A stretch of 64,000 nucleotides of DNA from an uncultured Clostridia bacterium (GTDB taxonomy: Bacteria; Bacillota; Clostridia; Oscillospirales; Oscillospiraceae): NCBI GenBank assembly GCA_945948535.1, contig CAMFBN010000003.1, positions 1 to 64,000 on the forward strand. The letters are read 5' to 3'. Below, one piece after another: positions 1 through 64,000 of this stretch (the stretch's first letter is position 1; every line of letters starts with the position of its first letter). A program made the translations under genes and the position numbers. A model generated the notes under the pieces. The model worked only from the letters and a program-made list of their open reading frames with translations. It was not told where the DNA came from and did no database searches.

Positions 1-2
1 TT

Positions 3-110
3 GTGGCAGAAAAGTCGGTGACTGCGCCGATTGAGGACGGGGCCACGGCGGATGCGATCATACGGACATATGAGGATGACCGCGAGGAAAGCGGGCTGCT
101 GGAAGAATGA
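3..110 (+). CDS. C-terminal end of an unidentified protein (cut by window edge)
   Basis: An open frame enters from the window start and stops with TGA at 108-110, giving 35 residues rich in Glu and Asp that end in 'GLLEE'. A hairpin with a short T run follows at once, which supports a true gene end. Too little is visible to name the protein; the acidic tail has no motif I recognise. Confidence 0.5.
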   Translation: MAEKSVTAPIEDGATADAIIRTYEDDREESGLLEE

Positions 111-115
111 AATAG

Positions 116-145
116 CCCCTCCTGGGAGACCGGGAGGGGATTTTC
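116..145 (+). terminator. Intrinsic terminator after the first partial gene
   Basis: A 7-bp stem CCCCTCC/GGAGGGG closes a 10-nt loop and is followed by ATTTTC. It sits 5 bases after the stop codon of the partial gene. Confidence 0.6.
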
Positions 146-260
146 ATTAGCAATTCCGTTAGCAATTTTGCTTTTTCGTTAGCAAAAACGTTTTAACGCA
201 TATAAAAGTTAATGAACAAATAAACTGAAAATTCACAAAATATTCACACTAAAACAGGAA

Positions 261-294
261 AAGCGCCTAGTTTTTTGAAAACTAAGCGCTTTTC
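261..294 (-). terminator. Intrinsic terminator of the tRNA-Gln-like gene
   Basis: Read on the minus strand, a hairpin with stem arms around GCGCTTAGTTTT and AAAACTAGGCGC is followed by TTTTC. It starts only a few bases beyond the CCA end of the tRNA-like gene, as expected for a monocistronic tRNA transcript. Confidence 0.6.
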
Positions 295-296
295 TG

Positions 297-370
297 TGGC
301 GGAGAGAGTGGGATTCGAACCCCCGCAAACGGAGTCAGAGTCCGGTGTGCTACCGTTACACAAATCCTCT
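297..370 (-). tRNA. tRNA-Gln(CTG), with weak pairing in the acceptor stem
   Basis: The minus strand shows a 74-nt cloverleaf: D stem GTGT/GCAC, anticodon loop CTCTGAC (anticodon CTG, glutamine), T loop TTCGAAT and an encoded CCA end. Several pairs fail: positions 1, 6 and 7 of the acceptor stem, one pair in the T stem and one at the base of the anticodon stem. It may be a decaying second tRNA-Gln or one whose 5' half was altered by recombination. Its own terminator follows. Confidence 0.6.
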
Positions 371-519
371 ATGCGTCACTATAGTATATGCAGTTTTGGA
401 AAAAGTCAACAATCATTTTCCCAGCCATCGTCTTTTTCAGAAAAAGCCGCAAATCCGGTTGCCTTTTCCGATTGCCTGTGTTATGCTGATAGAAACAACA
501 ACGAGGGGAAGCGCAGCTG

Positions 520-1038
520 GTGGAATGGAATGACATCTACGATGAAAACCGCAATCTCACCGGCAGGGTGCACCGCCGGGGAAGCCAGTGGAAGCCCGGC
601 GAATACGGCGTGGTGGTCTGCGTCTGGGTCTACGACGGCGCGGGGCATCTGCTGCTGACCCGCCGGGCCAAGGGCAAGAGCTTCGCCGGCACCTGGGAGA
701 ATTCCGGCGGCGCGGTGAAGGCGGGAGAAACCAGTCGGCAGGCCGTAGCCCGGGAGCTGTTTGAGGAGACGGGTATCCGGGCAGACCCGGAGGAATTTGA
801 GTATCTGGACACGGACTCCGATCGGAATATGTTCTATGACCACTACTGTCTCCGCCGCCGCGTAAGCCTGAAGGACATCGTGCTGCTGCCCGGGGAGACC
901 GACGACGTCATGTGGGCCAGCTTTGGCAAGGTCAACTGGATGATCCGCACCGGAAAAATCTGCAAAATCATTGGTCAGCAGTTCCGGCGGCAGGAAAAGT
1001 CCCTGCGTTTGCGCAATATGTCCAAGTTTAGGTGCTGA
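520..1038 (+). CDS. NUDIX hydrolase domain protein
   Basis: The 172-residue protein carries a full Nudix box, G-x5-E-x7-REUxEExGU, seen as GGAVKAGE...RELFEETGI around residues 69-92. Proteins of this shape hydrolyse nucleoside diphosphate derivatives, and this size group includes isopentenyl-diphosphate isomerase-like and ADP-ribose-type enzymes. The substrate cannot be told from sequence. The start is GTG at 520 with GAGGGG about 11 bases upstream. It is transcribed alone, ahead of a promoter for the next gene. Confidence 0.85.
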   Translation: MEWNDIYDENRNLTGRVHRRGSQWKPGEYGVVVCVWVYDGAGHLLLTRRAKGKSFAGTWENSGGAVKAGETSRQAVARELFEETGIRADPEEFEYLDTDSDRNMFYDHYCLRRRVSLKDIVLLPGETDDVMWASFGKVNWMIRTGKICKIIGQQFRRQEKSLRLRNMSKFRC

Positions 1039-1067
1039 TTTTTGGCAGCTATTTAGGCAGTTTGCCC

Positions 1068-1096
1068 TTGCGTTTTGGGGCTGTGGGGGGTATAAT
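1068..1096 (+). promoter_or_regulatory. Sigma-A type promoter for the phosphoribosyltransferase-like gene
   Basis: TTGCGT and a perfect TATAAT are 17 bases apart. The predicted transcript would begin near 1103, exactly where a set of hairpins begins. Confidence 0.55.
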
Positions 1097-1102
1097 CAAA
1101 AA

Positions 1103-1165
1103 AAGCGTTTTTCCAGGGGCCGGCAAAAAACGCTTGCGCCGGGCTGAAAAACGCCTTTTCTTTTT
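1103..1165 (+). promoter_or_regulatory. Leader with two mutually exclusive hairpins (candidate attenuator)
   Basis: The segment GCGTTTTT can pair with AAAAACGC at 1126-1133 (early hairpin) or with GAAAAACGC at 1146-1154 (late hairpin). The late hairpin, extended by CCAG/CTG, is followed by CTTTTCTTTTT and looks like a terminator. This arrangement fits transcription attenuation ahead of the coding region at 1196. The ligand or trigger is unknown. Confidence 0.4.
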
Positions 1166-1195
1166 GATAACCCACAACAAATGGAGGAAGAAATT

Positions 1196-1831
1196 ATGAT
1201 CCAGCTTGTAAAACTGCCTGTAAAGCGCGGCAACGCCCCCCTGCGGATTGCCAAGGGTCATTTCGTGACCAACCACTCCCATATCAACTACTACGTTGAC
1301 ATCACCTATCAGAAGACCCGTCTCAGCGAAGCGCGGGACAGCGCCTATCAGCTGGTTTCCAACTTTGTCAACGATACCCCCGTGGATACGGTGCTGTGTT
1401 TGGACGGCACGGCGGTGCTGGGCACCTGCATCGCCGAAGAGCTGACCAAGTCCGGCTTCCGCACCATCAACGCCCACGAAACCATTTACGTGGTGGAGCC
1501 GGAGTACAACGCCAATTCCCAGATCATCTTCCGGGAGAACATTCAGCCCATGATCCGCGGCAAGCACGTTCTGGTGCTGATGGCCTCCGTCACCACCGGC
1601 TTCACTGCCAAGCGCTCCATCGAAGCCATCCAGTATTACGGCGGTCAGGTGGCCGGTGTCGCCGCTATCTACCGGGCTGTGGACGAAGTGGCGGGCTATC
1701 CCGTGCGTTCCGTCTACTCCATTGCCGACCTGCCGGACTACGAAAGCTACGATTACCACGAATGCCCCTACTGCAAGGCAGGCAAAAAGGTGGACGCGCT
1801 GGTAAACAGCTTCGGCTATTCTTCCCTGTAA
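1196..1831 (+). CDS. Phosphoribosyltransferase-like protein (orotate PRTase-like)
   Basis: The protein of about 211 residues has the layout of a type I phosphoribosyltransferase, with a central 'LVLMASVTTGFTAKRSI' at the place of the PRPP loop. In orotate and adenine PRTases that loop begins with two acidic residues (VVDDVxTTG); here they are Met-Ala, so catalysis is uncertain. A C-terminal CPYC pair may bind metal. The track start at 1181 lies on the ribosome site (ATGGAGGAAG), so ATG 1196 is preferred. It is flanked by a structured leader and a strong terminator, so it is a single-gene unit. Confidence 0.65.
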   Translation: MIQLVKLPVKRGNAPLRIAKGHFVTNHSHINYYVDITYQKTRLSEARDSAYQLVSNFVNDTPVDTVLCLDGTAVLGTCIAEELTKSGFRTINAHETIYVVEPEYNANSQIIFRENIQPMIRGKHVLVLMASVTTGFTAKRSIEAIQYYGGQVAGVAAIYRAVDEVAGYPVRSVYSIADLPDYESYDYHECPYCKAGKKVDALVNSFGYSSL

Positions 1832-1841
1832 AAATACATCC

Positions 1842-1875
1842 GGCCCCTCTCCCCTGCGGAGAGGGGCCCTCAATT
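1842..1875 (+). terminator. Strong intrinsic terminator
   Basis: An 11-bp perfect stem GGCCCCTCTCC/GGAGAGGGGCC with a 5-nt loop lies just after the stop at 1831. The T run behind it is weak (CTCAATTT). Confidence 0.7.
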
Positions 1876-1951
1876 TGCCGGAATGTAACACATTCGCAAC
1901 ACATTTTCCCCGCGCATCTGCTATACTCTGGAAAAAAAGGAGGCGGAAGCC

Positions 1952-2179
1952 ATGCTGGAAATTCTTCTGACGGTTCTGTTTGTCTGGCTGCTTTTCAAAA
2001 CAATCGGCCTTGCGTTTCGAGTTGCCTGGGGCGCGGCAAAAATCGCGGCGTCCATACTGTTCACCCTGGCGGTACCGCTGCTGGTGCTGTGCCTGATTTT
2101 TGCCGGCGGCGTGCTGATTCTCATTCCCCTTGCCATGCTGGGGGTGGCCTTTGGGCTGCTGAAAGGCTGCATGAAATAG
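1952..2179 (+). CDS. Small two-helix membrane protein
   Basis: This 75-residue protein is almost wholly hydrophobic, with an N-terminal helix, a short 'FRVAWGAAKIAASI' linker and a second long hydrophobic run with several prolines. It has no catalytic motif. Its plan (LxxLFxWxLFK...VAWGAAK...AVPLLVL...) matches the protein at 48199-48420, which has the same linker (KAAWGITKG) and length, so the two look like paralogues. RBS AAGGAGGCGG is 7 bases before ATG. Function unknown. Confidence 0.65.
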   Translation: MLEILLTVLFVWLLFKTIGLAFRVAWGAAKIAASILFTLAVPLLVLCLIFAGGVLILIPLAMLGVAFGLLKGCMK

Positions 2180-2212
2180 CTCCCTGCCCCATAGGCGGGG
2201 AGCTTTTTTAGT
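2178..2212 (+). terminator. Intrinsic terminator
   Basis: AGCTCCC pairs with GGGAGCT and is followed by six T. The hairpin overlaps the stop codon of the small membrane protein. Confidence 0.75.
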
Positions 2213-2360
2213 CCGGTTCTGCCCCTGCCGCCACAATATCCTGTGGCCTGACAAAAAGAAGGCCGGCTTTTTCCAAAAAACTTCTGCTCTTTTCCGTTGT
2301 CCCAAAAGGAAAGCTGTGCTATAATGTCTTTAAGTAGCGAAATTTGTGAGGAAATGTCCA

Positions 2361-3242
2361 ATGATGACGGAAGAGCTGAAAATTTCACAGAAGGATATGC
2401 GCCTGATTCTGTCCGCCGCCAGCCCGGACGCGGCGCTTCTGTATCTGTACCTGCATAGCGGCAACGAACTGAGCACCGCCGCGGTGGACCTACATATGAA
2501 CGAGTCTCGGCTTGGCTGCGCCGAGGCGACGCTGCGGCAGCTGGGCCTGCTGATGGACGACCGGGTCAGCCATATCGCCCCCGGGGAACGTCCGGGGTAC
2601 TCGGAAAAGGATGTGCTGGAAGCCATGGACGGCGATTCCTCCTTCCGGGGCCTTTATGGGGAGGTGCAGCGGCTGCTGGGCAGAAGTCTCAACACCGAGG
2701 AGCTGAAAATCCTGCTGGGCTTTGTCCGATACTTGGGCATGACCCCGGAGTTGATCTCCGTGCTGGTGTGCTACTGCAAGGAGCGTGCCCGGCGCAGGGG
2801 CAGTCTGCGCAATCCCAGCCTGCGCACCATCGAAAAGGAGGCCTACGCCTGGGCGGAGCGGGGCATCGACTCCGTGGAGGACGCCGCCGCCTTCATTCAG
2901 GCCGAGAACGTCCGCAATTCCCGGCTGTCCCGGCTCATGAATCTGCTGCAAATCCGGGGCAGAAACCTCACCGCCGCCGAGGAAAAGTACGCCCAGAGCT
3001 GGCTGGACATGGATATGTCCGAGGAACTGATTTCCATAGCCTATGAGCGCACCTGCCTGAATACCGGCGGGCTCAACTGGGCCTACATGAACAAGATTTT
3101 GCAGCGCTGGCATTCTCAGGGCCTGCGCACAGCGGAGGATGTCCGTTCCGGCGACAGAAAAGCCGCGGCGCCCAAGGGCGGCTCCGGCGAACTGGGCGAA
3201 GCGGAAATCGCGGCAATTCAAAGAGTTTTGCGGGAGGAATAA
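2361..3242 (+). CDS. DnaD domain protein (replication primosome)
   Basis: About 293 residues. The N-terminal part predicts a winged helix (residues 15-90) and the middle holds a DnaD/DnaB2-type helical domain. The segment 'LGMTPELISVLVCYCKERA' and the following 'AYAWAERGIDSVEDA' are typical of the clostridial family. DnaD-like proteins help load the replicative helicase. The next gene encodes a DnaC/DnaI-like AAA+ protein, which strengthens the call. GAGGA lies 8 bases before ATG 2361, so that start is chosen over GTG 2346. The start of a four-gene run. Confidence 0.85.
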   Translation: MMTEELKISQKDMRLILSAASPDAALLYLYLHSGNELSTAAVDLHMNESRLGCAEATLRQLGLLMDDRVSHIAPGERPGYSEKDVLEAMDGDSSFRGLYGEVQRLLGRSLNTEELKILLGFVRYLGMTPELISVLVCYCKERARRRGSLRNPSLRTIEKEAYAWAERGIDSVEDAAAFIQAENVRNSRLSRLMNLLQIRGRNLTAAEEKYAQSWLDMDMSEELISIAYERTCLNTGGLNWAYMNKILQRWHSQGLRTAEDVRSGDRKAAAPKGGSGELGEAEIAAIQRVLREE

Positions 3243-3245
3243 TCC

Positions 3246-4229
3246 ATGGCATACAGTGCGGAGGTGGTCAGCCGGGCGCGGGCGCGGCTGGCACAGGCAA
3301 AAGAAGACCGGGAGTCCGAAAACCGGCAGCATCTGGCGGTGGCCTACGCCCGGGTGCCCAGAATCCGGGAAATCGATATGCTTTTGCGCCAGACCATGGC
3401 TCAGGCGGCCTATGCTGCCTTCCAGCAGGGCAGCGACGGCAGGGAGCTTCTGGAACAGGCAAGACAGCAGAATTTAGAATTACAGCAGGAGCGGGCTATT
3501 CTCGCCATGGAGAATTTTGAGGAAGGGTATCTGGACGACAGCCCCATCTGTGACAAATGCGGCGGCAGCGGCTACATCGGCTCCAATATGTGCGAGTGCC
3601 TGCGGGAGCTGTGCCGGCAGGAGCAGAAAAAGGAGGTGTCCATTCTCTCCGGCAGCCGGGATACCTTCAACCAGTTCCGGCTGGACTACTACCCCGACCG
3701 GATTGACCCCAAGTACGGTGCCAGCCCCCGGACCATCATGGAGCGGAATCTGAAGGTCTGCCGCACCTACGCGCTGACCTTCACCCCCAGCGCGGGAAAT
3801 CTGCTGTTCGTAGGCGGCACGGGACTGGGCAAAACCTTTTTATCCGCCTGTATCGCCCGGGCCGTGGCAGACCGGGGCTACAGCGTCGTCTATGAATCCG
3901 CCGGGCACCTGTTCTCCAAGCTGGAACAGGCAAAGTTCAATCCCAGCGAGGAAGCCCGCCGGGAAGCGGCCCGTTTTAGCGACTGTGACCTGCTGATTCT
4001 GGACGATCTGGGCACGGAAATGCCGGGTCAGTTCGCCACTGCCGCCCTGTATACTCTGCTCAACGACCGGATTTTGGAAAATAAGCCCGTGGTGGTCTCC
4101 ACCAATCTCAATATGGACGAGCTGGGAAGGCGGTATTCGCCCCAGATTGCCTCCCGGCTGCAGGGCAGCTTTCTGCTCCTGACCTTCGTGGGGGAAGATA
4201 TTCGGATACTGAAAAACAGAGGATTGTAA
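3246..4229 (+). CDS. DnaC/DnaI-like AAA+ helicase loader
   Basis: The 327-residue protein has an N-terminal helical region, a four-cysteine zinc motif (CDKCGGSGYI...CECLRELC, about residues 99-119) and a C-terminal ATPase core with Walker A 'GGTGLGKTF' and Walker B 'LLILDDLGTE'. This order is that of DnaI, which loads the replicative helicase with DnaD. It starts 4 bases after the DnaD-like gene stops. IstB transposition helpers share the ATPase core but not the zinc motif or this context. Confidence 0.88.
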   Translation: MAYSAEVVSRARARLAQAKEDRESENRQHLAVAYARVPRIREIDMLLRQTMAQAAYAAFQQGSDGRELLEQARQQNLELQQERAILAMENFEEGYLDDSPICDKCGGSGYIGSNMCECLRELCRQEQKKEVSILSGSRDTFNQFRLDYYPDRIDPKYGASPRTIMERNLKVCRTYALTFTPSAGNLLFVGGTGLGKTFLSACIARAVADRGYSVVYESAGHLFSKLEQAKFNPSEEARREAARFSDCDLLILDDLGTEMPGQFATAALYTLLNDRILENKPVVVSTNLNMDELGRRYSPQIASRLQGSFLLLTFVGEDIRILKNRGL

Positions 4230-4230
4230 G

Positions 4231-4878
4231 ATGAAAACAGGCATTTTATTCGATTTGGACGGCACTTTGCTGAATACTTTGGAGGATTTGCTGGACGCCA
4301 CCAACTACGCGCTTGCTCAGTGCGGCTACCCCAAACGGACGCTGCCGGAGTTGCGGCGATTCGTGGGCAACGGAGCGGAAAATCAGATCCGAATGTCCCT
4401 GCCGGCGGGGGCTTCCCCGGAGGAAGTGGGGCGGGTGCTGCGCATTTATAAGCCCTATTACACCGCCCATTGTCAGGTAAAAACCCGGCCCTACGATGGG
4501 GTCTTGGAGGCCTTGGAGGTTTTAAAAGCCAAGTATCCCATCGCGGTGGTGTCCAACAAGCCGGACGGTGCGGTGAAGGCCCTGTGCGCGGAGGTGTTTC
4601 CCGGCATTTTTGCCCTTGGAGAAACCCCGGACTGTCCCCGCAAGCCCGCCCCGGATATGGTGTACAAGGCCTGCCGGGCCATCGGCGCGGATACCTGTGT
4701 GTACGTGGGCGACAGCGAGGTGGACGTGGTCACCGCGAAAAACGCCGGGGTGCCCTGCCTGAGCGTCCTGTGGGGCTTCCGGGACAAAGCGGACATTGAA
4801 GGGGCCGGCGGGGCTCATTTCTGTGAAAGTCCCGCCCAACTGACAGAAAAAATTGAGGAAATCATCCATGGCAAATGA
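4231..4878 (+). CDS. gph: Phosphoglycolate phosphatase-type HAD hydrolase
   Basis: The 215-residue protein has all HAD motifs: 'FDLDGTLLNT' (nucleophile Asp), 'VVSNKPDGAV' (motif II), Lys in 'CPRKPAPDMV' and 'YVGDSEVDVVTAKNAG' (motif IV). Cap type and length fit Gph/PGMB subfamily enzymes, which dephosphorylate 2-phosphoglycolate or similar sugar phosphates. It follows the helicase loader by one base and overlaps yfbR by 11, so the four genes are likely co-transcribed. Confidence 0.85.
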   Translation: MKTGILFDLDGTLLNTLEDLLDATNYALAQCGYPKRTLPELRRFVGNGAENQIRMSLPAGASPEEVGRVLRIYKPYYTAHCQVKTRPYDGVLEALEVLKAKYPIAVVSNKPDGAVKALCAEVFPGIFALGETPDCPRKPAPDMVYKACRAIGADTCVYVGDSEVDVVTAKNAGVPCLSVLWGFRDKADIEGAGGAHFCESPAQLTEKIEEIIHGK

Positions 4879-5443
4879 ATTCTACGCCCTGTTGGGCCGG
4901 ATGCGCAATATCACCCGCTGGGGCCTGATGCGCAACACCTTCTCGGAGAACATTGCCGAGCACAGCTACATGACCGCGGTGCTGGCCCACGCTCTGGCGT
5001 TAATTCGCCGGGACATTCTGGGACTCCCCTCCCCCGACCCGGATCGGTGCGCTGTGGCGGCGCTATACCACGACGCCTCGGAGATTCTCACCGGCGACCT
5101 GCCCACACCGATTAAGTATTACAACCCGGACATCAAGGCCGCCTATAAGCAGGTGGAGCGGGCGGCTGGGGAGCGGCTGCTGGACATGCTGCCGCCGGAG
5201 CTTCGGGAGAGCTATGCTCACGACGTGCTGGAGGATGACGAGGCATTGCTTCCCATTGTGAAGGCAGCGGACAAACTCAGCGCCCACATCAAGTGTCTTG
5301 AAGAGCAGAAGGCGGGCAACACGGAATTTGACTCCGCCGCCCGCCAGACCTGGGAAGCCATGAAGGCCATGAACCTGCCGGAGCTGAACTGGTTTACAGA
5401 ACATTGTCTCGGCGCGTTTTCCCTGAATCTCGACCAGCTGTGA
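4868..5443 (+). CDS. yfbR: YfbR-type 5'-deoxynucleotidase (HD domain)
   Basis: The 191-residue protein lines up end to end in my memory with E. coli YfbR: 'RWGLMRNTFSENIAEHS', 'YHDASEILTGDLPTPIKYYN' and 'KAADKLSAHIKCLEEQKAGN'. These give the H...HD...D metal site. YfbR removes phosphate from deoxynucleoside monophosphates. ATG 4868 is chosen because GAGGA lies 8 bases upstream; the track start at 4853 has no such site. It closes the replication/nucleotide run. Confidence 0.9.
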   Translation: MANEFYALLGRMRNITRWGLMRNTFSENIAEHSYMTAVLAHALALIRRDILGLPSPDPDRCAVAALYHDASEILTGDLPTPIKYYNPDIKAAYKQVERAAGERLLDMLPPELRESYAHDVLEDDEALLPIVKAADKLSAHIKCLEEQKAGNTEFDSAARQTWEAMKAMNLPELNWFTEHCLGAFSLNLDQL

Positions 5444-5533
5444 TACTTGACGGCATTGCCTGTTTGTGTTAGAATAAATAGTGTTTCTGGAGCCATGTTT
5501 GCCAAGACGATTCCCGGATCGGAGGTGCAAGGT

Positions 5534-5764
5534 ATGGGCAGTTGTTTCTATTTTTTGACTCACCGCTGTGTTTTCTCGAGTTTTTCCATGGAAACCATAA
5601 AATCCAAGGTACGTATTCTTGAGGAGCATGGCATCAAAACCCTGCTGAAATCCCATAATTCCAACCAGCAAACCGGCGCTTTCGGTCAGCTGGCGGAGTA
5701 CCAGATTGCATACGATCTCTACGTTCCCAACAAAGATTTTGAGTATGCGGAAGCATTGATCTGA
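5534..5764 (+). CDS. Small DUF2007-like protein
   Basis: From ATG 5534 (GGAGGTGCAAGGT upstream) it encodes 76 residues: a first strand with aromatic residues, a helix 'SMETIKSKVRILEEHGIKT' and a last strand 'AEYQIAYDLYVPNKDFEYAE'. This beta-alpha-beta form recalls the DUF2007 'putative signal transducing' family, in which a helix follows 'A..akaiLeenGI'. Role unknown. The call is tentative. The track start at 5447 would add a leader without a ribosome site. Confidence 0.5.
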   Translation: MGSCFYFLTHRCVFSSFSMETIKSKVRILEEHGIKTLLKSHNSNQQTGAFGQLAEYQIAYDLYVPNKDFEYAEALI

Positions 5765-5777
5765 CACGGTGGCTCTC

Positions 5778-5949
5778 ACCCAGCCCGAAACGTGCTTGCA
5801 AACGGCGGGGCTTTCGCATTTAACTTTTCTCTGTTTTGGAGCATCCCTCCAAAACATCTCTTCAACTTCATATCCCTTCATTTGAAGGGATTGAATACGC
5901 CGCTATGATGGAATGGTAGACATAGTGGACTTAAAATCCGCTGGGCTGA
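5778..5949 (+). repeat. First unit of a tandem duplication around tRNA-Leu
   Basis: The unit begins ACCCAGC and runs through GTGCTTGCAAAC, a TTTTGGAG/CTCCAAAA hairpin, an ATCCCTTCA/TGAAGGGAT hairpin and the first part of a tRNA-Leu. The next 172 bases repeat the same order with about 80 percent identity by eye. Confidence 0.7.
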
Positions 5950-5955
5950 ACCCAG
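5899..5955 (+). pseudogene. Truncated tRNA-Leu(TAA) copy
   Basis: The acceptor 5' strand GCCGCTA, D arm, anticodon loop CTTAAAA and variable arm are present and resemble the intact gene at 6078. The T arm and acceptor 3' strand are missing; the sequence passes into the start of the second repeat unit. It cannot fold as a tRNA. Confidence 0.7.
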
Positions 5956-6121
5956 CACCCAATCCGAATTGTGCTTGCAAACAGCCAACTTTTTCAATTT
6001 GATTTTTCTCTGTGTTGGAACATCCCTCCAACACATCCCTCCAACTTCATATCCCTTCATTTGAAGGGATTGAATACGCCGCTATGGTGGAACAGGTAGA
6101 CACTGCAGACTTAAAATCTGC
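5950..6121 (+). repeat. Second unit of the tandem duplication
   Basis: It shares GTGCTTGCAAAC, both hairpins and the tRNA-Leu 5' half with the unit at 5778. The hairpin arms differ between units but keep pairing (TGTTTTGGAG/CTCCAAAACA against TGTGTTGGA/TCCAACACA), which suggests that RNA or cruciform structure has been kept. Confidence 0.7.
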
Positions 6122-6166
6122 CGAAGAGTGATCTTCGTACCGGTTCGATTCCGGTTAGCGGCACCA
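6078..6166 (+). tRNA. tRNA-Leu(TAA)
   Basis: An 89-nt class II tRNA: acceptor GCCGCTA/TAGCGGC, anticodon loop CTTAAAA with anticodon TAA, a long variable arm GAAGAGTGATCTTC, T loop TTCGATT, and encoded ACCA. All stems pair. The integrative-element remnant begins directly behind it, so its 3' end is a likely integration target. Confidence 0.93.
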
Positions 6167-6170
6167 TTTG

Positions 6171-6221
6171 TAGTGTACACTATAGATATCAACTGTTAAA
6201 AGTTGAGTTTATAGTGTACAT
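6171..6221. repeat. Inverted repeat directly behind tRNA-Leu
   Basis: GTACACTATA and TATAGTGTAC form the outer arms and ATCAACT/AGTTGAG the inner arms of a 50-bp inverted repeat. It may be a terminator-like structure or part of an attachment region. From 6222 to 6540 I see no convincing gene, only a GCCCTTTTTGA/TCAAAAAGGGC palindrome (about 6380-6415) followed by a T run, and a small GGCGC hairpin near 6475. Confidence 0.45.
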
Positions 6222-6546
6222 TTCATTTTATTCAGTAATTATTAAAACAGAATTGTTTTGACTTCTCAGGTAAAATGTTAACACGTTTTTTGCGTATTTC
6301 ATAGATATCATTCCGTAGTAAATAGATATCACCGAAGTTCAGAAGCCCGTACCCTCGATTTGAATGGAATATGAGCAGCGCCCTTTTTGATTTCGGGCAG
6401 AATTTCAAAAAGGGCACAGCTTTTTTATAGAGTTTTCAGAAAATTATCATATGTGGATCAGCCGGTTTTTTGTGGCGCAGCAGCGCCATAAGAATCCCGG
6501 CTTTTTCTTTTTCAAAAAGGGTGCTGCCTCTCAGCACTCTCTCCTC

Positions 6547-6584
6547 AGCCGTTCTCCTGTTTCAGGGAGGACGGCTTTTTTGTT
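6547..6584 (+). terminator. Intrinsic terminator upstream of the element remnant genes
   Basis: AGCCGT-CTCC pairs with GGAG-ACGGCT and is followed by six T. It would end transcripts coming from the 6170-6540 side. Confidence 0.65.
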
Positions 6585-6640
6585 TTCTTGGCATAATATC
6601 CCGCGTCTGAAAAAGGGCGCCGGAGGAATGGAGGTTAAAA

Positions 6641-6862
6641 TTGAAGAATCCGAACAAAGCAAATTCCAAGCCAAACAGAATCAGACCGGAATACCGTTCC
6701 CATACAGGACCTCCCGCACAGACTGAAAAGCCCATCTGTGCAGCCTCCCCGCTGTGCGAGGGGTGCCCCTTTCCCGGGCATGGCTTTCTGTGCCAGGGCG
6801 GGGACGGAGAATGTATGCGCACACGACTGATGAAACTATCAAAGAAGGAGGAACCAATATGA
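6641..6862 (+). CDS. Small Cys-rich protein of an integrative element
   Basis: 73 residues from TTG 6641, with GGAGG about 10 bases upstream. A basic N-terminus is followed by Cys residues in 'ICAASPLCEGCPFPGHGFLCQGGDGEC', a likely zinc site. Its stop overlaps the ATG of the DUF4314 gene, as in translationally coupled genes. Short Cys-rich proteins precede DUF4314 genes in clostridial conjugative elements, so it is judged real; function unknown. Confidence 0.45.
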   Translation: MKNPNKANSKPNRIRPEYRSHTGPPAQTEKPICAASPLCEGCPFPGHGFLCQGGDGECMRTRLMKLSKKEEPI

Positions 6863-7140
6863 ACATACCTTTTCCCAGCCGTGGGCAGGTGGAGTTCAAC
6901 CGGAGGTGTTATCCACCCGGCACGCGAATTGTCTTGAACAGTATGGATGACCCATATGCCCCGGTAGAACCCGGAACGCGAGGTACTGTGCGGTATGTGG
7001 ACGATGCGGGGCAGATCGGCGTTGCCTGGGATAACGGGCGCAGCCTTTCGCTGATTCCCGGTGTGGACAGCTTCCGAAAACTGAACCAGCAGGAGATCGC
7101 TCAGGAACAGGGCACGAGGATGGAGGAGATGAAGCTGTGA
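6859..7140 (+). CDS. DUF4314 domain protein (integrative element)
   Basis: 93 residues from ATG 6859 with AAGGAGGA upstream. The region 'GTRIVLNSMDDPYAPVEPGTRGTV...VAWDNGRSLSLIPG' is the DUF4314 signature, a small SH3-like beta domain found in clostridial integrative and conjugative elements. Role unknown. It overlaps both neighbours by 4 bases, showing a tight operon. The track start at 6754 is rejected. Confidence 0.8.
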   Translation: MNIPFPSRGQVEFNRRCYPPGTRIVLNSMDDPYAPVEPGTRGTVRYVDDAGQIGVAWDNGRSLSLIPGVDSFRKLNQQEIAQEQGTRMEEMKL

Positions 7141-7718
7141 GTATTCAGAAGATTTCCACTGAGCAGCTCCGCCGGATGGGAGATCAGGAGGGACTTGTCC
7201 TTCAAGGCTGCGGCGGCGATCTCCAGGAATGGCTGGATGGTATCAACCAGATTCTCACCGAAGAAGGAATTCTCAAAAAGGGCGCCAGATTTGAGGAAGC
7301 CTATACCTTCCAGCATGACGGGCTGACGTGCCTGCTGTTCCCTTTTAAGAAGGATATGGAGCTGGATATGGGAAAGCTTGCCGTATGGCGGTTGGCAACT
7401 CATTCCACCTTCGGCGGCACCTGGCTGTCTGACTATGTTCCCAATCGTCTCGGCGATTTTGTGCAGGTTCAGAAACAAAAGGAGCCTGAGCTTGTCAAGC
7501 CGGATTGTCCCCTCATAGGGACTGACGGAAACATCTTTCATCTTATGGGTAAAGCATCGGAGACGCTGCGAAAGAATGGGATGCAGGAACAGGCAGAGGA
7601 GATGCGTAACAGGATTTTCCAGTGCCAGAGCTATGATTCCGCCCTGAGTATCATCGGGGATTATGTGAATATCACTGCTGCCCATCAGGAAGAATGTATG
7701 GACATGGAAATGGAGTAA
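7137..7718 (+). CDS. Conserved integrative-element protein, unknown function
   Basis: The 193-residue protein starts with 'LRRMGDQEGLVLQGCGGDLQ' and ends with a 'GTDGNIFHLMGKASETLRKNG' module. Both parts are familiar from proteins in clostridial conjugative elements beside DUF4314. The C-terminal helix-rich module 'AEEMRNRIFQCQSYDSALSII' recurs alone in other element proteins. No enzyme motif is seen. GTG 7137 overlaps the previous stop. Confidence 0.65.
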   Translation: MSIQKISTEQLRRMGDQEGLVLQGCGGDLQEWLDGINQILTEEGILKKGARFEEAYTFQHDGLTCLLFPFKKDMELDMGKLAVWRLATHSTFGGTWLSDYVPNRLGDFVQVQKQKEPELVKPDCPLIGTDGNIFHLMGKASETLRKNGMQEQAEEMRNRIFQCQSYDSALSIIGDYVNITAAHQEECMDMEME

Positions 7719-7762
7719 GGCCGCTATGGAATCCGAAGGGAAACCATAGCGGCCTTTTTGCG
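7716..7762. terminator. Bidirectional terminator between convergent genes
   Basis: An 11-bp stem GGCCGCTATGG/CCATAGCGGCC is followed by TTTTT on the plus strand and has AAGG on the other side. It separates the plus-strand element genes from the minus-strand gene at 7771. Confidence 0.75.
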
Positions 7763-7770
7763 TGAATGGA

Positions 7771-8079
7771 TTAGTCCCACATATGCTTCAGCAGGTAGGA
7801 CTCCAGGTCGTAGTCATATTTGAACCGTACCCCGGTAATGGACTCACCGTTCAGGATGGCAGTGTATGCCTTCTGGTGGATTTCATTCTGTTCCCGGTCA
7901 CCGACAAACAGGTTGTCAGAGATCATCAGGGCGAAGGCGGCATCCGGGTACTTGGCTTCCAGCTCCGGAACGCTCTCCAGGGCGGCGTGACGCAGGGCGT
8001 TCATGCCGGGGATGCTGCTGAAAACCGCTTCCTGCTGCCTGAGCAGTTCCTGACGTGTGTGGCGAATGGCAGTGCTCAT
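7771..8079 (-). CDS. Conserved hypothetical protein of the element remnant
   Basis: 102 residues from the ATG at 8079, which has GGAGAG upstream; the longer track frame lacks this. The sequence is helical at the start and contains 'FALMISDNLFVGDREQNEIHQKAYTAILNG'. I do not recognise a domain with a known job. It lies among genes of conjugative-element origin and is probably one of them. Confidence 0.55.
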   Translation of the reverse strand: MSTAIRHTRQELLRQQEAVFSSIPGMNALRHAALESVPELEAKYPDAAFALMISDNLFVGDREQNEIHQKAYTAILNGESITGVRFKYDYDLESYLLKHMWD

Positions 8080-8265
8080 TTTGAATCTCTCCTTCTCTTT
8101 ACGCACTGGGTGAAATGATACCATGAAACAAGCGGGATAACAAGACCTGCTAATAAAAGTCAAGTGGAATTTTTAGAAAAAATGTAGCGTAAAAAGGCCG
8201 TACTTCGTACAGCCGCTCTGCACTCCTTTTTTGAATGGCGGCTGACCGTAATGCGAGACTGCCTG

Positions 8266-9012
8266 CTATGTTGCGTTTAGAGCTTCCAGATGGGCTTTTA
8301 CGGTTGCATAGTAGATCCTCAGGAACTTGTTTGCGGAAGCCATCATGTAGACCCTGTATGGCTTTCCCTCGGCTCGCTTTTTGTCCATAAATTGGTAGAT
8401 CGGTTCCTGCTCAGGAGACTGCTGGAGATAGACGGTCATGACCAAAAACAGTGTTCTCCTCAGTGCTGAGGATCCCCGCTTTGAGATACTGCGACTACGG
8501 ACATCCATCTGGCCGGACTGATATGGAGGCGCATCAATACCAGCGAAAGCAACCAGGGCTTTCTTAGAATGGAACCGGCGGACATCACCAATCTCAGCTA
8601 TGAGCTGCGGACCGAGCGCAGGGCCGACACCAAACATCCCCATGACAACGGGGTATTCCGGTAGTTGCTCTGCCAGGGTGTTCATCTCCTGCTTCAACGC
8701 AGCCAGGGCAGAAGATGTTGCCTGAAGCTGAATAATGGCCTGTTTTACCAGCAGCTTGGTAGTTTCGCTTTTGGGTAATGAGGTGATGCAGCTCCGAGCG
8801 AAAGAATGGAGTTCCTGTGCCTTAGCTTGGCTGAAATTGTAACCATTCTGCTGACACCACTTTTGGTATTTTGCGGAGAACTTGTTTTCAGATAGCTTGC
8901 CAACACACTCACAATGCCAGAAAGTATCTACAAAGTCCAGCCATTTTTCCTTGCCATCCGCTCGAACGGGACTCCTGAACAAGCGGTTAACGCCTGGAAA
9001 AGTGGTATCCAA
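8266..9012 (-). mobile_element. IS110-family transposase, N-terminally truncated
   Basis: About 250 residues remain, including the C-terminal Transposase_20 domain: 'VVMGMFGVGPALGPQLIAEIGD', 'KKALVAFAGIDAPPYQSGQ' and 'ISKRGSSALRRTLFLV'. IS110 enzymes usually have about 400 residues; the N-terminal DEDD catalytic domain is absent. Homology stops at about 9012, where the frame runs antisense into VirD4 sequence. The copy is therefore dead. The junction marks a deletion or insertion that also removed the front of virD4. Confidence 0.8.
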
Positions 9013-9014
9013 GA

Positions 9015-9710
9015 GTGAAATTAGCCAGCCTGATGATTCAGAACCTGGCCCGGGAGCTGTTTTCGGTGGCAAATGAGCATGGCGGGAAGCTGCCAAACCG
9101 TGCAGTGTTTTTCTGTGATGAGCTGGGAACCATGCCGCCTTTCGATATTCTGCCCCTGTTTTCCGCAGGCCGCTCCCGGCGGCTGACGCTGGTGCCCATC
9201 ATCCAGAGCCTCGCTCAGTTGGAGAAAAACTATGGCAAAGAGGGTGCGGAAATTCTGGCAGACAACTGTCAGGATACCATCTTCGGCGGCTTCGCTCCCA
9301 ACAGCCAGACTGCGGCAGCCCTCTCCGAAAATCTCGGCAGCCGCACAGTTCTGTCAGGCTCTGTGACCCAGGGCAAGGACAACAACTCCCAATCCCTGCA
9401 AATGATGGAGCGACCGCTGATGTCCCCGGATGAGCTGAAGTCCATGCCCAAGGGTAGCTTTGTGGTGATGAAAACCGGCACCCACCCAATGAAAACGAAA
9501 CTGAAACTGTTCTTTGAGTGGGGTATCCGCTTTGAAAAGCCTCTGCAGATGGAGAATCGCGGAAGCCGCCTGGTGCATTACGCCGGGAAAGTAGAGTTGG
9601 AAAAAGCCATTCTTTCCGAGTATCCGCTGGTATTTTCCGAGGAAACGCTGCCAGCAAAACCAAACCTGAAAACGGCTTCTATGCCTGAAAAAACTGCTCT
9701 CAAAACATAA
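9015..9710 (+). pseudogene. VirD4/TraG coupling protein, C-terminal fragment
   Basis: About 228 residues match the C-terminal half of clostridial VirD4-type coupling proteins: 'RAVFFCDELGTMPPFDILP' (Walker B region), 'FSAGRSRRLTLVPIIQSLAQLEKNYG' and 'DTIFGGFAP'. Full proteins have around 600 residues. The Walker A half and membrane anchor are missing because an IS110 fragment abuts at 9012. Coupling proteins feed DNA into a type IV secretion channel, so this marks a former conjugative element. Confidence 0.85.
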
Positions 9711-9757
9711 CAAAACAGGTAGGGCAGTTCAGCCCCACCTGTACAGGAGGAAAAAAT

Positions 9758-10057
9758 ATGCGTAATTTTACAGAACTATACCGAATGAACCTGCCCCACA
9801 GGGCGATTTCCGTGTATAGATACCTTGCCGATCGCGCCAATAAAGATGGCATCTGCTGGCCTTCTATCCCCACCATTTCCAAAGATTTGAAGATATCTGA
9901 ATCTACCACCCGTCGGGCACTGCATGATCTGCGCAAAGCTGGACTTATACGGATGGAACAGCGATATCGGGAAAATGGTGGGAACAGTAGCTTCACATTT
10001 TATATATGTTTTCCCACCAGTCCTTTTCCGCGTCGTGCTCATAATGTCAAGGGCTGA
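9758..10057 (+). CDS. Helix-turn-helix protein of the element (possibly truncated)
   Basis: The first 80 residues form a winged helix: 'LPHRAISVYRYLADRANKDGICWPSIPTIS' then 'ISESTTRRALHDLRKAGLI' as recognition helix and 'ENGGNSSFTFYI' as the wing. Such HTH_36-type proteins sit near virD4 in clostridial elements. The last residues after FYI probably come from beyond the element boundary near 10050, so the C-terminus may be false. RBS AGGAGG precedes the ATG. Confidence 0.65.
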   Translation: MRNFTELYRMNLPHRAISVYRYLADRANKDGICWPSIPTISKDLKISESTTRRALHDLRKAGLIRMEQRYRENGGNSSFTFYICFPTSPFPRRAHNVKG

Positions 10058-10176
10058 AGATTCATCATTTCGTGCTGGGTGGAGCAGACGGCAATGACCT
10101 TGCCGGGATCATCCATAATCACACCCTTGCTGGAATTGGTTCCTGTGTCAATTCCCAAAAAATACGCCTGTGACAT
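10039..10176 (-). pseudogene. N-terminal stub of an FGGY-family sugar kinase
   Basis: The minus strand from ATG 10176 encodes 'YFLGIDTGTNSSKGVIMDD' and continues to about 'MMNLQP', the ATP-binding start of FGGY kinases (such as xylulokinase), then stops at 45 residues. Full enzymes have about 500. The break coincides with the end of the conjugative-element remnant. The stub follows the HAD gene at the end of the sugar operon and shows that the operon once had another kinase. Confidence 0.7.
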
Positions 10177-10189
10177 TCTCCTTGCCTCC

Positions 10190-10966
10190 TTATAAAAAGC
10201 GTTCGATGATTTCCGCGGCCGCGTCGTGGTCGCAGTCCCGTTCGGTCACATAGTCCGCCGCATCCTTTACCTCCGGCAGGGCGTTGGCGACTGCCACACC
10301 GATACCCGCACCCTGAATCATGGGCAAATCATTGGTGTAATCCCCTGCCGCAACGACCTGATCCGCAGAAATGCCCAGCAGCGCCATCAGCCGCTGCAAA
10401 CCGTTCCACTTGCTGATATTCTGGGCCATAATATCGGTACAGGTGTCCTCGGAGGGTGTGAAACTCAGTGGAAGTGCCTGCTGCGTAATCCATTTGCAAA
10501 TTGGCGTCCGGTCTGCTGTAGCCATGAAGCCCTCCACGGACTGCCAAGGTGTCTGTGCCAGCTGATGATAGCGCACCGGCCCAGTACCTAAATAATCGAT
10601 GTAATCCTGCAGGCCGTCATTCCACTTGTTGACACCCCAGTAGTCTCCACTGATAACGTGCAGCTGCCAGTTCTCTTCTAGACAGCGGTGAATCAGTGCC
10701 TTGGCGGTTTCCGGGAGAATGGTCTCGTTGAACAGCACGGCGTTGTCTGCCGTGCGAATTAACTTTCCGCCATTGTTCAGCAGCAGATAATCCGCATAGT
10801 TGCTCTCGGGCCAGAAGGAGAACATATCGATGTTCCGCCGCCCGGTGGCAAATACCACCCTATGCCCCTGGCTCCTGGCCTGGGTCAGAGCCACTTTGGT
10901 CTTTTCGCCCAGATGACCTTGCCGGTTCACGGTGGTGCCATCCAGATCCATGGCCAGCAGCTTCAT
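10190..10966 (-). CDS. Cof-type HAD sugar phosphatase
   Basis: 258 residues from ATG 10966, which has GGAGGGG 8 bases upstream. Motif I is 'LLAMDLDGTTVN', motif II 'VVFATGRR' and the end has 'VVAAGDYTNDLPMIQGAGIGVAVANA' with Cof signature spacing. These enzymes remove phosphate from sugar phosphates or flavin-type compounds. It overlaps the BtpA-like gene by 4 bases, so the product probably acts in the same pathway. Confidence 0.85.
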   Translation of the reverse strand: MKLLAMDLDGTTVNRQGHLGEKTKVALTQARSQGHRVVFATGRRNIDMFSFWPESNYADYLLLNNGGKLIRTADNAVLFNETILPETAKALIHRCLEENWQLHVISGDYWGVNKWNDGLQDYIDYLGTGPVRYHQLAQTPWQSVEGFMATADRTPICKWITQQALPLSFTPSEDTCTDIMAQNISKWNGLQRLMALLGISADQVVAAGDYTNDLPMIQGAGIGVAVANALPEVKDAADYVTERDCDHDAAAEIIERFL

Positions 10967-11622
10967 TTTTCGCACCCCTCCAGCTCTGCCCGAAACCGAT
11001 AAACCATATCCATAAATTCCCGAACTCTCCGGATGTTCACCCGCAGATTCTCCAGTCGTTCACGCTCCAGTTTGCCGCCCTCATTAAAGAAGGTGCCTAC
11101 CACGGCGGCATCCCCAAGGCGCAGCTTCCGGGCGATGGTATCCTGCCGGCAGCCGGTATTGCAGAGCACCGCCACCTCCCGCACTGCCTGCTTCACGCTG
11201 GCGATCAGCGCATCATCCACGTCCTGAGCTGCGGCATTGGCACTGATGCACAGGCCGTCCGGGTGGGTCTTAAAGATAGTGGAGCAGGCAATCTCTGACA
11301 AAGGACGGGGGGCCACATTCCTGTCTGACTCCGGATTGATGAAATAGAGCATTTTCAGAGCATCCAGATGCAGTGATGCCCTTCGCCGCAGAAGCGCTGA
11401 AAAGTCGTTGTTATACAAGCCGCCGTCACCCACATAAACCCCGCTGAAGGTTCCCCGGGCAAAGACCGCATCTACGGTAGCAGCCAGATCGGTCTTTGCG
11501 TGAGCCACCACCACTGCCATGGAATCCCCATAGCGGAATCTGGGATATCCCGGCAGAGGAGCCAGATGCAGCATGGCAATGATGGGCTTTTTGACATGAA
11601 ATAGTTGCTCGGTCCAAAGCAT
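10963..11622 (-). CDS. BtpA/SgcQ-family protein with an internal deletion
   Basis: 219 residues from ATG 11622 (AAGGAG 7 bases upstream). The N-terminus 'KPIIAMLHLAPLPGYPRF' and the block 'RGTFSGVYVGDGGLYNND' identify the BtpA/SgcQ TIM-barrel family, found with sugar operons and in photosystem biogenesis. Family members have about 260-280 residues; here 'AATVDAV' is joined directly to 'FARGTF', dropping the section with GVNxL that forms strands 2-4. The frame is kept. A barrel missing this part may not fold normally. Confidence 0.7.
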   Translation of the reverse strand: MLWTEQLFHVKKPIIAMLHLAPLPGYPRFRYGDSMAVVVAHAKTDLAATVDAVFARGTFSGVYVGDGGLYNNDFSALLRRRASLHLDALKMLYFINPESDRNVAPRPLSEIACSTIFKTHPDGLCISANAAAQDVDDALIASVKQAVREVAVLCNTGCRQDTIARKLRLGDAAVVGTFFNEGGKLERERLENLRVNIRRVREFMDMVYRFRAELEGCEK

Positions 11623-11637
11623 ACACATTCTCCTTTG

Positions 11638-11668
11638 CAAAAAAGCTCCCAGGCACAGCCGGGAGCTG
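11638..11668 (-). terminator. Terminator between frlB and the BtpA-like gene
   Basis: On the minus strand AGCTCCC/GGGAGCT closes a 10-nt loop and is followed by six T. The RBS of the BtpA-like gene lies a few bases beyond. A second GC hairpin (GGGGGCTTCGGCCCCC) precedes it. Partial read-through would set the level of the distal genes. Confidence 0.7.
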
Positions 11669-11736
11669 ACAATCCCTCGCTCCGCCCGCTTTGGGGGCCG
11701 AAGCCCCCGCAGCAGGGAGTAAGGAGAGGAAAGCTA

Positions 11737-12801
11737 TCAATAATCAAACTGCCGGTAGTAACGGCGGATGGACAGCGGATGGCGCAGGAACAGCTCCATG
11801 TAAGCATCCACGCGGTTGTTCACGGCGTGCATCATCAGATGGGACAAAGAGCCGCGGAATTCGGAACTGATGCCCTCCATGGGCAGCTCCTTCGTGTCAA
11901 TGATGGTATAGTTGCCGCAGACCTTGGGCAGGAACCGAGCCACCCGCTCCGCCAGAGGACGCTGCTCATCTTCACCCATGAACAGGGTCACAGGAGTATC
12001 TGCCACCAGAATCTCCTGCATACCATGGAAGAACTCGGGGCAGGTAATGGACTTGGTACGAATCCACATCTGCTCCTCCCAGTAGCACATGGCGTAGGAG
12101 TAGGTGGCGCCCCACTGGTTGCCGGCACCCACAAAGTAGTGGGGAAGATCGGGATGCTCCTTCAGGAAGGCAACCTTCTTTTCCGCATAGTCGTAAGCCC
12201 ATGCATCGGAGATTTTCTCAATGTTCACCAGATCCAGCGCCAGGTGGGCTTCCATCTCCTGATTGTAGCGGTCATAGTCGGGGAACTCACCATTCTTGTA
12301 CATCAGGTAATTGGCGACCATGTAGAATTTCAGCTGCTCGTTCTTGGGGTAGAGCACCAGATAATCCCACTTGCCCTCCTGGGTCAGGGTGGAGCCGGGG
12401 GTATCGATGAAGGCGAACACCCGCACGCCCTGAGCCTTCACAGTGTCAATGAGCTGCACCATTTCCTTGGTGTTGCCGGAGACGGTGGAGTAGATGACCA
12501 CAGAGCGGTCAGTCAGCCGCTTGTTGCCAGTGGTCAGGTACTCCGCGGCATTCTCCACATATACAGGCAGAGAAGACTTGCCCCGCATATAGACCTCAAC
12601 CTGCATCGCGGAAGCGTAGGTGCCGCCGATACCGATGAAATAGATGTTGTCAAAGCCTTCCTCCCAGATCTGATCCACAATCTTCTCAATCTGGGGACGC
12701 AGAGCCAGCGCACCATTGACACTGTCGATATCGCCCTGCTCGTTGAAGTTGCGCAGGCAGGCACCCTTAGCCTCGGCCCAAGCTTTCGATTCGTAATTCA
12801 T
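11737..12801 (-). CDS. frlB: FrlB-like SIS-domain deglycase (fructoselysine 6-phosphate deglycase family)
   Basis: The 354-residue protein has two SIS folds: 'IYFIGIGGTYASAMQ' and 'VIYSTVSGNTKEMVQLID' in the first, 'HYFVGAGNQWGATYS' in the second. 'CPEFFHGMQEIL' matches FrlB's E-F-x-H-G, 'GEDEQRPLAERV' matches its D-E-S-R, and the end 'RRYYRQFDY' resembles RRYYGGLVEY of E. coli FrlB. FrlB cleaves phosphorylated Amadori compounds to glucose 6-phosphate and the free amine. The frlA, frlC and frlD neighbours support the role; the exact amine is not known. Confidence 0.82.
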   Translation of the reverse strand: MNYESKAWAEAKGACLRNFNEQGDIDSVNGALALRPQIEKIVDQIWEEGFDNIYFIGIGGTYASAMQVEVYMRGKSSLPVYVENAAEYLTTGNKRLTDRSVVIYSTVSGNTKEMVQLIDTVKAQGVRVFAFIDTPGSTLTQEGKWDYLVLYPKNEQLKFYMVANYLMYKNGEFPDYDRYNQEMEAHLALDLVNIEKISDAWAYDYAEKKVAFLKEHPDLPHYFVGAGNQWGATYSYAMCYWEEQMWIRTKSITCPEFFHGMQEILVADTPVTLFMGEDEQRPLAERVARFLPKVCGNYTIIDTKELPMEGISSEFRGSLSHLMMHAVNNRVDAYMELFLRHPLSIRRYYRQFDY

Positions 12802-12838
12802 ACTATTCTCGATCCTTTCTTATCAAAAAGACGACTTG

Positions 12839-13639
12839 TTAATAGATTGGTGTGTTTTTCATATCCATATTGCGGAAGAACTGGAAAGCGTACTGAATCG
12901 CTTTGTCCCAGTAGGGCCATTCGTGATCCCCCGGTGCTTCCAGATAAATATGGCCATAGCCCGCCGCTTCCGCCGCCCGGCGGAAGGTCTGATTGTCCTC
13001 ATAGAGAAAATCCGAGGTGCCGCACAGCTGGATAAGCCTTGGACGCTGGGGGTTGTCCGCCTGCCGGCAGACCAGAGGAATCACATCCTCTTCCTCGGAC
13101 GGCAGACCCGTTGCCCCGTGCAGAGCCCGCAGCTCCTGGGGCAGAAGATCCGGCCACTGCCCGGACATCACCTGCCGGGCAAGTCTCGGATAGTTCAGAA
13201 CACCGGACAGGGAGGCAATTCCGGAAAAACGTTCCGGTCGGTTCAGGCCAACCTTCACAGCGCCGTAGCCACCCATGCTCTCGCCGGCAATGAAGGTGTT
13301 TTCCCGGCTGCTGTCAAAGCGGAACCATTTTTCGCAGATCTTCGGAAGCTCGTCCGCAATATAGGTAAAGTACCGTGGTCCGGAGACACTGTCACAATAA
13401 AAGCTCCGCTGAACCTCCGGCATGACTATGATAAAATTGTACTTCTTGGCATAGTATTCAATCTTGGAAAACCGGGTCCACTCCCCGCTGTTGGCGGACA
13501 GTCCGTGCAGCAGGTACAGCACCATGGGCTCTCCACTGAATACCGGTGTCACATCATTGGACAGTTCCGGAAAGATCACCCGCAATTGGGTGGTCATTGC
13601 CAGACATTCGGAATAAAAATCCCCCGTAAACAATCCCAT
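12839..13639 (-). CDS. Alpha/beta-hydrolase esterase (esterase D/S-formylglutathione hydrolase-like fold)
   Basis: The 266-residue protein has 'VLYLLHGLSANSGEW', nucleophile elbow 'FIAGESMGGYGAVKVGL' (catalytic Ser), an Asp in 'SDFLYEDN' and His in 'PGDHEWPYWD'. This is a complete catalytic triad of the putative esterase family. No signal peptide is seen, so it is cytoplasmic. Inside the frl-type operon it could cleave acyl or ester groups from an imported substrate; this is inference from position. Confidence 0.85.
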   Translation of the reverse strand: MGLFTGDFYSECLAMTTQLRVIFPELSNDVTPVFSGEPMVLYLLHGLSANSGEWTRFSKIEYYAKKYNFIIVMPEVQRSFYCDSVSGPRYFTYIADELPKICEKWFRFDSSRENTFIAGESMGGYGAVKVGLNRPERFSGIASLSGVLNYPRLARQVMSGQWPDLLPQELRALHGATGLPSEEEDVIPLVCRQADNPQRPRLIQLCGTSDFLYEDNQTFRRAAEAAGYGHIYLEAPGDHEWPYWDKAIQYAFQFFRNMDMKNTPIY

Positions 13640-13657
13640 TGATTTACTCCTTCCGCA

Positions 13658-14380
13658 TTATCGCTGGAAGTGCACAGTAAACCGCCCCTTGTCTCCCCGG
13701 GTATAGCTGCGGCTCTGCTCGATGATGCGTCCCTGCTCATCATAGCTTGTACATTCAAACAGAAGCACTGGCGTCTGGGTGGTAATACCCAGCAGATTGG
13801 CGTCATTGGGTTCCAGATGCACCATATCCAGCGTCTGCCGTGCCCGCTCCAGCTTGATTCCGTACAGCTCGTAGATTTCGTACAGGGAAAAAACAGAAAG
13901 GTCTATGCCCTGAATCTTGGGCACCAGATTCCGCGGAACAAAAATCTCTTCCAGGGAAACCGGCTCACCATTGCCGTAGCACATCCGCTTGATATAGAAG
14001 ATTTCGTCTTCCGGATGAATCCCGAACATCATAGCGTATTTCGCCCCGGCAGGACGTATCATTTTCTTGAGAACCTTAATGGAGGGCGTCACATTTCGAT
14101 CCAGCATGGTCTGGGTAAAACCTTTCAGCACTTCCAGATCCCGTTCTATGCGGGTTCCCAGGACAAAGACGCCTTTCCCAGATACACGCCGCAGCAGGCC
14201 TTCATTCACCAGAGTGTCAATGGCATTGCGAACGGTCTGCCGGGTCACGGCGTACTCATCCGCCAGCTCATTTTCGGAGGGCAGCGCCGTACAGGGCGCA
14301 AATTCCCCAGTCTCAATTTTATAGCGAACGATCTCGCGAAGCTGCATATACAGGGGCGTCAATCCGCTTGATTTGTCCAT
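13658..14380 (-). CDS. GntR-family regulator with UTRA domain (FrlR-like)
   Basis: The 240-residue protein has an N-terminal winged helix ('LPSENELADEYAVTRQTVRNAIDTL', 'GKGVFV') and a C-terminal UTRA ligand domain ending 'IIEQSRSYTRGDKGRFTVHF'. HutC-subfamily members bind sugar phosphates and derepress operons. Together with the second GntR gene at 15209 it probably controls the surrounding cluster. Palindromic GGTATACC-type sites near 20800 are candidate targets. Confidence 0.85.
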   Translation of the reverse strand: MDKSSGLTPLYMQLREIVRYKIETGEFAPCTALPSENELADEYAVTRQTVRNAIDTLVNEGLLRRVSGKGVFVLGTRIERDLEVLKGFTQTMLDRNVTPSIKVLKKMIRPAGAKYAMMFGIHPEDEIFYIKRMCYGNGEPVSLEEIFVPRNLVPKIQGIDLSVFSLYEIYELYGIKLERARQTLDMVHLEPNDANLLGITTQTPVLLFECTSYDEQGRIIEQSRSYTRGDKGRFTVHFQR

Positions 14381-14408
14381 AGGGATCCCTCCGAAATTGT
14401 TTATCTTC

Positions 14409-15203
14409 TTACCATGCGCCGAAATACTTCAGCGTCTCGGTGGCGTTGGCCGCCCCCTTCTCCATGGCCTCATCGATGGTCAGACCCTCCACAATGCCGT
14501 ATAGGAAGCCAGCGATATAGCTGTCGCCCGCGCCCATGCTGTCCACAACGTGTTCACAGGGGACGATGCCGAATTTATGGAACTCGGTTCCATCGTAGCA
14601 CAGACTGCCATGCTCGCCCAGCAGGGCAATTACCAGCTTGGGGCCCCGGGAGTGGTATCCCTTCATCTGATCCCGGAGGGCAGGTGTGTCACCGTCATCA
14701 CTGGAGAAGAAGAGGTAGTCCGTATAGGGCATGGCGACCTGGCTGGCCTCATCCTCGGGACGGGTGGCGCAGTCAAAGGCAGTGGGAATCCCCCGGGCCT
14801 TCAGCGCCTGGAACTGCCCCTCAACCTTGCCCCACAGGTCGCAAACCACCATATCATGGGTCTGGATGAAGTCCATATCTTCCTCGGAGAGGGTATAGTC
14901 CTCCAGAACGCCCTCTTCATAATCGCCGAATACCCGTTCGCCCTCCAGCAGCTCCACCTGAGAGACGGCGGTCTTGCCGGGTTTCACATGCAGATGAGAG
15001 GTATCCACGCCCTTGGCCGCGATGGCCTCCTGCATGATTTTTCCGTAGACGTCGTCGCCCACAGGGCCGGTATAGGAAGCCTCGCCGCCCAGGCGAACCG
15101 TGTAGACTGCCATGTTTACAGGGCCACCGCCGGGGTAGGCCTTGCCGTTTTCGATATTGCTGTAGAAGTCAACGCAGTTACTGCCAACTGCTGCCAGTTT
15201 CAT
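14409..15203 (-). CDS. frlD: Fructoselysine 6-kinase (PfkB family)
   Basis: The 264-residue protein resembles E. coli FrlD throughout: 'MKLAAVGSNCVDFYSN', 'GVDTSHLHVKPGKTAVSQVEL', 'RVFGDYEEGVLEDYTLSEED', 'DSMGAGDSYIAGFLYGI' (catalytic Asp) and the end 'TETLKYFGAW' against AKTIQYHGAW. FrlD phosphorylates fructoselysine at O6 for FrlB. It lies between two GntR regulator genes with 5-28 base gaps. A second, more divergent kinase of the same family is encoded at 19701. Confidence 0.88.
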   Translation of the reverse strand: MKLAAVGSNCVDFYSNIENGKAYPGGGPVNMAVYTVRLGGEASYTGPVGDDVYGKIMQEAIAAKGVDTSHLHVKPGKTAVSQVELLEGERVFGDYEEGVLEDYTLSEEDMDFIQTHDMVVCDLWGKVEGQFQALKARGIPTAFDCATRPEDEASQVAMPYTDYLFFSSDDGDTPALRDQMKGYHSRGPKLVIALLGEHGSLCYDGTEFHKFGIVPCEHVVDSMGAGDSYIAGFLYGIVEGLTIDEAMEKGAANATETLKYFGAW

Positions 15204-15208
15204 AGAAG

Positions 15209-15952
15209 TTATCTCCTTTCAGGCTCCGTTTGATACTTGCGCAGAATGCTGGAGAAGCGAACCATATCCGGTCGCGCCACCGACTTGAAGAACTCCACCG
15301 GAACATTGCTGTAATCCCGGGCAATGCCGGTCAGGAAGAACAGGCTGCCACCCTCGTCTATGCGAAGCTGCCTTGCTTCCGATTCCGTGGCATATGTGAT
15401 TCCAATGCTTTCTTCTCCGCTGAATGGGAAAACATTATAGTAACTCAGCACCCGATACAATGACTCATTGGTAAAATCATGATCGATCAGGCGTGGGCAA
15501 AGAGATAAGTTTACATAATTCGTTTCGATAATGTAGGGAACCCCATCCATAATCCGCAGTCGGCGCATAAACAGAACCCTTGTCTCTTCCGGAACCTGTA
15601 GTTTTTCTGAAATGTAGTGGTCTGCAAGGATCACCTCAGACTCCAGCACAGTGGTTTTCAGCTGACGACCATCCCCTCTGACGGATTCCGTGGTGGACTT
15701 TGCATCCTGAAGATTGCGCTCCAGCTTGGGCGGCGCAACATATGTCCCTGATCCCTTCAGGCTGTACAGTCTGCCCATTTCCGTCAGACGGCGGATGGCA
15801 GCGCGCAGCGTTGTGCGGTTCAGCCCCCACATTTCGCACATTTCCCGTTCCGCGGGAAGCTTCCCGTGGGGCGGAATATCGTTTGTCTGGAGATAGCACT
15901 CAATCAGCTCAACAGCCTCCTCGCGATGGCGGACACGCTGCTTTTGTTCCAT
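15209..15952 (-). CDS. GntR-family regulator with UTRA domain
   Basis: The 247-residue protein has a GntR winged helix: 'LPAEREMCEMWGLNRTTLRAAIRRL' and 'LKGSGTYVAPP'. A UTRA domain follows, with 'RLRIMDGVPYIIETNYVNLSLCP' and 'VPVEFFKSVARPDMVRF'. It is a paralogue of the product at 13658 with low identity. Having two HutC-type regulators in one operon suggests two effector molecules or nested control. Confidence 0.85.
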   Translation of the reverse strand: MEQKQRVRHREEAVELIECYLQTNDIPPHGKLPAEREMCEMWGLNRTTLRAAIRRLTEMGRLYSLKGSGTYVAPPKLERNLQDAKSTTESVRGDGRQLKTTVLESEVILADHYISEKLQVPEETRVLFMRRLRIMDGVPYIIETNYVNLSLCPRLIDHDFTNESLYRVLSYYNVFPFSGEESIGITYATESEARQLRIDEGGSLFFLTGIARDYSNVPVEFFKSVARPDMVRFSSILRKYQTEPERR

Positions 15953-16044
15953 AAATCCTATCTCCTTTCCATTTTTTGTGGATTGGGACCGTACAGCCCT
16001 CAGGGATATTTTACACTGGGAATATCATCGCTGTCAAGCCGGAA

Positions 16045-17418
<1,374 letters not shown>

Positions 17419-17542
17419 TCATCTGCGGCTGTGCAATCCGCAGCGAATCTTTTGGGGTATGCGTAGTGTCGGTATTTACCTGCCCTTTCCGGCAGATTTA
17501 TCACAACAAGACCTGCATTGCGGAGGTCATTGTCATAATCGG

Positions 17543-17968
17543 TTATTGTCCCTCAACAATGACAAGGACATTTCTGGAGGCCGGGCCGTCAAATTCGCAG
17601 AAATAGACATCCTGCGCGCCGCCCCGCTGAAGAACGCCATCCTGAATCAGGAAATGGCAGTGATTTCCGGTGAGCATGGCCTTCAGGTGTCCGGTGGGAT
17701 TTCCGGCGGTGGAGCCGTAGTCCCGGAGCATCCGGGCGTGGCTGTAGGGACGATCTTCCGGAGCAAAGAGCGCCAACGCATTCTGCATATCGCTCTCCAG
17801 GCATTCCAGTGCTTCGTTGACTGTCACACCGGTAGTGGTGTGTTTGGTCAGTACGGTGACCATACCCTCCCGAATGCCGCTTTCTGCCACGATTTTCTCG
17901 ACCTCCGGGGTAATCACCTGAAACTGAACGTACTGCTTTGTCAGCAGATGGATGGTTTTCACAAACAT
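17543..17968 (-). CDS. yjbQ: YjbQ family protein (UPF0047)
   Basis: The 141-residue protein has the family signature 'KHTTTGVTVNEALE', 'GHLKAMLTGNHCHFLIQDG' and 'FCEFDGPASRNVLVIV'. YjbQ proteins form trimers with a conserved Cys/His/Asp pocket and show weak thiamine-phosphate synthase activity; their true role is open. Being inside an Amadori-degradation operon hints at a metabolic role here. A gap of 150 bases separates it from frlA downstream. Confidence 0.85.
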   Translation of the reverse strand: MFVKTIHLLTKQYVQFQVITPEVEKIVAESGIREGMVTVLTKHTTTGVTVNEALECLESDMQNALALFAPEDRPYSHARMLRDYGSTAGNPTGHLKAMLTGNHCHFLIQDGVLQRGGAQDVYFCEFDGPASRNVLVIVEGQ

Positions 17969-17980
17969 GGTGCCGCCTCC

Positions 17981-18829
17981 TCAATCCAGTCCGCCCAGGA
18001 ACTCTATGGCGTTGCCGCCCATGATCAGCTCCAGCGTGCTCTCCCGGAAGCCCAACTCCCGAATGGCCTGGGCCATGCGGATCTGCTCAAACCGGGGATT
18101 GTTGGAGCCGAACATTACCTGATGCCGCAGGCTCCGGTCAATCCAGGTAGTGGGGATATCCCGAGTCAGCATCTGGGTATAGAACTCCTTCGCGTTGTCA
18201 AAATAAAGGGCACCGGTGTCCGTGTAGACATTGGGATATTTCACCATCAGCATGGCGGTCTCCCGCACCCAGGGCCATCCGAAGTGGGCAAGGCAGATGC
18301 GCAGCCTGGGATGCTTCGCGGCCACGGTCTCAAAGGCCAGAGGCTGACAGTAGCTGGTCAGGGTGTCCGGCTCCCAGCTGAGCCCCGCGTGGAAGAGGAT
18401 GGGCTTGTTGTATTTTTCGCAGATGTCGTAAATCGGCTCCATCATAGGATCGGAGGGCATCACATGGTGCCGTCCGGGATGAAGCTTCAGACCCTTGAGC
18501 TTCAGACGGCTGAAGGCGTCCTCCAGCTTTTCGCAGGCGGCAGGATCCCGGGGATCCACACCGGCGAAGCCGATGAACTTGTCCGGTGCCAGATCCACCA
18601 GACGGCGAATTTCCTCATTTTCCACCAGACAGCCCACGCTGGAAGAATAATCCTCCGGCAGCAGACACAGCCGGTCCAGTCCGGCGCAGCGCATCTGATT
18701 GAAGATGTGCTCCAGCGGTGCGGTGCCGTTCTTGTGGATGTCCAGCTCCCGGTGCCGCAGCTCCTCCCGTGCCGGATCCTCGTTAATCGGCGCATAAAAC
18801 GCCGGATGCACATGAATGTCAATGGTCAT
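17981..18829 (-). CDS. Amidohydrolase family (Amidohydro_2) protein
   Basis: The 282-residue TIM barrel starts with metal ligands 'IDIHVHPAF', has 'KGLKLHPGRHH', 'ILFHAGLSWEP' and 'ICLAHFGWPW'. The last motif, normally G-S/T-D-x-P with a catalytic Asp, reads 'FGSNNPRFEQ', so Asp is replaced by Asn. Family enzymes include decarboxylases and lactone or amide hydrolases. It lies between frlC and yjbQ with gaps near 12 bases. Substrate unknown. Confidence 0.75.
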   Translation of the reverse strand: MTIDIHVHPAFYAPINEDPAREELRHRELDIHKNGTAPLEHIFNQMRCAGLDRLCLLPEDYSSSVGCLVENEEIRRLVDLAPDKFIGFAGVDPRDPAACEKLEDAFSRLKLKGLKLHPGRHHVMPSDPMMEPIYDICEKYNKPILFHAGLSWEPDTLTSYCQPLAFETVAAKHPRLRICLAHFGWPWVRETAMLMVKYPNVYTDTGALYFDNAKEFYTQMLTRDIPTTWIDRSLRHQVMFGSNNPRFEQIRMAQAIRELGFRESTLELIMGGNAIEFLGGLD

Positions 18830-18840
18830 TGATGTCCACC

Positions 18841-19680
18841 TTACTCCATACCGGCCTGAGCCATCATGGCCCGGACGTTGTTCACCGCCCGTCTTGCGTA
18901 CATTCTCGGCTCATTGATGTAGCCGGTGACCAACTCCAGGGTGGCGGTTCCTTCATAGCCGATTCGCTTCAGCTCGTGCATCATCTCCTGCAGGGGCATG
19001 GAGCCTTCACCGGGCATGATGTGGCTGTCCGTGCCGTTGTCGCCGTCGATGATGTGCATATGATCCATCTTGGGGCCAAGCTTGTCAAAGTAGGCCATAA
19101 TGGACTCGTGCTGGACAAAGGGCGGCACCACGTCGCACATGCCCACCACATAGGGATTGTCAATCCGGCGGAACAGCTCCACCAGATCGTTGGCCCGGGT
19201 GAAGAAATTGGACTCATAGGGGGTCAGAGCCTCCACCGTCAGTTTGATTTCCAGCTTGGCGGCATAATCGCCCAGCTCCCGAATGGTCTTTTCCAGCCGG
19301 GTCCAAAGCTGATCGTAGGTGGCCAGATACCCGCCGTTGGCGGGGCTGGTCAGCACAAACTCCGCACCCATCTCCTTGGCCATGTCCAGACACAGCTTCA
19401 GGTAATTCACCGCGTCCTCCCGCTGGGCCTCGGAGCCGATCATATAGTTGTAGGGGTAAGCGTTGTGCTCCGGGGTGTAGCCTCGGACGGGCATCTCGTA
19501 CTGGTCGATGAGACGCCGAACCTCATGGATATCTCCGGCCTTCAGATCCGGGGCGTAGGCATGGGGCCGCCCGCCCCACAGCTCGATGAAATCATAGCCG
19601 TATTCCTTCGCGTCCTGAAAGCAGTGCTCCAGGGGATTGCGCTGATAGCCGGATGTAAACATACCAATCTGCATAGTCAT
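18841..19680 (-). CDS. frlC: FrlC-type fructoselysine 3-epimerase (xylose isomerase-like barrel)
   Basis: 279 residues from ATG 19680, with GAGGAGG upstream. It matches E. coli FrlC: 'YDFIELWGGRPHAYAPDLKAGDI', 'GYTPEHNAYPYNYMIG', 'VEALTPYESNFFTRANDL', 'HMHIIDGDNGTDSHIMPGEG' and 'LELVTGYINEPRMYARRA'. FrlC interconverts psicoselysine and fructoselysine. Metal ligands Glu, Asp, His and Glu are in place. The barrel family has many substrates, but the whole-length likeness and the operon make this call firm. Confidence 0.88.
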   Translation of the reverse strand: MTMQIGMFTSGYQRNPLEHCFQDAKEYGYDFIELWGGRPHAYAPDLKAGDIHEVRRLIDQYEMPVRGYTPEHNAYPYNYMIGSEAQREDAVNYLKLCLDMAKEMGAEFVLTSPANGGYLATYDQLWTRLEKTIRELGDYAAKLEIKLTVEALTPYESNFFTRANDLVELFRRIDNPYVVGMCDVVPPFVQHESIMAYFDKLGPKMDHMHIIDGDNGTDSHIMPGEGSMPLQEMMHELKRIGYEGTATLELVTGYINEPRMYARRAVNNVRAMMAQAGME

Positions 19681-19700
19681 TTGAATATCCTCCTCATTAT

Positions 19701-20516
19701 TTATGCATTGACCCATGGTTCAAAAACCTGCACCACCTGGGCAGCAACCTCTGCACCCTTGCGCAGGCAGGCTTCCACCGGCCATCCCTGTAGAATTCCA
19801 TACAGGAACCCGGCAATGAAGCTGTCTCCAGCGCCCACCGTATTGACCACGGTCGGTGCCGGGAAGATACCGAAGGAGGTGAAAGCCGTCCCGTCATAGG
19901 CAAGGCTTCCCTTGTCCCCGAAGGTTGCCACCGCAATCTTCATGCCCCGGTTCACCTTGTCCTTCAGAAAGTCCTCGATGAAAGCGTCCCGCTCCTTGTG
20001 GTAGGAATAGAAGCCGTAATCCACATAGGGAAGGGTGCTTTCCACCAGGGGATGATCCAGACGGTCCGCGTAGTCAAAGCTGATGGCCTTGCAGCCGGCG
20101 GCCTTGATGGCAGGCAGCACCTTGTCCGCCATGCCCCACAGGGCGGTGTGAACCAGATCGTGCCCGGCGGCGAAGGCCACATCCTCGTCATCAAAGACGA
20201 TGTTTTCCAGAACGCCTTCGATGTACTCGCCGTGAACCCGATCCGTGCCGTTCATATCCATATAGGTAACGGCAGTCTGACCATCGCCGATTTTCAGATG
20301 GCTGACATCCAGCCCTTCCTTTGTCAGGGTATCCAGCATCCATTTTCCGTCGGCGTCGGAGCCGGTGGTACTGATAATGGCGGTGGGGATTCCCAGCTTT
20401 TGCAGGTTCACGCCTGTATCCACACAGTTACCGGTGGGATAGCGGCGGTTGACCTCCTCTCCATTGATGCGCACATAGACATCAATGCAGTTATCTCCAA
20501 TCATTGCGGCTTTCAT
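19701..20516 (-). CDS. Second FrlD-like PfkB kinase, first gene of the operon
   Basis: 271 residues from ATG 20516 (CGGAG about 9 bases upstream). It shares 'IGDNCIDVYVRI', 'GLDVSHLKIGDGQTAVTYMDM', 'RVHGEYIEGVLENIVFDDED' and 'NTVGAGDSFIAGFLYGI' with FrlD. The substrate region differs: 'RRYPTGNCVDTGVNL' replaces the GG-x-VN-x-A segment of FrlD. It may phosphorylate a different Amadori product. As the most upstream gene it is the likely first cistron of the cluster. Confidence 0.8.
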   Translation of the reverse strand: MKAAMIGDNCIDVYVRINGEEVNRRYPTGNCVDTGVNLQKLGIPTAIISTTGSDADGKWMLDTLTKEGLDVSHLKIGDGQTAVTYMDMNGTDRVHGEYIEGVLENIVFDDEDVAFAAGHDLVHTALWGMADKVLPAIKAAGCKAISFDYADRLDHPLVESTLPYVDYGFYSYHKERDAFIEDFLKDKVNRGMKIAVATFGDKGSLAYDGTAFTSFGIFPAPTVVNTVGAGDSFIAGFLYGILQGWPVEACLRKGAEVAAQVVQVFEPWVNA

Positions 20517-20582
20517 TTTTTTCATCTCCGTTTTCTTGATTTGCCGTGGAAGCGACTGTTTTCGCGCCCCAGGCTTTAAGAC

Positions 20583-20810
20583 AAGTATACGGATTTTTAA
20601 TACCAATTTCAATTTGCAATTACGACAAAATGATTATAAAATTTTTATCCAAAAAAAGAAGTCTGTGATACTAACCGACCGAATATATACAGGCTAAAAT
20701 TGGACAGCTAACTTTATAACTTCTAATATTCCAAATTTCTTTTCAATAATATTACCAAATGAACTTTATACTGTTTGAGTGGTATATACTAAGAAACAAA
20801 GGTATACCAA
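20583..20810. promoter_or_regulatory. AT-rich control region with GGTATACC-type sites
   Basis: The 611-bp gap between divergent frl-type units holds several related motifs: AAGTATAC (20583-20590), AATACCAAT (20599-20607), GGTATATACT (20781-20790) and the palindrome GGTATACC (20801-20808). HutC-subfamily GntR repressors bind such TGGTATACCA-like sequences. A TATAAT (20633-20638, minus strand) with a poor -35 could be the operon's promoter. Binding is inferred. Confidence 0.4.
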
Positions 20811-20941
20811 TTTTCAAAAGGTGCCATTTTCGCTGATTCACGCTCTGGGTTGTTTCCCTATTTCCGAATAGACCAATTTCATATTCTGTCCAAAACCCGC
20901 CCAGCGGCATTGGCGCAGTATACGAATTTAGCCTCAGGCTC

Positions 20942-20970
20942 TTGCGCGGGGATTCCCAGCGTGTTATAGT
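20942..20970 (+). promoter_or_regulatory. Promoter of the divergent YtcJ-like/isomerase operon
   Basis: TTGCGC and TATAGT are separated by 17 bases. The predicted leader would be about 150 nt and contain the perfect hairpin at 21046-21079. Confidence 0.5.
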
Positions 20971-21045
20971 GCATTCGATCCCCGGTGCCGGTGTGCAACG
21001 GCATCCCGGATTTCGGTATTCTTCTGCCACTTCCGACAGAACAAG

Positions 21046-21079
21046 GCACTGTGCAGCTGCCAGCAACTGCACAGTGCCC
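21046..21079 (+). promoter_or_regulatory. Perfect 12-bp hairpin in the 5' leader
   Basis: GGCACTGTGCAG and CTGCACAGTGCC are exact complements around a 10-nt loop. No T run follows, so it is not a standard terminator. It could stabilise the leader, act as an operator or bind a regulator. Confidence 0.45.
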
Positions 21080-21127
21080 TACTATCCCGCCGCCATACGG
21101 CGCATACTGTTAGGAGTGAACTGTAAT

Positions 21128-22681
21128 ATGTCAAAATACGCAGATCTTGTGCTGCAGTCCAACTGCGTTTTTACCGCCGCCGGAGAAGAGCCCTTCGCCG
21201 GCTTTGTAGCTGTGGCGGGCAGCAAAATCCTCTGTGTCGGCCACGGTGCGCCGGACGGCGCAATCCTAGGGCCAAATACGAAGGTTCTGCCTCTGGGGGA
21301 TAGAACCATTTCCCCCGGTTTCTCGGATGTGCACTGCTTCTTTACCGGCTATTCCGTGGGCTTTGTGGGCGTGGATCTCAGCGCCTGCAGAACGGAGGAG
21401 GAGCTGGTGGCTGCAGCCAAAGCCTATGCCGACACCCTTCCCGCGGAAAAAAGCGTACTGTGCCATGGCTGGAACGCCCAGGAGGTTCCCGTAAACGGAA
21501 CCGCGGCGCTGGACGCGGCCTTCGGCAGCCGCCCGGCCATTCTGTTCGCCCAGGGCTGTGAGACCTGCTGGATGAATCAGGCGGCTATGGAGCATTACCG
21601 TTTCACCCCGGATACCTGCTATCCCGAAGCATACGTCCGTCTGCTGCCGGACATTCTGGGGGACCGGGACTTCATTATTCCGGAATTCAAAAAGTATATG
21701 AAGATGATGAACGGCCGGGGCGTCACTTCTGTCAAGGAGATGGGCTTTGACCAGTTCTATGGCTTTACGGATATCCTCGCGGAGCTGGAGCAGGCCGGGG
21801 AACTGACCCTGCGCGTCAATTTCATGAGCCAGCCTGTGGCCGCGGACGCAAATCTGGAATACGGCAGAGCCATGCGGGAGAAGTTCACCGGCGAATTTGT
21901 CCGGTTCTCCGGCTACAATCAGATGACCGACGGCTCCATCAGCCAGCTCTGCGGCGATCTGAAGAAGCCCTACAACTGTGCCGATACCTGCTGTGCCCAG
22001 AACATCGACTGGGAGAAGCTGGGCCGGGAGGCCCGGGCCGTGGACGCGGAGGGCTTCCGTTTCTCCCTGCACGCCCAGGGCGACGCCGCCATCGGCAAGG
22101 TTCTGGACATCTATGAAACCTGCCGGCGGGATGAAACGGGCCGGATGGTCAACCGCCATTCCATCACCGATCTGGAGTTCTCCGATCCTGCTGATCTGGA
22201 ACGCATGGGCGCCATGGGCGTCATTGCGGAAATCTATCCCCAGATTCAGTCCATCGCGGACCGGGAAGGCAAGCTCGCCATGATCGCCGAGAAGATCGGC
22301 ATGGACCGGGGCCGTTACTACTGGAACCGCCGGAAGATGGCCGATTCCGGTGTGCTGCTCAGCTGCGGCACCGATCTGCCCCTGCTCATCGACAACATTC
22401 CCGAGTCGGTCTATCACGCGGTGGGCGGTTACTTCCCCGAGGGCGGCGAGCCCTTTAACAAGCAGAATATGCTGACCGTTACCGAGCTTCTGACTGCCTG
22501 GACCAGAGGCGGCGCCTACAATCTGTACTGCGAAGACGCTCTGGGCACGCTGGAAGCCGGCAAGAAGGCGGATATCGCCGTTCTGTCCGGCAATCTGTTC
22601 ACCACCCCGGTGGAGGATGCCCGGAGCCTGAAGGTGGATCTGACGCTGATGAACGGAAGCATTGTTCATAACGCGCTGTAA
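21128..22681 (+). CDS. YtcJ-like amidohydrolase (Amidohydro_3)
   Basis: 517 residues from ATG 21128 (AGGAGTG upstream). N-terminal beta sandwich, then barrel with 'ISPGFSDVHCFFTG', 'FSLHAQGDAAIGKVLDIYE', 'NRHSITDLEF' and 'LLSCGTDLPLL', and a C-terminal 'GTLEAGKKADIAVLSGN'. In typical YtcJ proteins the first metal motif is HxH; here it is H-C-F, so the second His is lost. YtcJ proteins are predicted metal-dependent amide hydrolases of unknown substrate. It shares an operon with a FrlC-like isomerase. Confidence 0.8.
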   Translation: MSKYADLVLQSNCVFTAAGEEPFAGFVAVAGSKILCVGHGAPDGAILGPNTKVLPLGDRTISPGFSDVHCFFTGYSVGFVGVDLSACRTEEELVAAAKAYADTLPAEKSVLCHGWNAQEVPVNGTAALDAAFGSRPAILFAQGCETCWMNQAAMEHYRFTPDTCYPEAYVRLLPDILGDRDFIIPEFKKYMKMMNGRGVTSVKEMGFDQFYGFTDILAELEQAGELTLRVNFMSQPVAADANLEYGRAMREKFTGEFVRFSGYNQMTDGSISQLCGDLKKPYNCADTCCAQNIDWEKLGREARAVDAEGFRFSLHAQGDAAIGKVLDIYETCRRDETGRMVNRHSITDLEFSDPADLERMGAMGVIAEIYPQIQSIADREGKLAMIAEKIGMDRGRYYWNRRKMADSGVLLSCGTDLPLLIDNIPESVYHAVGGYFPEGGEPFNKQNMLTVTELLTAWTRGGAYNLYCEDALGTLEAGKKADIAVLSGNLFTTPVEDARSLKVDLTLMNGSIVHNAL

Positions 22682-22700
22682 CCGGACAGGAGGAATTACT

Positions 22701-23555
22701 ATGTCTCGTATCACCATGCAGGATGTGGCTGTCATGAGCGTTCAGTATGTACAGTACAGCTTTGCCTACTATCTGGACTCCATGAAGAGATGCGGCCTGT
22801 CGAAAATTGATATGTGGGGTGGAGCGCCTCACTACTGCCGTCTGGATTATAACAGCTCCCGGGAGGCAGGGCAAAAAATCGCCCAGCTGCGCAGGGCGAT
22901 GGACGATCTGGGAATGCAGGTGGTAATCTACACCCCGGAAACTCTGGGTTACCCTTTCAGCTACAGCACGCCGGATTTTGCTCTGCGAAGCCGGACGCTG
23001 GATTATATGAAGGCAGCCATGGAGGATGCGCTGCAGTTCGGTACGAACCGGGTGTTTATGAATACCGGTTGTCACAGCCGGGATCTGAACCGGGAGGAAG
23101 GCTTCCTGCGGACTGCCGACAGCTACCGCGCACTGTGCGACACAGCCGAACGGATGGGAGTAGACCTGATTCTGGAACAGCTTCAGCCATATGAGAGTAA
23201 TCTCTGCACAACCTTACCGGATATTTCAAGAATGTTGTCCCTTGTAGACTCTCCCAACCTTAAGGTCTGTGTGGATCTGGTGGCTATGGAAGTAGCGGGG
23301 GAAAATCTGGAAGCTTACTGTGATACCTTCGGCGATAAGCTGGCGTGGGTTCACTACTCCGACAGCCATCATCTGATCCTCGGCGACGGAGACTTCGGCC
23401 GGGAGCGGTTGGAAGGGTATGTCCGTACGCTGGAACGGCACGATTATCAGGGATGTTTGGATCTGGAAATCAATGATTCCATTTACTGGGAAAACCCCCA
23501 TACCTCCATCACCCGTTCCTGTGAGTATCTGCAAACCATTCTCCCAGAGGACTAA
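22701..23555 (+). CDS. FrlC-like sugar isomerase/epimerase
   Basis: 284 residues from ATG 22701 with AGGAGG upstream. A xylose isomerase-like barrel: 'LSKIDMWGGAPHYCRLD', 'VVIYTPETLGYPFSY', 'LILEQLQPYESNLCTTLPD', 'KVCVDLVAMEVAGENLEAY' and 'HYSDSHHLILGDGDFGRERL'. It is clearly related to FrlC at 18841 in the WGG...H and L-x-P-Y-E-S-N motifs but diverges in the last third. Probably epimerises a related ketose-amine. It follows the YtcJ-like gene by 19 bases. Confidence 0.8.
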   Translation: MSRITMQDVAVMSVQYVQYSFAYYLDSMKRCGLSKIDMWGGAPHYCRLDYNSSREAGQKIAQLRRAMDDLGMQVVIYTPETLGYPFSYSTPDFALRSRTLDYMKAAMEDALQFGTNRVFMNTGCHSRDLNREEGFLRTADSYRALCDTAERMGVDLILEQLQPYESNLCTTLPDISRMLSLVDSPNLKVCVDLVAMEVAGENLEAYCDTFGDKLAWVHYSDSHHLILGDGDFGRERLEGYVRTLERHDYQGCLDLEINDSIYWENPHTSITRSCEYLQTILPED

Positions 23556-23742
23556 GAATATAGGGAACCTCATACAATAAGCTGACTAAAATCCTTAATT
23601 CTTACAGGTCTAAATTGCGTCAGAAAGTGTTATCTTCCTTGCTGTGCGTCAACCCAAAACCGTCATCTGCCTTTTCTGGCGCAATTTTTCCTCGGAAAAC
23701 AGTTAAAACTTTCAAACAGGTTTTTGTATCAGTCATCAAAAT

Positions 23743-23788
23743 AGCTGTCATTGCAATCTGTAGATCAGTTTGCAATGACAGCTTTTTG
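23743..23788. terminator. Bidirectional terminator
   Basis: A perfect 14-bp stem AGCTGTCATTGCAA/TTGCAATGACAGCT with a 13-nt loop ends in TTTTTG. It lies between the convergent isomerase gene and the dipeptidase gene. Confidence 0.85.
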
Positions 23789-23790
23789 TA

Positions 23791-25182
23791 TTACCTGCAC
23801 AGAGCTGCGATGGCGGCTGCGTAGATTTCAGCAGTTTTCAGGAGCTGGCTGATCCGGGCCCGTTCATTTGGACCATGGAGGTGGGAATCGAAGCCATGTT
23901 CCCCGGCTCCGAAGGCCACCCCTCCGGGGACATTGTGAACATAGGTGCCGCCGCCCATGGCTTCGCAATAGCCGTGGTTTCCGCTAAAGGTTTCATAGCA
24001 GGAAATCAGTGTCCTGATAAAATCTGAGTCTCCATCTACCACATGAGCCGGGTGGAAAGTTCCCTGACAGTCCCATCCCAAGGTGGCAAATTGCGTATGG
24101 ACTGCCTGTTTGGTATTTTCTTCCGTGGCAGCCAGGCTGAGTCTGGCATCAAGCTGTGCTTCAAATCCCTGATTGTCTATATGGAGTAAGGATAGGGTTA
24201 CTGTGGTCTTTCCCGCAGCAGCGTCTTCCATGGCAATCCCCAAAGCCTGGCCATGGTGATCACCATGGGGAAATAGCTGATGCAGACAAGCAATGGTCTC
24301 CTTTTCCGCACCCTCTGGCAAGGGTAGCATGGATAGCAGCTCCAGCATAGCGGTGATGGCGTTATTTCCCTCGTTAGGAGTGGAAGCATGGGCAGCCTTA
24401 CCCGTTGCAGATACTTTCCAGGAATTGTCCGTTTGGACGCATTCAAAGCTGACCCCGGTCTTTTCACGTACGGTCTCTATCGTCTTGGCAAGGGTCTCCC
24501 CATCACCGGGAATGCCTTCGGCAGAGCAATTGGCCGGAGCTACATTTCTCCGAATGCCGCCGTCAATGGAGATACCGTTGGCTGTTGCCGCCCACTTTTG
24601 GGAGAATTTAGGAGCATAGCATGCTTTTTCCACATTGGTCACGGGGAAAACCGCATCCGGAGAAAGTGCATAGGGAGCATAAGGATGGGAGGCATAATAG
24701 TAGGCTATGTCCCGGGAACCGGTTTCCTCATCCGTACCCATAATCAGCTTTACATTTTTGGAGAGTGGCACCCCCAGCTCCCGGATGCACCGCATGGCAA
24801 GCAGAACTGCTACCAGAGGTCCTTTGTCATCATCCACGCCTCTGCCAAAGATCAGATCCCCCTGGCGAATCAGCCTGTAGGGAGGAGTATCCCATCCTGC
24901 GCCTGCTCCAACAACATCCAAGTGAGCCAAAATATGGAGTCCATCCGGGCAATTGCTCAGATCTGCCGTGCCCACATAACCATCTATGTTTTCAGCACGA
25001 AAGCCCCAGGCTCTTGCCAGGGCTAGAGCTTCTTCCAGTGCCTTCGCAAGGCCTTCCCCGAAGGGCATACCCGGCTTTGCTTCGCCTAGGGTAGACTCTG
25101 CGGCAATCAGGGGTGCCAGAGCGGTTACCAGTTCATCTTCCTTGCCTTGCATCCAGTTACGAATTTGATTTTCTAGGCTCAT
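23791..25182 (-). CDS. PepV/Sapep-type metallodipeptidase (M20 family)
   Basis: The 463-residue protein has M20 motifs in order: 'HILAHLDVVGAGAGWDTPPY' (His and Asp), 'GRGVDDDKGPLVAV' (bridging Asp), 'LIMGTDEETGSRD' (Glu pair) and a C-terminal 'HGPNERARISQLL' His. A lid domain is inserted in the middle, as in PepV. Enzymes of this family split dipeptides with broad specificity. It is the last gene of the opp operon, so it likely digests the peptides that the importer brings in. Confidence 0.87.
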   Translation of the reverse strand: MSLENQIRNWMQGKEDELVTALAPLIAAESTLGEAKPGMPFGEGLAKALEEALALARAWGFRAENIDGYVGTADLSNCPDGLHILAHLDVVGAGAGWDTPPYRLIRQGDLIFGRGVDDDKGPLVAVLLAMRCIRELGVPLSKNVKLIMGTDEETGSRDIAYYYASHPYAPYALSPDAVFPVTNVEKACYAPKFSQKWAATANGISIDGGIRRNVAPANCSAEGIPGDGETLAKTIETVREKTGVSFECVQTDNSWKVSATGKAAHASTPNEGNNAITAMLELLSMLPLPEGAEKETIACLHQLFPHGDHHGQALGIAMEDAAAGKTTVTLSLLHIDNQGFEAQLDARLSLAATEENTKQAVHTQFATLGWDCQGTFHPAHVVDGDSDFIRTLISCYETFSGNHGYCEAMGGGTYVHNVPGGVAFGAGEHGFDSHLHGPNERARISQLLKTAEIYAAAIAALCR

Positions 25183-25190
25183 ATTTTCTC

Positions 25191-26108
25191 CTACTTCTGC
25201 ACCCAGGAGGCAAATTCCTCTTCCGTGGCCAGTACGGAATGGGAGGCAGTTAGGTTGTGGTAGCTGCCTTTGGAATAGTCGATGCCAGAGGTGGCATAGC
25301 CGATGACCACACGTTTTTTCTCCACATCCGGGTCAGGATGGGGAATGGCAGAGAGCAAGCTGATGGTATAGGGGTGAATGGGATTGTCAAAAATCTCGTC
25401 CGTTGTACCGGTTTCCACAAGATGCCCCAAATGCAATACGCCAATCCGATCGGAAATGTATTTCACCATGGAAAGGTCGTGGGCAATGAAGAGATAGGCA
25501 GTACCCAGCTCCTCCTGCAAACCCTTCATAAGATTAACCACCTGAGCCTGAATGGACACATCCAGCGCGGAAATGGGCTCGTCCGCAATGACCAGCTTAG
25601 GTTCCATGATCAGGGCTCGGGCAATACCGATACGCTGACGCTGCCCACCGGAAAATTGATGGGGATATCGGTTCGCATGCTCACGGGCAAGACCGATTTT
25701 CTCCATGATCCGGTAAATCTTATCCTGTCTCTCCTGAGGTGTGCTATAAAGATTATGCACATCCAGTCCCTGACCAATGATGTCTGATACCTTCTTCCGG
25801 GGATTTAGGCAGGCCATGGGATCCTGGAAAATCATCTGCATCTTGGTTCGGAGTAGTTTCCGTTCCCTCTCTGACATGGAGCCGGAAATCACCTGCCCGT
25901 CGAAGGTTACTGTTCCATCGGTAGGATCGTAAAGCCGGATGATAGCTCTGCCGATGGTAGACTTTCCGGAGCCGGATTCTCCCACTAGGCCGTAGGTTTC
26001 GCCAGCGTCAATGTAAAAGGACACACCATCTACAGCCTTTACAGTGTAGCTTTTACTCACCGGAAAATATTGCTTTAGGTTATTCACTTCCAAAAGATGT
26101 TCAGCCAT
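25191..26108 (-). CDS. oppF: Peptide ABC transporter ATPase, OppF/DppF type
   Basis: 305 residues from ATG 26108. Walker A '[16 protein letters not shown]', Q loop 'MIFQDPMACLNPRK', signature 'FSGGQRQRIGIARAL', Walker B 'LVIADEPISALD' and the OppF-type C-terminal tail after 'HPYTISLLSAIPHPDP'. It pairs with the OppD subunit to drive uptake of oligopeptides. Its start overlaps the OppD gene end by 8 bases. The track frame to 26210 is an overrun. Confidence 0.9.
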   Translation of the reverse strand: MAEHLLEVNNLKQYFPVSKSYTVKAVDGVSFYIDAGETYGLVGESGSGKSTIGRAIIRLYDPTDGTVTFDGQVISGSMSERERKLLRTKMQMIFQDPMACLNPRKKVSDIIGQGLDVHNLYSTPQERQDKIYRIMEKIGLAREHANRYPHQFSGGQRQRIGIARALIMEPKLVIADEPISALDVSIQAQVVNLMKGLQEELGTAYLFIAHDLSMVKYISDRIGVLHLGHLVETGTTDEIFDNPIHPYTISLLSAIPHPDPDVEKKRVVIGYATSGIDYSKGSYHNLTASHSVLATEEEFASWVQK

Positions 26109-27165
26109 GGCTAATCTCCTTTCTGCCAATTCTGGCTTTGATTGCCTGAGGCGGTTCCACATGGGGTGCTCTGGAATCCAATAGCCAGGTTGCAGCCGAG
26201 TGGGTTTCACTGATTTGGAAGATAGGCGGTTCTTCTACGAAATCCGCTTCCAGGGCGTAGGCATTACGCACAGCGAAGGGGTCACCATGAGGAAGATTCA
26301 GCATATTGGGAGGAGTTCCGGGGATGGTATACAGACGCTGTGAAGAATCTGCATGGATATCTGGCATGCTGGCCATCAGACCCCAGGTGTAGGGGTGCCT
26401 AGGATCGTAGAATATGTCCTGCACCGTTCCCTTTTCCACAATCCGTCCGGCGTACATGACGGCCACATAATCCGCCACCTTGGCAACAACACCCAAATCA
26501 TGGGTAATGAACACCACGGAAATACCTGTTTTCTTCTGGATATCCTGAATCAACTCCAGGATTTTGGCCTGGATGGTCACATCCAATGCAGTAGTGGGCT
26601 CGTCGCAGATCAGGATATCCGGGTTGCAGGATATGGCAATGGCAATCACAACGCGTTGACGCATACCGCCGGAAAGCTGATGGGGATAGTTTTTCATCCG
26701 TTTTTGGGCATCGGTGATGCCGACCATTTTCAAAAGCGCAATGGCACGCTGATGTGCCTGGGCTTTTGTCAGCTTCAGGTGGTAAATCATTCCCTCCATA
26801 AGCTGCATTCCGATGGTCATGGTGGGATCCAGAGAGGTCATGGGGTCCTGGAATACCATGGCGATATGGGTTCCGTTGATCTTCCGGCGCATTTCCCGAC
26901 GGGAAAGCTTGCTTAAGTCAGTGGTATCCGTATCGTCTTCGGCACTGTGATAGAGAATGGAACCGGAGTCAATTCTCTGATTATTGCTCAAAATGCCCAT
27001 AACGGTTTTTACAGTGACGGATTTGCCTGAGCCGGATTCTCCCACGATGGCAAGGGTCTCCCCCCGATACAAATCCAAATCCACATGACGTACTGCCCGG
27101 AGCGGGCCTGCGCTGGTTTGGAAGCTGACACACAAATCCCGAATGGTCAAGGCTTTCTGTTTCAT
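26101..27165 (-). CDS. oppD: Peptide ABC transporter ATPase, OppD/DppD type
   Basis: The 354-residue ATPase has '[20 protein letters not shown]', '[19 protein letters not shown]', '[15 protein letters not shown]' and '[16 protein letters not shown]', followed by the OppD tail '[14 protein letters not shown]'. The tail in this family often holds Cys residues for an iron-sulfur cluster, which are not visible here. It forms a heterodimer with OppF at the inner face of the membrane. Confidence 0.9.
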
Positions 27166-27168
27166 GGC

Positions 27169-28179
27169 TCACATCTCCTTCATCTTGGGATCAAAGGCAT
27201 CCCGCAGGCCATCGGCCATCAGATTAAAGCTCAGCATCAACATGGCCAGCACCACCACAGGGAACAGCACCAAGAATGGGTACATGGTCAGGGACTTGTA
27301 GCCGTCGCTGATCAACGAACCCAGACTGGCCAGAGGGGCCGGAATACCCAAACCAATAAAGGCAAGGAATGCCTCTGTAAAGATGGCATTGGGGATGGTC
27401 ATCATACACATGACGATGATCTGGCCGAACACATTGGGCAGAATCTCCTTGAAGATGATGGAAAAGGTGCTCTCACCCAGCGTTTTGGAGGCCAGCACGA
27501 ATTCCTGCTCCTTCAGACGAAGCATCTGGGCACGGCTCACACGGCACATACCAATCCACTCCGTAATCATCAGAGCAATGGTAATACTGGTCAGACCGGG
27601 CTTCATCACAACAATCAGCAGGGTAACGATCACAGTAGTGGGAATGGTGGAGAGAATTTCCGAAATCCGCTGGATAAGAAAATCAATTTTTCCGCCGAAA
27701 TAGCCCGAAATCAGTCCCAGGGACATACCCACAATGGTGTCAATCAAAATGGCAAGCAGGGCAACATATAAAGAGATCCGGGCACCTGTCCAGGTTCGGG
27801 CAAACATATCTCTGCCCAGGGTGTCTGTACCAAAGATGTGCGTCACATCCTGTATTCCTTTTTCTTCATACACATTGTAGCCTTCGTATTTGCCATTAAA
27901 AATGGGTGCATTGTCCCATCCGGCAATGTGGGGTGGCAGGTTCCGTTGGGTCATTTCCTGAGTGCGGTAGTCATAGCCGCTGATGCTTGGACCCAGGATA
28001 GCCAGAGCAATAATCATGACAATCATTACCAGGCCGAATACAGCACCCTTGTTTTTACAGAATCGCGCCACTGCATCCTTCCAAAAGCTTCGGGCATCAT
28101 ATACCTGATCTGTTCCTAAGTCGTGTTCTTTGGCCCATACAAAATGGGCATCGGTCAGTACCGTTTTTCCCTGACTCAT
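27169..28179 (-). CDS. oppC: Peptide ABC transporter permease, OppC/DppC type
   Basis: 336 residues with an N-terminal cytoplasmic part, a first membrane helix ('VFGLVMIVMIIALAILGPSI'), a periplasm-facing segment 'HIFGTDTLGRDMFARTWTGARISL' typical of OppC, and five further helices. The ATPase-coupling loop is 'EWIGMCRVSRAQMLRLKEQEF'. It overlaps oppB by 4 bases. Confidence 0.9.
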   Translation of the reverse strand: MSQGKTVLTDAHFVWAKEHDLGTDQVYDARSFWKDAVARFCKNKGAVFGLVMIVMIIALAILGPSISGYDYRTQEMTQRNLPPHIAGWDNAPIFNGKYEGYNVYEEKGIQDVTHIFGTDTLGRDMFARTWTGARISLYVALLAILIDTIVGMSLGLISGYFGGKIDFLIQRISEILSTIPTTVIVTLLIVVMKPGLTSITIALMITEWIGMCRVSRAQMLRLKEQEFVLASKTLGESTFSIIFKEILPNVFGQIIVMCMMTIPNAIFTEAFLAFIGLGIPAPLASLGSLISDGYKSLTMYPFLVLFPVVVLAMLMLSFNLMADGLRDAFDPKMKEM

Positions 28180-29117
28180 ACCTTCCGTTCCTCCTTTGCC
28201 AGCCGAATTCTGGGGTCAATGACACCATACAGGATATCTACTACAAGCATCATCAGAATAAAGGCAATGCTGTAAAAGAAAATTACTGCCAACACCACAT
28301 TGTAATCGTTAAACTGGATGGCAGTGACCAGCAGACTGCCCAAACCAGGAATCGCAAAAATTTGTTCCACCACCAGAGAACCGGTCATTAACTCCATGGT
28401 CAGAGGTGCCAGCACCGTGATAATGGGAATCAGGGTGTTGCGCAGAGCATGAACTCCAATGAGCCGACGAGTGGGGATGCCCTTGGCATCGGCTAATGTC
28501 ATGTAATCACTTCCCAACACTTCTACCATTTCCGTTCTCGCAAATCGAGCCACCGTGGCCATGGAGAACATACACATGGAGATGGTGGGCATGATAGTGG
28601 ACAGGAAGGGATGCGAGGTGGTATACAACAGTGGCAACCATTCCATTTTGAAACCGATGAAATAGCTCATGGCCAGAGCAAACACATAGGAGGGGAAGGA
28701 CACGCCGATGACGGAAACGAAGGTGGCGAAACTATCCGCGAAGCTATTGCGCTTAATGGCAGCCACGATTCCCAGAAAAATTCCAATGATTGTTCCTAGT
28801 ATCACGGCCTGTCCGCCAATTTGCAGAGAAACTGGCACACGAACCTTCAGGAGTTCCGAGATGGGCATGTTCTTCTGAATAACATAGGATACGCCGAAGT
28901 CACCACGGAGCATAGACTTTACATAGTTGAAATACTGGATATACAAGGGTTTGTCCAGACCGTATTTTGCCTCTAGGGCAGCACGCTGAACCTGAGTGAT
29001 TTTTTCGTCGTTAAAGGGGCTGCCAGGCATAGCCTGGAGCATGATAAATAGCAGAGTCAATATAAGAAAAGTGGTGACAACCGCCAAAAGAATACGCTTC
29101 GCGGTATATTTCAGCAC
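28176..29117 (-). CDS. oppB: Peptide ABC transporter permease, OppB/DppB type
   Basis: 313 residues, GTG start at 29117 with GGGAGG upstream. N-terminal helix, 'YGLDKPLYIQYFNYVKSMLRGDFGVSY' (the OppB signature segment), and six helices with the coupling loop 'EVLGSDYMTLADAKGIPTRR'. It forms the membrane channel with OppC. Confidence 0.9.
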   Translation of the reverse strand: MLKYTAKRILLAVVTTFLILTLLFIMLQAMPGSPFNDEKITQVQRAALEAKYGLDKPLYIQYFNYVKSMLRGDFGVSYVIQKNMPISELLKVRVPVSLQIGGQAVILGTIIGIFLGIVAAIKRNSFADSFATFVSVIGVSFPSYVFALAMSYFIGFKMEWLPLLYTTSHPFLSTIMPTISMCMFSMATVARFARTEMVEVLGSDYMTLADAKGIPTRRLIGVHALRNTLIPIITVLAPLTMELMTGSLVVEQIFAIPGLGSLLVTAIQFNDYNVVLAVIFFYSIAFILMMLVVDILYGVIDPRIRLAKEERKV

Positions 29118-29202
29118 GTTAACATCCTCCCTATTGGAATAATGATACTGCCGGGAAGCCGCCTCCTACACAGAATTGGCTGCCCAGCAGTTTCTTTGAT
29201 AT

Positions 29203-30867
29203 TTACTTTACGATATCAACGGATTTGTAGATGGTACCAACACCAACGGGGAAGAAGGAAATGCCGGTAATACCGGGACGAACCATGGCAGCTGTACCCT
29301 TCTGATAGACAGGCAGGATAACGGCATTGTCCATCACCAGCTTTTCGGCCTGCTTCAGAGCCTCCCAACGTGCGGCTGGATCATTGGCCAGCTCTCCATT
29401 GGCATCAGCGATGAGCTGATCGTACTCCGCATTGCTCCATTCGCCATAATTATAGGTGGAACCAGTAGTCCACATATCCAGATAGGTCATTGGATCAGCG
29501 TAGTCAGGGCCCCAACGGGTCAGACCCATCTCATAATTGCGCTTCTGCATCAGGTCAGTACGGCTCTTCTTGGGCTGTGCCTTCAGATCCAGATGGACAC
29601 CTGGCAGAGTGTTTTCGATCTCACTTTGCAGGAACTGCGCAATAGTGGGAGTAGCATCAGAATCATCGTAAATTAATTCAATGGTGACTTCGTCAACACC
29701 CAGTTCAGCTTTAGCCTTTTCCCAGTATTCCTGAGCCTTTGCTTTGTCAGTCTTCAGGTAGGTATCGGTGGTCTCACGGAAATCCTTACCATCAGGTCCG
29801 ATTGCTAGTTTGTTGGGGATGGCAAAGTTTGCGGGGATGGAGCCATCCTTTAGCAGCTCATTGCAGATGATTTCCTTATCATAGCTCAGAGCGATGGCCA
29901 TACGCAGGTTCAGATTTTCTAAGCCTGTAGACAACTCAGTACTGCTGGGATTCAGATTGGGGGACAGGTACCACAGGTAGCCTTCCTCAATCCGAGTGAA
30001 TCCTTCGTAATTCTGATAACGGGCTACCTGATCACCGGACAAACGTACATAGTCCAAATCACCGTTCTCATAAGCCAGCATGGTCTGCTGAGAGTCCTTA
30101 ATGATCTGGAAATTGATTTCATCCAGATACACATGTTCAGCATCGTAATAGGAATCATTCTTCTTCAACTGGTAGGTATTGCCGCCAACTTCCCAAGCGG
30201 ACATATAGAATGGACCGCAGCACAGCAGATTGTCTGCGCCCAATGCGTACTGGCTGCCTTTTTCAGTAGCATAGGCCTCGTTGATGGGGCAGAAGCTGGG
30301 GAAGGTCATCAGGTTGAGGAAATAGGTCACGGGATGGTCAATTTCCACCTTCAGGGTTTTGCTGTCCACAGCGTAAACGCCCAGCTCTTCAGGAGCCATT
30401 TCACCGCAGATAATGGGGGTGGCGTTCTTTACGGCTGCCACTTCCATCATGAAGCTGTACTCGGAAGCGTTCACGGGATCAACCAGACGTCTCCAGGCAA
30501 ACACAAAGTCATCTGCTGTGACGGGGGTGCCGTTCATCCAGTTCGCATTCTGGCGGATATGGAAAATGTATTCGGTGCCAGATTCGTTTACCTCGTAGCT
30601 TTCAGCCAGAGCATTGACGGGAGTGCCGTCAGGACCGGTATAGAACAGCGGCTCAATAATGGCTGAAATAACTTCCAGGCAATCAGCCTCGGTGGCAATG
30701 GTGGAGTCCATGTCGAACAACTCATTGGAGCGGCCTACATTCAGAATCTTTCGACCATCGTCTGATACGGTCTGATTCGCAACCGGGTCCGGACTGCTAC
30801 TTCCGCAGGCGGACAGAACAGTCACAACTATTGCCAAGGCAAGCAGGATAGATATCAATTTCTTCAT
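29203..30867 (-). CDS. oppA: Peptide-binding lipoprotein, OppA/DppA type (SBP family 5)
   Basis: 554 residues from ATG 30867 (AAAGGAG upstream); the longer track start is rejected. A lipoprotein signal ends in 'VLSAC', then the family 5 fold: 'AESYEVNESGTEYIFHIRQ', 'WMNGTPVTADDFVFAWRRLVDP' and 'TGSTYNYGEWSNAEYDQLI'. It captures peptides outside the cell for OppBCDF. A consensus promoter with an overlapping palindrome lies 68 bases upstream, so this is the first gene of the opp-dipeptidase operon. Confidence 0.9.
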   Translation of the reverse strand: MKKLISILLALAIVVTVLSACGSSSPDPVANQTVSDDGRKILNVGRSNELFDMDSTIATEADCLEVISAIIEPLFYTGPDGTPVNALAESYEVNESGTEYIFHIRQNANWMNGTPVTADDFVFAWRRLVDPVNASEYSFMMEVAAVKNATPIICGEMAPEELGVYAVDSKTLKVEIDHPVTYFLNLMTFPSFCPINEAYATEKGSQYALGADNLLCCGPFYMSAWEVGGNTYQLKKNDSYYDAEHVYLDEINFQIIKDSQQTMLAYENGDLDYVRLSGDQVARYQNYEGFTRIEEGYLWYLSPNLNPSSTELSTGLENLNLRMAIALSYDKEIICNELLKDGSIPANFAIPNKLAIGPDGKDFRETTDTYLKTDKAKAQEYWEKAKAELGVDEVTIELIYDDSDATPTIAQFLQSEIENTLPGVHLDLKAQPKKSRTDLMQKRNYEMGLTRWGPDYADPMTYLDMWTTGSTYNYGEWSNAEYDQLIADANGELANDPAARWEALKQAEKLVMDNAVILPVYQKGTAAMVRPGITGISFFPVGVGTIYKSVDIVK

Positions 30868-30934
30868 CTTGTTTCTCCTTTCAGCCCACTGCTGTGTATA
30901 AACGCATTTGTCTTTACTCGGTGGACTTGAAAGC

Positions 30935-30964
30935 ATTATACTGTTGACATTTTGGAATGTCAAC
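30935..30964 (-). promoter_or_regulatory. Consensus opp promoter overlapped by a 22-bp palindrome
   Basis: On the minus strand TTGACA and TATAAT match consensus perfectly with a 17-base spacer. GTTGACATT and AATGTCAAC form an inverted repeat (30943-30964) that covers the -35 and most of the spacer. A dimeric repressor bound there would block RNA polymerase. Confidence 0.75.
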
Positions 30965-30989
30965 GAATAGAAAGGAATGACCATTTTTG

Positions 30990-31460
30990 ATATAAAATCC
31001 TAGAATAATTACAATAAATCTTTACTTTTCTCAAAATCTAACAGATTTGTTCCGGAAATCTGCGATGATTTTCTTATTTCTATTTCGCTGTTTTCAAATT
31101 CCAAAAAATAATCAGCAAGATCACCATAGATGTATAGAATGAATTATTATAATAAACCAATTATTTCTGTATATTTTCTTCTGCTAATTAATCCATTATT
31201 GCGATATAATCTGGTATTTCGAAAACGAAATCTTTCAATTTACATAGTGTTTTTTGAAGAATAGAAAGAATGTAGAAATTTTATTGTCTACTCCGATATA
31301 GCCTGATATACCACTATCATATTATCCACAGCACGAAGACAAAAAGATGGTGCATTTACTATAATCCTAAAGTTTTACATTAGATATTTCTGGGCTATTT
31401 CTCAATTTTTCCTGCAATACGTGCGTTTCCTTTAGGTTTTCGCTCCCGCTACCATTGTGG
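30990..31460. other. AT-rich intergenic stretch without a gene
   Basis: About 470 bases of low GC between the opp promoter and the next promoter. No ORF, tRNA or strong hairpin is visible. The base composition differs sharply from the GC-rich neighbours. Short TGGTAT and ATACCA motifs occur (31210, 31303). Confidence 0.5.
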
Positions 31461-31466
31461 AGCAAT

Positions 31467-31494
31467 TTGACAGTGGTATGCAATATGCTATAAT
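31467..31494 (+). promoter_or_regulatory. Promoter of the BtpA-remnant/MATE transcript
   Basis: TTGACA and TATAAT, both perfect, are 16 bases apart. The motif TGGTAT occurs within the spacer and again just after the -10, similar to the GntR-type half sites near 20600-20810. Confidence 0.65.
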
Positions 31495-31533
31495 TTGGTA
31501 TAAAAAGTACGCGAAGTGAAAGGTGTCTTTCCC

Positions 31534-31746
31534 ATGCTTTGGTCAAAGGAACTGTTTGGCGTTAAAAAATCAATTATTGCCATGTTTCAACTGGTCGCAC
31601 CGCCCTGTGATATACTGTATCGTAGGGATAATGATATGATCCTTAGAGAATTGCATATGTGTCACCCGCATCAACGTATTCTCGGAAGATGTAAAGAAAA
31701 TCTGGTAGACGCGGTAAAGCGAAGCGAGGTGATTTCCCATGGCTAA
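31534..31746 (+). pseudogene. Remnant of a second BtpA-family gene
   Basis: From ATG 31534 the product starts 'MLWSKELFGVKKSIIAMFQL', closely matching 'MLWTEQLFHVKKPIIAMLHL' of the BtpA-like protein at 10963. After about 35 residues likeness fades, and the frame ends at residue 70, overlapping the MATE gene start. Only the first strand of the barrel remains, so it is a stub behind a strong promoter. Confidence 0.65.
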
Positions 31747-33106
31747 ACATCCACATAAAGTGATGCTGAAGGAGCTGTGGATTTTGGGTTCCCCTACCAT
31801 TGTGGAGCAGCTCCTGCAAACCATGGTGAGCTACGTGGATACTGCTATGGTTGGACAACTTGGTGCCCAAGCTAGTGCAGCTGTGGGTGTTACTACTACC
31901 GTAAACTGGCTGTTAAATGGTATGATCTTTGCCGCAAGTCTGGGGCTTTTGTCCTATATTGCCAGATTCACAGGGGCCGGAGATCAGGACAGTGCCCGGG
32001 AGGTTTCTGCCCAGGGCATCTGGGTGCTGCTGCTTCTGGGAATCCCGGAAAGTGTTCTAGCTCTGGCTATCAGTCCGGTTCTGCCTGTTTGGCTTGGAGC
32101 TTCACCAGAGATACGGCAAGATGCGTCCACCTACTTCTTCATCGTCTCCCTGGCCATGTTCTTCCGGTGTGCCATGATCGTTTTTGGCAATGTGCTCCGA
32201 GCAAACAAAGATAGCCGAACCCCCATGAAGGTGAATATCGGAATCAATTTTCTGAATATTGTACTCAACCAGCTTTTGATAGGCAGATCGGTGATGGTGC
32301 ATCTGCACACGCTCCAACTGACGATCCCTGGAATGGGGTTGGGGATCGCCGGTGCGGCTATTGCCACGGCAGTGAGCACCGGAATGGGGGGCTTTCTGCT
32401 TTTCGCGGCCGCCATGCGCAATTCAGATACCACCTTGATAGGACAGAAAATGTGTCCCAATGGTGAAATCCTTCGCAATGTATTCTCTGTGTCCCTCCCG
32501 CTGATGGGAGAACGCCTGGTCATTGGTAGTGGTTATGTTACGTTTACCTCCATTGTGGCAAGTCTGGGCACAGTAGCTACTGCAGCCCATACCATTGCAC
32601 TCCAGATAGAAGAGGCTTTCTATATCCCTGGCTATGGTATCCAAACTGCCGTTTCAACCCTTTCAGGTAATGCTTTGGGAGAACGGAATTTATCCAAGCT
32701 TTCCCAGGTGGTCAGAGCCAGTATGGACTTTGCAGTGTCCATCATGTCGCTTATGTCCCTCGGGTTATTGTGGAAGTCACCCTGGATAATGGCGATTTTT
32801 ACGAAGGATTCTCAGGTGATTGCCTTGGGAAGTAGTGTCCTAAGGATTGTGGCCGTTAGCGAACCAATCTTTGCTGCCTTAATCATCCTGGAGGGTACCT
32901 TTCACGGCATCGGTGTAACTAAGCAGCCCTTCCTAATTAGCCTGTTTACCATGTGGGGAATCCGAAACGGTTTGAGCTGGTGCCTGGTACATTGGCTCCA
33001 TGTGGGGCTTGAAGCCGTTTGGATTTGCATGGTTATGGATAATGTTACCCGCTGCCTTCTTCTAACGCTCTGGTATTACAGAGGAAAATGGAAAACACAC
33101 TGGTAA
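31739..33106 (+). CDS. MATE-family efflux transporter
   Basis: The 455-residue protein has 12 predicted helices in two similar halves: 'GSPTIVEQLLQTMVSYVDTAMVGQLGAQASAAVG' near the start and 'SLPLMGERLVIGSGYVTFTSIVASLGTVATAAHTIALQIE' at the second half. MATE proteins export cationic drugs or metabolites using Na+ or H+. GAGGTG lies 8 bases before ATG. It uses the promoter at 31467 through the BtpA stub. Confidence 0.87.
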   Translation: MAKHPHKVMLKELWILGSPTIVEQLLQTMVSYVDTAMVGQLGAQASAAVGVTTTVNWLLNGMIFAASLGLLSYIARFTGAGDQDSAREVSAQGIWVLLLLGIPESVLALAISPVLPVWLGASPEIRQDASTYFFIVSLAMFFRCAMIVFGNVLRANKDSRTPMKVNIGINFLNIVLNQLLIGRSVMVHLHTLQLTIPGMGLGIAGAAIATAVSTGMGGFLLFAAAMRNSDTTLIGQKMCPNGEILRNVFSVSLPLMGERLVIGSGYVTFTSIVASLGTVATAAHTIALQIEEAFYIPGYGIQTAVSTLSGNALGERNLSKLSQVVRASMDFAVSIMSLMSLGLLWKSPWIMAIFTKDSQVIALGSSVLRIVAVSEPIFAALIILEGTFHGIGVTKQPFLISLFTMWGIRNGLSWCLVHWLHVGLEAVWICMVMDNVTRCLLLTLWYYRGKWKTHW

Positions 33107-33128
33107 TCTGGTATTCAGCTATTCCAAA

Positions 33129-33539
33129 ATGCGATGTCTTGTCAGGGAAAACGTCTCGGAAAAGAAAATATGTGTATGTGATGCTGTGACTATACCCTTT
33201 ATCCTGGGCATCATCCGATCCAAAATATATTTCCCTTCCGGTCTATTGGAACCGAATATGGAATATGTGATTGCACATGACCAGAGCCATCTGCGCCGCA
33301 AAGAACATTGGTGGAAGCCGATGGCTTTCGTTCTTCTGTCTGTTTTCTGGTTCGATCCGCTTATGTGGATTGCCTACCCGTCGGATAAAAGGTATATACA
33401 AATCGGCCTGAGATCTGAAAGCAGGTCTCAGGACTGTAATATTAGGCACCCTTTTTGCGGCCATATATGTGTAGTTACTATATTTCTCAGCTATCAGATC
33501 TTTTTCCTAGGACGAGTCGGGGATCACCCCAAACTCTAA
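33129..33539 (+). pseudogene. Degraded M56 peptidase (BlaR1/MecR1-like) fragment
   Basis: A stretch of about 80 residues, 'IPFILGIIRSKIYFPSGL', 'YVIAHDQSHLRRKEHWWKP' and 'VFWFDPLMWIAY', matches the membrane-peptidase domain of BlaR1-type sensors. The zinc motif HExxH reads HDQSH, so the catalytic Glu is gone. Both ends of the gene are missing and the rest of the frame is unrelated. The fragment is non-functional. Confidence 0.65.
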
Positions 33540-33543
33540 AATG

Positions 33544-33578
33544 GGCGCAGGCAGAAAATCCTCTGTCTGCGCCTTTCT
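33544..33578 (+). terminator. Intrinsic terminator
   Basis: GGCGCAGGCAGA pairs with TCTGTCTGCGCC (one mismatch) and is followed by TTTCTTATTTT. Confidence 0.75.
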
Positions 33579-33585
33579 TATTTTC

Positions 33586-33648
33586 GACACCGTTCTACAA
33601 AATCCGTTGTCAAATAATGGCGGATTTTGCAGAGCGGTGTCTTTTTTG
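33586..33648 (+). terminator. Long hairpin with T run ahead of the integrative-element module
   Basis: A 21-bp stem (GACACCG...CAAAATCCG against CGGATTTTG...CGGTGTC) with one G-U pair and one mismatch closes a 14-nt loop and ends in six T. Length and quality exceed those of usual terminators, so a regulatory or element-end role is possible. Confidence 0.6.
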
Positions 33649-33798
33649 TTGCAAAAAACTCCAAAGTATTGCATAAATAGCTCTCTTATCTGTGATTTCT
33701 CCCCTTTATACAAAAAAGAAGCAGCGTTTTTGTTTAGAATTCGCGGTCCTCCTTCTGAGATTTGACATTTCTCAAATCTACATTTGGAGGTCTGCAAA

Positions 33799-34221
33799 AT
33801 GGCAGAAAAGGACAAGTACATAATCAAAGTGGAAGGGAAGCTGGTAGAAGTTACGCCAGATGTTTATTACGCCTATTTCCGCATGGAACGGCAGGAGCGT
33901 GGGCAGGAGGAAAAGAAGCAGCAACATGATGTAATTTCCTATGACGCCCTGGACAATTGTGAAACGGTGGGAATGGAAGCTATGCCGGATGTTTCGATTC
34001 CCAGCGTGGAGGAGGTGATTATGACCCGGGAAATCTACAAAAAGCTGCATCTTGCCGTAGATGCGCTGCCCAGGGAGGAACGGGATTTGATTCACGCAAT
34101 CTATTTTGAGGGTAAATCTGAGCGGGAATACGCGAGAATCCTCGGTATCAGCCAGAACAGCACACTCAAACGGCGCAGAAAAATTCTGTCGAAACTGAAG
34201 AAGTTTATGAACTTTCTGTGA
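33799..34221 (+). CDS. Sigma-70-like (region 4) protein of an integrative element
   Basis: 140 residues from ATG 33799 with TTGGAGGT upstream. N-terminal 'KYIIKVEGKLVEVTPDVYYAYFRMERQ' and C-terminal helix-turn-helix 'LPREERDLIHAIYFEGKSEREYARILGISQNSTLKRR' are typical of small sigma-like proteins encoded next to serine recombinases in clostridial elements. No region 2 is present, so it is probably a transcription activator of the element and not a full sigma factor. Confidence 0.75.
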   Translation: MAEKDKYIIKVEGKLVEVTPDVYYAYFRMERQERGQEEKKQQHDVISYDALDNCETVGMEAMPDVSIPSVEEVIMTREIYKKLHLAVDALPREERDLIHAIYFEGKSEREYARILGISQNSTLKRRRKILSKLKKFMNFL

Positions 34222-34241
34222 ACATTTTTGAAATTTGGCTA

Positions 34242-34640
34242 TCAGAAGGCCTCTGAAACTGGATAAGTAGTGAGGGGCATTTTTCTGAAGAATCCGGAAA
34301 CCTCTCGCGAACCTTATCAAGTGAATATCCAGAAACGGAAAAACATCCGCTGGTGTGCCCTGCAAAGGGCAAGCGACATTGGAGAAACGCGCGATGACCC
34401 ACCTGTGCAGAGGAATCTGCATCAATGCGGCAAGGAAGGTGGTTAGCGGGTCCGTTCGTCCAGAAAGCAGATCGTGGCCGATCTGTCTTGCGATGACAGC
34501 ACCAGCGTTGGTACTCCTGCCCAGCCACAGCTACACGCAATGGGGGCAGCTCGGAGAGATCCTCGGAGGGGTGAGATTCCCGTGACGCGCAGCCAAGCGC
34601 GGTTTCCGTTTCTGCCCTAGCCTGGGGAAGTAGTGTCAGG
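34242..34640 (+). ncRNA. Candidate large structured RNA between sigma-like and recombinase genes
   Basis: No frame here codes for a plausible protein, yet pairing is dense. Seen stems: TCAGA/TCTGA; GATAAG/CTTATC; TGCCCT-gcaa-AGGGCA and TGCAGA-ggaa-TCTGCA, both with GNRA loops; CAGATCG/CGATCTG; CTGCCC/GGGCAG; CGCGC/GCGCG; and a 9-bp long-range helix CAGAAACGG (34330-34338) with CCGTTTCTG (34606-34614). A terminator follows at 34681. I recall similar sequence in clostridial element modules but cannot name an RNA family. Confidence 0.6.
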
Positions 34641-34680
34641 AATACAGGCGATTTATTTCAAAGTCAAATTTCAGAAGGGA

Positions 34681-34723
34681 GCCGCCCTGCTGCGCCATCA
34701 TGGAAGCGGCAGGGCGGCTTTTC
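34681..34723 (+). terminator. Intrinsic terminator behind the structured RNA region
   Basis: GCCGCCCTGC and GCAGGGCGGC are exact complements around an 18-nt loop, followed by TTTTC. Confidence 0.8.
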
Positions 34724-34738
34724 ATATAGGAGAACAAA

Positions 34739-34882
34739 ATGAATACCAATGTGAATTACTGCAGTGTCATCATCCTGCTGCGCAAACTTGTGACATCAGG
34801 ACACTGCACGAAAAAAGAAGCCAGCAGAATAGCCGCCCGGATTGCGAAACAGACCGGGGCGGATATCATTCTTTCGATATAA
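34739..34882 (+). CDS. Small helical protein (SHOCT-like) of the element module
   Basis: 47 residues: 'IILLRKLVTSGHCTKKEASRI' then 'AARIAKQTGADIILSI'. The L-x-x-G-x-x-x-x-E-E/A-x pattern recalls SHOCT domains. It is too short for the ORF track but has AGGAGAACAAA before ATG, and similar short proteins precede serine recombinases in related elements. Function unknown. Confidence 0.55.
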   Translation: MNTNVNYCSVIILLRKLVTSGHCTKKEASRIAARIAKQTGADIILSI

Positions 34883-34955
34883 TTCTATTCAATTACCACT
34901 AGCTATTTCGAGAAAGGTGTGGTAATGTTTGTTGCTAATAAGAGGAGGTGAAACT

Positions 34956-36530
34956 ATGGCAACGGCAAGGGATAACCTGGCAAGAAAACAGATTTTCATA
35001 CCGGCAACGCAACCGGAGGAAAAAATCGTCCTTCGGGTTGCTGCCTACTGCCGTGTCAGTTCTGACTCAGAAGATCAGCTGAATAGCTTTGCCGCCCAGA
35101 ATACCCACTATAACAATCTCATCAAATCCCACGACAAGTGGGAATTGGTGGATATCTACGCTGACGAAGGTATCACCGGTACATCAGCGAAAAAACGCGG
35201 AGACTTCCAGCGGATGCTGGAGGACTGCCACAAGGGAAAGATCGATAAAATCCTCGTGAAATCCATCTCCCGGTTCGCCAGAAATACAAAGGACTGTCTG
35301 GAGGCGGTTCGGGAACTGCGGACATTGGGGATCAGCATTTTCTTCGAGGAGCATAACATCGATACCAGGATGGTATCCAGCGAGATGCTGACCTCCGTGA
35401 TTGCCGCATGCGCCCAGGCAGAGAGTGAGTCCATTTCCCAGAACATGAAATGGAGCATCCAGAAGAAGATGCGCAATGGTACCTATGTCGCAACCCATGT
35501 GCCATTTGGATTCCGCAGAGAGGATGGACAGCTCGTTATTGATGAAAATGAAGCAGTCTATGTCCGCTACCTGTTTTCCAGATACCTGGCGGGTGCAAAC
35601 GCCCATGAGATAGCGGAGGAATTCCTGCAAAGAAGCGAAAACGAACCTGTTCTGTCCAGGCGGAAATGGACGCACCGAACGGTTATTGAGATGCTGATTA
35701 ATGAGAAGTATACAGGCGATGTTCTGCATCAGAAAACGTATATGACCGAAACACTGCCCCGGCAGTGCGTGCGTAATCATGGACAGATGGATCAGTATTA
35801 TGTGAGCAGCGTCCACCCTGCCATCATTGACCGGTATTCTTTTCAGGCGGCTCAGGAACTGCTCCAGAAAAGGAAAAAGGATCATCCCCCTCACAGGCAA
35901 AGGGCTTCTGTTTTCATTGGAACGGCAGTCTGTGCAAAGTGCGGCGGAGGATTCCGCAGCTGTGAATCAAGCGGAAAGCGTTACTGTGTGTGCCGCAGGC
36001 ATGCGCACAATGCAGATGCCTGTGATATGCCGCCAATTCCCGAGGATGCCATCATGCAGGCATTCCTTCGGCTTTACGATAACCTCAAGCATGGGGAAAT
36101 CTTGCAGTTCACGCAGAAGACACTGTCCACGATCCGCAGCCGTAAAATGCTGTGGAGTACAGACATTGTGGAATTGAATCAGAGAATTTCAGATCTATCC
36201 AGTCAGAGTCACAAATTGTCCTCGCTGAACCGGCGGGGCATGGTTGACCCTGATATTTTTATAGCTAAGAGCAATCAGCTGGCAGAGCAGCTTCGCAGCG
36301 CCAAGCAGCAGAAGGAACAATTCATGCGGCAGGAGGATCGCAGTATCCTCGACAGTACCGAGCAGCTACTGGAAACCATGGAGGCCGGACCGGAAGTGCT
36401 GGAAGCCTTCGATGAGGAGCTGTTCTGCGAGTTGATTGACAAAATCATTGTGGAGAGCAATTTGAAAATCCGGTTTCGGCTGAAAAATGGGCTGGAGCTA
36501 CCGGAAACGATTGAAAGGACGGTGCGGTAA
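34956..36530 (+). CDS. Large serine recombinase
   Basis: 524 residues from ATG 34956 (GAGGAGGTG upstream). Resolvase domain with 'RVAAYCRVSSDSEDQLNSFAAQ' (catalytic Ser), 'GITGTSAKKRGDFQRMLEDC' and 'LVKSISRFARNTKDCLEAV'; recombinase DNA-binding domain near 'FGFRREDGQLVIDENEAVYVRYLFSRYL'; zinc ribbon 'CAKCGGGFRSCE...YCVCRRH'; coiled coil at the end. It would excise and integrate an element. All catalytic parts are intact. Confidence 0.92.
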   Translation: MATARDNLARKQIFIPATQPEEKIVLRVAAYCRVSSDSEDQLNSFAAQNTHYNNLIKSHDKWELVDIYADEGITGTSAKKRGDFQRMLEDCHKGKIDKILVKSISRFARNTKDCLEAVRELRTLGISIFFEEHNIDTRMVSSEMLTSVIAACAQAESESISQNMKWSIQKKMRNGTYVATHVPFGFRREDGQLVIDENEAVYVRYLFSRYLAGANAHEIAEEFLQRSENEPVLSRRKWTHRTVIEMLINEKYTGDVLHQKTYMTETLPRQCVRNHGQMDQYYVSSVHPAIIDRYSFQAAQELLQKRKKDHPPHRQRASVFIGTAVCAKCGGGFRSCESSGKRYCVCRRHAHNADACDMPPIPEDAIMQAFLRLYDNLKHGEILQFTQKTLSTIRSRKMLWSTDIVELNQRISDLSSQSHKLSSLNRRGMVDPDIFIAKSNQLAEQLRSAKQQKEQFMRQEDRSILDSTEQLLETMEAGPEVLEAFDEELFCELIDKIIVESNLKIRFRLKNGLELPETIERTVR

Positions 36531-37289
36531 GTGGGTTCCAATCGGGCGCTGCCATTCGGCTACAAAATGGAATTCGGCAGGATTGTGATCTTTCCCGAGG
36601 AAGCTGGCTGGGTTACATACCTGTTCGACCAGTATCTCCTGGGGGCTTCCTATAAGGGGCTGTCAGATGAGATGAACGGGTACTGTGTTCGCTATGACGG
36701 CGAGAGAACTTGGAACAAAAATATGGTGGCAAGAATTTTGCAGGATTGCCGGTATACCGATGACGGCGGATTCCCAAGGATTATTGATCCTGCTGTATTT
36801 CAGAGCGCTGAGGAAAAGCGCAGGAAAAAAGCCACTGCCCCGGAAAAAACAGAGGTACAGAAAATCCTTCGGCGCAAATGTGGCTGCCGAATCACAGCAC
36901 ACATGGAACATGAGGTTCTGTACCTGCTGAATCGCCTTGCCGCCCACCCAGAGCGGATATCAACGCCTAATCCCCCCAAATCCCCTCCCCCGCGGCTGAA
37001 AGCGTTGAAATCCGAACTGGAGGAGCTGATCAGCCAGCTCCCTGTGGACGAGGAGCGGGCTTGGGCGGTGATGCAGGAGGTAGCGGCGGCAATGTATGAA
37101 GCCATGGACCCTCGAGAATACGAAACCCAGCGTATGCGGCGGGTATTTCAAAAAGAGGAACCACGCTCCGAACTGGATGCCAAGCTCATCGACGCGAACA
37201 TATCCGCAGTCATGGTGGATAGCAATGGAAACGTTAAAATCCGTCTGAAAAACGATCAAACAATCGAAAGAGGTGAGAAAAGTGAGTGA
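36531..37289 (+). CDS. Recombinase accessory protein lacking the resolvase domain
   Basis: 252 residues from GTG 36531. 'LPFGYKMEFGRIVIFPEEAGWVTYLFDQYL' and 'RTWNKNMVARILQDCRYTDDGGFP' are the recombinase DNA-binding domain, and the rest is a Lys/Glu-rich coil. The N-terminal catalytic domain is absent and there is no serine nucleophile motif. Such partners occur beside complete serine recombinases in clostridial elements and may guide the synapse. It starts one base after the recombinase stop. Confidence 0.75.
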   Translation: MGSNRALPFGYKMEFGRIVIFPEEAGWVTYLFDQYLLGASYKGLSDEMNGYCVRYDGERTWNKNMVARILQDCRYTDDGGFPRIIDPAVFQSAEEKRRKKATAPEKTEVQKILRRKCGCRITAHMEHEVLYLLNRLAAHPERISTPNPPKSPPPRLKALKSELEELISQLPVDEERAWAVMQEVAAAMYEAMDPREYETQRMRRVFQKEEPRSELDAKLIDANISAVMVDSNGNVKIRLKNDQTIERGEKSE

Positions 37290-38078
37290 TGTATCGGTGT
37301 CCCTCTGCGGGCGGAAACGGAGGGCTGTTACGATGTGGTATCCGCTGCCGCCATGAACGGCTACTATGCTCCGGCGCAGATTACCCAGGAACGCTGCGGG
37401 GAAATTGATCAAATCAGCAACGCCGCGTTTTGGGCAGACTGCGAAACCAGTATCCGCAATACCCTCTCAGGCTTTGCGCAGCACGGAATCCAACTGCCTA
37501 CGCAGGAGTATGTGTTTACGGTTGTGCTGAGTGATCCCCAGAGCCCCATGACCGTAATGGCAGGCGACTATTGCGGCGATGGCGGGATTCCCGGTTATAT
37601 CATCGGTTCCATTGTACCCAATGAACGGTCGCTTTCCCTGCTGCCGGTGGCGCTGGCACATGAAACCAATCACAATGTCCGCTGGCAGTTCATGCAGTGG
37701 AGCAGCCAGATCACACTGGCGGATATGATCGTGTCGGAAGGTCTGGCGGAAACCTTTGCCGCAACCATGTTCGGTGAAGACAAGGTCGGCAAGTGGGTCA
37801 GAGAAACCGCGCCGGAAGTTCTGCACAAAACCGTCAAGCCGCTGATCCGGGCAAATCTGATGACCAGCGATTTTCAGGCGCTTTCTTCTTATCTCTATGG
37901 CGACGAGATCATGGCGCTACGGGGCGGTCAGCCCATCGGGATGCCTTGCTGCGGCGGCTACGCCTGCGGATACGCGCTGATTGGGCATTACCTGAAGAAA
38001 ACCGGTGCCTCCATCTACGAGGCGACCATCACGCCAACCGAGGAAATCCTGAAGCAGACGGAGGACTTCTGGAATTAA
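37290..38078 (+). CDS. DUF2268 putative Zn-dependent protease, N-terminally truncated
   Basis: The frame is open from 37290 and includes 'VPLRAETEGCYDVVSAAAMNG', homologous to the region about 45 residues into family members, so the front is missing. The core has 'LPVALAHETNHNVRWQFMQW' (HExxH-like H-E-T-N-H) and 'MIVSEGLAETFAATMFG', the zinc site. The GTG at 37335 is an available start. The front was probably lost in the junction with a third recombinase gene whose GTG lies at 37282. Confidence 0.7.
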   Translation, partial: CIGVPLRAETEGCYDVVSAAAMNGYYAPAQITQERCGEIDQISNAAFWADCETSIRNTLSGFAQHGIQLPTQEYVFTVVLSDPQSPMTVMAGDYCGDGGIPGYIIGSIVPNERSLSLLPVALAHETNHNVRWQFMQWSSQITLADMIVSEGLAETFAATMFGEDKVGKWVRETAPEVLHKTVKPLIRANLMTSDFQALSSYLYGDEIMALRGGQPIGMPCCGGYACGYALIGHYLKKTGASIYEATITPTEEILKQTEDFWN

Positions 38079-38096
38079 CGGTCGGCGACGCGGCAA

Positions 38097-38196
38097 ATGT
38101 ATGTCAGCAACAAGCACTTTACGCAGCACATTGATGGGCACGGTGCAGGCACGGCAGCATTTATGGCGGCGGCGGCCGAGATTTATACTCGCTGAA
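38097..38196 (+). pseudogene. C-terminal fragment of a TipAS-domain (MerR-type) regulator
   Basis: The codons 'FTQHIDGHGAGTAAF' match the last helix of TipA-like ligand domains (F-T-x-x-I-D-x-x-G-x-G-T-A-x-F). One extra T in a run of four shifts the frame, after which 'AAAAEIYTR' continues the likeness. Nothing of the rest of the gene remains. Confidence 0.45.
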
Positions 38197-38215
38197 TCTA
38201 TAAATCTACAGGAAA

Positions 38216-39041
38216 TGAATAACAGAAGCATTGGAAAGAAAGCCTTCATCACATTTTTTGTAATCGTGATTCTTCTTTCGGCGGTAGTGGAAACCCTGAT
38301 TTGCAGGGGCGGCCCGCAGTGGCTCTATCTTGTTTTAATGTGGATACCCGCCCTTGCGGCCACCGTGGCAAACTGTATTTCCTTCCTGGAAAACAGAGAA
38401 CCATTCTCGTTGAAGAAGCTGTTTGCAAAAGGCGGCTTCCGGAAATGCAAGCTGCGCTATGTGCTGCTGGGCTGCCTGCTGCCCCTTGTCTATCTGCTGA
38501 TTCCCTACATGGTGTACTGGCGGCTATACCCGGAGAATTTCGCCTATCACGGCGTCGGCCTGTGGGTGATACTCAAGGATATCACCCCCATTATAGTGAT
38601 TGGCACATTTGTTTCCATACAGTCCGCGCTGGGGGAAGAAATTGGCTGGCGGGGCTTCATGGTTCCTGCGCTGCAGAAAAAGCTGGGGCTGAATAAAACC
38701 CTGCTGATTTCCAGCCTTTTCTGGTGCTGCCGGCACCTGTCCCTGCTGATCAGCGGCGACTATATGCCCGGTACGCCCCTGTGGTATCAGCCTTTGTGCT
38801 GAGTATTTTCCCGGTGGGCGTAATGGCAGGTCTGCTGACGCTGGAGAGCGGCAGCGTGTGGCCTGCGGCCTTTCTCCATGCGGCCCACAACAATTACGAT
38901 CAGATGGTGTTTCAGGTTATCACCGCAGGTGCCAGTAAAATGTTCTTTGTCAGCGAGACCGGCGTGCTGACGATCCTCTGCGCCTGGGCATTGGCGGCAA
39001 TCTTGTATATACGCGCAAGGAAACAAGGAAAGTATCTGTAA
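38216..39041 (+). pseudogene. CPBP (CAAX-type) intramembrane protease with a frameshift
   Basis: From ATG 38216 the protein has several membrane helices and 'SALGEEIGWRGFMVPALQ' (EExxxR motif), then 'GDYMPGTPLWYQ' where the frame breaks near 38785. The adjacent frame continues with 'SIFPVGVMAGLLTLESGSVWPAAFLHAAHNNYDQ' to 39041, which holds the final His motif. A single-base shift splits an otherwise full gene of about 275 codons. A sequencing error could also explain it. Confidence 0.7.
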
Positions 39042-39156
39042 AATGGACACATACCCATACAAAAAGCGCCTATATGCAGCCGGAATATTCTTGTAAAATA
39101 TAGGTTGTAAGCTGAGTATAAACGCAAATATTCAATGATTTAAGGAGAAAAAAGAT

Positions 39157-39678
39157 ATGGAAAACAAGTCGATTCGTGAGATCATTTCTGTCATTTTCAA
39201 GGCCGTGACCTTGGCCATGGGCGTTGCCGTTGTGGTGCTGTCCTGTCTGGGAAGTCTGGATGTACAAACCGCCGTCACCCTGCTTGGCATCGGCCTTGCC
39301 TGCGCGGGCGCGGCCATGCTGGTTCTTGCAGGGGTTGCCGTGTTTCTGTGCGGTTCCAATCGGGAGAACTTCAACGGCAGCCGTGTAAAAAACCCGGACG
39401 CCTATTTGCTGGACATCGAGCGGATGAACGGAACCGATCTGCACACACTGGAGCTGTGCGAGGGGGACGTCCTTCAAATCGAATTTAAAACAGAGAAAGG
39501 CGATCTGTACATGGAGATCAAAGCGCCGGACGGGACGAGCCTATACCGTGGGAATGGGAAAGAAACCACAGAGTTTACGGTGAACATCCGGGAAAGCGGT
39601 GTCTACACGATTGTTGTGGAAGCCCGCCACGCAAAGGGAACCATTCATGTCCAGCTCGCAGGAGGAATCAATGAATAA
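39157..39678 (+). CDS. Membrane-anchored protein of unknown function
   Basis: 173 residues from ATG 39157 (TTAAGGAG upstream). Two helices at residues 10-65 ('VTLAMGVAVVVLSCLGSLD', 'LLGIGLACAGAAMLVLAGV') are followed by an extracellular beta-rich part: 'VLQIEFKTEKGDLYMEIKAPDGTSLYRGNGKETTEFTVNI' and 'GVYTIVVEARHAKGTIHVQL'. This tail resembles small beta-sandwich (pre-peptidase-like) domains. No known name. It runs into the lipoprotein remnant at 39690. Confidence 0.65.
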   Translation: MENKSIREIISVIFKAVTLAMGVAVVVLSCLGSLDVQTAVTLLGIGLACAGAAMLVLAGVAVFLCGSNRENFNGSRVKNPDAYLLDIERMNGTDLHTLELCEGDVLQIEFKTEKGDLYMEIKAPDGTSLYRGNGKETTEFTVNIRESGVYTIVVEARHAKGTIHVQLAGGINE

Positions 39679-39689
39679 ACGAAGATTCC

Positions 39690-39926
39690 TCGATCCTGGG
39701 GGATGAAGTTACCGAGGACGAATCTGTCCCAACTGGCGCGGAGGAAGCTCCCGGGGAAGAACCTTGGAAAACAGCACCTGCAGAGGACTTATTTCCAAAA
39801 TACGGCGTGCTTCCGGAATACTATGAGGACTTGGGTGACGGGAGCGATCAGGTCTATGTGGAGGTGGGCGGCGAGATCGTCCCCTTCGTCACGGTGGCCT
39901 CTGCCACAGGTGATTACCACGGGTGA
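39690..39926 (+). pseudogene. C-terminal remnant of the lipoprotein encoded at 48464
   Basis: A frame ending at TGA 39926 encodes 'KYGVLPEYYEDLGDGSDQVY' and 'VEVGGEIVPFV...ASATGDYHG', almost identical to the end of the lipoprotein at 48464. The signal peptide and central domain are absent. The neighbouring track ORF 39703-39951 is a shadow in another frame. The remnant shows that this locus and 49020-49300 are duplicates. Confidence 0.75.
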
Positions 39927-39947
39927 CAACGAAAGGAGCGGAAAACG

Positions 39948-40559
39948 ATGAACATTCCACTGGAAGAATACATACCCTACCGCATACTGGCGTTATTGGT
40001 TCTGGCGGTGTTTTACGGCATTTATCTTGTGAAACAGCGGCGGCAGAAGCGCCGCGGCATCCAGACCATGCAAATCGGGCGTGGGAAGAATACGCAGACC
40101 CATGCGGTAGAAACGCTGATGGGAATTGCCACCGTGGGGATTATCCCCGCGCAGCTGCTGTCCATCGGATTTGGGTGGAGCCATCTGCCCGATAACGCCC
40201 GCTTTACCGGGTTCTGCGTGGGCCTGTTGGGCGACCTGATCTTTTTCATTTCTGTGATTTGCATGAAGGATAGCTGGCGGGCCGGGATTCCGGACAAAGA
40301 TAAAACAGAACTCGTAACTGACGGCATTTACGCTTTCAGCCGCAATCCGGCATTTCTGGGCTTTGACTTGCAGTATATCGGCGTGCTGCTCATGTACTGC
40401 AACTTGCTGACAGGGATGTTCACCGTTTTTGCAATTGTAATGCTGCACCTGCAGATCCTTCAGGAAGAGCATTATCTGGCCGCCGCATTCGGTACGGAAT
40501 ATCTGGACTACCGCCATCAGGTGCTCCGCTATCTGGGGCGGCGCAAAGGAGAAAAATGA
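39948..40559 (+). CDS. Isoprenylcysteine carboxyl methyltransferase-family membrane protein
   Basis: 203 residues with four to five membrane helices. The C-terminal 'LVTDGIYAFSRNPAFLGFDLQYIGVLL' and 'QEEHYLAAAFGTEYLDYRHQVLRYLGR' are the ICMT/PEMT S-adenosylmethionine-binding signature. Bacterial members methylate small molecules or lipids of unknown kind. A truncated copy of its start occurs at 49230, behind the intact lipoprotein gene. AAAGGAG precedes ATG. Confidence 0.8.
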   Translation: MNIPLEEYIPYRILALLVLAVFYGIYLVKQRRQKRRGIQTMQIGRGKNTQTHAVETLMGIATVGIIPAQLLSIGFGWSHLPDNARFTGFCVGLLGDLIFFISVICMKDSWRAGIPDKDKTELVTDGIYAFSRNPAFLGFDLQYIGVLLMYCNLLTGMFTVFAIVMLHLQILQEEHYLAAAFGTEYLDYRHQVLRYLGRRKGEK

Positions 40560-40657
40560 AATGCAAAACTGTTGATTGTCAACACACTGCCGGAACGATT
40601 CATGCAAATAACCCGGAAGCGTCTAACAATCTGAAAGGATAAATGACACCATTGTTA

Positions 40658-40920
40658 TTACTCGCCCATGTCGCGGGAGTTGGTACTGCTAATGCTCTGT
40701 CCGGTCGCTTCATTGATGAAGTCAACAGCGATGTTCTTCACCTCGGTGCCGTTGAAAATATTGTAAATGCCAGCACAGAGAAAGACTCCGCCAGATTCAG
40801 TTCAGAGAAAGTCATGGTCACTGTGAACTTGGTAAAGTCAAACCAGGCGCATCTATCCACGAGGCGACCATCACGCCAACGGTCGAAATCCTGAAACAGA
40901 AGGAGAACTTCCGGCAATAA
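40658..40920. pseudogene. Gene debris, including a second DUF2268 C-terminus
   Basis: On the plus strand 40858-40920 reads 'EATITPTVEILKQKENF' before a stop, matching 'EATITPTEEILKQTEDFW' at the end of the DUF2268 gene at 38078. On the minus strand a broken frame from about 40850 to 40658 ('TFSELNLAESFSVLA' then, shifted, 'IYNIFNGTEVKNIAVDFINE') looks like a decayed gene that I cannot name. The stretch 40560-40960 has no intact gene. Confidence 0.5.
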
Positions 40921-40965
40921 AACTCCGTAACGCGGCAAAACAGGCAGTCCCTTGCAAATCGTTTC

Positions 40966-41014
40966 TTGACAAACCGGGTAAGAAGATGTATATTGTAACC
41001 GACAGGCAGTCGGT
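40966..41014 (+). promoter_or_regulatory. Promoter and operator of the tetR-type gene at 41039
   Basis: TTGACA and TATATT lie 17 bases apart. Directly after the -10 is the palindrome ACCGACAGGCAGTCGGT (40998-41014), placed to block transcription when bound. A closely similar palindrome precedes the MFS gene at 41751. Confidence 0.75.
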
Positions 41015-41038
41015 AATCAACGGCAAAGGAAAAGGGCT

Positions 41039-41695
41039 ATGCGGATTGTTAAGGAAGCGGAAGAAAGAAGAGAGGAGATCCTGGACGCGGCGGAAACGCT
41101 CTTTGCCGCCAAGGGCTTCGACAACACCAGTACCGGCGACATTCTGGACGCAGTGGGAATCGCCAGAGGAACCCTCTACTATCATTTCAAGTCGAAAGAA
41201 GATATCCTGGACGGTGTTATCCAGCGGATCACAGACCGGCTGATGCAGGATGCCAGTGAGATTGTCCGGAAGAAGGAGCTGCCTGTGCTGGAGCGCCTGA
41301 CAAAGGCAATCCTGTCTCTGAACGTGGAGTCAAAGCTCGGGCATGAGATCATGGAGCAGGTACACCGCCCCCAAAACGCGCTGATGCATCAGAAGATGCA
41401 GGCGTCTCTGCTGGCGGGAATCAATCCAATCCTTACCGAGTTGGTGGAGGAAGGTATCCGGCAGGGAGTATTCCATACACGGTATCCGGAATCCGTGGTG
41501 GAGATGACGATTCTCTACGCCAATACCGCTTTTGATGAATTGAATGTGGCCGGGCTCAGCCCCGAGCAGCGGAAGCGAAAGATCGCCGGGTTTATCTACA
41601 ATCTGGAGCGGCTTATGGGAATGGCAGAAGGCAGTCTGCAAGAAGCAATCATGGAAATTTTTCGTGGAAGCAGACTAGGAAGCGGCGGAAATTAA
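41039..41695 (+). CDS. TetR-family regulator
   Basis: The 218-residue protein has an N-terminal helix-turn-helix: 'ILDAAETLFAAKGFDNTSTGDILDAVGIARGTLYYHFKSKEDIL'. The C-terminal part is helical and ligand binding. The palindromes in its own promoter and before the MFS gene suggest that it represses itself and the MFS/ABC export genes downstream. A terminator separates it from them. Confidence 0.9.
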   Translation: MRIVKEAEERREEILDAAETLFAAKGFDNTSTGDILDAVGIARGTLYYHFKSKEDILDGVIQRITDRLMQDASEIVRKKELPVLERLTKAILSLNVESKLGHEIMEQVHRPQNALMHQKMQASLLAGINPILTELVEEGIRQGVFHTRYPESVVEMTILYANTAFDELNVAGLSPEQRKRKIAGFIYNLERLMGMAEGSLQEAIMEIFRGSRLGSGGN

Positions 41696-41704
41696 GCAGA
41701 ACAT

Positions 41705-41743
41705 ATAATAGAAAGCCCGGAAGCAGGCTTTCTATTATATTTT
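41705..41743 (+). terminator. Intrinsic terminator after the tetR-type gene
   Basis: A perfect 13-bp stem ATAATAGAAAGCC/GGCTTTCTATTAT with an 8-nt loop, then ATTTTG. Confidence 0.8.
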
Positions 41744-41750
41744 GAATTCG

Positions 41751-41769
41751 GACCGATAGACAGTCGGTC
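41751..41769 (+). promoter_or_regulatory. TetR-type operator before the MFS gene
   Basis: GACCGATAGACAGTCGGTC is a near-perfect palindrome differing from the site at 40998 in two positions of the core. It lies 22 bases before the MFS start codon. Confidence 0.7.
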
Positions 41770-41790
41770 TAATAGGAAAGGAAAAAGGAT

Positions 41791-43050
41791 ATGGACAGAA
41801 AACAAAAGGTTAATCGGTTTCTTTTGTTATGGGCAGGAGAATTGGTGTCCTCCATCGGAAGCGGGCTGACCAGCTTCGGCCTTGGCGTGTACGTGTTCCG
41901 GCAGACAGGCAGCGCCGCGGATATGGCGTTGGTGAGCCTGCTGGCATTTCTTCCTACGCTGCTGCTCAGCGTTCCGGCAGGCGTGCTGGCTGACCGCTAT
42001 GACCGGCGGGGGCTGATGATGGTGGGAGACGGCTTTTCGGCTCTTGGAATCCTTTATATTTTCTTCTGTATGCAAAATGGTGGCGCGAGCCTGACGCAAA
42101 TCTGCATTGGCGTCACCATCAGCTCCGTTTTCTCCTCCCTGCTGGAGCCGGCCTATCGGGCCACCGTGTCGGACATTCTGGAACAGGAGGACTATTCCAG
42201 AGCCAGCGGTCTTGTCAGTCTGGCAGGCAGCGCCAGATACCTGATTTCGCCCCTTCTTGCGGGAATCCTGCTGACGGTTTCGGATATCCGGCTGCTGCTG
42301 ATTCTGGATATGGGAACCTTCTTTCTGACGGTGACCTGCACCGGTGTAGTGCGGCATGGGCTTGCATCGAAAGCGGCAGAGCATAAGGAAGCGTTTTTCA
42401 CGCTGCTGCAAGCGGGGTGGCAGGCGGTTACGGAGAAACGGGGCGTGCTGCTGCTGATTTTGTTATCCTCCGTCATGACCTGCTTCATGGGCGCATTTCA
42501 GATTCTGGCCGAGCCCATGATCCTTGCTTTTTCCGACAGCGCCACTTTGGGAATCTGCGAGACCATCTGCGCCAGCGGGATGTTGGTTTCCAGCCTGTTT
42601 CTGGGCATTCGGGGCATCCGCAAGGGTTATGTGAAAACCCTGTCTCTTTCTCTGATGCTTGCCGGCGCGGCGATGGTGGGCTTCGGGCTTCGGGAAAATC
42701 TGGTTTTGATCTGCGCGGCGGGTTTTGGCTTTTTCGCCATGCTGCCCTTTGCCAACAATTGCCTTGACTATCTGGTGCGCACCAACATTGCCGAGGAGCT
42801 GCAGGGCCGGGCCTGGGGGCTGATTGGCTTTCTGAGCCAGATCGGGTATGTGGTGGCCTATGGTCTTTCCGGCCTGCTGGCAGATGGAATGGGCAATCGG
42901 CTTCAAATCGGTGTTGGCCGGGGAACCGCCGCTGTCATCATGGCCTCCGGGGTGCTGCTTGCTGTCATAGCGCTGGGGATTTATCCCATCAAGGCAGTCC
43001 GGGAACTGGAGAAAGGAGTACATCATGAAAGCAAGAATCCTGTGGAATGA
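41791..43050 (+). CDS. MFS transporter (drug exporter type)
   Basis: The 419-residue protein has about 12 helices and the MFS motif A 'GVLADRYDRRGLMMVGDG' in the loop between helices 2 and 3. A second half begins near 'KRGVLLLILLSSVMTCF'. The shape fits the MFS_3-type (MefA-like) exporters. Control by the upstream TetR-type repressor fits a substrate-induced pump. It overlaps the next gene by 26 bases. Confidence 0.87.
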   Translation: MDRKQKVNRFLLLWAGELVSSIGSGLTSFGLGVYVFRQTGSAADMALVSLLAFLPTLLLSVPAGVLADRYDRRGLMMVGDGFSALGILYIFFCMQNGGASLTQICIGVTISSVFSSLLEPAYRATVSDILEQEDYSRASGLVSLAGSARYLISPLLAGILLTVSDIRLLLILDMGTFFLTVTCTGVVRHGLASKAAEHKEAFFTLLQAGWQAVTEKRGVLLLILLSSVMTCFMGAFQILAEPMILAFSDSATLGICETICASGMLVSSLFLGIRGIRKGYVKTLSLSLMLAGAAMVGFGLRENLVLICAAGFGFFAMLPFANNCLDYLVRTNIAEELQGRAWGLIGFLSQIGYVVAYGLSGLLADGMGNRLQIGVGRGTAAVIMASGVLLAVIALGIYPIKAVRELEKGVHHESKNPVE

Positions 43051-45292
43051 GCTGAAGGGCGGCCCGCTGCTGGCTGTCACCACATGGCTTTTTATGGCAG
43101 TCAGTGCTTTTATGTTCGCGCTGACCTGCTTTCTCGCCATCGGGTTACTGGGTTCGGTGGATACGCTGATGGAAGCGGCCAAAACACCGGATTTTCTACA
43201 GATGCACGCCGGGGAGATTGATGAGGCGGCCCTTGCCCGGTTTACGGAGCAGCGGGAGCAGGTGCTTTCCTTTCAGACCCTGCGCTTTCTGAATCTGGAA
43301 AACAGCGCCATGGTTTTGGGTGAGCATTCTCTGGCGGACAACACTCAGGATAACGGCGTCTGCGTCCAGAGCGAACAGTTTGATTATCTGGTGGATTTGG
43401 AGAACCATGTGATCGAAGAGGTCCGGAGCGGAGAAATCTATGTCCCGGTCTGCTACCGGCAGATGTTCGGCCTGAGCGTGGGGGAAACGGTGCAGATCGG
43501 GGAAGCTGAATTTACCATCGCCGGATTCCTGCGGGATTCCCAGATGAACGCCATGATGGCATCCTCCAAACGGTTCCTGGTGAGCGACGCAGACTATGAA
43601 CTGCTGAAAAGCGCGGGAAGTGAGGAATATCTGATCGAATTCCTTCTGCGGGAGGACGCAGATGGTAACGCCTTTGCCACGGCATACACAGACGCCGGAC
43701 TGCCCACCAACGGACCGGCCATCACAAAACCCCTGATTCGCATGATGAACGCGCTTTCGGATGGGTTGATGATTTTAGTAATTCTGCTGGTGAGTGTGGT
43801 GCTGCTGCTGATCTCCATGCTCTGCATCCGGTTCACGCTGCTGACGCAGTTGGAGGCAGATCAGAAAGAAATCGGCATGCTGAAAGCCATCGGAATGCCC
43901 AAGGAAGAGATCCGAAATCTCTATTTTCTGAAATTCCTCGCCCTGTCCGGGCTGGGAGCTGTGTGCGGATTGGTTTTGGCGTTTGCGTCAAAGGGAGCCC
44001 TTACCGCGCAGATGCAGGAATTGTACGGCCCGTCTGAAAACGGATGGTGGGGATTTCTGGCGGCGTTTGCAGGCGCTGCGCTGACGGAAGGCATATTGCT
44101 TCTCTCCGTTAGGCGGACGCTGAAACGCACGGAAAAGCTCTCGGCGGTGGAGGCGCTGACCGGACAGCCCAGGGGCAGCAAGCAGCGCCCCCTCCCCTCC
44201 CCCCAGTATCTCATTGTCGCTCTTGTGATTACCTTGGGGATGTTTCTGATGATTCTGCCCCAGAACATTCTGAGCACGATTTCCTCCCCTCGGTTTGTCA
44301 CATACATGGGAATCGGGGACGGAGAAATCCGTCTGGATCTGCGTCAGACAGAGGATATCGCGGGTAAGACAGAGCAGCTGAAGAAGCTGCTGGCGCAGGA
44401 GGAAATGGTAGACCGCTTCGCCGCATTGCAGACATTGTCCTGCCGGGCGGTTCTGCCGGACGGCACTTATTCCGCAATGCAGGTGGAGCAGGGCGACCAC
44501 ACGGTTTTTCCGGTTTCCTATGCCAAGGGAGCAGCCCCAAAAGCGAAAAATGAAATCGCGCTCTCCTATCTGTGCGCAGAGGAATTGGGCTTATCGGTGG
44601 GAGACACGCTTCTGCTTTTGACGGAGGAAGCCCCGCAGGAATACACGGTCTGCGGCATTTATTCGGACATCACAAACGGAGGAAAAACAGCGAAAGCCGC
44701 ATTCCTTCCCGGCGGTGGGACACCCATGTGGAGCGTGTTTTACGTCTCCCTGAAGGAGGGCGTCCCAAAGGAGCAGTGGCTGCTTACCTGGACACAGCGC
44801 CTGTCTGACAGCGGTATCCGCGCCAGAGCCGTGGATATTCAGGAATATGTGACAGATACCTATGGGCAGACGATTCAGGAAATACGCATGGCGGCGTGGG
44901 CAGCGGTTCTGGCGGCGGCTCTGGTGATGTTCGTAGTCGTGGTTTTGTTCACGCGGCTGCTTGTGGCGCAAGACCGCAATGAGATTTCCCTGAGAAAAGC
45001 CCTTGGCTTTACGCTCAGGGATATCAAGGGGCTGTATTTCCTCCGGTTTCTGCCGGTGCTGCTGGCGGGTATTCTGGCGGGAATCCTGTCCGGCAATCTG
45101 CTGGGGGAACAATTGGCAGGCATTTTCTTAAAGACACTGGGGGCAATGGGCTTCCGCTTCCGGATTGATGGCAAAGCCGTGTGCGGCTGGATTCCCGCAG
45201 TTGCGGTAGTTACGGTATTCTGCGGTGTTCTGCTGGGGCTTTTGGAAGTGAAACACATCCGGGCATACGAATGCTGTATGGGAAAGGAATAG
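43025..45292 (+). CDS. ABC transporter permease, FtsX/MacB type
   Basis: The 755-residue protein has an N-terminal helix, a large extracellular part, three helices with the FtsX signature ('EIGMLKAIGMPKEEIRNLYFLKF'), a second extracellular part and a second set ('EISLRKALGFTLRDIKGLYFLRF'). This double FtsX layout is typical of mechanotransmission ABC systems in peptide-antibiotic resistance or lipid/lipoprotein handling. It pairs with the ATPase at 45299. Confidence 0.88.
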   Translation: MKARILWNELKGGPLLAVTTWLFMAVSAFMFALTCFLAIGLLGSVDTLMEAAKTPDFLQMHAGEIDEAALARFTEQREQVLSFQTLRFLNLENSAMVLGEHSLADNTQDNGVCVQSEQFDYLVDLENHVIEEVRSGEIYVPVCYRQMFGLSVGETVQIGEAEFTIAGFLRDSQMNAMMASSKRFLVSDADYELLKSAGSEEYLIEFLLREDADGNAFATAYTDAGLPTNGPAITKPLIRMMNALSDGLMILVILLVSVVLLLISMLCIRFTLLTQLEADQKEIGMLKAIGMPKEEIRNLYFLKFLALSGLGAVCGLVLAFASKGALTAQMQELYGPSENGWWGFLAAFAGAALTEGILLLSVRRTLKRTEKLSAVEALTGQPRGSKQRPLPSPQYLIVALVITLGMFLMILPQNILSTISSPRFVTYMGIGDGEIRLDLRQTEDIAGKTEQLKKLLAQEEMVDRFAALQTLSCRAVLPDGTYSAMQVEQGDHTVFPVSYAKGAAPKAKNEIALSYLCAEELGLSVGDTLLLLTEEAPQEYTVCGIYSDITNGGKTAKAAFLPGGGTPMWSVFYVSLKEGVPKEQWLLTWTQRLSDSGIRARAVDIQEYVTDTYGQTIQEIRMAAWAAVLAAALVMFVVVVLFTRLLVAQDRNEISLRKALGFTLRDIKGLYFLRFLPVLLAGILAGILSGNLLGEQLAGIFLKTLGAMGFRFRIDGKAVCGWIPAVAVVTVFCGVLLGLLEVKHIRAYECCMGKE

Positions 45293-45298
45293 AGAACG

Positions 45299-46033
45299 AT
45301 GGAAGAACTGCTGACGGTAAAAAAGCTTTGTAAGGATGGGATTCTGAAAGACATCAGCTTTGACGTAAAGATAAGGGAAATGGTGGCAATTATGGGGCCC
45401 TCCGGCTCCGGAAAGTCCACTCTGCTTTATCAGGTATCCGGCATGGATCGGGCGGATTCCGGCGAGGTCTGGATAGACGGCACGGAAATCTGCGCTCTTT
45501 CGGAGGATGAGCGGGCCAAATTGCGGCTGTCGCGGATGGGCTTTGTCTTTCAGCAAATGAATATGCTGAAAAACTTAAATCTGCTGGACAATATCCTGCT
45601 GCCTGCCAGCCGACTGAACAGAGGAAAGGTTCCCAGAAAAGAACTTGAGAGCCGCGCCCGGAGGCTGATGGGGAAAATGGGCATCGAAGCGCTGGCGCAG
45701 CGGAGGATTACGGAGGTATCCGGCGGGCAGCTCCAGAGAGCCTGCATCTGCCGAAGTATGATAAATCAGCCGAAAATCTTGTTTGCCGACGAGCCCACCG
45801 GCGCCCTGAATCAAAGCACAGCACAGGAAGTGATGGCGGAATTTACCCGGCTGAATCAGGAGGGCACCACCATTCTGATGGTGACCCACGACAGCAAGGT
45901 AGCTGCGAAATGCGGCAGGATTTTGTATCTTCTGGACGGGCGTATCCAAGGGGAATTTTCTCCGACCGGTGCAATGGGGGAAAAAGAGCGGGAAGCAGCC
46001 GTCAGCCGGTGGCTTGCGGGAATGGGCTGGTGA
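45299..46033 (+). CDS. ABC transporter ATPase, LolD/MacB type
   Basis: 244 residues with Walker A 'MGPSGSGKSTLLYQVSG', Q loop 'FVFQQMNMLKNLNLLDNI', signature 'VSGGQLQRACICRS' and Walker B 'ILFADEPTGALNQS'. 'EPTGALN' is the hallmark of MacB/LolD-like ATPases that work with FtsX-type permeases. It follows its permease by 6 bases. Confidence 0.9.
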   Translation: MEELLTVKKLCKDGILKDISFDVKIREMVAIMGPSGSGKSTLLYQVSGMDRADSGEVWIDGTEICALSEDERAKLRLSRMGFVFQQMNMLKNLNLLDNILLPASRLNRGKVPRKELESRARRLMGKMGIEALAQRRITEVSGGQLQRACICRSMINQPKILFADEPTGALNQSTAQEVMAEFTRLNQEGTTILMVTHDSKVAAKCGRILYLLDGRIQGEFSPTGAMGEKEREAAVSRWLAGMGW

Positions 46034-46079
46034 GAACCAAAAAGCTGACAAGCAAAACAAACGGACAGAATGCGAATAA

Positions 46080-46430
46080 TAAATCCACCGTGTAATAAGA
46101 AGGCACCGCCTGGCGGCGTTGTCGTTTCCGCGATTTTCGGAACAGAAAATCACGGAAACCCGTCTCATTATGATCTTCATATAGAAAACTTCAATTCTTT
46201 CGAATTAAAGTTTTCTATTGAATATCAGTATAAGGGCAGCCCTTTGCACGGTGGATTTTTCATACCTATAAAACGGACACATTCAACTGCATAATCCGCC
46301 TATCGAGATAATGAAGAATCCTGTAAAATGACACTGTAAGCTGAGATGATGGAAAGGCAGCCATAGATAGAACGAATTCAGAAGCAAAGTGAGTGTTACA
46401 TCCCTATAATGGAATCCTGTAAAGGAGAGA
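46080..46430. other. Intergenic block with palindromes and a copied promoter-like segment
   Basis: Contains GTTTCCGcGATTTT/AAAATCaCGGAAAC (about 46126-46158) and the strong palindrome ATAGAAAACTT...AAGTTTTCTAT (46181-46218), which has no T run. The part 46265-46350 (GGACACAT...CGCCTAT...TGTAAAATgacacTGTAAGCTGAG) resembles 39045-39118 upstream of the gene at 39157. No gene is seen. Confidence 0.5.
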
Positions 46431-46478
46431 TGCCTCATGGCAAATCACACACGGGACGAAAAGAAACCATTTCTCTTA

Positions 46479-46507
46479 TTGACTAACGAACGATAGGTTG
46501 TTATAAT
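46479..46507 (+). promoter_or_regulatory. Promoter of the second tetR-type gene
   Basis: TTGACT and a perfect TATAAT with a 17-base spacer. The spacer contains CGAACGATAGG, a motif that recurs as CCGAACGATAGG at 48151-48162 ahead of the small membrane protein gene. Confidence 0.75.
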
Positions 46508-46554
46508 GATGTTGTATAGGCAAGACGTTTCGGTTAGAGAAAAGGAGTAAATCT

Positions 46555-47163
46555 ATGGATCGGGGAAACACAAAGCAGGTAATTCTGGAAGCGTCGCTGG
46601 AGCTGTTCTCTGTGCAGGGCTTTGAAGCGACCTCAATTTCTCAAATTGCGGGCGCCGTTGGCATCCGCAAGGCATCCCTTTACAGCCATTTCGAGAGCAA
46701 GCAGGCCATTTTGGACGCGATTGTAAAGGATGTGTTGGAACAGTATGGAAAGCATTCCATTTTTGCCAGAGCGGATTGGGAGAAGGATGCCGCCAACCTG
46801 CCTCTGACTGCCGACGAAGCCGTGGGAATGATTCAGGGGCAGATTCGCTACATTCTCCACGACCCCGCTATCCAAAGGGCGCGGAAAATGCTGGTGATTG
46901 AGCAGTTCCAGAATCCGGAGCTGGCGAAGCTGCAAACGAAACAGAATTATTCGGATGTGTTGGGATATTTCACTGGAATGATAAAGTGCCTGATTCGGAA
47001 AGGGGTTCTGTCTGAGGATGACCCCGAAATGATGGCGGCGCAGCTTTGTCTGCCTATTTCCGTGTGGATTAACCTCTGCGACCGGGAGCCGGAACGGGAG
47101 ATAGAGGTCATGGAGCTGGTAAGCCGGCATATTCAGCAGTTCTTCAGGGTCTATCAGAAGTGA
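46555..47163 (+). CDS. TetR-family regulator
   Basis: The 202-residue protein has an N-terminal helix-turn-helix 'VILEASLELFSVQGFEATSISQIAGAVGIRKASLYSHFESKQAIL' and a helical ligand domain. GAAAAGGAG lies before ATG. The motif in its own promoter spacer recurs ahead of 48199, so it may control the 47261-49210 group as well as itself. Confidence 0.9.
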   Translation: MDRGNTKQVILEASLELFSVQGFEATSISQIAGAVGIRKASLYSHFESKQAILDAIVKDVLEQYGKHSIFARADWEKDAANLPLTADEAVGMIQGQIRYILHDPAIQRARKMLVIEQFQNPELAKLQTKQNYSDVLGYFTGMIKCLIRKGVLSEDDPEMMAAQLCLPISVWINLCDREPEREIEVMELVSRHIQQFFRVYQK

Positions 47164-47260
47164 GATCCTTTCAGCGCGATCGTTTATATGTTGTTGGAGC
47201 TGTAGGCTGATCATTTCCGGTTTTCTATAACGACAACCTAGAATTCGACGGGGGTTTATT

Positions 47261-48055
47261 ATGAGAAATTATGTTGTTGAAAGTTACGAAAACTACAAGG
47301 AGGAAGAAAGATTATCTACCAACAACGCTCGCAGAATCGAATTCTTAACCACCGTAAGAGTTTTGGACGAATTAATAACCGACAAGAAAAAGATTCTGGA
47401 CTGCGCTGCGGGAACCGGAATATATGCTTTTCATTTTGCGGATATGGGTCATGAAGTAACCGCCACCGACATTACACCCCGACACATAGAAATTATCAAA
47501 AACATTGTAAGCACCAAACCCTATGAAATGGAAGCAGGCGTTTTAGATGCAACGAATATGAGCGTCTTTGAAGATGAAAGCTTTGACATAGTGTTGAACA
47601 TGGGGCCGTTCTATCACTTAATCAATCAAGATGACAGAGAAAAATGTTTTGGGGAATCCTTGAGAGTATTGAAAAAGGGCGGTCTGCTGATTACATCTTA
47701 CATTCCGAGGTATTTTATTTTTCAGTATGTCGCTATGCAAAATGATTATTTCGTGGATGCAAAACTCGCACAGCAGATAACCAAAACAGGCATTCTTCAC
47801 CATGATGACGAAAAATGCTTCTGGACTGACACTTATTATTCTACGGCAGAAGAAATGGAAGCCCTGTATCGTATACATGGAATGGAAGTGCTGGAACACT
47901 TTGCCCAAGATGGTGCAGCGGCACACTTCTCCAATAAAATCGATGGATGGAATGACGAGCAGTTCAAAATATGGTGCGATTATCATTACAGTATATGTAG
48001 AGAAAAATCGCTGTTGGGTGCCAGTAATCATGTAGTAATTGTTGGAAGGAAATAA
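47261..48055 (+). CDS. Class I SAM-dependent methyltransferase
   Basis: The 264-residue protein has motif I 'ILDCAAGTGIYAFHFADMG', motif II acid in 'VTATDITPRHI' and motif III/IV 'FDIVLNMGPFYHLI'. These bind S-adenosylmethionine. Substrate unknown; the fold is used on small molecules, RNA and proteins. Codon use is visibly richer in A/T than that of neighbours, suggesting separate acquisition. Confidence 0.85.
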   Translation: MRNYVVESYENYKEEERLSTNNARRIEFLTTVRVLDELITDKKKILDCAAGTGIYAFHFADMGHEVTATDITPRHIEIIKNIVSTKPYEMEAGVLDATNMSVFEDESFDIVLNMGPFYHLINQDDREKCFGESLRVLKKGGLLITSYIPRYFIFQYVAMQNDYFVDAKLAQQITKTGILHHDDEKCFWTDTYYSTAEEMEALYRIHGMEVLEHFAQDGAAAHFSNKIDGWNDEQFKIWCDYHYSICREKSLLGASNHVVIVGRK

Positions 48056-48198
48056 ATTGTCAGATTCCAGTTGCAGGCAACTGGCTACTTTCCGCTTGGA
48101 ATGCGCCGCGGCTGTGTCCGCCCGGGCACAGCTGCTCCATTTTGAAGCGTAGACCTACCGAACGATAGGAAGCACCCGATAAAAAGAAAGGATTTCAT

Positions 48199-48420
48199 AT
48201 GATCACACTATTTGTAATTGGCATCCTTGTGTTTACAGGGAAGCTTGTACATTTCGCGGTGAAGGCCGCCTGGGGAATTACAAAAGGGGTTCTGTTTGCA
48301 ATCGGAATTCCTGCCCTGCTGATTGTGCTGTTTTTAGCCGGGCTGGTTACCCTTGCGGTTCCGCTGTTGATTCTCGCGCTGCTGGCGGCATTTCTTTTGC
48401 CGATTTCGAAAGGAGTATAG
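48199..48420 (+). CDS. Small two-helix membrane protein (paralogue of 1952)
   Basis: 73 residues, hydrophobic throughout: 'MITLFVIGILVFTGKLVHFAVKAAWGITKG' then 'IPALLIVLFLAGLVTLAVPLLILALLAAF'. It shares length and the AAWG-K linker with the protein at 1952-2179. A copy of its first ten codons occurs at 51934. AAAGGA precedes ATG and the CCGAACGATAGG motif lies 37 bases upstream. Function unknown. Confidence 0.65.
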   Translation: MITLFVIGILVFTGKLVHFAVKAAWGITKGVLFAIGIPALLIVLFLAGLVTLAVPLLILALLAAFLLPISKGV

Positions 48421-48463
48421 AGCAGCTCCATTCGATAACTTTACAAAAAAGGAGATTTCTATT

Positions 48464-49210
48464 ATGAAAAGACGAACTGTCCTGCTTCTGGCTATGATCC
48501 TGTGCTTCAGTTTGGAAGCGTGCGGCATGAAGACGGAACTCGTGCCAAACTCTCAGGAAATCCATACCCAGGCAACCTCACAAGAAGGAACTGCGGACAC
48601 AGAAAGCAGCAATGCCGCCTCTTCGGAGGAAACCACAGATGCAATGGAAAAACCCATTTCTTTGGATCTCGAACTCATTGGGCCATGGCATTTAGATCAG
48701 AGCAAAAATGACCTTGCGCGCTTTGCGGATTCGGCTGATCTGTTCCCCGGTTATGGAGAGTGGGGCGCCAGTATGGAAATTCGCGGCAACGGTGAAATGA
48801 GCTGGTACATCGGCGCAGAGGGCTGGCATGGCACATACTCTGTAGAGAAGAATACCCTTCATGCTAAACTTACCTCGGATTTGGAGCAATCCCCTCAAAA
48901 CTGGGATTTGCGCATCACCTCGGAAAATGGAACGACTGGGCTGGAAATGGATTATCAGGATATGACAATCTACTGGGTGTATGGCGATCAGGAGGAAACT
49001 GGAAATACTGTCCCGTCCAACTGGGAAAAAGCCACTGCGGACGAACCATGGAAGGCGGCGCTTGCAGAGGACCTGCTTGAAAAATACGGCGTACTTCCGG
49101 AATACTATGAGGATCTGGGAGACGGCATCTATCAGGTCTATGTGGAGGTGGGCGGCGAGATTGTCCCCTTTGTCGCGGTAAACTCCGCAACTGGCGATTA
49201 CCACGGGTAA
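48464..49210 (+). CDS. Lipoprotein of unknown function
   Basis: 248 residues with AAGGAG before ATG. Lipoprotein signal ending 'FSLEAC', a Ser/Thr/Glu-rich linker, a beta-rich domain ('IGPWHLDQSKNDLARFAD', 'YIGAEGWHGTYSVEKNTLHAKLT') and a separate C-terminal module 'EKYGVLPEYYEDLGDGIYQVYVEVGGEIVPFVAVNS'. The last module recurs alone as a remnant at 39690-39926. Probably an exported surface protein. Confidence 0.75.
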   Translation: MKRRTVLLLAMILCFSLEACGMKTELVPNSQEIHTQATSQEGTADTESSNAASSEETTDAMEKPISLDLELIGPWHLDQSKNDLARFADSADLFPGYGEWGASMEIRGNGEMSWYIGAEGWHGTYSVEKNTLHAKLTSDLEQSPQNWDLRITSENGTTGLEMDYQDMTIYWVYGDQEETGNTVPSNWEKATADEPWKAALAEDLLEKYGVLPEYYEDLGDGIYQVYVEVGGEIVPFVAVNSATGDYHG

Positions 49211-49229
49211 TGCCGGAAAAGAACGGAAA

Positions 49230-49442
49230 ATGATAGCAGTGCCACTGGAAGAATACATACCCCACCGTATCCTGGCGTTGTTGGTCCTGGCGGTCCGTCG
49301 TTTGAATATGAAAGAAATACAGGGCGCATGCAAGCTGATGTGGAAAGTCCTTTTGCAATTTGAAGCGCCGGAGTACTCGCAGGGGGCAAACAGATGTACA
49401 CCAATCGCCGTGATCGATATTTTTCCTGTTAAAATAAACTGA
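49230..49442 (+). pseudogene. N-terminal stub of an ICMT-family gene
   Basis: The frame begins 'VPLEEYIPHRILALLVLAV', nearly the same as 'IPLEEYIPYRILALLVLAV' of the intact gene at 39948, then departs at once. The remaining residues are unrelated. The junction near 49297 marks the edge of the duplicated block. Confidence 0.7.
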
Positions 49443-49466
49443 CTGTCATTTTTTCTGAAAATACAC

Positions 49467-49498
49467 TTGACTCTCCCCTTAAGGGGAGATGCTACAAT
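49467..49498 (+). promoter_or_regulatory. MerR-type promoter with palindrome in a 20-bp spacer
   Basis: TTGACT and TACAAT are 20 bases apart, too far for normal sigma-A use. The spacer holds the perfect palindrome CTCCCCTTAAGGGGAG. MerR-family activators bind such sites and twist the DNA; the known bmr promoter controlled by BmrR has a similar GACTCTCCCC stretch. A MerR gene lies at the end of the operon (50998). Confidence 0.8.
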
Positions 49499-49533
49499 CC
49501 TCCTCGTAAAGAAAAACAAGGAGGATTTTTGCT

Positions 49534-50259
49534 ATGAACGAGCCGTCTGTCAGCGTAAGAAACCTGACAAAATCGTTTTCAGGCCGCGCTGTTGTGGATG
49601 ATCTGTCCTTCGATGTGCGAAAGGGCGAGGTCTTTGCGCTGCTGGGGCACAACGGAGCGGGAAAAAGCACCACCATCGATCTGATTCTGGGCCTGAAGGA
49701 ACCCAACGGGGGCAGTGCGAAGATTCTGGGAATGGACGCCGCCAAACACAGAAAACAGGTGTTTGAGCGGGTTGGCGTGCAGCTTCAGAATACCCAGTAT
49801 CAGCCCAATATCACCGTGGAAGAGGCGTGTATTGAGTTCGCTTCTCTGTATGCAGCCCCGGCGGACTATCCGCAGCTGCTGGAACAATTTGGACTGGGCA
49901 CCCTGAGAAAGAGCTTCGTGTCCAAGCTCTCCGGCGGGGAGCGGCAGAAGCTTTCCGTCGTGCTGGCGCTGATCGGAAAGCCGGAAGTTGTGTTTCTGGA
50001 CGAGCTGACCACCGGATTGGATGTGGTGGCAAGGCGGGAAGTATGGCGAACCTTGAAACAGCTGAAATGTCAGGGCCTTACCATTTTTCTGACCACCCAT
50101 TATATGGAGGAGGCGGAAGCCCTCTGCGACCGGGTGTGTATCATCCGGTCGGGGAAAAAGGTTATAGAAGGCACCATCGAGGAGACAATCGCTGCTTCCG
50201 GTCAAAGGAATCTGGAGGAAACGTATTTGTTCTTTATGGGCGAGGAGGAATTGTTATGA
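49534..50259 (+). CDS. ABC transporter ATPase, drug-export (CcmA/DrrA) type
   Basis: 241 residues: Walker A 'LLGHNGAGKSTTIDLILGL', signature 'LSGGERQKLSVVLAL', Walker B 'VVFLDELTTGLD' (Glu in place of the usual Pro: DEL not DEP) and H loop 'FLTTHYMEEAEALCD'. It drives the ABC-2 permease encoded next, with which it overlaps by 4 bases. First gene of the MerR-controlled operon. Confidence 0.9.
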   Translation: MNEPSVSVRNLTKSFSGRAVVDDLSFDVRKGEVFALLGHNGAGKSTTIDLILGLKEPNGGSAKILGMDAAKHRKQVFERVGVQLQNTQYQPNITVEEACIEFASLYAAPADYPQLLEQFGLGTLRKSFVSKLSGGERQKLSVVLALIGKPEVVFLDELTTGLDVVARREVWRTLKQLKCQGLTIFLTTHYMEEAEALCDRVCIIRSGKKVIEGTIEETIAASGQRNLEETYLFFMGEEELL

Positions 50260-50993
50260 AGCGTTTTTGGAAAATGTATCAGGTGGAACAGAAGATCTTT
50301 TTCCGCTCACCGGATGTGATTCTGTTTTGTCTGGCGATGCCGCTGGTGGTATTCATTGTGATTACGATGATTACCGGAGGGAAAAATGCCGCAGATTCTG
50401 GCCTTACCTATCTGCAAAGCGCGTATGTGTCGCTGTCCACCGTAGGGATCTGCTGCAGCGCGTTTATGAGCATCCCCATTACCGTCGTGGAACTGCGATC
50501 TCAGGGAATCCTGCGGCGGATGTATTGCAGCCCCTGCTCCCCCGCGAGACTCTTAGCCTGCGATACTATTTGCAGTGGTGTGGTTGCGGCGCTTTCCACC
50601 CTGATTCTGACCGTTGCGGCGGTGTTCTTCTTCGGCTACCGGATGCCGGGAAACGTGTTTGCCTATCTCGCTGTTTGGCTGCTGACCATGGTCTCCATGT
50701 TCTCCATCGGTCTCATGGTTGCCAGCCTGTGCAGAACCACAAAATCCATGAATGTGGCCACAAGCCTGCTCTATTTCCCCATGCTGCTGTTCTCCGGGGC
50801 CACTATCCCCGCGGAGGTATTCCCGGGTGCCCTCCGGACCGTTGCCGGGTGGATGCCCCTGGGCGTGGGAATCAGACTGTTGAAATCCGTGTCCATGGGA
50901 TGCTATGATAAGATCATCATGCCGGTGGTCAGCCTGACCGCCATTGCGGTCATTTGCGGCACCGTTGCCGTCAGAACATTCAGATGGGAGTAA
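50256..50993 (+). CDS. ABC-2 type permease
   Basis: The 245-residue protein has six membrane helices: a first one at 'VILFCLAMPLVVFIVITMITGG', and the ABC-2 signature region 'MSIPITVVELRSQGILRRMYCSPCSPARLLACD' before the central helices. The end 'LPFMLLFSGATIP'-like segment ('PMLLFSGATIPAEVFPGALRTV') is typical of drug and lipid exporters of this class. ATG overlaps the ATPase stop. Confidence 0.88.
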   Translation: MKRFWKMYQVEQKIFFRSPDVILFCLAMPLVVFIVITMITGGKNAADSGLTYLQSAYVSLSTVGICCSAFMSIPITVVELRSQGILRRMYCSPCSPARLLACDTICSGVVAALSTLILTVAAVFFFGYRMPGNVFAYLAVWLLTMVSMFSIGLMVASLCRTTKSMNVATSLLYFPMLLFSGATIPAEVFPGALRTVAGWMPLGVGIRLLKSVSMGCYDKIIMPVVSLTAIAVICGTVAVRTFRWE

Positions 50994-50997
50994 GACT

Positions 50998-51846
50998 ATG
51001 GAGATGAAACAGGAACACAGGCCCTGCGAAGGAAGGACAAGCGATACACTCTATAAGATCGGCATGTTCGCGGCCATGAATCATGTTACCGTCAAGGCCC
51101 TGCGCTTTTACGAGGAACAGGGCCTGCTGATGCCGGCGCTGATCCATCCGGAGACCGGATACCGCTACTACACCCTCTCCCAGATGGCGGTGCTCCACCA
51201 GATCACCGCCCTGAAGCTGGCGGGATTCACCCTGGAGGAGATTGCCCATATCCATTCCGGGGCCGATGAAGAAGCGGTACTTTTGAAGAAAAAATCAGAA
51301 TTGGTTGCGAAAATCTCTGATCTCACGAGACAGATCGCCGTGGTAGACGGATACCTGTCCAAAAAGAAAACCGGACTTTCCGCACCCGTTCTTGTAAAAA
51401 CCATCCCCGAAACCACCGTGGCCTATATGCGGATCCGGCTGGAATCCTACGACTGCCTGTTTGACCGGATGCCGGAAATGGGCGCGCTGATGGAGAAAGC
51501 GGGCTGTATCTGTGCCCTTCCGGAATACTGCTTTACAAACTATCTGGAGCCGGGATACAAAGACGGGGACATTCCGGTTGAGATCTGTGAGTCCGTTGTG
51601 GAGGCGAAGAAAGAAGCCGGCGAGCTGCGCTTCAAAACCCTTCCCGAAATCCAGGCGGCCTGTGTTTTCCACAAGGGCTCCTATCGTACCTTTTCGGAAT
51701 CCTATGAAACCGTGCTGCGTTATATCGAGGAAAACGGGTACGAGATCGCCGGAGAAATTCGGGAGAGCTATATTGACGGGGTCTGGAACAAGGAGGATGA
51801 GAGCCAGTGGCTGTCGGAAATCCAGGTGCCGGTCAGGAGAAAGTGA
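50998..51846 (+). CDS. MerR-family regulator with GyrI-like effector domain (BmrR type)
   Basis: The 282-residue protein has an N-terminal MerR winged helix ('YKIGMFAAMNHVTVKALRFYEEQGLLMPALIHPETGYRYY'), a dimer coiled coil, and a C-terminal GyrI-like ligand domain ('TTVAYMRIRLESYDCLF', 'ACVFHKGSYRTFSESYETVLRYIEENG'). BmrR-type proteins sense cationic drugs and turn on exporters. The spacer palindrome at 49473 is its likely target, giving an autoregulated efflux operon. Confidence 0.9.
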   Translation: MEMKQEHRPCEGRTSDTLYKIGMFAAMNHVTVKALRFYEEQGLLMPALIHPETGYRYYTLSQMAVLHQITALKLAGFTLEEIAHIHSGADEEAVLLKKKSELVAKISDLTRQIAVVDGYLSKKKTGLSAPVLVKTIPETTVAYMRIRLESYDCLFDRMPEMGALMEKAGCICALPEYCFTNYLEPGYKDGDIPVEICESVVEAKKEAGELRFKTLPEIQAACVFHKGSYRTFSESYETVLRYIEENGYEIAGEIRESYIDGVWNKEDESQWLSEIQVPVRRK

Positions 51847-51928
51847 GGTGGTTTTGTGATGAACCAAGATAGAATTGTAATTCCTTGCTTGCAGGGAAGG
51901 AGAAGCGGTCATGGTTCGGGGAAAGGCT

Positions 51929-51963
51929 TTCATATGATCACACTATTTCTAATTGGCATCAAA
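51929..51963 (+). pseudogene. Fragment copy of the small membrane protein gene start
   Basis: TTTCATATGATCACACTATT and the following bases match 48194-48230 with one change, then diverge. The 287-bp gap between the MerR gene and plsC holds no other gene-like sequence. Confidence 0.65.
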
Positions 51964-52058
51964 GCCAGCACAATGTGTTGCAGTATTCCGGCGTTTGACG
52001 GTGTTCCTTTTCCGCTCTGGGAATTCTATTGTGTAGTGATGCCAAAGGGGGCCAAGGC

Positions 52059-52087
52059 TTGCATTTCCCGCGCAATCATGGTATGAT
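52059..52087 (+). promoter_or_regulatory. Promoter of plsC
   Basis: TTGCAT and TATGAT are 17 bases apart, about 47 bases ahead of the start codon. Confidence 0.55.
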
Positions 52088-52133
52088 AGCTGGCAGAAAG
52101 CAGGCGGGCTGTGCCGCCGGAAAGGAACCCTAC

Positions 52134-52853
52134 ATGAATCGAATCGTTACAATGGTGCTGAAAAATCTGGCAATCGTCCCCGGCGCCTGGTTCAGGCTCT
52201 GTAAGTACGCCGAGCACACCGACGACTACCCAGAAATTGAAAAATACCGCCATATTCAGTATATTTTAAAGCACGCCGTCACCGGCGGCAACGTGGATTT
52301 GCAGGTCACCGGTCAGGAGAACATCCCCGCCGAGGGTGGCTTCATGCTCTATTCCAATCATCAGGGTATGTTCGACGTGCTGGCCATCGCCGCCACCTGT
52401 GACCGTCCCATCGGCGCGGTGCTGAAAAAGGAGCTGTACAACATCCCCTTCCTGCACCAGATCGCCCTGTGCACCAAGTCCTTCGCCATGGACCGGGAGG
52501 ACGTGCGCCAGTCCCTGACGGTGATTCAGAACGTTACCGCTGAGGTCAAGGGCGGCAGAAGCTACCTGATTTTCCCCGAGGGCACCCGCAGCCGTAAGGG
52601 TAACGAAATGCTGGAGTTTCACGGCGGCAGCTTCCGCTGCGCCACCAAGTCCGGCTGTCCCATCGTGCCCATCGCTCTTGTGGACTGCTTCAAGGTACTG
52701 GATCAGCCCGGCAGCAAGCCGGTATCCGTGCAGGTGCACTATTTGAAGCCCATCACCAGCGAAGAGTATGCGGGCATGAAGCCCGCCGAGGTCGCCGTGC
52801 TGGTGAAACAGCGGATTCAGGAAAAGCTGGATGAGTGTCCGGCAGAAGAGTAA
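52134..52853 (+). CDS. plsC: 1-acyl-sn-glycerol-3-phosphate acyltransferase
   Basis: 239 residues from ATG 52134 with AAAGGAACC upstream. The acyltransferase blocks are all present: 'MLYSNHQGMFDVLAI' (NHxxxxD), 'KELYNIPFLHQIALCTKSFAMDRE' and 'SYLIFPEGTRSRKGNEMLEFHGGSFRCA' (FPEGT), then 'CPIVPIALVD'. It makes phosphatidic acid for membrane lipids at the inner membrane face. A bidirectional terminator follows. Confidence 0.9.
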   Translation: MNRIVTMVLKNLAIVPGAWFRLCKYAEHTDDYPEIEKYRHIQYILKHAVTGGNVDLQVTGQENIPAEGGFMLYSNHQGMFDVLAIAATCDRPIGAVLKKELYNIPFLHQIALCTKSFAMDREDVRQSLTVIQNVTAEVKGGRSYLIFPEGTRSRKGNEMLEFHGGSFRCATKSGCPIVPIALVDCFKVLDQPGSKPVSVQVHYLKPITSEEYAGMKPAEVAVLVKQRIQEKLDECPAEE

Positions 52854-52858
52854 AGAAA

Positions 52859-52888
52859 TTGCCTTCCCCGGCGGGGAAGGCAATCTTT
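52859..52888. terminator. Bidirectional terminator between plsC and the DHHW gene
   Basis: ATTGCCTTCCCC and GGGGAAGGCAAT pair exactly around a 3-nt loop; TTTATTT follows on the plus strand and AATTTCTTTAC on the minus strand. Confidence 0.8.
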
Positions 52889-53972
52889 ATTTCAGCGCCG
52901 CGCTGCTGCTCAGCACCAACGTGCTGTAGAGGAACAGTACGTCCTGTCCGTGGAAGTCCAGATACTGCTCCAGCAGCTCCGGCTGGACGTAGCGGATGTC
53001 CACAAGCGTCACTTTCGCGTAATCTGTCAGAAGCAGCGGGGCAATGGAACTGCCGAAGGAATCCCGGAAAATCACCAGTTCCCGCTCTGTCCCGGCATTG
53101 GGATTTTCGATGGTCAGCAGGGCTTTGGCCCCGGACAGGTACACATCGTACAAATCCCGGCTGTCTAATTTGGTCATATCATACACGCTTCCCGTTTTGC
53201 CCGTCTCATAATCAAAAACAGTGCACTGGGACAGGGTGTCGTTTTCCATCAAATACAGCGTATCCGGCTCCATGGGCAGGGCTGCCTGTCCATAGTACAC
53301 GCCGTAGAAGGGCCTGTCAACCGGGGTACGCCTGTAATCCTCCGCCTTTGGAGCCGTCACCCCCAATCCTTTACACAGGGCTGTCGCGGCGGGAATCAGG
53401 GCTTCCTGACGCCAGTGGGTGTCGGTGCGGTAATAGTCCTGCCCGGTCAGGGCCGGGCGCAGATCGATTTCTTCTGCCCAGGGCAGTCCCGCTGCCACTT
53501 GGACGTACAGGGCGTCGTAGTCCATAGCGAGGTGCCCGCTTTCCTCCGCCAGATAGTAGCCCTTGTCCGGGACAATGGCGTAAAAGCACCGGTCTTCTTG
53601 CAGATATTGGTCATAAATCCACTGGAACCGCCCAAGGGCGTGGTTTACAGAATCTCTGTTCAGAGGGTACTCCTGTTTGACGGCGGTGCCGTTTGTCAGG
53701 TAGATACCGTTGTTGTCTTTCTGCCCCAGTACCCCAGTGTGAAACAGGGATTTGACGCTGCGGAAAGACTGCCGCAACGGGAACTGGTCTAAGCTGTAGC
53801 TTTCAAAATCCTCGCGGAATTTGCCGGAAAGCAGCGTTTGAACGGAAAAGGCCGGTTTTTGGGCCAGCGGGCGGCGTTCCGCTTCCGAAATCTGCCTGCT
53901 TGGGACAACCCATGCCCAAAGTGCCAGCGTCCCCCAGAGAACCAACACAAATATGGTCTGATGTTTTTTCAT
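52887..53972 (-). CDS. DHHW family protein (AlgX/AlgJ-like partner of MBOAT)
   Basis: 361 residues with an N-terminal signal anchor ('IFVLVLWGTLALWAWVV'). Motifs 'FREDFESYSLDQFPLRQSF' (the F..DQF..R entry), 'YYRTDTHWRQEALIPAA' (Asp-x-His of the catalytic pair) and 'LVIFRDSFGSSIAPLL' (Ser). These are the SGNH-like residues of O-acetyltransferase partners such as AlgX. It probably transfers acyl groups to an extracellular polymer together with the MBOAT protein, 9 bases upstream in the operon. Confidence 0.82.
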   Translation of the reverse strand: MKKHQTIFVLVLWGTLALWAWVVPSRQISEAERRPLAQKPAFSVQTLLSGKFREDFESYSLDQFPLRQSFRSVKSLFHTGVLGQKDNNGIYLTNGTAVKQEYPLNRDSVNHALGRFQWIYDQYLQEDRCFYAIVPDKGYYLAEESGHLAMDYDALYVQVAAGLPWAEEIDLRPALTGQDYYRTDTHWRQEALIPAATALCKGLGVTAPKAEDYRRTPVDRPFYGVYYGQAALPMEPDTLYLMENDTLSQCTVFDYETGKTGSVYDMTKLDSRDLYDVYLSGAKALLTIENPNAGTERELVIFRDSFGSSIAPLLLTDYAKVTLVDIRYVQPELLEQYLDFHGQDVLFLYSTLVLSSSAALK

Positions 53973-53981
53973 GGCGCTACC

Positions 53982-55361
53982 TCAGAATCGGAAATACAGG
54001 AAGGGACTGAAGGAGCCGTCCACCAGATAGGCGGTGCAAATGAGCAGCAGCCCCAGCCAGAAAACCGGTTCCAGCAGGGAACCTGCCCGCGTTGCCCCAA
54101 GCTTTTGGGCGGCAGTCTTCACCAGCGGCGTGGCTCCAAGGCAGGACAGCACCAGCAAAGGCGCATAGCTTCGCAGATAATAACCGGTTTCCTTCGTGAA
54201 CAGAGGCAGCCCGGCACAGCCGAACAGGGCCGCGAAATCGCTCCCGGCCTGGGGAAGCGACTCGGCGTTGAACAGGACAAAACTCAGAATCACCGCCAGC
54301 AGTACATAGCCGTGGCGAACGGCGCTCGGCAGCTTTTGCAGCCCCGGCAGAGCCTTTTCCATCAGCAGCAGCGCCGCGAACATCAGTCCCCACAGTACGA
54401 AATTCCAGGCCGCCCCGTGCCACAATCCCGTGAGCATCCAAACAATCAGGATATTTCGCACCCATTTCGCCTTGCTGACCCGATTGCCGCCCATGGGAAT
54501 ATACACATAGTCCCGGAACCAGCTGCCAAGGCTCTTATGCCACCGCCGCCAGAATTCCGTGACGCTTTTTGACAGATAGGGATAGTCGAAATTCTCCGGA
54601 AAATGAAAGCCGAAAATTCGGCCCAGGCCAATCGCCATGTCGGAATACCCGGAAAAATCGAAGTAAATGTTCAGAGTAAACGCAATTGCGTACAGCCACG
54701 CGAACGCCACGGAGGGCGACCCGCTGTCCCGGCAGAGCTTTACCAGCATGGCAAGGTTATCCGCCAGAATGACCTTTTTCCCCAAGCCGATGACAAACCG
54801 CCGCAGACCCAACCCCACATTTTCCCAGCTGTGGATTCGCCCATCCAGCTCCTTCGCCACATCGGAATAGCGGACGATGGGGCCGGCAATGAGTTGGGGG
54901 AACAGAGCAACGTAGGCCCCAAAGGCGATGAGATTTTTCTGGGGCGGCACCGTGCCCCGGTACACATCCACGGTGTAGCTCAGACACTGGAAGGTGTAGA
55001 AGCTGATGCCCACGGGCAGGGCCAGCTTCAGAAGCGGCAGGCGCAGGCCGGTGACGGCATTGACGCTGGTGAGGAAAAAGTCCGCGTATTTGAAAAGCCC
55101 CAGCAGGCCCACGCCCACGGCGACAGAAAGTAATAGCCACGCCTTTTTATGGGCTTCGCTGCGCCCGATGGCAAGGCCGCACAGGTAGAAAACGGCGATG
55201 GTGAACACCATCAGGAGCAGCAGCTTCGGCTCCCCCCAACCGTAGAACGCAAGGCTTGCAAGAAGCAGCACAGCGTTTTTCCCCCGCCGGGGGGTGAGAA
55301 AGTACACCGCCAGCACCGCCGGGAGAAAATAGTATAAAAATGGGATGCTGGAAAAGATCAT
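53982..55361 (-). CDS. MBOAT family O-acyltransferase (AlgI/DltB type)
   Basis: 459 residues from ATG 55361. About 11 membrane helices with 'ALPVGISFYTFQCLSYTVDVYRG', 'FPQLIAGPIVRYSDV', 'FDFSGYSDMAIGLGRIFG', 'EFWRRWHKSLGSWFRDYVYIP' and the catalytic His in 'WMLTGLWHGAAWNFVLWG'. AlgI-like proteins move acetyl groups across the membrane for modification of exported polysaccharide. Partner protein is encoded next. The track start upstream at 55421 is rejected. Confidence 0.9.
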   Translation of the reverse strand: MIFSSIPFLYYFLPAVLAVYFLTPRRGKNAVLLLASLAFYGWGEPKLLLLMVFTIAVFYLCGLAIGRSEAHKKAWLLLSVAVGVGLLGLFKYADFFLTSVNAVTGLRLPLLKLALPVGISFYTFQCLSYTVDVYRGTVPPQKNLIAFGAYVALFPQLIAGPIVRYSDVAKELDGRIHSWENVGLGLRRFVIGLGKKVILADNLAMLVKLCRDSGSPSVAFAWLYAIAFTLNIYFDFSGYSDMAIGLGRIFGFHFPENFDYPYLSKSVTEFWRRWHKSLGSWFRDYVYIPMGGNRVSKAKWVRNILIVWMLTGLWHGAAWNFVLWGLMFAALLLMEKALPGLQKLPSAVRHGYVLLAVILSFVLFNAESLPQAGSDFAALFGCAGLPLFTKETGYYLRSYAPLLVLSCLGATPLVKTAAQKLGATRAGSLLEPVFWLGLLLICTAYLVDGSFSPFLYFRF

Positions 55362-55387
55362 AGTGGTTTCCTCAAATAAACTTATCA

Positions 55388-55418
55388 AAAATGGCAGCGG
55401 CATTACCGCTGCCATTTT
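55388..55418 (-). terminator. Intrinsic terminator of the vanZ-like/DUF4358 transcript
   Basis: On the minus strand AAAATGGCAGCGG and CCGCTGCCATTTT form a hairpin of at least 11 bp with a 5-nt loop and a T run (TTTTTGATAAG). It lies directly after the DUF4358 stop codon and before the MBOAT gene. Confidence 0.75.
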
Positions 55419-55420
55419 CA

Positions 55421-55960
55421 TCAGATTACAAAATCACAGGTTCTTCCCGCCACGGTCTGGAAGGCGTCCACAAAGGACTGGGCGGTCATGTCGCCGGTGG
55501 TGGACACCATAATCAGCATCACCACATCGCCGATGCCTGCCACCTTCAGATCGTCCGCTTCCACGCAGATCCACTTCCGGGGGTCTACGCCGGACTTCAT
55601 GCTTTCCGCCACGGCTCTGGTATCCGCGCCCTCGGCGGTGCGCACCATGACCATGGAGAAGGCCAGAGAGCCCATCATCGGCTCGTAGGCGGCAGCCTCG
55701 GTGAGTTGGGAAGCGTCGTCAAGGCCGGTGTAGCTCTTGATGGCCCAGGCGCCATCCTCGCTGGTGTCTGTGAGGTCGATGGGGTACACGCCGCCGGCAA
55801 ACTCCACGGGCCGCTGCTCAATGACCTTGTTCAAAAGCTCCTCCATGGTGCCATCAAGGTTGGCAGCGGGTGCGGTGGTTTCCGCAGTTTGCTTGCCGCC
55901 GCAGGCGGTCATGGCAAGCGCAAGGCTCAGCGCCAGCAGGGCGCAAATCAGTTTCTTCAT
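55421..55960 (-). CDS. DUF4358 lipoprotein
   Basis: 179 residues from ATG 55960. Lipobox 'LAMTAC', then the DUF4358 fold: 'VEFAGGVYPIDLTDTSEDGAWAIKSYTGLDD', 'AAYEPMMGSLAFSMVMVRTAEGAD' and 'DDLKVAGIGDVVMLIMVS'. DUF4358 lipoproteins are often next to MBOAT/DHHW genes in Clostridia, as here. Role unknown, possibly in cell-envelope modification. Confidence 0.82.
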   Translation of the reverse strand: MKKLICALLALSLALAMTACGGKQTAETTAPAANLDGTMEELLNKVIEQRPVEFAGGVYPIDLTDTSEDGAWAIKSYTGLDDASQLTEAAAYEPMMGSLAFSMVMVRTAEGADTRAVAESMKSGVDPRKWICVEADDLKVAGIGDVVMLIMVSTTGDMTAQSFVDAFQTVAGRTCDFVI

Positions 55961-55961
55961 T

Positions 55962-56414
55962 TCAGGTTTCCTCCAAATGTTTTTTCTTACGCATACAATA
56001 ATGCCCAAAAGTGAGCAAAATCACTCCCAGCAGCACGCCGCAGGAGTCGATACAAACGTCCCGCAGGCTGGAAACCCGGCCCGGGACAAAAATCTGGATG
56101 GTTTCATCCACACAGGCTGCCGCCGCTCCGAACAGGAACGGCGCAAGCTTCCCCTTTTTCAGCATCCCGAACAGCCAGCACAGGCACATTCCCAGCGCCG
56201 TGAACTCCGTGAAATGGGCCAGTTTCCGCAGCAGGAAGCCCCCGTTTTCCGGCCCCGGCTCCCCCTGCGCAAAAAGGAGCTCCAAAATTTTCTTGACAAA
56301 ATCGCTGATGGCCCCGGAAATCCACCCGGGCAGCAGGGAATTGCCCCAGATGAACACAAGGCAGCATATCAGCAGCGTCACACACAGGCGCATTCTTTTC
56401 TCTGTCCGAATCAC
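55962..56414 (-). CDS. VanZ-like membrane protein
   Basis: 150 residues with four membrane helices and the VanZ signature 'LLRKLAHFTEFTALGMCL' and 'AACVDETIQIFVPGRVSSLRDVCIDSCGVLLG'. VanZ-family proteins lower binding of teicoplanin and related lipoglycopeptides in some bacteria; most members are uncharacterised. It ends one base before the DUF4358 start and overlaps mntP by 4. Confidence 0.85.
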   Translation of the reverse strand: MIRTEKRMRLCVTLLICCLVFIWGNSLLPGWISGAISDFVKKILELLFAQGEPGPENGGFLLRKLAHFTEFTALGMCLCWLFGMLKKGKLAPFLFGAAAACVDETIQIFVPGRVSSLRDVCIDSCGVLLGVILLTFGHYCMRKKKHLEET

Positions 56415-56986
56415 GCCAGCACCCCCAGATGCTCCAGCAGAATCTTCACGCCCAGCGCAATCAGGATGATGCCTCCGGCAATCTCCGCCTTGTTTTCAAA
56501 ACGGCTGCCGAACACATTTCCAATCTTCACGCCCAGCATGGACAGCAGGCAGGTGCAGATGCCAATGAGCGTCACAGCGAAGTAGATGTTCACATTGCCC
56601 ACCATGGCCAGAGAAATGCCCACCGCCAGCGCGTCAATGGAGGTAGCCACCGCCATGATGAACATGGTTTTCACCGACAGGTCCGCATTGCCGCCGCAGT
56701 CGCATTCTTCTTCCTTGGACAGGGCCTCCTTCAGCATATTCACACCGATAATCGCCAGCAGGCCGAAGGCGATCCAATGATCCACCGCCTGAATGGCTGT
56801 GGCAAACAGCGTACCCAGAAAAAAGCCGATCAGCGGCATCAGCGCCTGAAAGCCGCCGAACCACACCCCGCAGGTGAATTCCGCCTTGAAGGTAGCCCGC
56901 CGCAGGGCCAACCCCTTGCACACCGACACGGCGAAAGCATCCATGCTCAGCCCCACCGCCAGCAGCAGTAACTCTCCGATTCCCAT
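56411..56986 (-). CDS. mntP: Manganese efflux pump MntP
   Basis: 191 residues from ATG 56986. Six helices in two repeats: 'LLLAVGLSMDAFAVSVCKGL' and 'MAVATSIDALAVGISLAM', each with the conserved Asp in a D-A-x-A-V motif, plus 'GVWFGGFQALMPLIGFFLG'. MntP exports excess Mn2+. A yybP-ykoY riboswitch lies in its leader and a DtxR-family regulator gene is nearby at 59346. Confidence 0.92.
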   Translation of the reverse strand: MGIGELLLLAVGLSMDAFAVSVCKGLALRRATFKAEFTCGVWFGGFQALMPLIGFFLGTLFATAIQAVDHWIAFGLLAIIGVNMLKEALSKEEECDCGGNADLSVKTMFIMAVATSIDALAVGISLAMVGNVNIYFAVTLIGICTCLLSMLGVKIGNVFGSRFENKAEIAGGIILIALGVKILLEHLGVLA

Positions 56987-57047
56987 AAAAAAGGCCTCCG
57001 TACAGATTACAACCGGCACAGAAGTCGAACAAAGAGACTGAGCCGGC

Positions 57048-57136
57048 CTTCAAGTCTCGTCATTTCAGGCGGAACCGGGGTTGCCCCAGTATGTCGATTC
57101 CGTCCCGCGTCTTCCGCGCCGACTACTCCCTCTTCT
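57048..57136 (-). promoter_or_regulatory. yybP-ykoY manganese riboswitch in the mntP leader
   Basis: On the minus strand the leader has GAGGGAGTAGTC at the 5' side, CGACATACTGG in the middle and TGACGAGACTTG at the 3' side. These are the conserved blocks of the yybP-ykoY aptamer (GGGGAGUAG, CAUACU, GACGAGAC). A downstream GAGACT/AGTCTC hairpin followed by TTTG could compete with the aptamer as the switching element. Mn2+ binding would turn on mntP. Confidence 0.85.
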
Positions 57137-57142
57137 GGCGGA

Positions 57143-57171
57143 ATTATAACAAAAGGCTCCCGGTTTGTCAA
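57143..57171 (-). promoter_or_regulatory. Consensus promoter of mntP
   Basis: TTGACA and TATAAT on the minus strand, perfect, 17 bases apart. The -35 lies inside the loop of the terminator of the upstream azlCD-GNAT operon, and the spacer contains its 3' arm. The transcript would start near 57136, at the riboswitch. Confidence 0.8.
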
Positions 57172-57184
57172 GGCAAACCGGGAG
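57157..57184 (-). terminator. Terminator of the azlC-azlD-GNAT operon
   Basis: CTCCCGGTTTG and CAAACCGGGAG pair exactly around a 6-nt loop; CCTTTTGTT follows on the minus strand. It lies 15 bases after the GNAT stop codon. Confidence 0.8.
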
Positions 57185-57198
57185 AATACACAGTTATT

Positions 57199-57726
57199 TT
57201 ACAATTTTTCCAGCATTTTCTCCAGCAGCACCAGTCCCACGCCCTCAATGCCGTTGAACACGCAGGGCACAATGCCTGCCTCCCGGTAGCCCAGCTTCCG
57301 GTACATGGCTCTGGCCCGGGCATTGCGGCTGTTGGTGTCCATCCGCAGCACGCGGCAGCCGTTTTGGCCGGCGAAGTCTTCATAAAACGCCACAAACTGC
57401 TTTCCATAGCCCATGCCGGCGGTGTCCGGGTCGATGACCAGCGTGTGCAGCACCATGACCTCAGAATTCTTCGCCTCATACAGCCACGGCCCGCCGTAGT
57501 AGGCATCCACCTGGGTCTGGTTGATGATGGCAGCGCCGACGATTGTTCCGTTGTGCTCCTGCACGAACAGGTCGTCCCGGCAAAGGGCCTGCCGGGCAGT
57601 GTCCTCAGTGGGGTAGATCCCACGAATCCAGCCGATGGTTGCCCGGCCCGCTTCTTCCTCGGTGTGGAGCTTGTCGTAGATCGACGCAACGGCAGGAATA
57701 TCCGCCGCCAATGCCTTGCGAATCAT
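57199..57726 (-). CDS. GNAT-family N-acetyltransferase
   Basis: 175 residues from ATG 57726. 'IRKALAADIPAVASIYDKL' (first strand and helix), 'MVLHTLVIDPDTAGMGYGKQFVAFYEDFA' (acetyl-CoA loop, here G-M-G-Y-G-K) and 'VLRMDTNSRNARARAMYRKLGYREAG' are the GNAT motifs. Acceptor unknown. Its start overlaps the azlD stop by 4 bases. Confidence 0.87.
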   Translation of the reverse strand: MIRKALAADIPAVASIYDKLHTEEEAGRATIGWIRGIYPTEDTARQALCRDDLFVQEHNGTIVGAAIINQTQVDAYYGGPWLYEAKNSEVMVLHTLVIDPDTAGMGYGKQFVAFYEDFAGQNGCRVLRMDTNSRNARARAMYRKLGYREAGIVPCVFNGIEGVGLVLLEKMLEKL

Positions 57727-58043
57727 GCCAGCACCCCCGCCAGTTTCAAAACGCACTCCACAATCAGCACCGCCGCGCTGCTGCTCACGGCGACAACAAT
57801 CAGGCTCTTGCCCCGATAGGCAAGGAGGATCGCCACAATCAGCGCCGCCGCGCCGCTGATAATGGAGGCGGTGCTGCTGAGGATTGCCGGGAAGGTCATT
57901 GCCGTCAGGCAGGCGTAGGGCACATAGTGCAGAAAGGAGCGCAGCAAGCGGCTGCGGATGGGTTTTCTAAAGATGGTCAGGGGCAGCACGCGAATGAGAT
58001 AGGTGGTCAGCGCCATGGCGAAAATGTACACATAGATATTCAT
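57723..58043 (-). CDS. azlD: AzlD family branched-chain amino acid exporter subunit
   Basis: 106 residues with four helices: 'YIFAMALTTYLIRVLPLTIFRK' (the conserved T-x-x-x-R-x-x-P of AzlD) and 'FLHYVPYACLTAMTFPAIL'. AzlD works with AzlC to export branched-chain amino acids or analogues. It overlaps azlC by 4 bases. Confidence 0.88.
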   Translation of the reverse strand: MNIYVYIFAMALTTYLIRVLPLTIFRKPIRSRLLRSFLHYVPYACLTAMTFPAILSSTASIISGAAALIVAILLAYRGKSLIVVAVSSSAAVLIVECVLKLAGVLA

Positions 58044-58753
58044 ACCGCCGCCTCCGCTTCTTCCTCGATGGGGAGCAGTGCGGCGCAGATGCCCGCCGCC
58101 GCCACGGTGCAGATGACGATGGCGATGCCCGCGGACACGTCCTTCAGCACCGGTGCCCAGGTAAACAGGCTGCTGAATACCAGCGCCAGAAGCACCGCCG
58201 CCAGAATCTTACGGTCGGTCTTCGCCGGGGGCACCACGATGGCAATGAACATTCCATAGAGCATGACGCCCAGCGCCGCCTGAATGGAAGATGGCAGCAC
58301 CGACCCGGCAAGGCCGCCGCAGAGGGTGCCCAGCGTCCAGCCAACGATGGGCAGGGTGCCAAGGCCCAGCATAAAGGGCACCGCCAGCGGCTCTATCCGG
58401 GCCATAGCCAGCGCGAAAATCTCATCGGTATTGAAAAACGCGATGAACAACCGGGGCAGGAAGCCGATCCTCTCCCCCATCCGCTGGCTCAGCGCCAGAC
58501 TCATGAGGGCGTAGCGGCTGTTGATAATCAGCTGGGTCAGAATCATTTCCCACAATGTTGCCGCCGCCACAATGACGGTCAGCCCGGCGAATTGTCCCGC
58601 GCTGGTTAAATTGGTCAGCGAAATCAGCGTGGCGTCCCACACGCTGACGCCCTGGCTGACCGCCATGGCCCCGAAGCCAAAGCTGACGGAGAAATAGCCC
58701 ATGCCCACCGGCAGTCCCCGGCTGACTCCCGTCCGATATTCCCGAAAGTTCAT
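58040..58753 (-). CDS. azlC: AzlC family branched-chain amino acid exporter subunit
   Basis: 237 residues from ATG 58753 (AAAGGATGATACAT upstream). 'GLPVGMGYFSVSFGFGAMAVSQG', 'SLTNLTSAGQFAGL', 'NSRYALMSLALSQRM' and 'IAFFNTDEIFALA' are the AzlC signatures. It forms the main membrane part of the exporter. The ATG at 58762 is too close to the ribosome site. Confidence 0.9.
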   Translation of the reverse strand: MNFREYRTGVSRGLPVGMGYFSVSFGFGAMAVSQGVSVWDATLISLTNLTSAGQFAGLTVIVAAATLWEMILTQLIINSRYALMSLALSQRMGERIGFLPRLFIAFFNTDEIFALAMARIEPLAVPFMLGLGTLPIVGWTLGTLCGGLAGSVLPSSIQAALGVMLYGMFIAIVVPPAKTDRKILAAVLLALVFSSLFTWAPVLKDVSAGIAIVICTVAAAGICAALLPIEEEAEAAV

Positions 58754-58772
58754 ATGTATCATCCTTTATTTA

Positions 58773-58908
58773 ATTGACAATTGACAGTTGACAATTGAAA
58801 ATGATTGTGTCCCTACGGGACGATTTACAGCTTTTGGCCAGAATTTTTCCACTTCATCCCGTAGGGAATTCTAAATTGTCAATTGTCAACTGTCAATTGT
58901 CAATTTTC
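58773..58908. repeat. Nested inverted-repeat element (MITE-like)
   Basis: ATTGACAATTGACAGTTGAC with six more bases at 58773 has its exact reverse complement at about 58880-58906. Inside, TCCCTACGGGA (58810-58820) pairs with TCCCGTAGGGA (58857-58867). The whole can form one long hairpin of about 135 bases. The right arm supplies the last two codons and stop of the gene at 58900. Confidence 0.75.
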
Positions 58909-59250
58909 AGTCACGCCCTGATATTCCATCAACTCCAGCACCTGCTGGCCCCGTTGGGTCAGAGCCATGCTGCCCTTGAGGGGATACTTCCCGTAGCCGG
59001 CATAGCCCGCCAGGGGCTTGTCGTAATCTAAGGAAATCAGGCCCTTCTTTTCCAGAACCTGCAGCAGCAGGCTCATATTCTCCGGTGCGTCCGCCTCCGG
59101 GTACACCGGAGTCAGATCGCCCAGCTGCCGGGCCACCGGCAGAAAGGCATACTGCCCCAATCGGCGAAGAAAATCGATTTCCGGCTGGCTCAGCACCAGC
59201 TCCCGGGCGCAGCCGGAGCATGCGCCGCAATGACCGCTGCAAGTTCCCAT
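58900..59250 (-). CDS. Cys-rich small protein with winged-helix-like tail
   Basis: 116 residues from ATG 59250 with GGAGGGG upstream. The N-terminus 'GTCSGHCGACSGCARE' has four Cys in a ferredoxin- or zinc-like spacing (C-x3-C-x2-C-x2-C). The rest is helical ('EIDFLRRLGQYAFLPVAR', 'LLLQVLEKKGLISLDYD', 'ALTQRGQQVLELM') and looks like a winged helix. It precedes no other gene but follows the DtxR-type gene. A metal- or redox-sensing role is plausible but unproven. Confidence 0.65.
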   Translation of the reverse strand: MGTCSGHCGACSGCARELVLSQPEIDFLRRLGQYAFLPVARQLGDLTPVYPEADAPENMSLLLQVLEKKGLISLDYDKPLAGYAGYGKYPLKGSMALTQRGQQVLELMEYQGVTEN

Positions 59251-59345
59251 GGATACCCCTCCATACTCCGTAACCGGCACCCCAGACAGGAGCGCCAATC
59301 ATAGCATACGCCATTCCCGGTGAAAATAACCGGCATGATAAGCAA

Positions 59346-59726
59346 TCACACCGGTTTTTCCTTCAGCTGTGCCATGTGGCGCTTCAGTGCCTGAAAGGAT
59401 TCGTCCGAAATGGCGTGCTCCATTTTACAGGCATCGGCAATGGCGGTGCCCTCCGGCACCCCCAGCGCCATGAGGAGCTGACTCAGCAGGGTGTGCCGCT
59501 CAAAAATTTTCTCAGCGATTTCCCGTCCGGTCTCCGTCAGGGTCAGGCCGCCGTCCGTGTCCACTTCCACATAGCCGCCGGTTCGCAGAATGCCCATGGC
59601 CCGGGATACGCTGGGCTTGGAATAGCCCAAATACTCGCTGACATCCACGCTGCGAACAAAGCCGCTTTTCTGGCTCAGCACCAGAATGGCTTCCAGATAC
59701 ATTTCTCCGGATTCGTGAAGCTCCAT
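59346..59726 (-). CDS. DtxR/MntR-family metal-dependent regulator
   Basis: 126 residues from ATG 59726 with AGGAGG upstream. 'SGEMYLEAILVLSQKSGFVRSVDVSEYLGYSKPSVSRAMGIL' is the DtxR helix-turn-helix; 'GREIAEKIFERHTLLSQLLMALGV' and 'ADACKMEHAISDESFQALKRH' hold the metal ligands (Glu, Cys, His, His). The short form without an SH3 domain is like MntR or the IdeR-type of Clostridia. Senses Mn2+ or Fe2+. It may regulate metal uptake genes outside this window. Confidence 0.88.
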   Translation of the reverse strand: MELHESGEMYLEAILVLSQKSGFVRSVDVSEYLGYSKPSVSRAMGILRTGGYVEVDTDGGLTLTETGREIAEKIFERHTLLSQLLMALGVPEGTAIADACKMEHAISDESFQALKRHMAQLKEKPV

Positions 59727-59885
59727 TCGGATTCCTCCTGATGTGCGAATTTGTGCACGAAGTTTTCTGTAGAATACCACAGCTTTATGCAGAATGCAAG
59801 AACTTACATTTTTTCTTTACAAAAGACTTTTCAAGCGGGCGAAAATAGTGTACATTGTCCCTATCAGAAAAGGAGGCGCGTTACA

Positions 59886-61058
59886 ATGGATTACGCAAAA
59901 GAATCCCTTCGGCTCCATGGGGAGTGGAAGGGCAAAATCGAAGTGGTGGCAAAGGTCCCCGTGTCCACCAAGGACGACCTGTCTCTGGCCTACACCCCCG
60001 GTGTAGCCCAGCCCTGTCTGGAAATCCAGAAGGACATTAACAAATCCTACGACCTGACCCGGCGGCACAACCTGTGCGCCGTCATTACCGACGGCTCCGC
60101 CGTGCTGGGTCTGGGGGATATCGGCCCCGAGGCCGGTATGCCCGTCATGGAGGGCAAGTGCGCCCTGTTCAAGGCCTTTGGCGATGTGGATGCTTTCCCC
60201 CTGTGCGTCAAGACCAAGGACGTGGACGAATTTGTGAACGCCGTCTACCTGATTTCCGGCTCCTTCGGCGGTGTCAACTTAGAGGACATCTCCGCCCCCC
60301 GGTGCTTTGAAATTGAGCGAAAGCTCAAGGAAAAGTGCGACATTCCCATCTTCCACGACGACCAGCACGGCACCGCCGTCATCACGCTGGCGGGTCTGAC
60401 CAACGCCCTGAAGGTTGTGGGCAAGCGCAAGGAGGACGTGAAGATCGTCACCTCCGGTGCCGGCGCCGCCGCCATTGCCATCGTCAAGCTGCTGCTGAGC
60501 GCGGGCTTCAAAAACATCACCATGTGCGACCGGAAGGGCGCGATTTACGCGGGCCGGGAGGGCCTGAACTGGATTAAAGAAGAAATGGCCCAGGTCACGA
60601 ACCTTGACAAGAAGGCCGGCTCTCTGGCAGAGCAGCTGGTGGGCGCGGATGTGTTCATCGGCGTGTCCGCTCCCGGCATGGTGACGAAGGAAATGGTGCA
60701 GACCATGAACAGGGACGCCATTATCTTCGCCTGCGCCAACCCCACCCCCGAAATTTTCCCCGACGAAGCCAAGGCCGGCGGCGCAAAAGTCGTCTCCACC
60801 GGCCGCAGCGACTACCCCAACCAGATCAACAATGTGCTGGCCTTCCCCGGCATTTTCCGAGGCGCTTTCGACGTCCGGGCCAGCGATATCAACGAGGAAA
60901 TGAAGGTAGCCGCCGCCAACGCGCTGGCAGGCCTTATCACCGACGAGGAGCTGAACGAGGACTACATCATCCCCGCCGCCTTTGACTCCCGTGTCGGTCC
61001 CGCCGTTGCCAAGGCCGTGGCGGAAGCCGCGAGAAAATCCGGCGTGGCAAGGATCTGA
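59886..61058 (+). CDS. Malic enzyme (NAD(P)-dependent, short type)
   Basis: 390 residues from ATG 59886 with AAAGGAGG upstream. Domain order is malic N-terminal ('[19 protein letters not shown]', Tyr; '[30 protein letters not shown]', Lys region; '[14 protein letters not shown]') then an NAD(P)-binding fold ('[18 protein letters not shown]'). It decarboxylates malate to pyruvate. No phosphotransacetylase tail is present, so it is the Gram-positive short form. A single-gene unit. Confidence 0.92.
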
Positions 61059-61320
61059 AGACATCCTTGCAGGGCGGGGCTTGCCCCCCGCCCTACCCCG
61101 CATTCCTATATTGCTGTGCAGCCGGAAGGAAACCTTCCGGCTGCTTTTCTGTCCAATCTCAGCCATTTGCGCAGGGTCTTTGCCAGCACATTCCGTTCCA
61201 AAGGCTTTGCACAGACGGTGCGGAACCTTTGGCCCGCTCCACAGGATATCCCATATTCCTTAAAAATCCCATCCTGTTTTGTGCACTATGCCGAAAATGT
61301 CAAATAATGCAAATTTTCAC

Positions 61321-61349
61321 TTTACTTCTCTAAAGCGATAAAGTATAAT
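61321..61349 (+). promoter_or_regulatory. Promoter of the amino acid ABC importer operon
   Basis: TTTACT and a perfect TATAAT with a 17-base spacer, about 46 bases ahead of the start codon. The stretch 61059-61320 before it holds no gene. Confidence 0.65.
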
Positions 61350-61395
61350 GCGTACAGTCGAAATTCCCAAAGGGAAAAAGAAAGGAAGAAAAACT

Positions 61396-62178
61396 ATGAA
61401 AAAGATGTTTGCACTGCTGCTGGCGCTGGTTCTGGCGCTGAGCTGCCTGACCGCCTGCGGTGCCTCCGGCGGCTCCGACCTCGCGTACATCCAGAAGAAG
61501 GGTACCATGATCGTGGGCATCACGGAATATGAGCCCATGGACTTCAAGGACGCTGACGGCAACTGGACCGGCTTCGACGCTGAACTGGCAGAGATGGTCT
61601 GCAAGGAGCTGGGCGTCAAGTGCGAGTTCTTCGTGCTGGCTGACTGGGGCAAGAAGTTCTACGAGCTGGAAAGCAAGAACATTGACTGCATCTGGAACGG
61701 CATGACCATCACCGATGAGGTCAAGCTGAACACCAGCTGCTCCGCTCCCTACGTTCTCAACGCGCAGGTGCTGGTGATGAAGGCCGATGTGGTCGGTCAG
61801 TACGATGCCCTCGAGCTGCTCAAATCCCTGACCTTCGCCGTGGAGGAAGGCTCTGCCGGTCAGGCCGAGGTGGAGAATCTGGGCGTTGACGCCAGCCAGA
61901 TCACTGCCGTGAAGGATCAGGGCGCTGCTCTGATGGAAGTGGCCGCCGGCACCTCTGACGCCTGCGTCATCGATATCACCATGGCCAACGCCATGACTGG
62001 CGAGGGCACCAGCTACGCCGATCTGGCTGCCGGTATCGCCCTGTCCAGCGAGGAGTACGGCATCGGCTTCCGTAAGGATTCCGACGTCACCGCCAAGGTC
62101 AACGAGCTTCTTGCCAAGTACAAGGCTGATGGCACCCTGCAGGCGCTGGCAGACAAGTACAGCCTGACGCTGGCCTGA
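61396..62178 (+). CDS. Amino acid-binding lipoprotein (SBP family 3)
   Basis: 260 residues from ATG 61396 with AAAGGAAG upstream. Lipobox 'LSCLTAC', then 'KGTMIVGITEYEPMDFKDADGNWTGFDAELAEMVCKELG' (family 3 signature) and 'DCIWNGMTITDEVKLNTSCSAPY'. Proteins of this family capture polar amino acids such as glutamine, arginine or cystine. The following hairpin may allow more of this subunit than of the membrane parts. Confidence 0.9.
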   Translation: MKKMFALLLALVLALSCLTACGASGGSDLAYIQKKGTMIVGITEYEPMDFKDADGNWTGFDAELAEMVCKELGVKCEFFVLADWGKKFYELESKNIDCIWNGMTITDEVKLNTSCSAPYVLNAQVLVMKADVVGQYDALELLKSLTFAVEEGSAGQAEVENLGVDASQITAVKDQGAALMEVAAGTSDACVIDITMANAMTGEGTSYADLAAGIALSSEEYGIGFRKDSDVTAKVNELLAKYKADGTLQALADKYSLTLA

Positions 62179-62194
62179 GTTTTCCGCATAATCA

Positions 62195-62214
62195 GGGAGG
62201 GCATTCGCCCTCCC
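62195..62214 (+). terminator. Intra-operon hairpin between binding protein and permease genes
   Basis: GGGAGGGC and GCCCTCCC pair around a 4-nt loop; the T run is weak (TTGTG). Such hairpins in ABC operons slow transcription or protect the upstream mRNA. Confidence 0.55.
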
Positions 62215-62249
62215 TTGTGCCGTAATTTTAGAAAAAGAGAGGTAAAACC

Positions 62250-62891
62250 ATGTTCCTCCCGGTAACGTTGCAGCTTCTGGCAGGCTTCGGCGAATCTCTG
62301 AAAATCTTCCTGCTGACCCTGCTGTTCGCTCTTCCTCTGGGCCTTGTCATCTGCTTCGGCTCCATGAGCCGGTTTTCTCCCCTGCGGAAGCTGATCCGCT
62401 GCTTTGTCTGGATTATCCGCGGCACGCCCCTGATGCTCCAGCTGATTATCATTTTCTACGGTCCCGGTCTGATGTTCGATCTGCCCGCCATGCCCCGGTT
62501 CACCGCCACCATTGTAGCCTTTACCATCAACTACGCCTGCTATTTTTCCGAAATCTACCGGGGCGGCATCGAATCCATCCCCCGTGGTCAGTATGAGGCC
62601 GGGCAGGTACTGGGCATGACCAAGCAGCAGATTTTTTTCCGGGTGGTTCTGCTTCAGGTGGTCAAGCGGGTTATGGCTCCCATGAGCAACGAAATCATCA
62701 CCCTGGTCAAGGACACCTCCCTGGCCCGGATCATCGGCATTTACGAAATCATCTGGGCCGGCGAGTCCTTCATCAAGAAGGGCCTCATTTGGCCCCTGTT
62801 CTACACCGGCGCGTTCTATCTGATTTTCAGCGGCCTGCTGACCATCCTGTTCGGCAAGCTGGAAGAAAAACTAAACTATTTCAGAGGTTGA
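62250..62891 (+). CDS. Polar amino acid ABC transporter permease
   Basis: 213 residues with five membrane helices. 'VWIIRGTPLMLQLIIIFYG' is the HisM/GlnP family signature, and 'SIPRGQYEAGQVLGMTKQQIFFRVVLLQ' is the EAA coupling loop. It works with the ATPase at 62895; the gene for the binding protein is upstream. Confidence 0.9.
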   Translation: MFLPVTLQLLAGFGESLKIFLLTLLFALPLGLVICFGSMSRFSPLRKLIRCFVWIIRGTPLMLQLIIIFYGPGLMFDLPAMPRFTATIVAFTINYACYFSEIYRGGIESIPRGQYEAGQVLGMTKQQIFFRVVLLQVVKRVMAPMSNEIITLVKDTSLARIIGIYEIIWAGESFIKKGLIWPLFYTGAFYLIFSGLLTILFGKLEEKLNYFRG

Positions 62892-62894
62892 GCC

Positions 62895-63641
62895 ATGGCG
62901 ATTTTGGAAGTAAAGAATATCAAAAAGGGCTTCGGTTCTACGGACGTTCTTAAGGGCGTCAGCTTTTCTCTGGAAAAGGGGCAGGTGCTGGCCATCATCG
63001 GTTCCTCCGGCAGCGGCAAAACCACCCTTCTGCGGTGCCTGAATTTTCTGGAAACCCCTGACGAAGGCGAAATTTGGGTAGATGGGCAGCTTCTCAACGG
63101 CGGAAACCTCACCGACGAGCAGGTGCGGCAGAACCGGCTGCACTTTGGTCTGGTATTCCAGAATTTTAACCTGTTCCCCCAATACACCGTGCTGGAAAAT
63201 ATCACGCTGGCCCCGAAGCTGCTTAAGCACACGGAACCTGCCGCTATTCGGGAAAAAGCGCTGAAGCTGCTGGATCAGGTGGGACTGCTGCAAAAGCAGG
63301 ACGCCTACCCCTACCAGCTGTCCGGCGGACAGCAGCAGCGGGTAGCCATTGCCCGGGCGCTGGCACTGAGCCCTCAGGTATTGTGCTTTGACGAACCCAC
63401 CTCCGCTCTGGACCCGGAGCTGACCGGCGAGGTTCTGCGGGTCATAAGGGGTCTCAAAGACAAGGACAACACCATGATCGTGGTCACTCACGAAATGGAC
63501 TTTGCCCGCAGCGTGGCCGATGTGGTGATTTACATGGCGGACGGAGTTATTGAGGAAATGGGCACGCCGGAGGAGGTCTTTGGCAATCCCAGAAGTGAAA
63601 AAACCCGGGCCTTTATCCGGGGCGCCCAGCAGTCCTTCTGA
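62895..63641 (+). CDS. Polar amino acid ABC transporter ATPase
   Basis: 248 residues: Walker A 'IIGSSGSGKTTLLRCLNFL', Q loop 'LVFQNFNLFPQYTVLENI', signature 'LSGGQQQRVAIARAL', Walker B 'VLCFDEPTSALDPEL' and H loop 'IVVTHEMDFARSVAD'. The GlnQ/HisP class. It follows the permease by 3 bases and ends the operon before a strong terminator. Confidence 0.92.
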   Translation: MAILEVKNIKKGFGSTDVLKGVSFSLEKGQVLAIIGSSGSGKTTLLRCLNFLETPDEGEIWVDGQLLNGGNLTDEQVRQNRLHFGLVFQNFNLFPQYTVLENITLAPKLLKHTEPAAIREKALKLLDQVGLLQKQDAYPYQLSGGQQQRVAIARALALSPQVLCFDEPTSALDPELTGEVLRVIRGLKDKDNTMIVVTHEMDFARSVADVVIYMADGVIEEMGTPEEVFGNPRSEKTRAFIRGAQQSF

Positions 63642-63655
63642 ACGAAATAAGTCAA

Positions 63656-63688
63656 AGGGGGCATCCGTGAGGATGCCCCCTCAATCTG
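63656..63688 (+). terminator. Terminator of the amino acid importer operon
   Basis: AGGGGGCATCC and GGATGCCCCCT pair exactly around GTGA, followed by CAATCTG. Confidence 0.8.
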
Positions 63689-63692
63689 TCAA

Positions 63693-63717
63693 ACCCCCGG
63701 GGCGTATGCCCCGGGGG
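63693..63717 (-). terminator. Terminator of the Ig-like protein gene
   Basis: CCCCCGGGGC and GCCCCGGGGG pair exactly around a 4-nt loop; the minus-strand T run is short (TTTGAC). Confidence 0.65.
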
Positions 63718-63739
63718 TCTTACGCTATGGGATTTTCGA

Positions 63740-64000
63740 TCAGCTCACTTCCACAGTGAAGCTGACGCTCTTTCCGGAACCATCCAGAGCAGTTGCCTTA
63801 ATGACGGCAGTGCCCTTTCTCTTGGCTTCCAGTACATAGGAGTTGGACTCCTTGTCCCACTTGATGTAGGCAACCGTGGAGCGGCTGCTGGTCCACTTCA
63901 TGTCTGTGGCAGCGCCGACAGGCTTCGTTGTCGCGCTCAGGAAAGCCTCGGCACCCACGTCCAGATCCACTTTCTTCGTTTCCATATCCACATCCGTACC
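63740..64000 (-). CDS. C-terminal Ig-like (Big_2) domain of a surface protein, cut by window edge
   Basis: The frame runs in from the window end and stops at 63740. It encodes a bacterial Ig-like repeat: 'KKVDLDVGAEAFLSATTKP', 'MKWTSSRSTVAYIKW' and 'LEAKRKGTAVIKATALDGSGKSVSFTV'. Such domains are stacked in adhesins and secreted enzymes. No cell-wall anchor follows, so attachment would be by other parts. The start of the gene lies outside the window. Confidence 0.8.
   Translation of the reverse strand, partial: GTDVDMETKKVDLDVGAEAFLSATTKPVGAATDMKWTSSRSTVAYIKWDKESNSYVLEAKRKGTAVIKATALDGSGKSVSFTVEVS

Follow-up and report, generated by a model that had tools for sequence, protein, structure and literature searches.

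The window, as we call the whole 64,000-nt stretch of DNA analyzed here, carries on its plus strand, in this order, a sigma-like gene, a noncoding RNA, a terminator, a 47-amino-acid (47-aa) open reading frame (ORF), and two recombinase ORFs (Table 1). The preliminary description of the stretch had the RNA flanked by the sigma-like gene on one side and the recombinase genes on the other, and Pfam agrees, finding Sigma70_r4_2 and Resolvase/Recombinase, respectively. A Pfam search with the 47-aa ORF gave no match. The homology of the window to a related locus, L146 (L numbers denote the loci compared), begins exactly at position 33543 and stops at 37290. A third serine recombinase, present in L146 and L149, is missing from the window from 37290 on, and the element seems, from this comparison, to be truncated or recombined there. 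A search of the window with pCF10 conjugation genes as queries gave no similar gene. Two consecutive terminator-like hairpins (33543 to 33574 and 33586 to 33641) lie 5' of the sigma-like gene.

Table 1. Features of the locus, in window coordinates
Feature	Position	Strand	Basis or remarks
Sigma-70 region-4-like gene, 140 aa	33799-34221	+	Pfam Sigma70_r4_2, E 1.3e-6; same gene 5' of the RNA in relatives
5' hairpin GAUAAGUAGUGAGGGG...CCUCUC, just past the sigma stop codon	34262-34306	+	Sequence and predicted fold
Degenerate boxA-like element ACCTTATCAAGTGAATA, 13/17 identical to ACCTTGAAAACTGAATA	34311-34327	+	Aligned with the boxA-like elements of relatives
Long-range outer helix, 34330-34340 paired with 34604-34614, around most of the RNA	34330-34614	+	6/11 pairs with two-sided changes
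5' domain, closed by P1 (34349-34356 with 34499-34506); hairpins 34400-34441 and 34467-34486	34341-34512	+	Covariance models R1 and R2
Rfam pemK core (RF02913)	34509-34585	+	52.5 bits (gathering score 34.8); model positions 5-61
Hairpin CGCGC...GCGCG	34586-34601	+	4/5 pairs with two-sided changes
3' hairpin GCCUG-GGGAAGUAGUGUCAGGAAUA-CAGGC, loop highly conserved	34620-34649	+	3/5 pairs two-sided; every cell paired
Strong intrinsic terminator (stem 34680-34719 plus U tract)	34680-34723	+	-36 kcal/mol, z -6.1; 6/10 pairs two-sided
47-aa ORF, probable ribosome-binding site, first gene past the terminator	34739-34882	+	Conserved in L002-L005 and L008
Large serine recombinase	34956-36530	+	Pfam Resolvase, Recombinase, Zn_ribbon_recom
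Shorter second recombinase-like ORF	36531-37289	+	Pfam Recombinase

Extent and fold of the RNA

The stretch past the sigma-like gene encodes a real, evolutionarily conserved folded RNA. A 449-nt query searched against 99 relatives recovered near-full-length homologues, 72 to 89% identical and mostly from the same genus, while phage and plasmid collections returned short partial matches only. The covariation check on homologues, proposed when the RNA was first noticed, came out in its favor. In an alignment of 11 relatives, 34 of the 74 pairs of the consensus fold show two-sided compensatory changes, compared with 12.2 (standard deviation, 2.4) in shuffles and 4 to 11 when the 3' partners were slid by 1 to 3 columns. 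The proportion of cells paired is 95.6% in the real alignment, versus 88.2% in shuffles and 38.6 to 47.7% in the slid registers. It is this covariation that takes the evidence beyond chance, because folding energy alone would not convince; the single-sequence value is only moderately unusual (z -2.55, with 1 of 100 shuffles as good).

The seven or more helices seen at the outset have become 13 RNA helices plus the terminator, all supported by the 11-relative alignment. The long-range helix said to close about 285 bases is real, with 11 pairs, and covariation is seen in this outer helix as well as in the inner P1, the 3' hairpin, and the stem of the terminator. Both GNRA hairpins are also there: CCCU-GCAA-AGGG (34358 to 34369) is specific to the window, its relatives having a 10-nt insertion at this place, and GCAGA-GGAA-UCUGC (34407 to 34420) has a GAAA or GCAA loop in some relatives. 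The boundaries first given, 34242 to 34640, needed extension: the RNA spans positions 34258 to 34649 or thereabouts (about 390 nt), and the terminator reaches 34723. The 5' hairpin (at 34265 to 34272) and the conserved 3' hairpin loop (at 34628 to 34635) share the sequence AAGTAGTG; L042/L073 and L047/L080 have AGTAGTG at the corresponding two sites.

Might the stretch encode a protein on its other strand? An antisense frame of 127 codons is open on the minus strand across the whole RNA (34258 to 34649), and canT of Tn916, described below, likewise has an antisense open frame, orf5. The absence of coding signal reported beforehand is borne out by the differences to relatives, which show no codon pattern in this frame. 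An antisense protein was rejected, since there is no third-position excess (13/8/7 versus L002) and the lengths of the indels are often not divisible by three.

The pemK core and the wider family

What kind of RNA is it? The preliminary description could not name a family and thought of an ornate RNA or a ribozyme. The large, ordered, noncoding RNA in a mobile-element module stands, through covariation; the unnamed ornate RNA or ribozyme gives way to homology with pemK and canT. An Rfam scan of the stretch found only pemK, above its gathering score at the 3' core, plus one chance match at an E value of up to 1. A ribozyme or a large Rfam RNA (GOLLD, ROOL, OLE, or a group I or II intron) was rejected for want of any covariance model match.

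Rfam models 61 positions for RF02913 and annotates it as cis-regulatory. The conserved RNA extends about 170 to 250 nt further upstream and about 60 nt further downstream than this motif, and comparison with relatives shows the orphan pemK motif to be one (the 3') end of a much larger RNA carried by mobile elements. Motifs above the cut-off are present in 120 of the 391 genomes sampled across the class Clostridia, roughly one in three, and 79 pemK loci were retrieved with their flanks for comparison. By phmmer, a sigma-like gene ends within about 650 nt upstream in about 30 of the 79, and a serine recombinase lies downstream in about 40. Other pemK loci stand ahead of ParA/ParB-like genes, or of PemK/MazF-like genes accompanied by Tn916-like integrases, names that come from reading the translations. 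L154, L156, and L160 have VirD4- or VirB4-like genes upstream. In L010, the gene after the RNA and terminator is PemK/MazF toxin-like, and it is presumably the association with such neighbors that gave the Rfam motif its name.

The domain 5' of the core ties these loci together. A covariance model of it, R1, was built from window positions 34341 to 34512 and ten window-type relatives only, with canT excluded. At E < 0.01 it matches 18 pemK loci and the Tn916-type canT, each match stopping where the pemK core begins, and it has no match at this threshold in the rRNA and pLS20 controls. With model R2, the product of one extension round, 45 of the 60 sources gave a match at E < 0.01, at the same position. 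In an alignment of 65 sequences, 97.9% of the P1 cells hold a pair, and a position can show as many as six kinds of pair; this alignment was fitted to the structure, so that its counts lean towards it, and its slid controls have only 31 to 46% of cells paired.

Relation to canT and the downstream terminator

In Tn916, an element that carries antibiotic resistance, canT is a 452-nt region between orf8, which lies beside the sigma-like orf7, and xis/int. It is a cis-acting processive antiterminator, effective on several unrelated terminators and working in cis only, and it is inactivated by a 162-nt deletion and also by S3, a replacement of ATA by TGC located 283 nt past the orf8 stop (PMC11658703). 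The canT of Tn925/pCF10, a Tn916-like element, contains pemK (55 bits, E 8e-9), and the R1 match to canT (E 2.9e-4) has the correct location and strand. Counted 283 nt from the orf8 stop, the S3 site falls at 41922 to 41920 of L133, exactly on bases 1 to 3 of the pemK core, a position that would explain the inactivity of S3. The inactive deletion takes out the entire core.

The two RNAs have in common the 5' domain, the pemK core, and a region of about 450 nt between sigma-like and recombination genes on the same strand, with orf7 as the counterpart of the sigma-like gene of the window. They differ in that Tn916 has an intact boxA-like element and AUAA, Xis and Int downstream, and no obvious terminator before xis, whereas in the window serine recombinases follow, a terminator adjoins the RNA, and there is an outer helix of 11 bp. 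That the window RNA is homologous to canT and pemK is close to certain. PMC11658703 has no mention of Rfam, and no link between pemK and canT was found in the literature searched.

Other loci bridge the two arrangements. In L148, the window RNA (about 73% identical) lies ahead of Tn916-type Xis and Int rather than serine recombinases, and in L157, Tn916-like genes and canT precede a large serine recombinase. Judging from such gene orders, modules are swapped around the RNA. This bears on the notion of a free-standing, trans-acting noncoding RNA that ends at the terminator and serves, for instance, as a recombinase cofactor or a polymerase decoy. The size and order of the RNA and the strong terminator behind it would suit such a molecule, but the same RNA is kept through a switch from serine to tyrosine recombinases, canT is active only in cis (PMC11658703), and just 19 nt separate the terminator stem from the ATG. 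We regard a trans-acting RNA as highly improbable.

The terminator past the RNA, also foreseen as strong, raises the question of how the recombinases are expressed. A scan for promoter-like sequences on the plus strand from the sigma gene to the next start codon, a weak test, found no match. Because the terminator stem ends 19 nt before the ATG and no plus-strand promoter matched, expression of the recombinases should need read-through. In relatives, the terminator directly precedes the first codon of nonhomologous genes (the 47-aa ORF, Xis, or, in L010, a PemK-like gene). At 78 loci, terminators in the 500 nt that follow the RNA show no clear excess in sense (21) over antisense (16), and on these counts a general enrichment right after the RNA was rejected.

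Could the RNA instead be a leader that controls this single adjacent terminator by attenuation, whether as a riboswitch or through a protein, and leaves later terminators unaffected? The terminator lies immediately 3' of the RNA and the Rfam class of pemK is cis-regulatory, both of which fit. In the predicted folds, however, nothing pairs alternatively with the terminator stem; the downstream genes (47-aa ORF, Xis, PemK-like, and ParA-like) are nonhomologous; and canT affects several unrelated terminators (PMC11658703). Attenuation is, in our estimate, improbable.

The boxA-like element and the proposed mechanism

Most members of the family carry on their 5' side a sequence such as TGTTCTTTGAAAACTGAATA, resembling the boxA of rRNA operons. 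The best upstream boxA-like match exceeds the 99th percentile of shuffles in 47 of 81 loci, and hairpins of the GTGAGGGG type lie 5' of the element in other loci. The rRNA of the window's own genome is absent from the assembly, and the rRNA spacers of genomes of the same order were therefore used for comparison. In those rRNA loci, matches of that strength occur only downstream of the 16S gene, at the place where the 16S-23S spacer should lie, and they read ACCTTGAAAACTGAATAA or nearly so. Antitermination of rRNA operons with boxA, NusB, and S10 is established (summarized in PMC12691694). That the family's boxA-like sequence is that of same-order rRNA spacers suggests an rRNA-type NusB/S10 complex, and the element would probably be bound by NusB and S10. 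The rRNA systems share the boxA-like sequence with the family and are without the large pemK-bearing fold; the window's own boxA is degenerate.

Indeed, the window and its closest relatives have an altered boxA-like core (ACCTTATCAAGTGAATA). They also depart from the family at the start of the pemK motif, where the trinucleotide altered in S3 is AUA at 62 and ACA at 12 (together 74) of the 77 distinct loci. Where the motif normally begins with AUAA (positions 1 to 4), the window reads GCGU (34505 to 34508); its relatives L010, L011, and L021 retain ACA or AUA in place of the window's GCG. This near-invariant 5' AUAA stands outside the RF02913 score cut-off.

Is the window RNA, then, a decayed and nonfunctional copy of the canT type in a truncated element? 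The loss of both AUAA and the boxA core would agree with this, as would the missing third recombinase. Compensatory changes persist, however, in relatives with the same loss, and the pemK core and the loop of the 3' hairpin are nearly invariant. Decay is on balance unlikely.

We consider it very probable that the window element has in this RNA its own counterpart of Tn916 canT: a processive antiterminator made of RNA that acts in cis and lets polymerase pass the terminators that follow. The conserved structure, the homology to canT and pemK, the order of genes, and the terminator beside the downstream gene are all observed; the activity itself is documented by experiment for Tn916 only (PMC11658703). 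The RNA would be transcribed after the sigma-like gene, fold on the nascent transcript, and act on the elongating RNA polymerase as canT does; in most family members, by analogy with rRNA operons, the partner would probably be NusB/S10 through boxA. The modified polymerase would then pass the terminator at 34680 to 34719 and later ones to reach the small gene and the recombinases, and, in a circular intermediate, read-through would extend to the other genes of the element.

Several points count against canT-like action: AUAA and the boxA core are lost, the element looks truncated, the terminator count is 21 versus 16, and the stem of the terminator is very long and could resist antitermination. 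Its score makes the RNA a member of the pemK family, and its structure and position make it a homologue of canT. Since one experimentally important sequence feature is missing, the claim made is that the RNA works like canT, not that it is an active canT; with GCGU for AUAA and a degenerate boxA, the activity or mechanism of the window subclade may differ. Processive antitermination is a likely function of the family; for the window copy, whose activity we infer, the certainty is somewhat lower. A further reading, which we put forward tentatively, sees in pemK the 3' core shared by a large family of RNA antiterminators: mobile elements would carry an rRNA-type boxA and with it rebuild a NusB/S10 complex of the rRNA type, and the window subclade would be a variant that does without boxA and AUAA, both of which it has lost.

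What would this mean for the field? (i) An orphan Rfam motif found in so many of the Clostridia sampled would gain a likely function. (ii) canT would be extended from one element to a widespread RNA family with varied recombinases. (iii) The secondary structure now has covariation behind it, and NusB/S10 at boxA is a candidate host factor, which makes the action of canT on RNA polymerase directly testable.

Other antitermination systems offer comparisons. EAR, of the eps operons of Bacillales, and put of HK022 are RNA-only processive antiterminators (as cited in PMC11658703), like the RNA proposed here, although the stretch has no Rfam match except pemK. On plasmid pLS20, conAn2 is likewise a large antitermination RNA of a Gram-positive conjugative element. 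It works with a protein, ConAn1. As a relative, conAn was rejected: the pLS20 stretch tested gave no pemK match and no significant match to R1 or R2. Lastly, the same genome as the window holds a second RNA of the pemK/canT type (L131, G000:C27, 1093 to 1156, minus strand), which has a good boxA-like sequence (ATCTTGAAAACTGAATA), AUAA, and a different small gene downstream.
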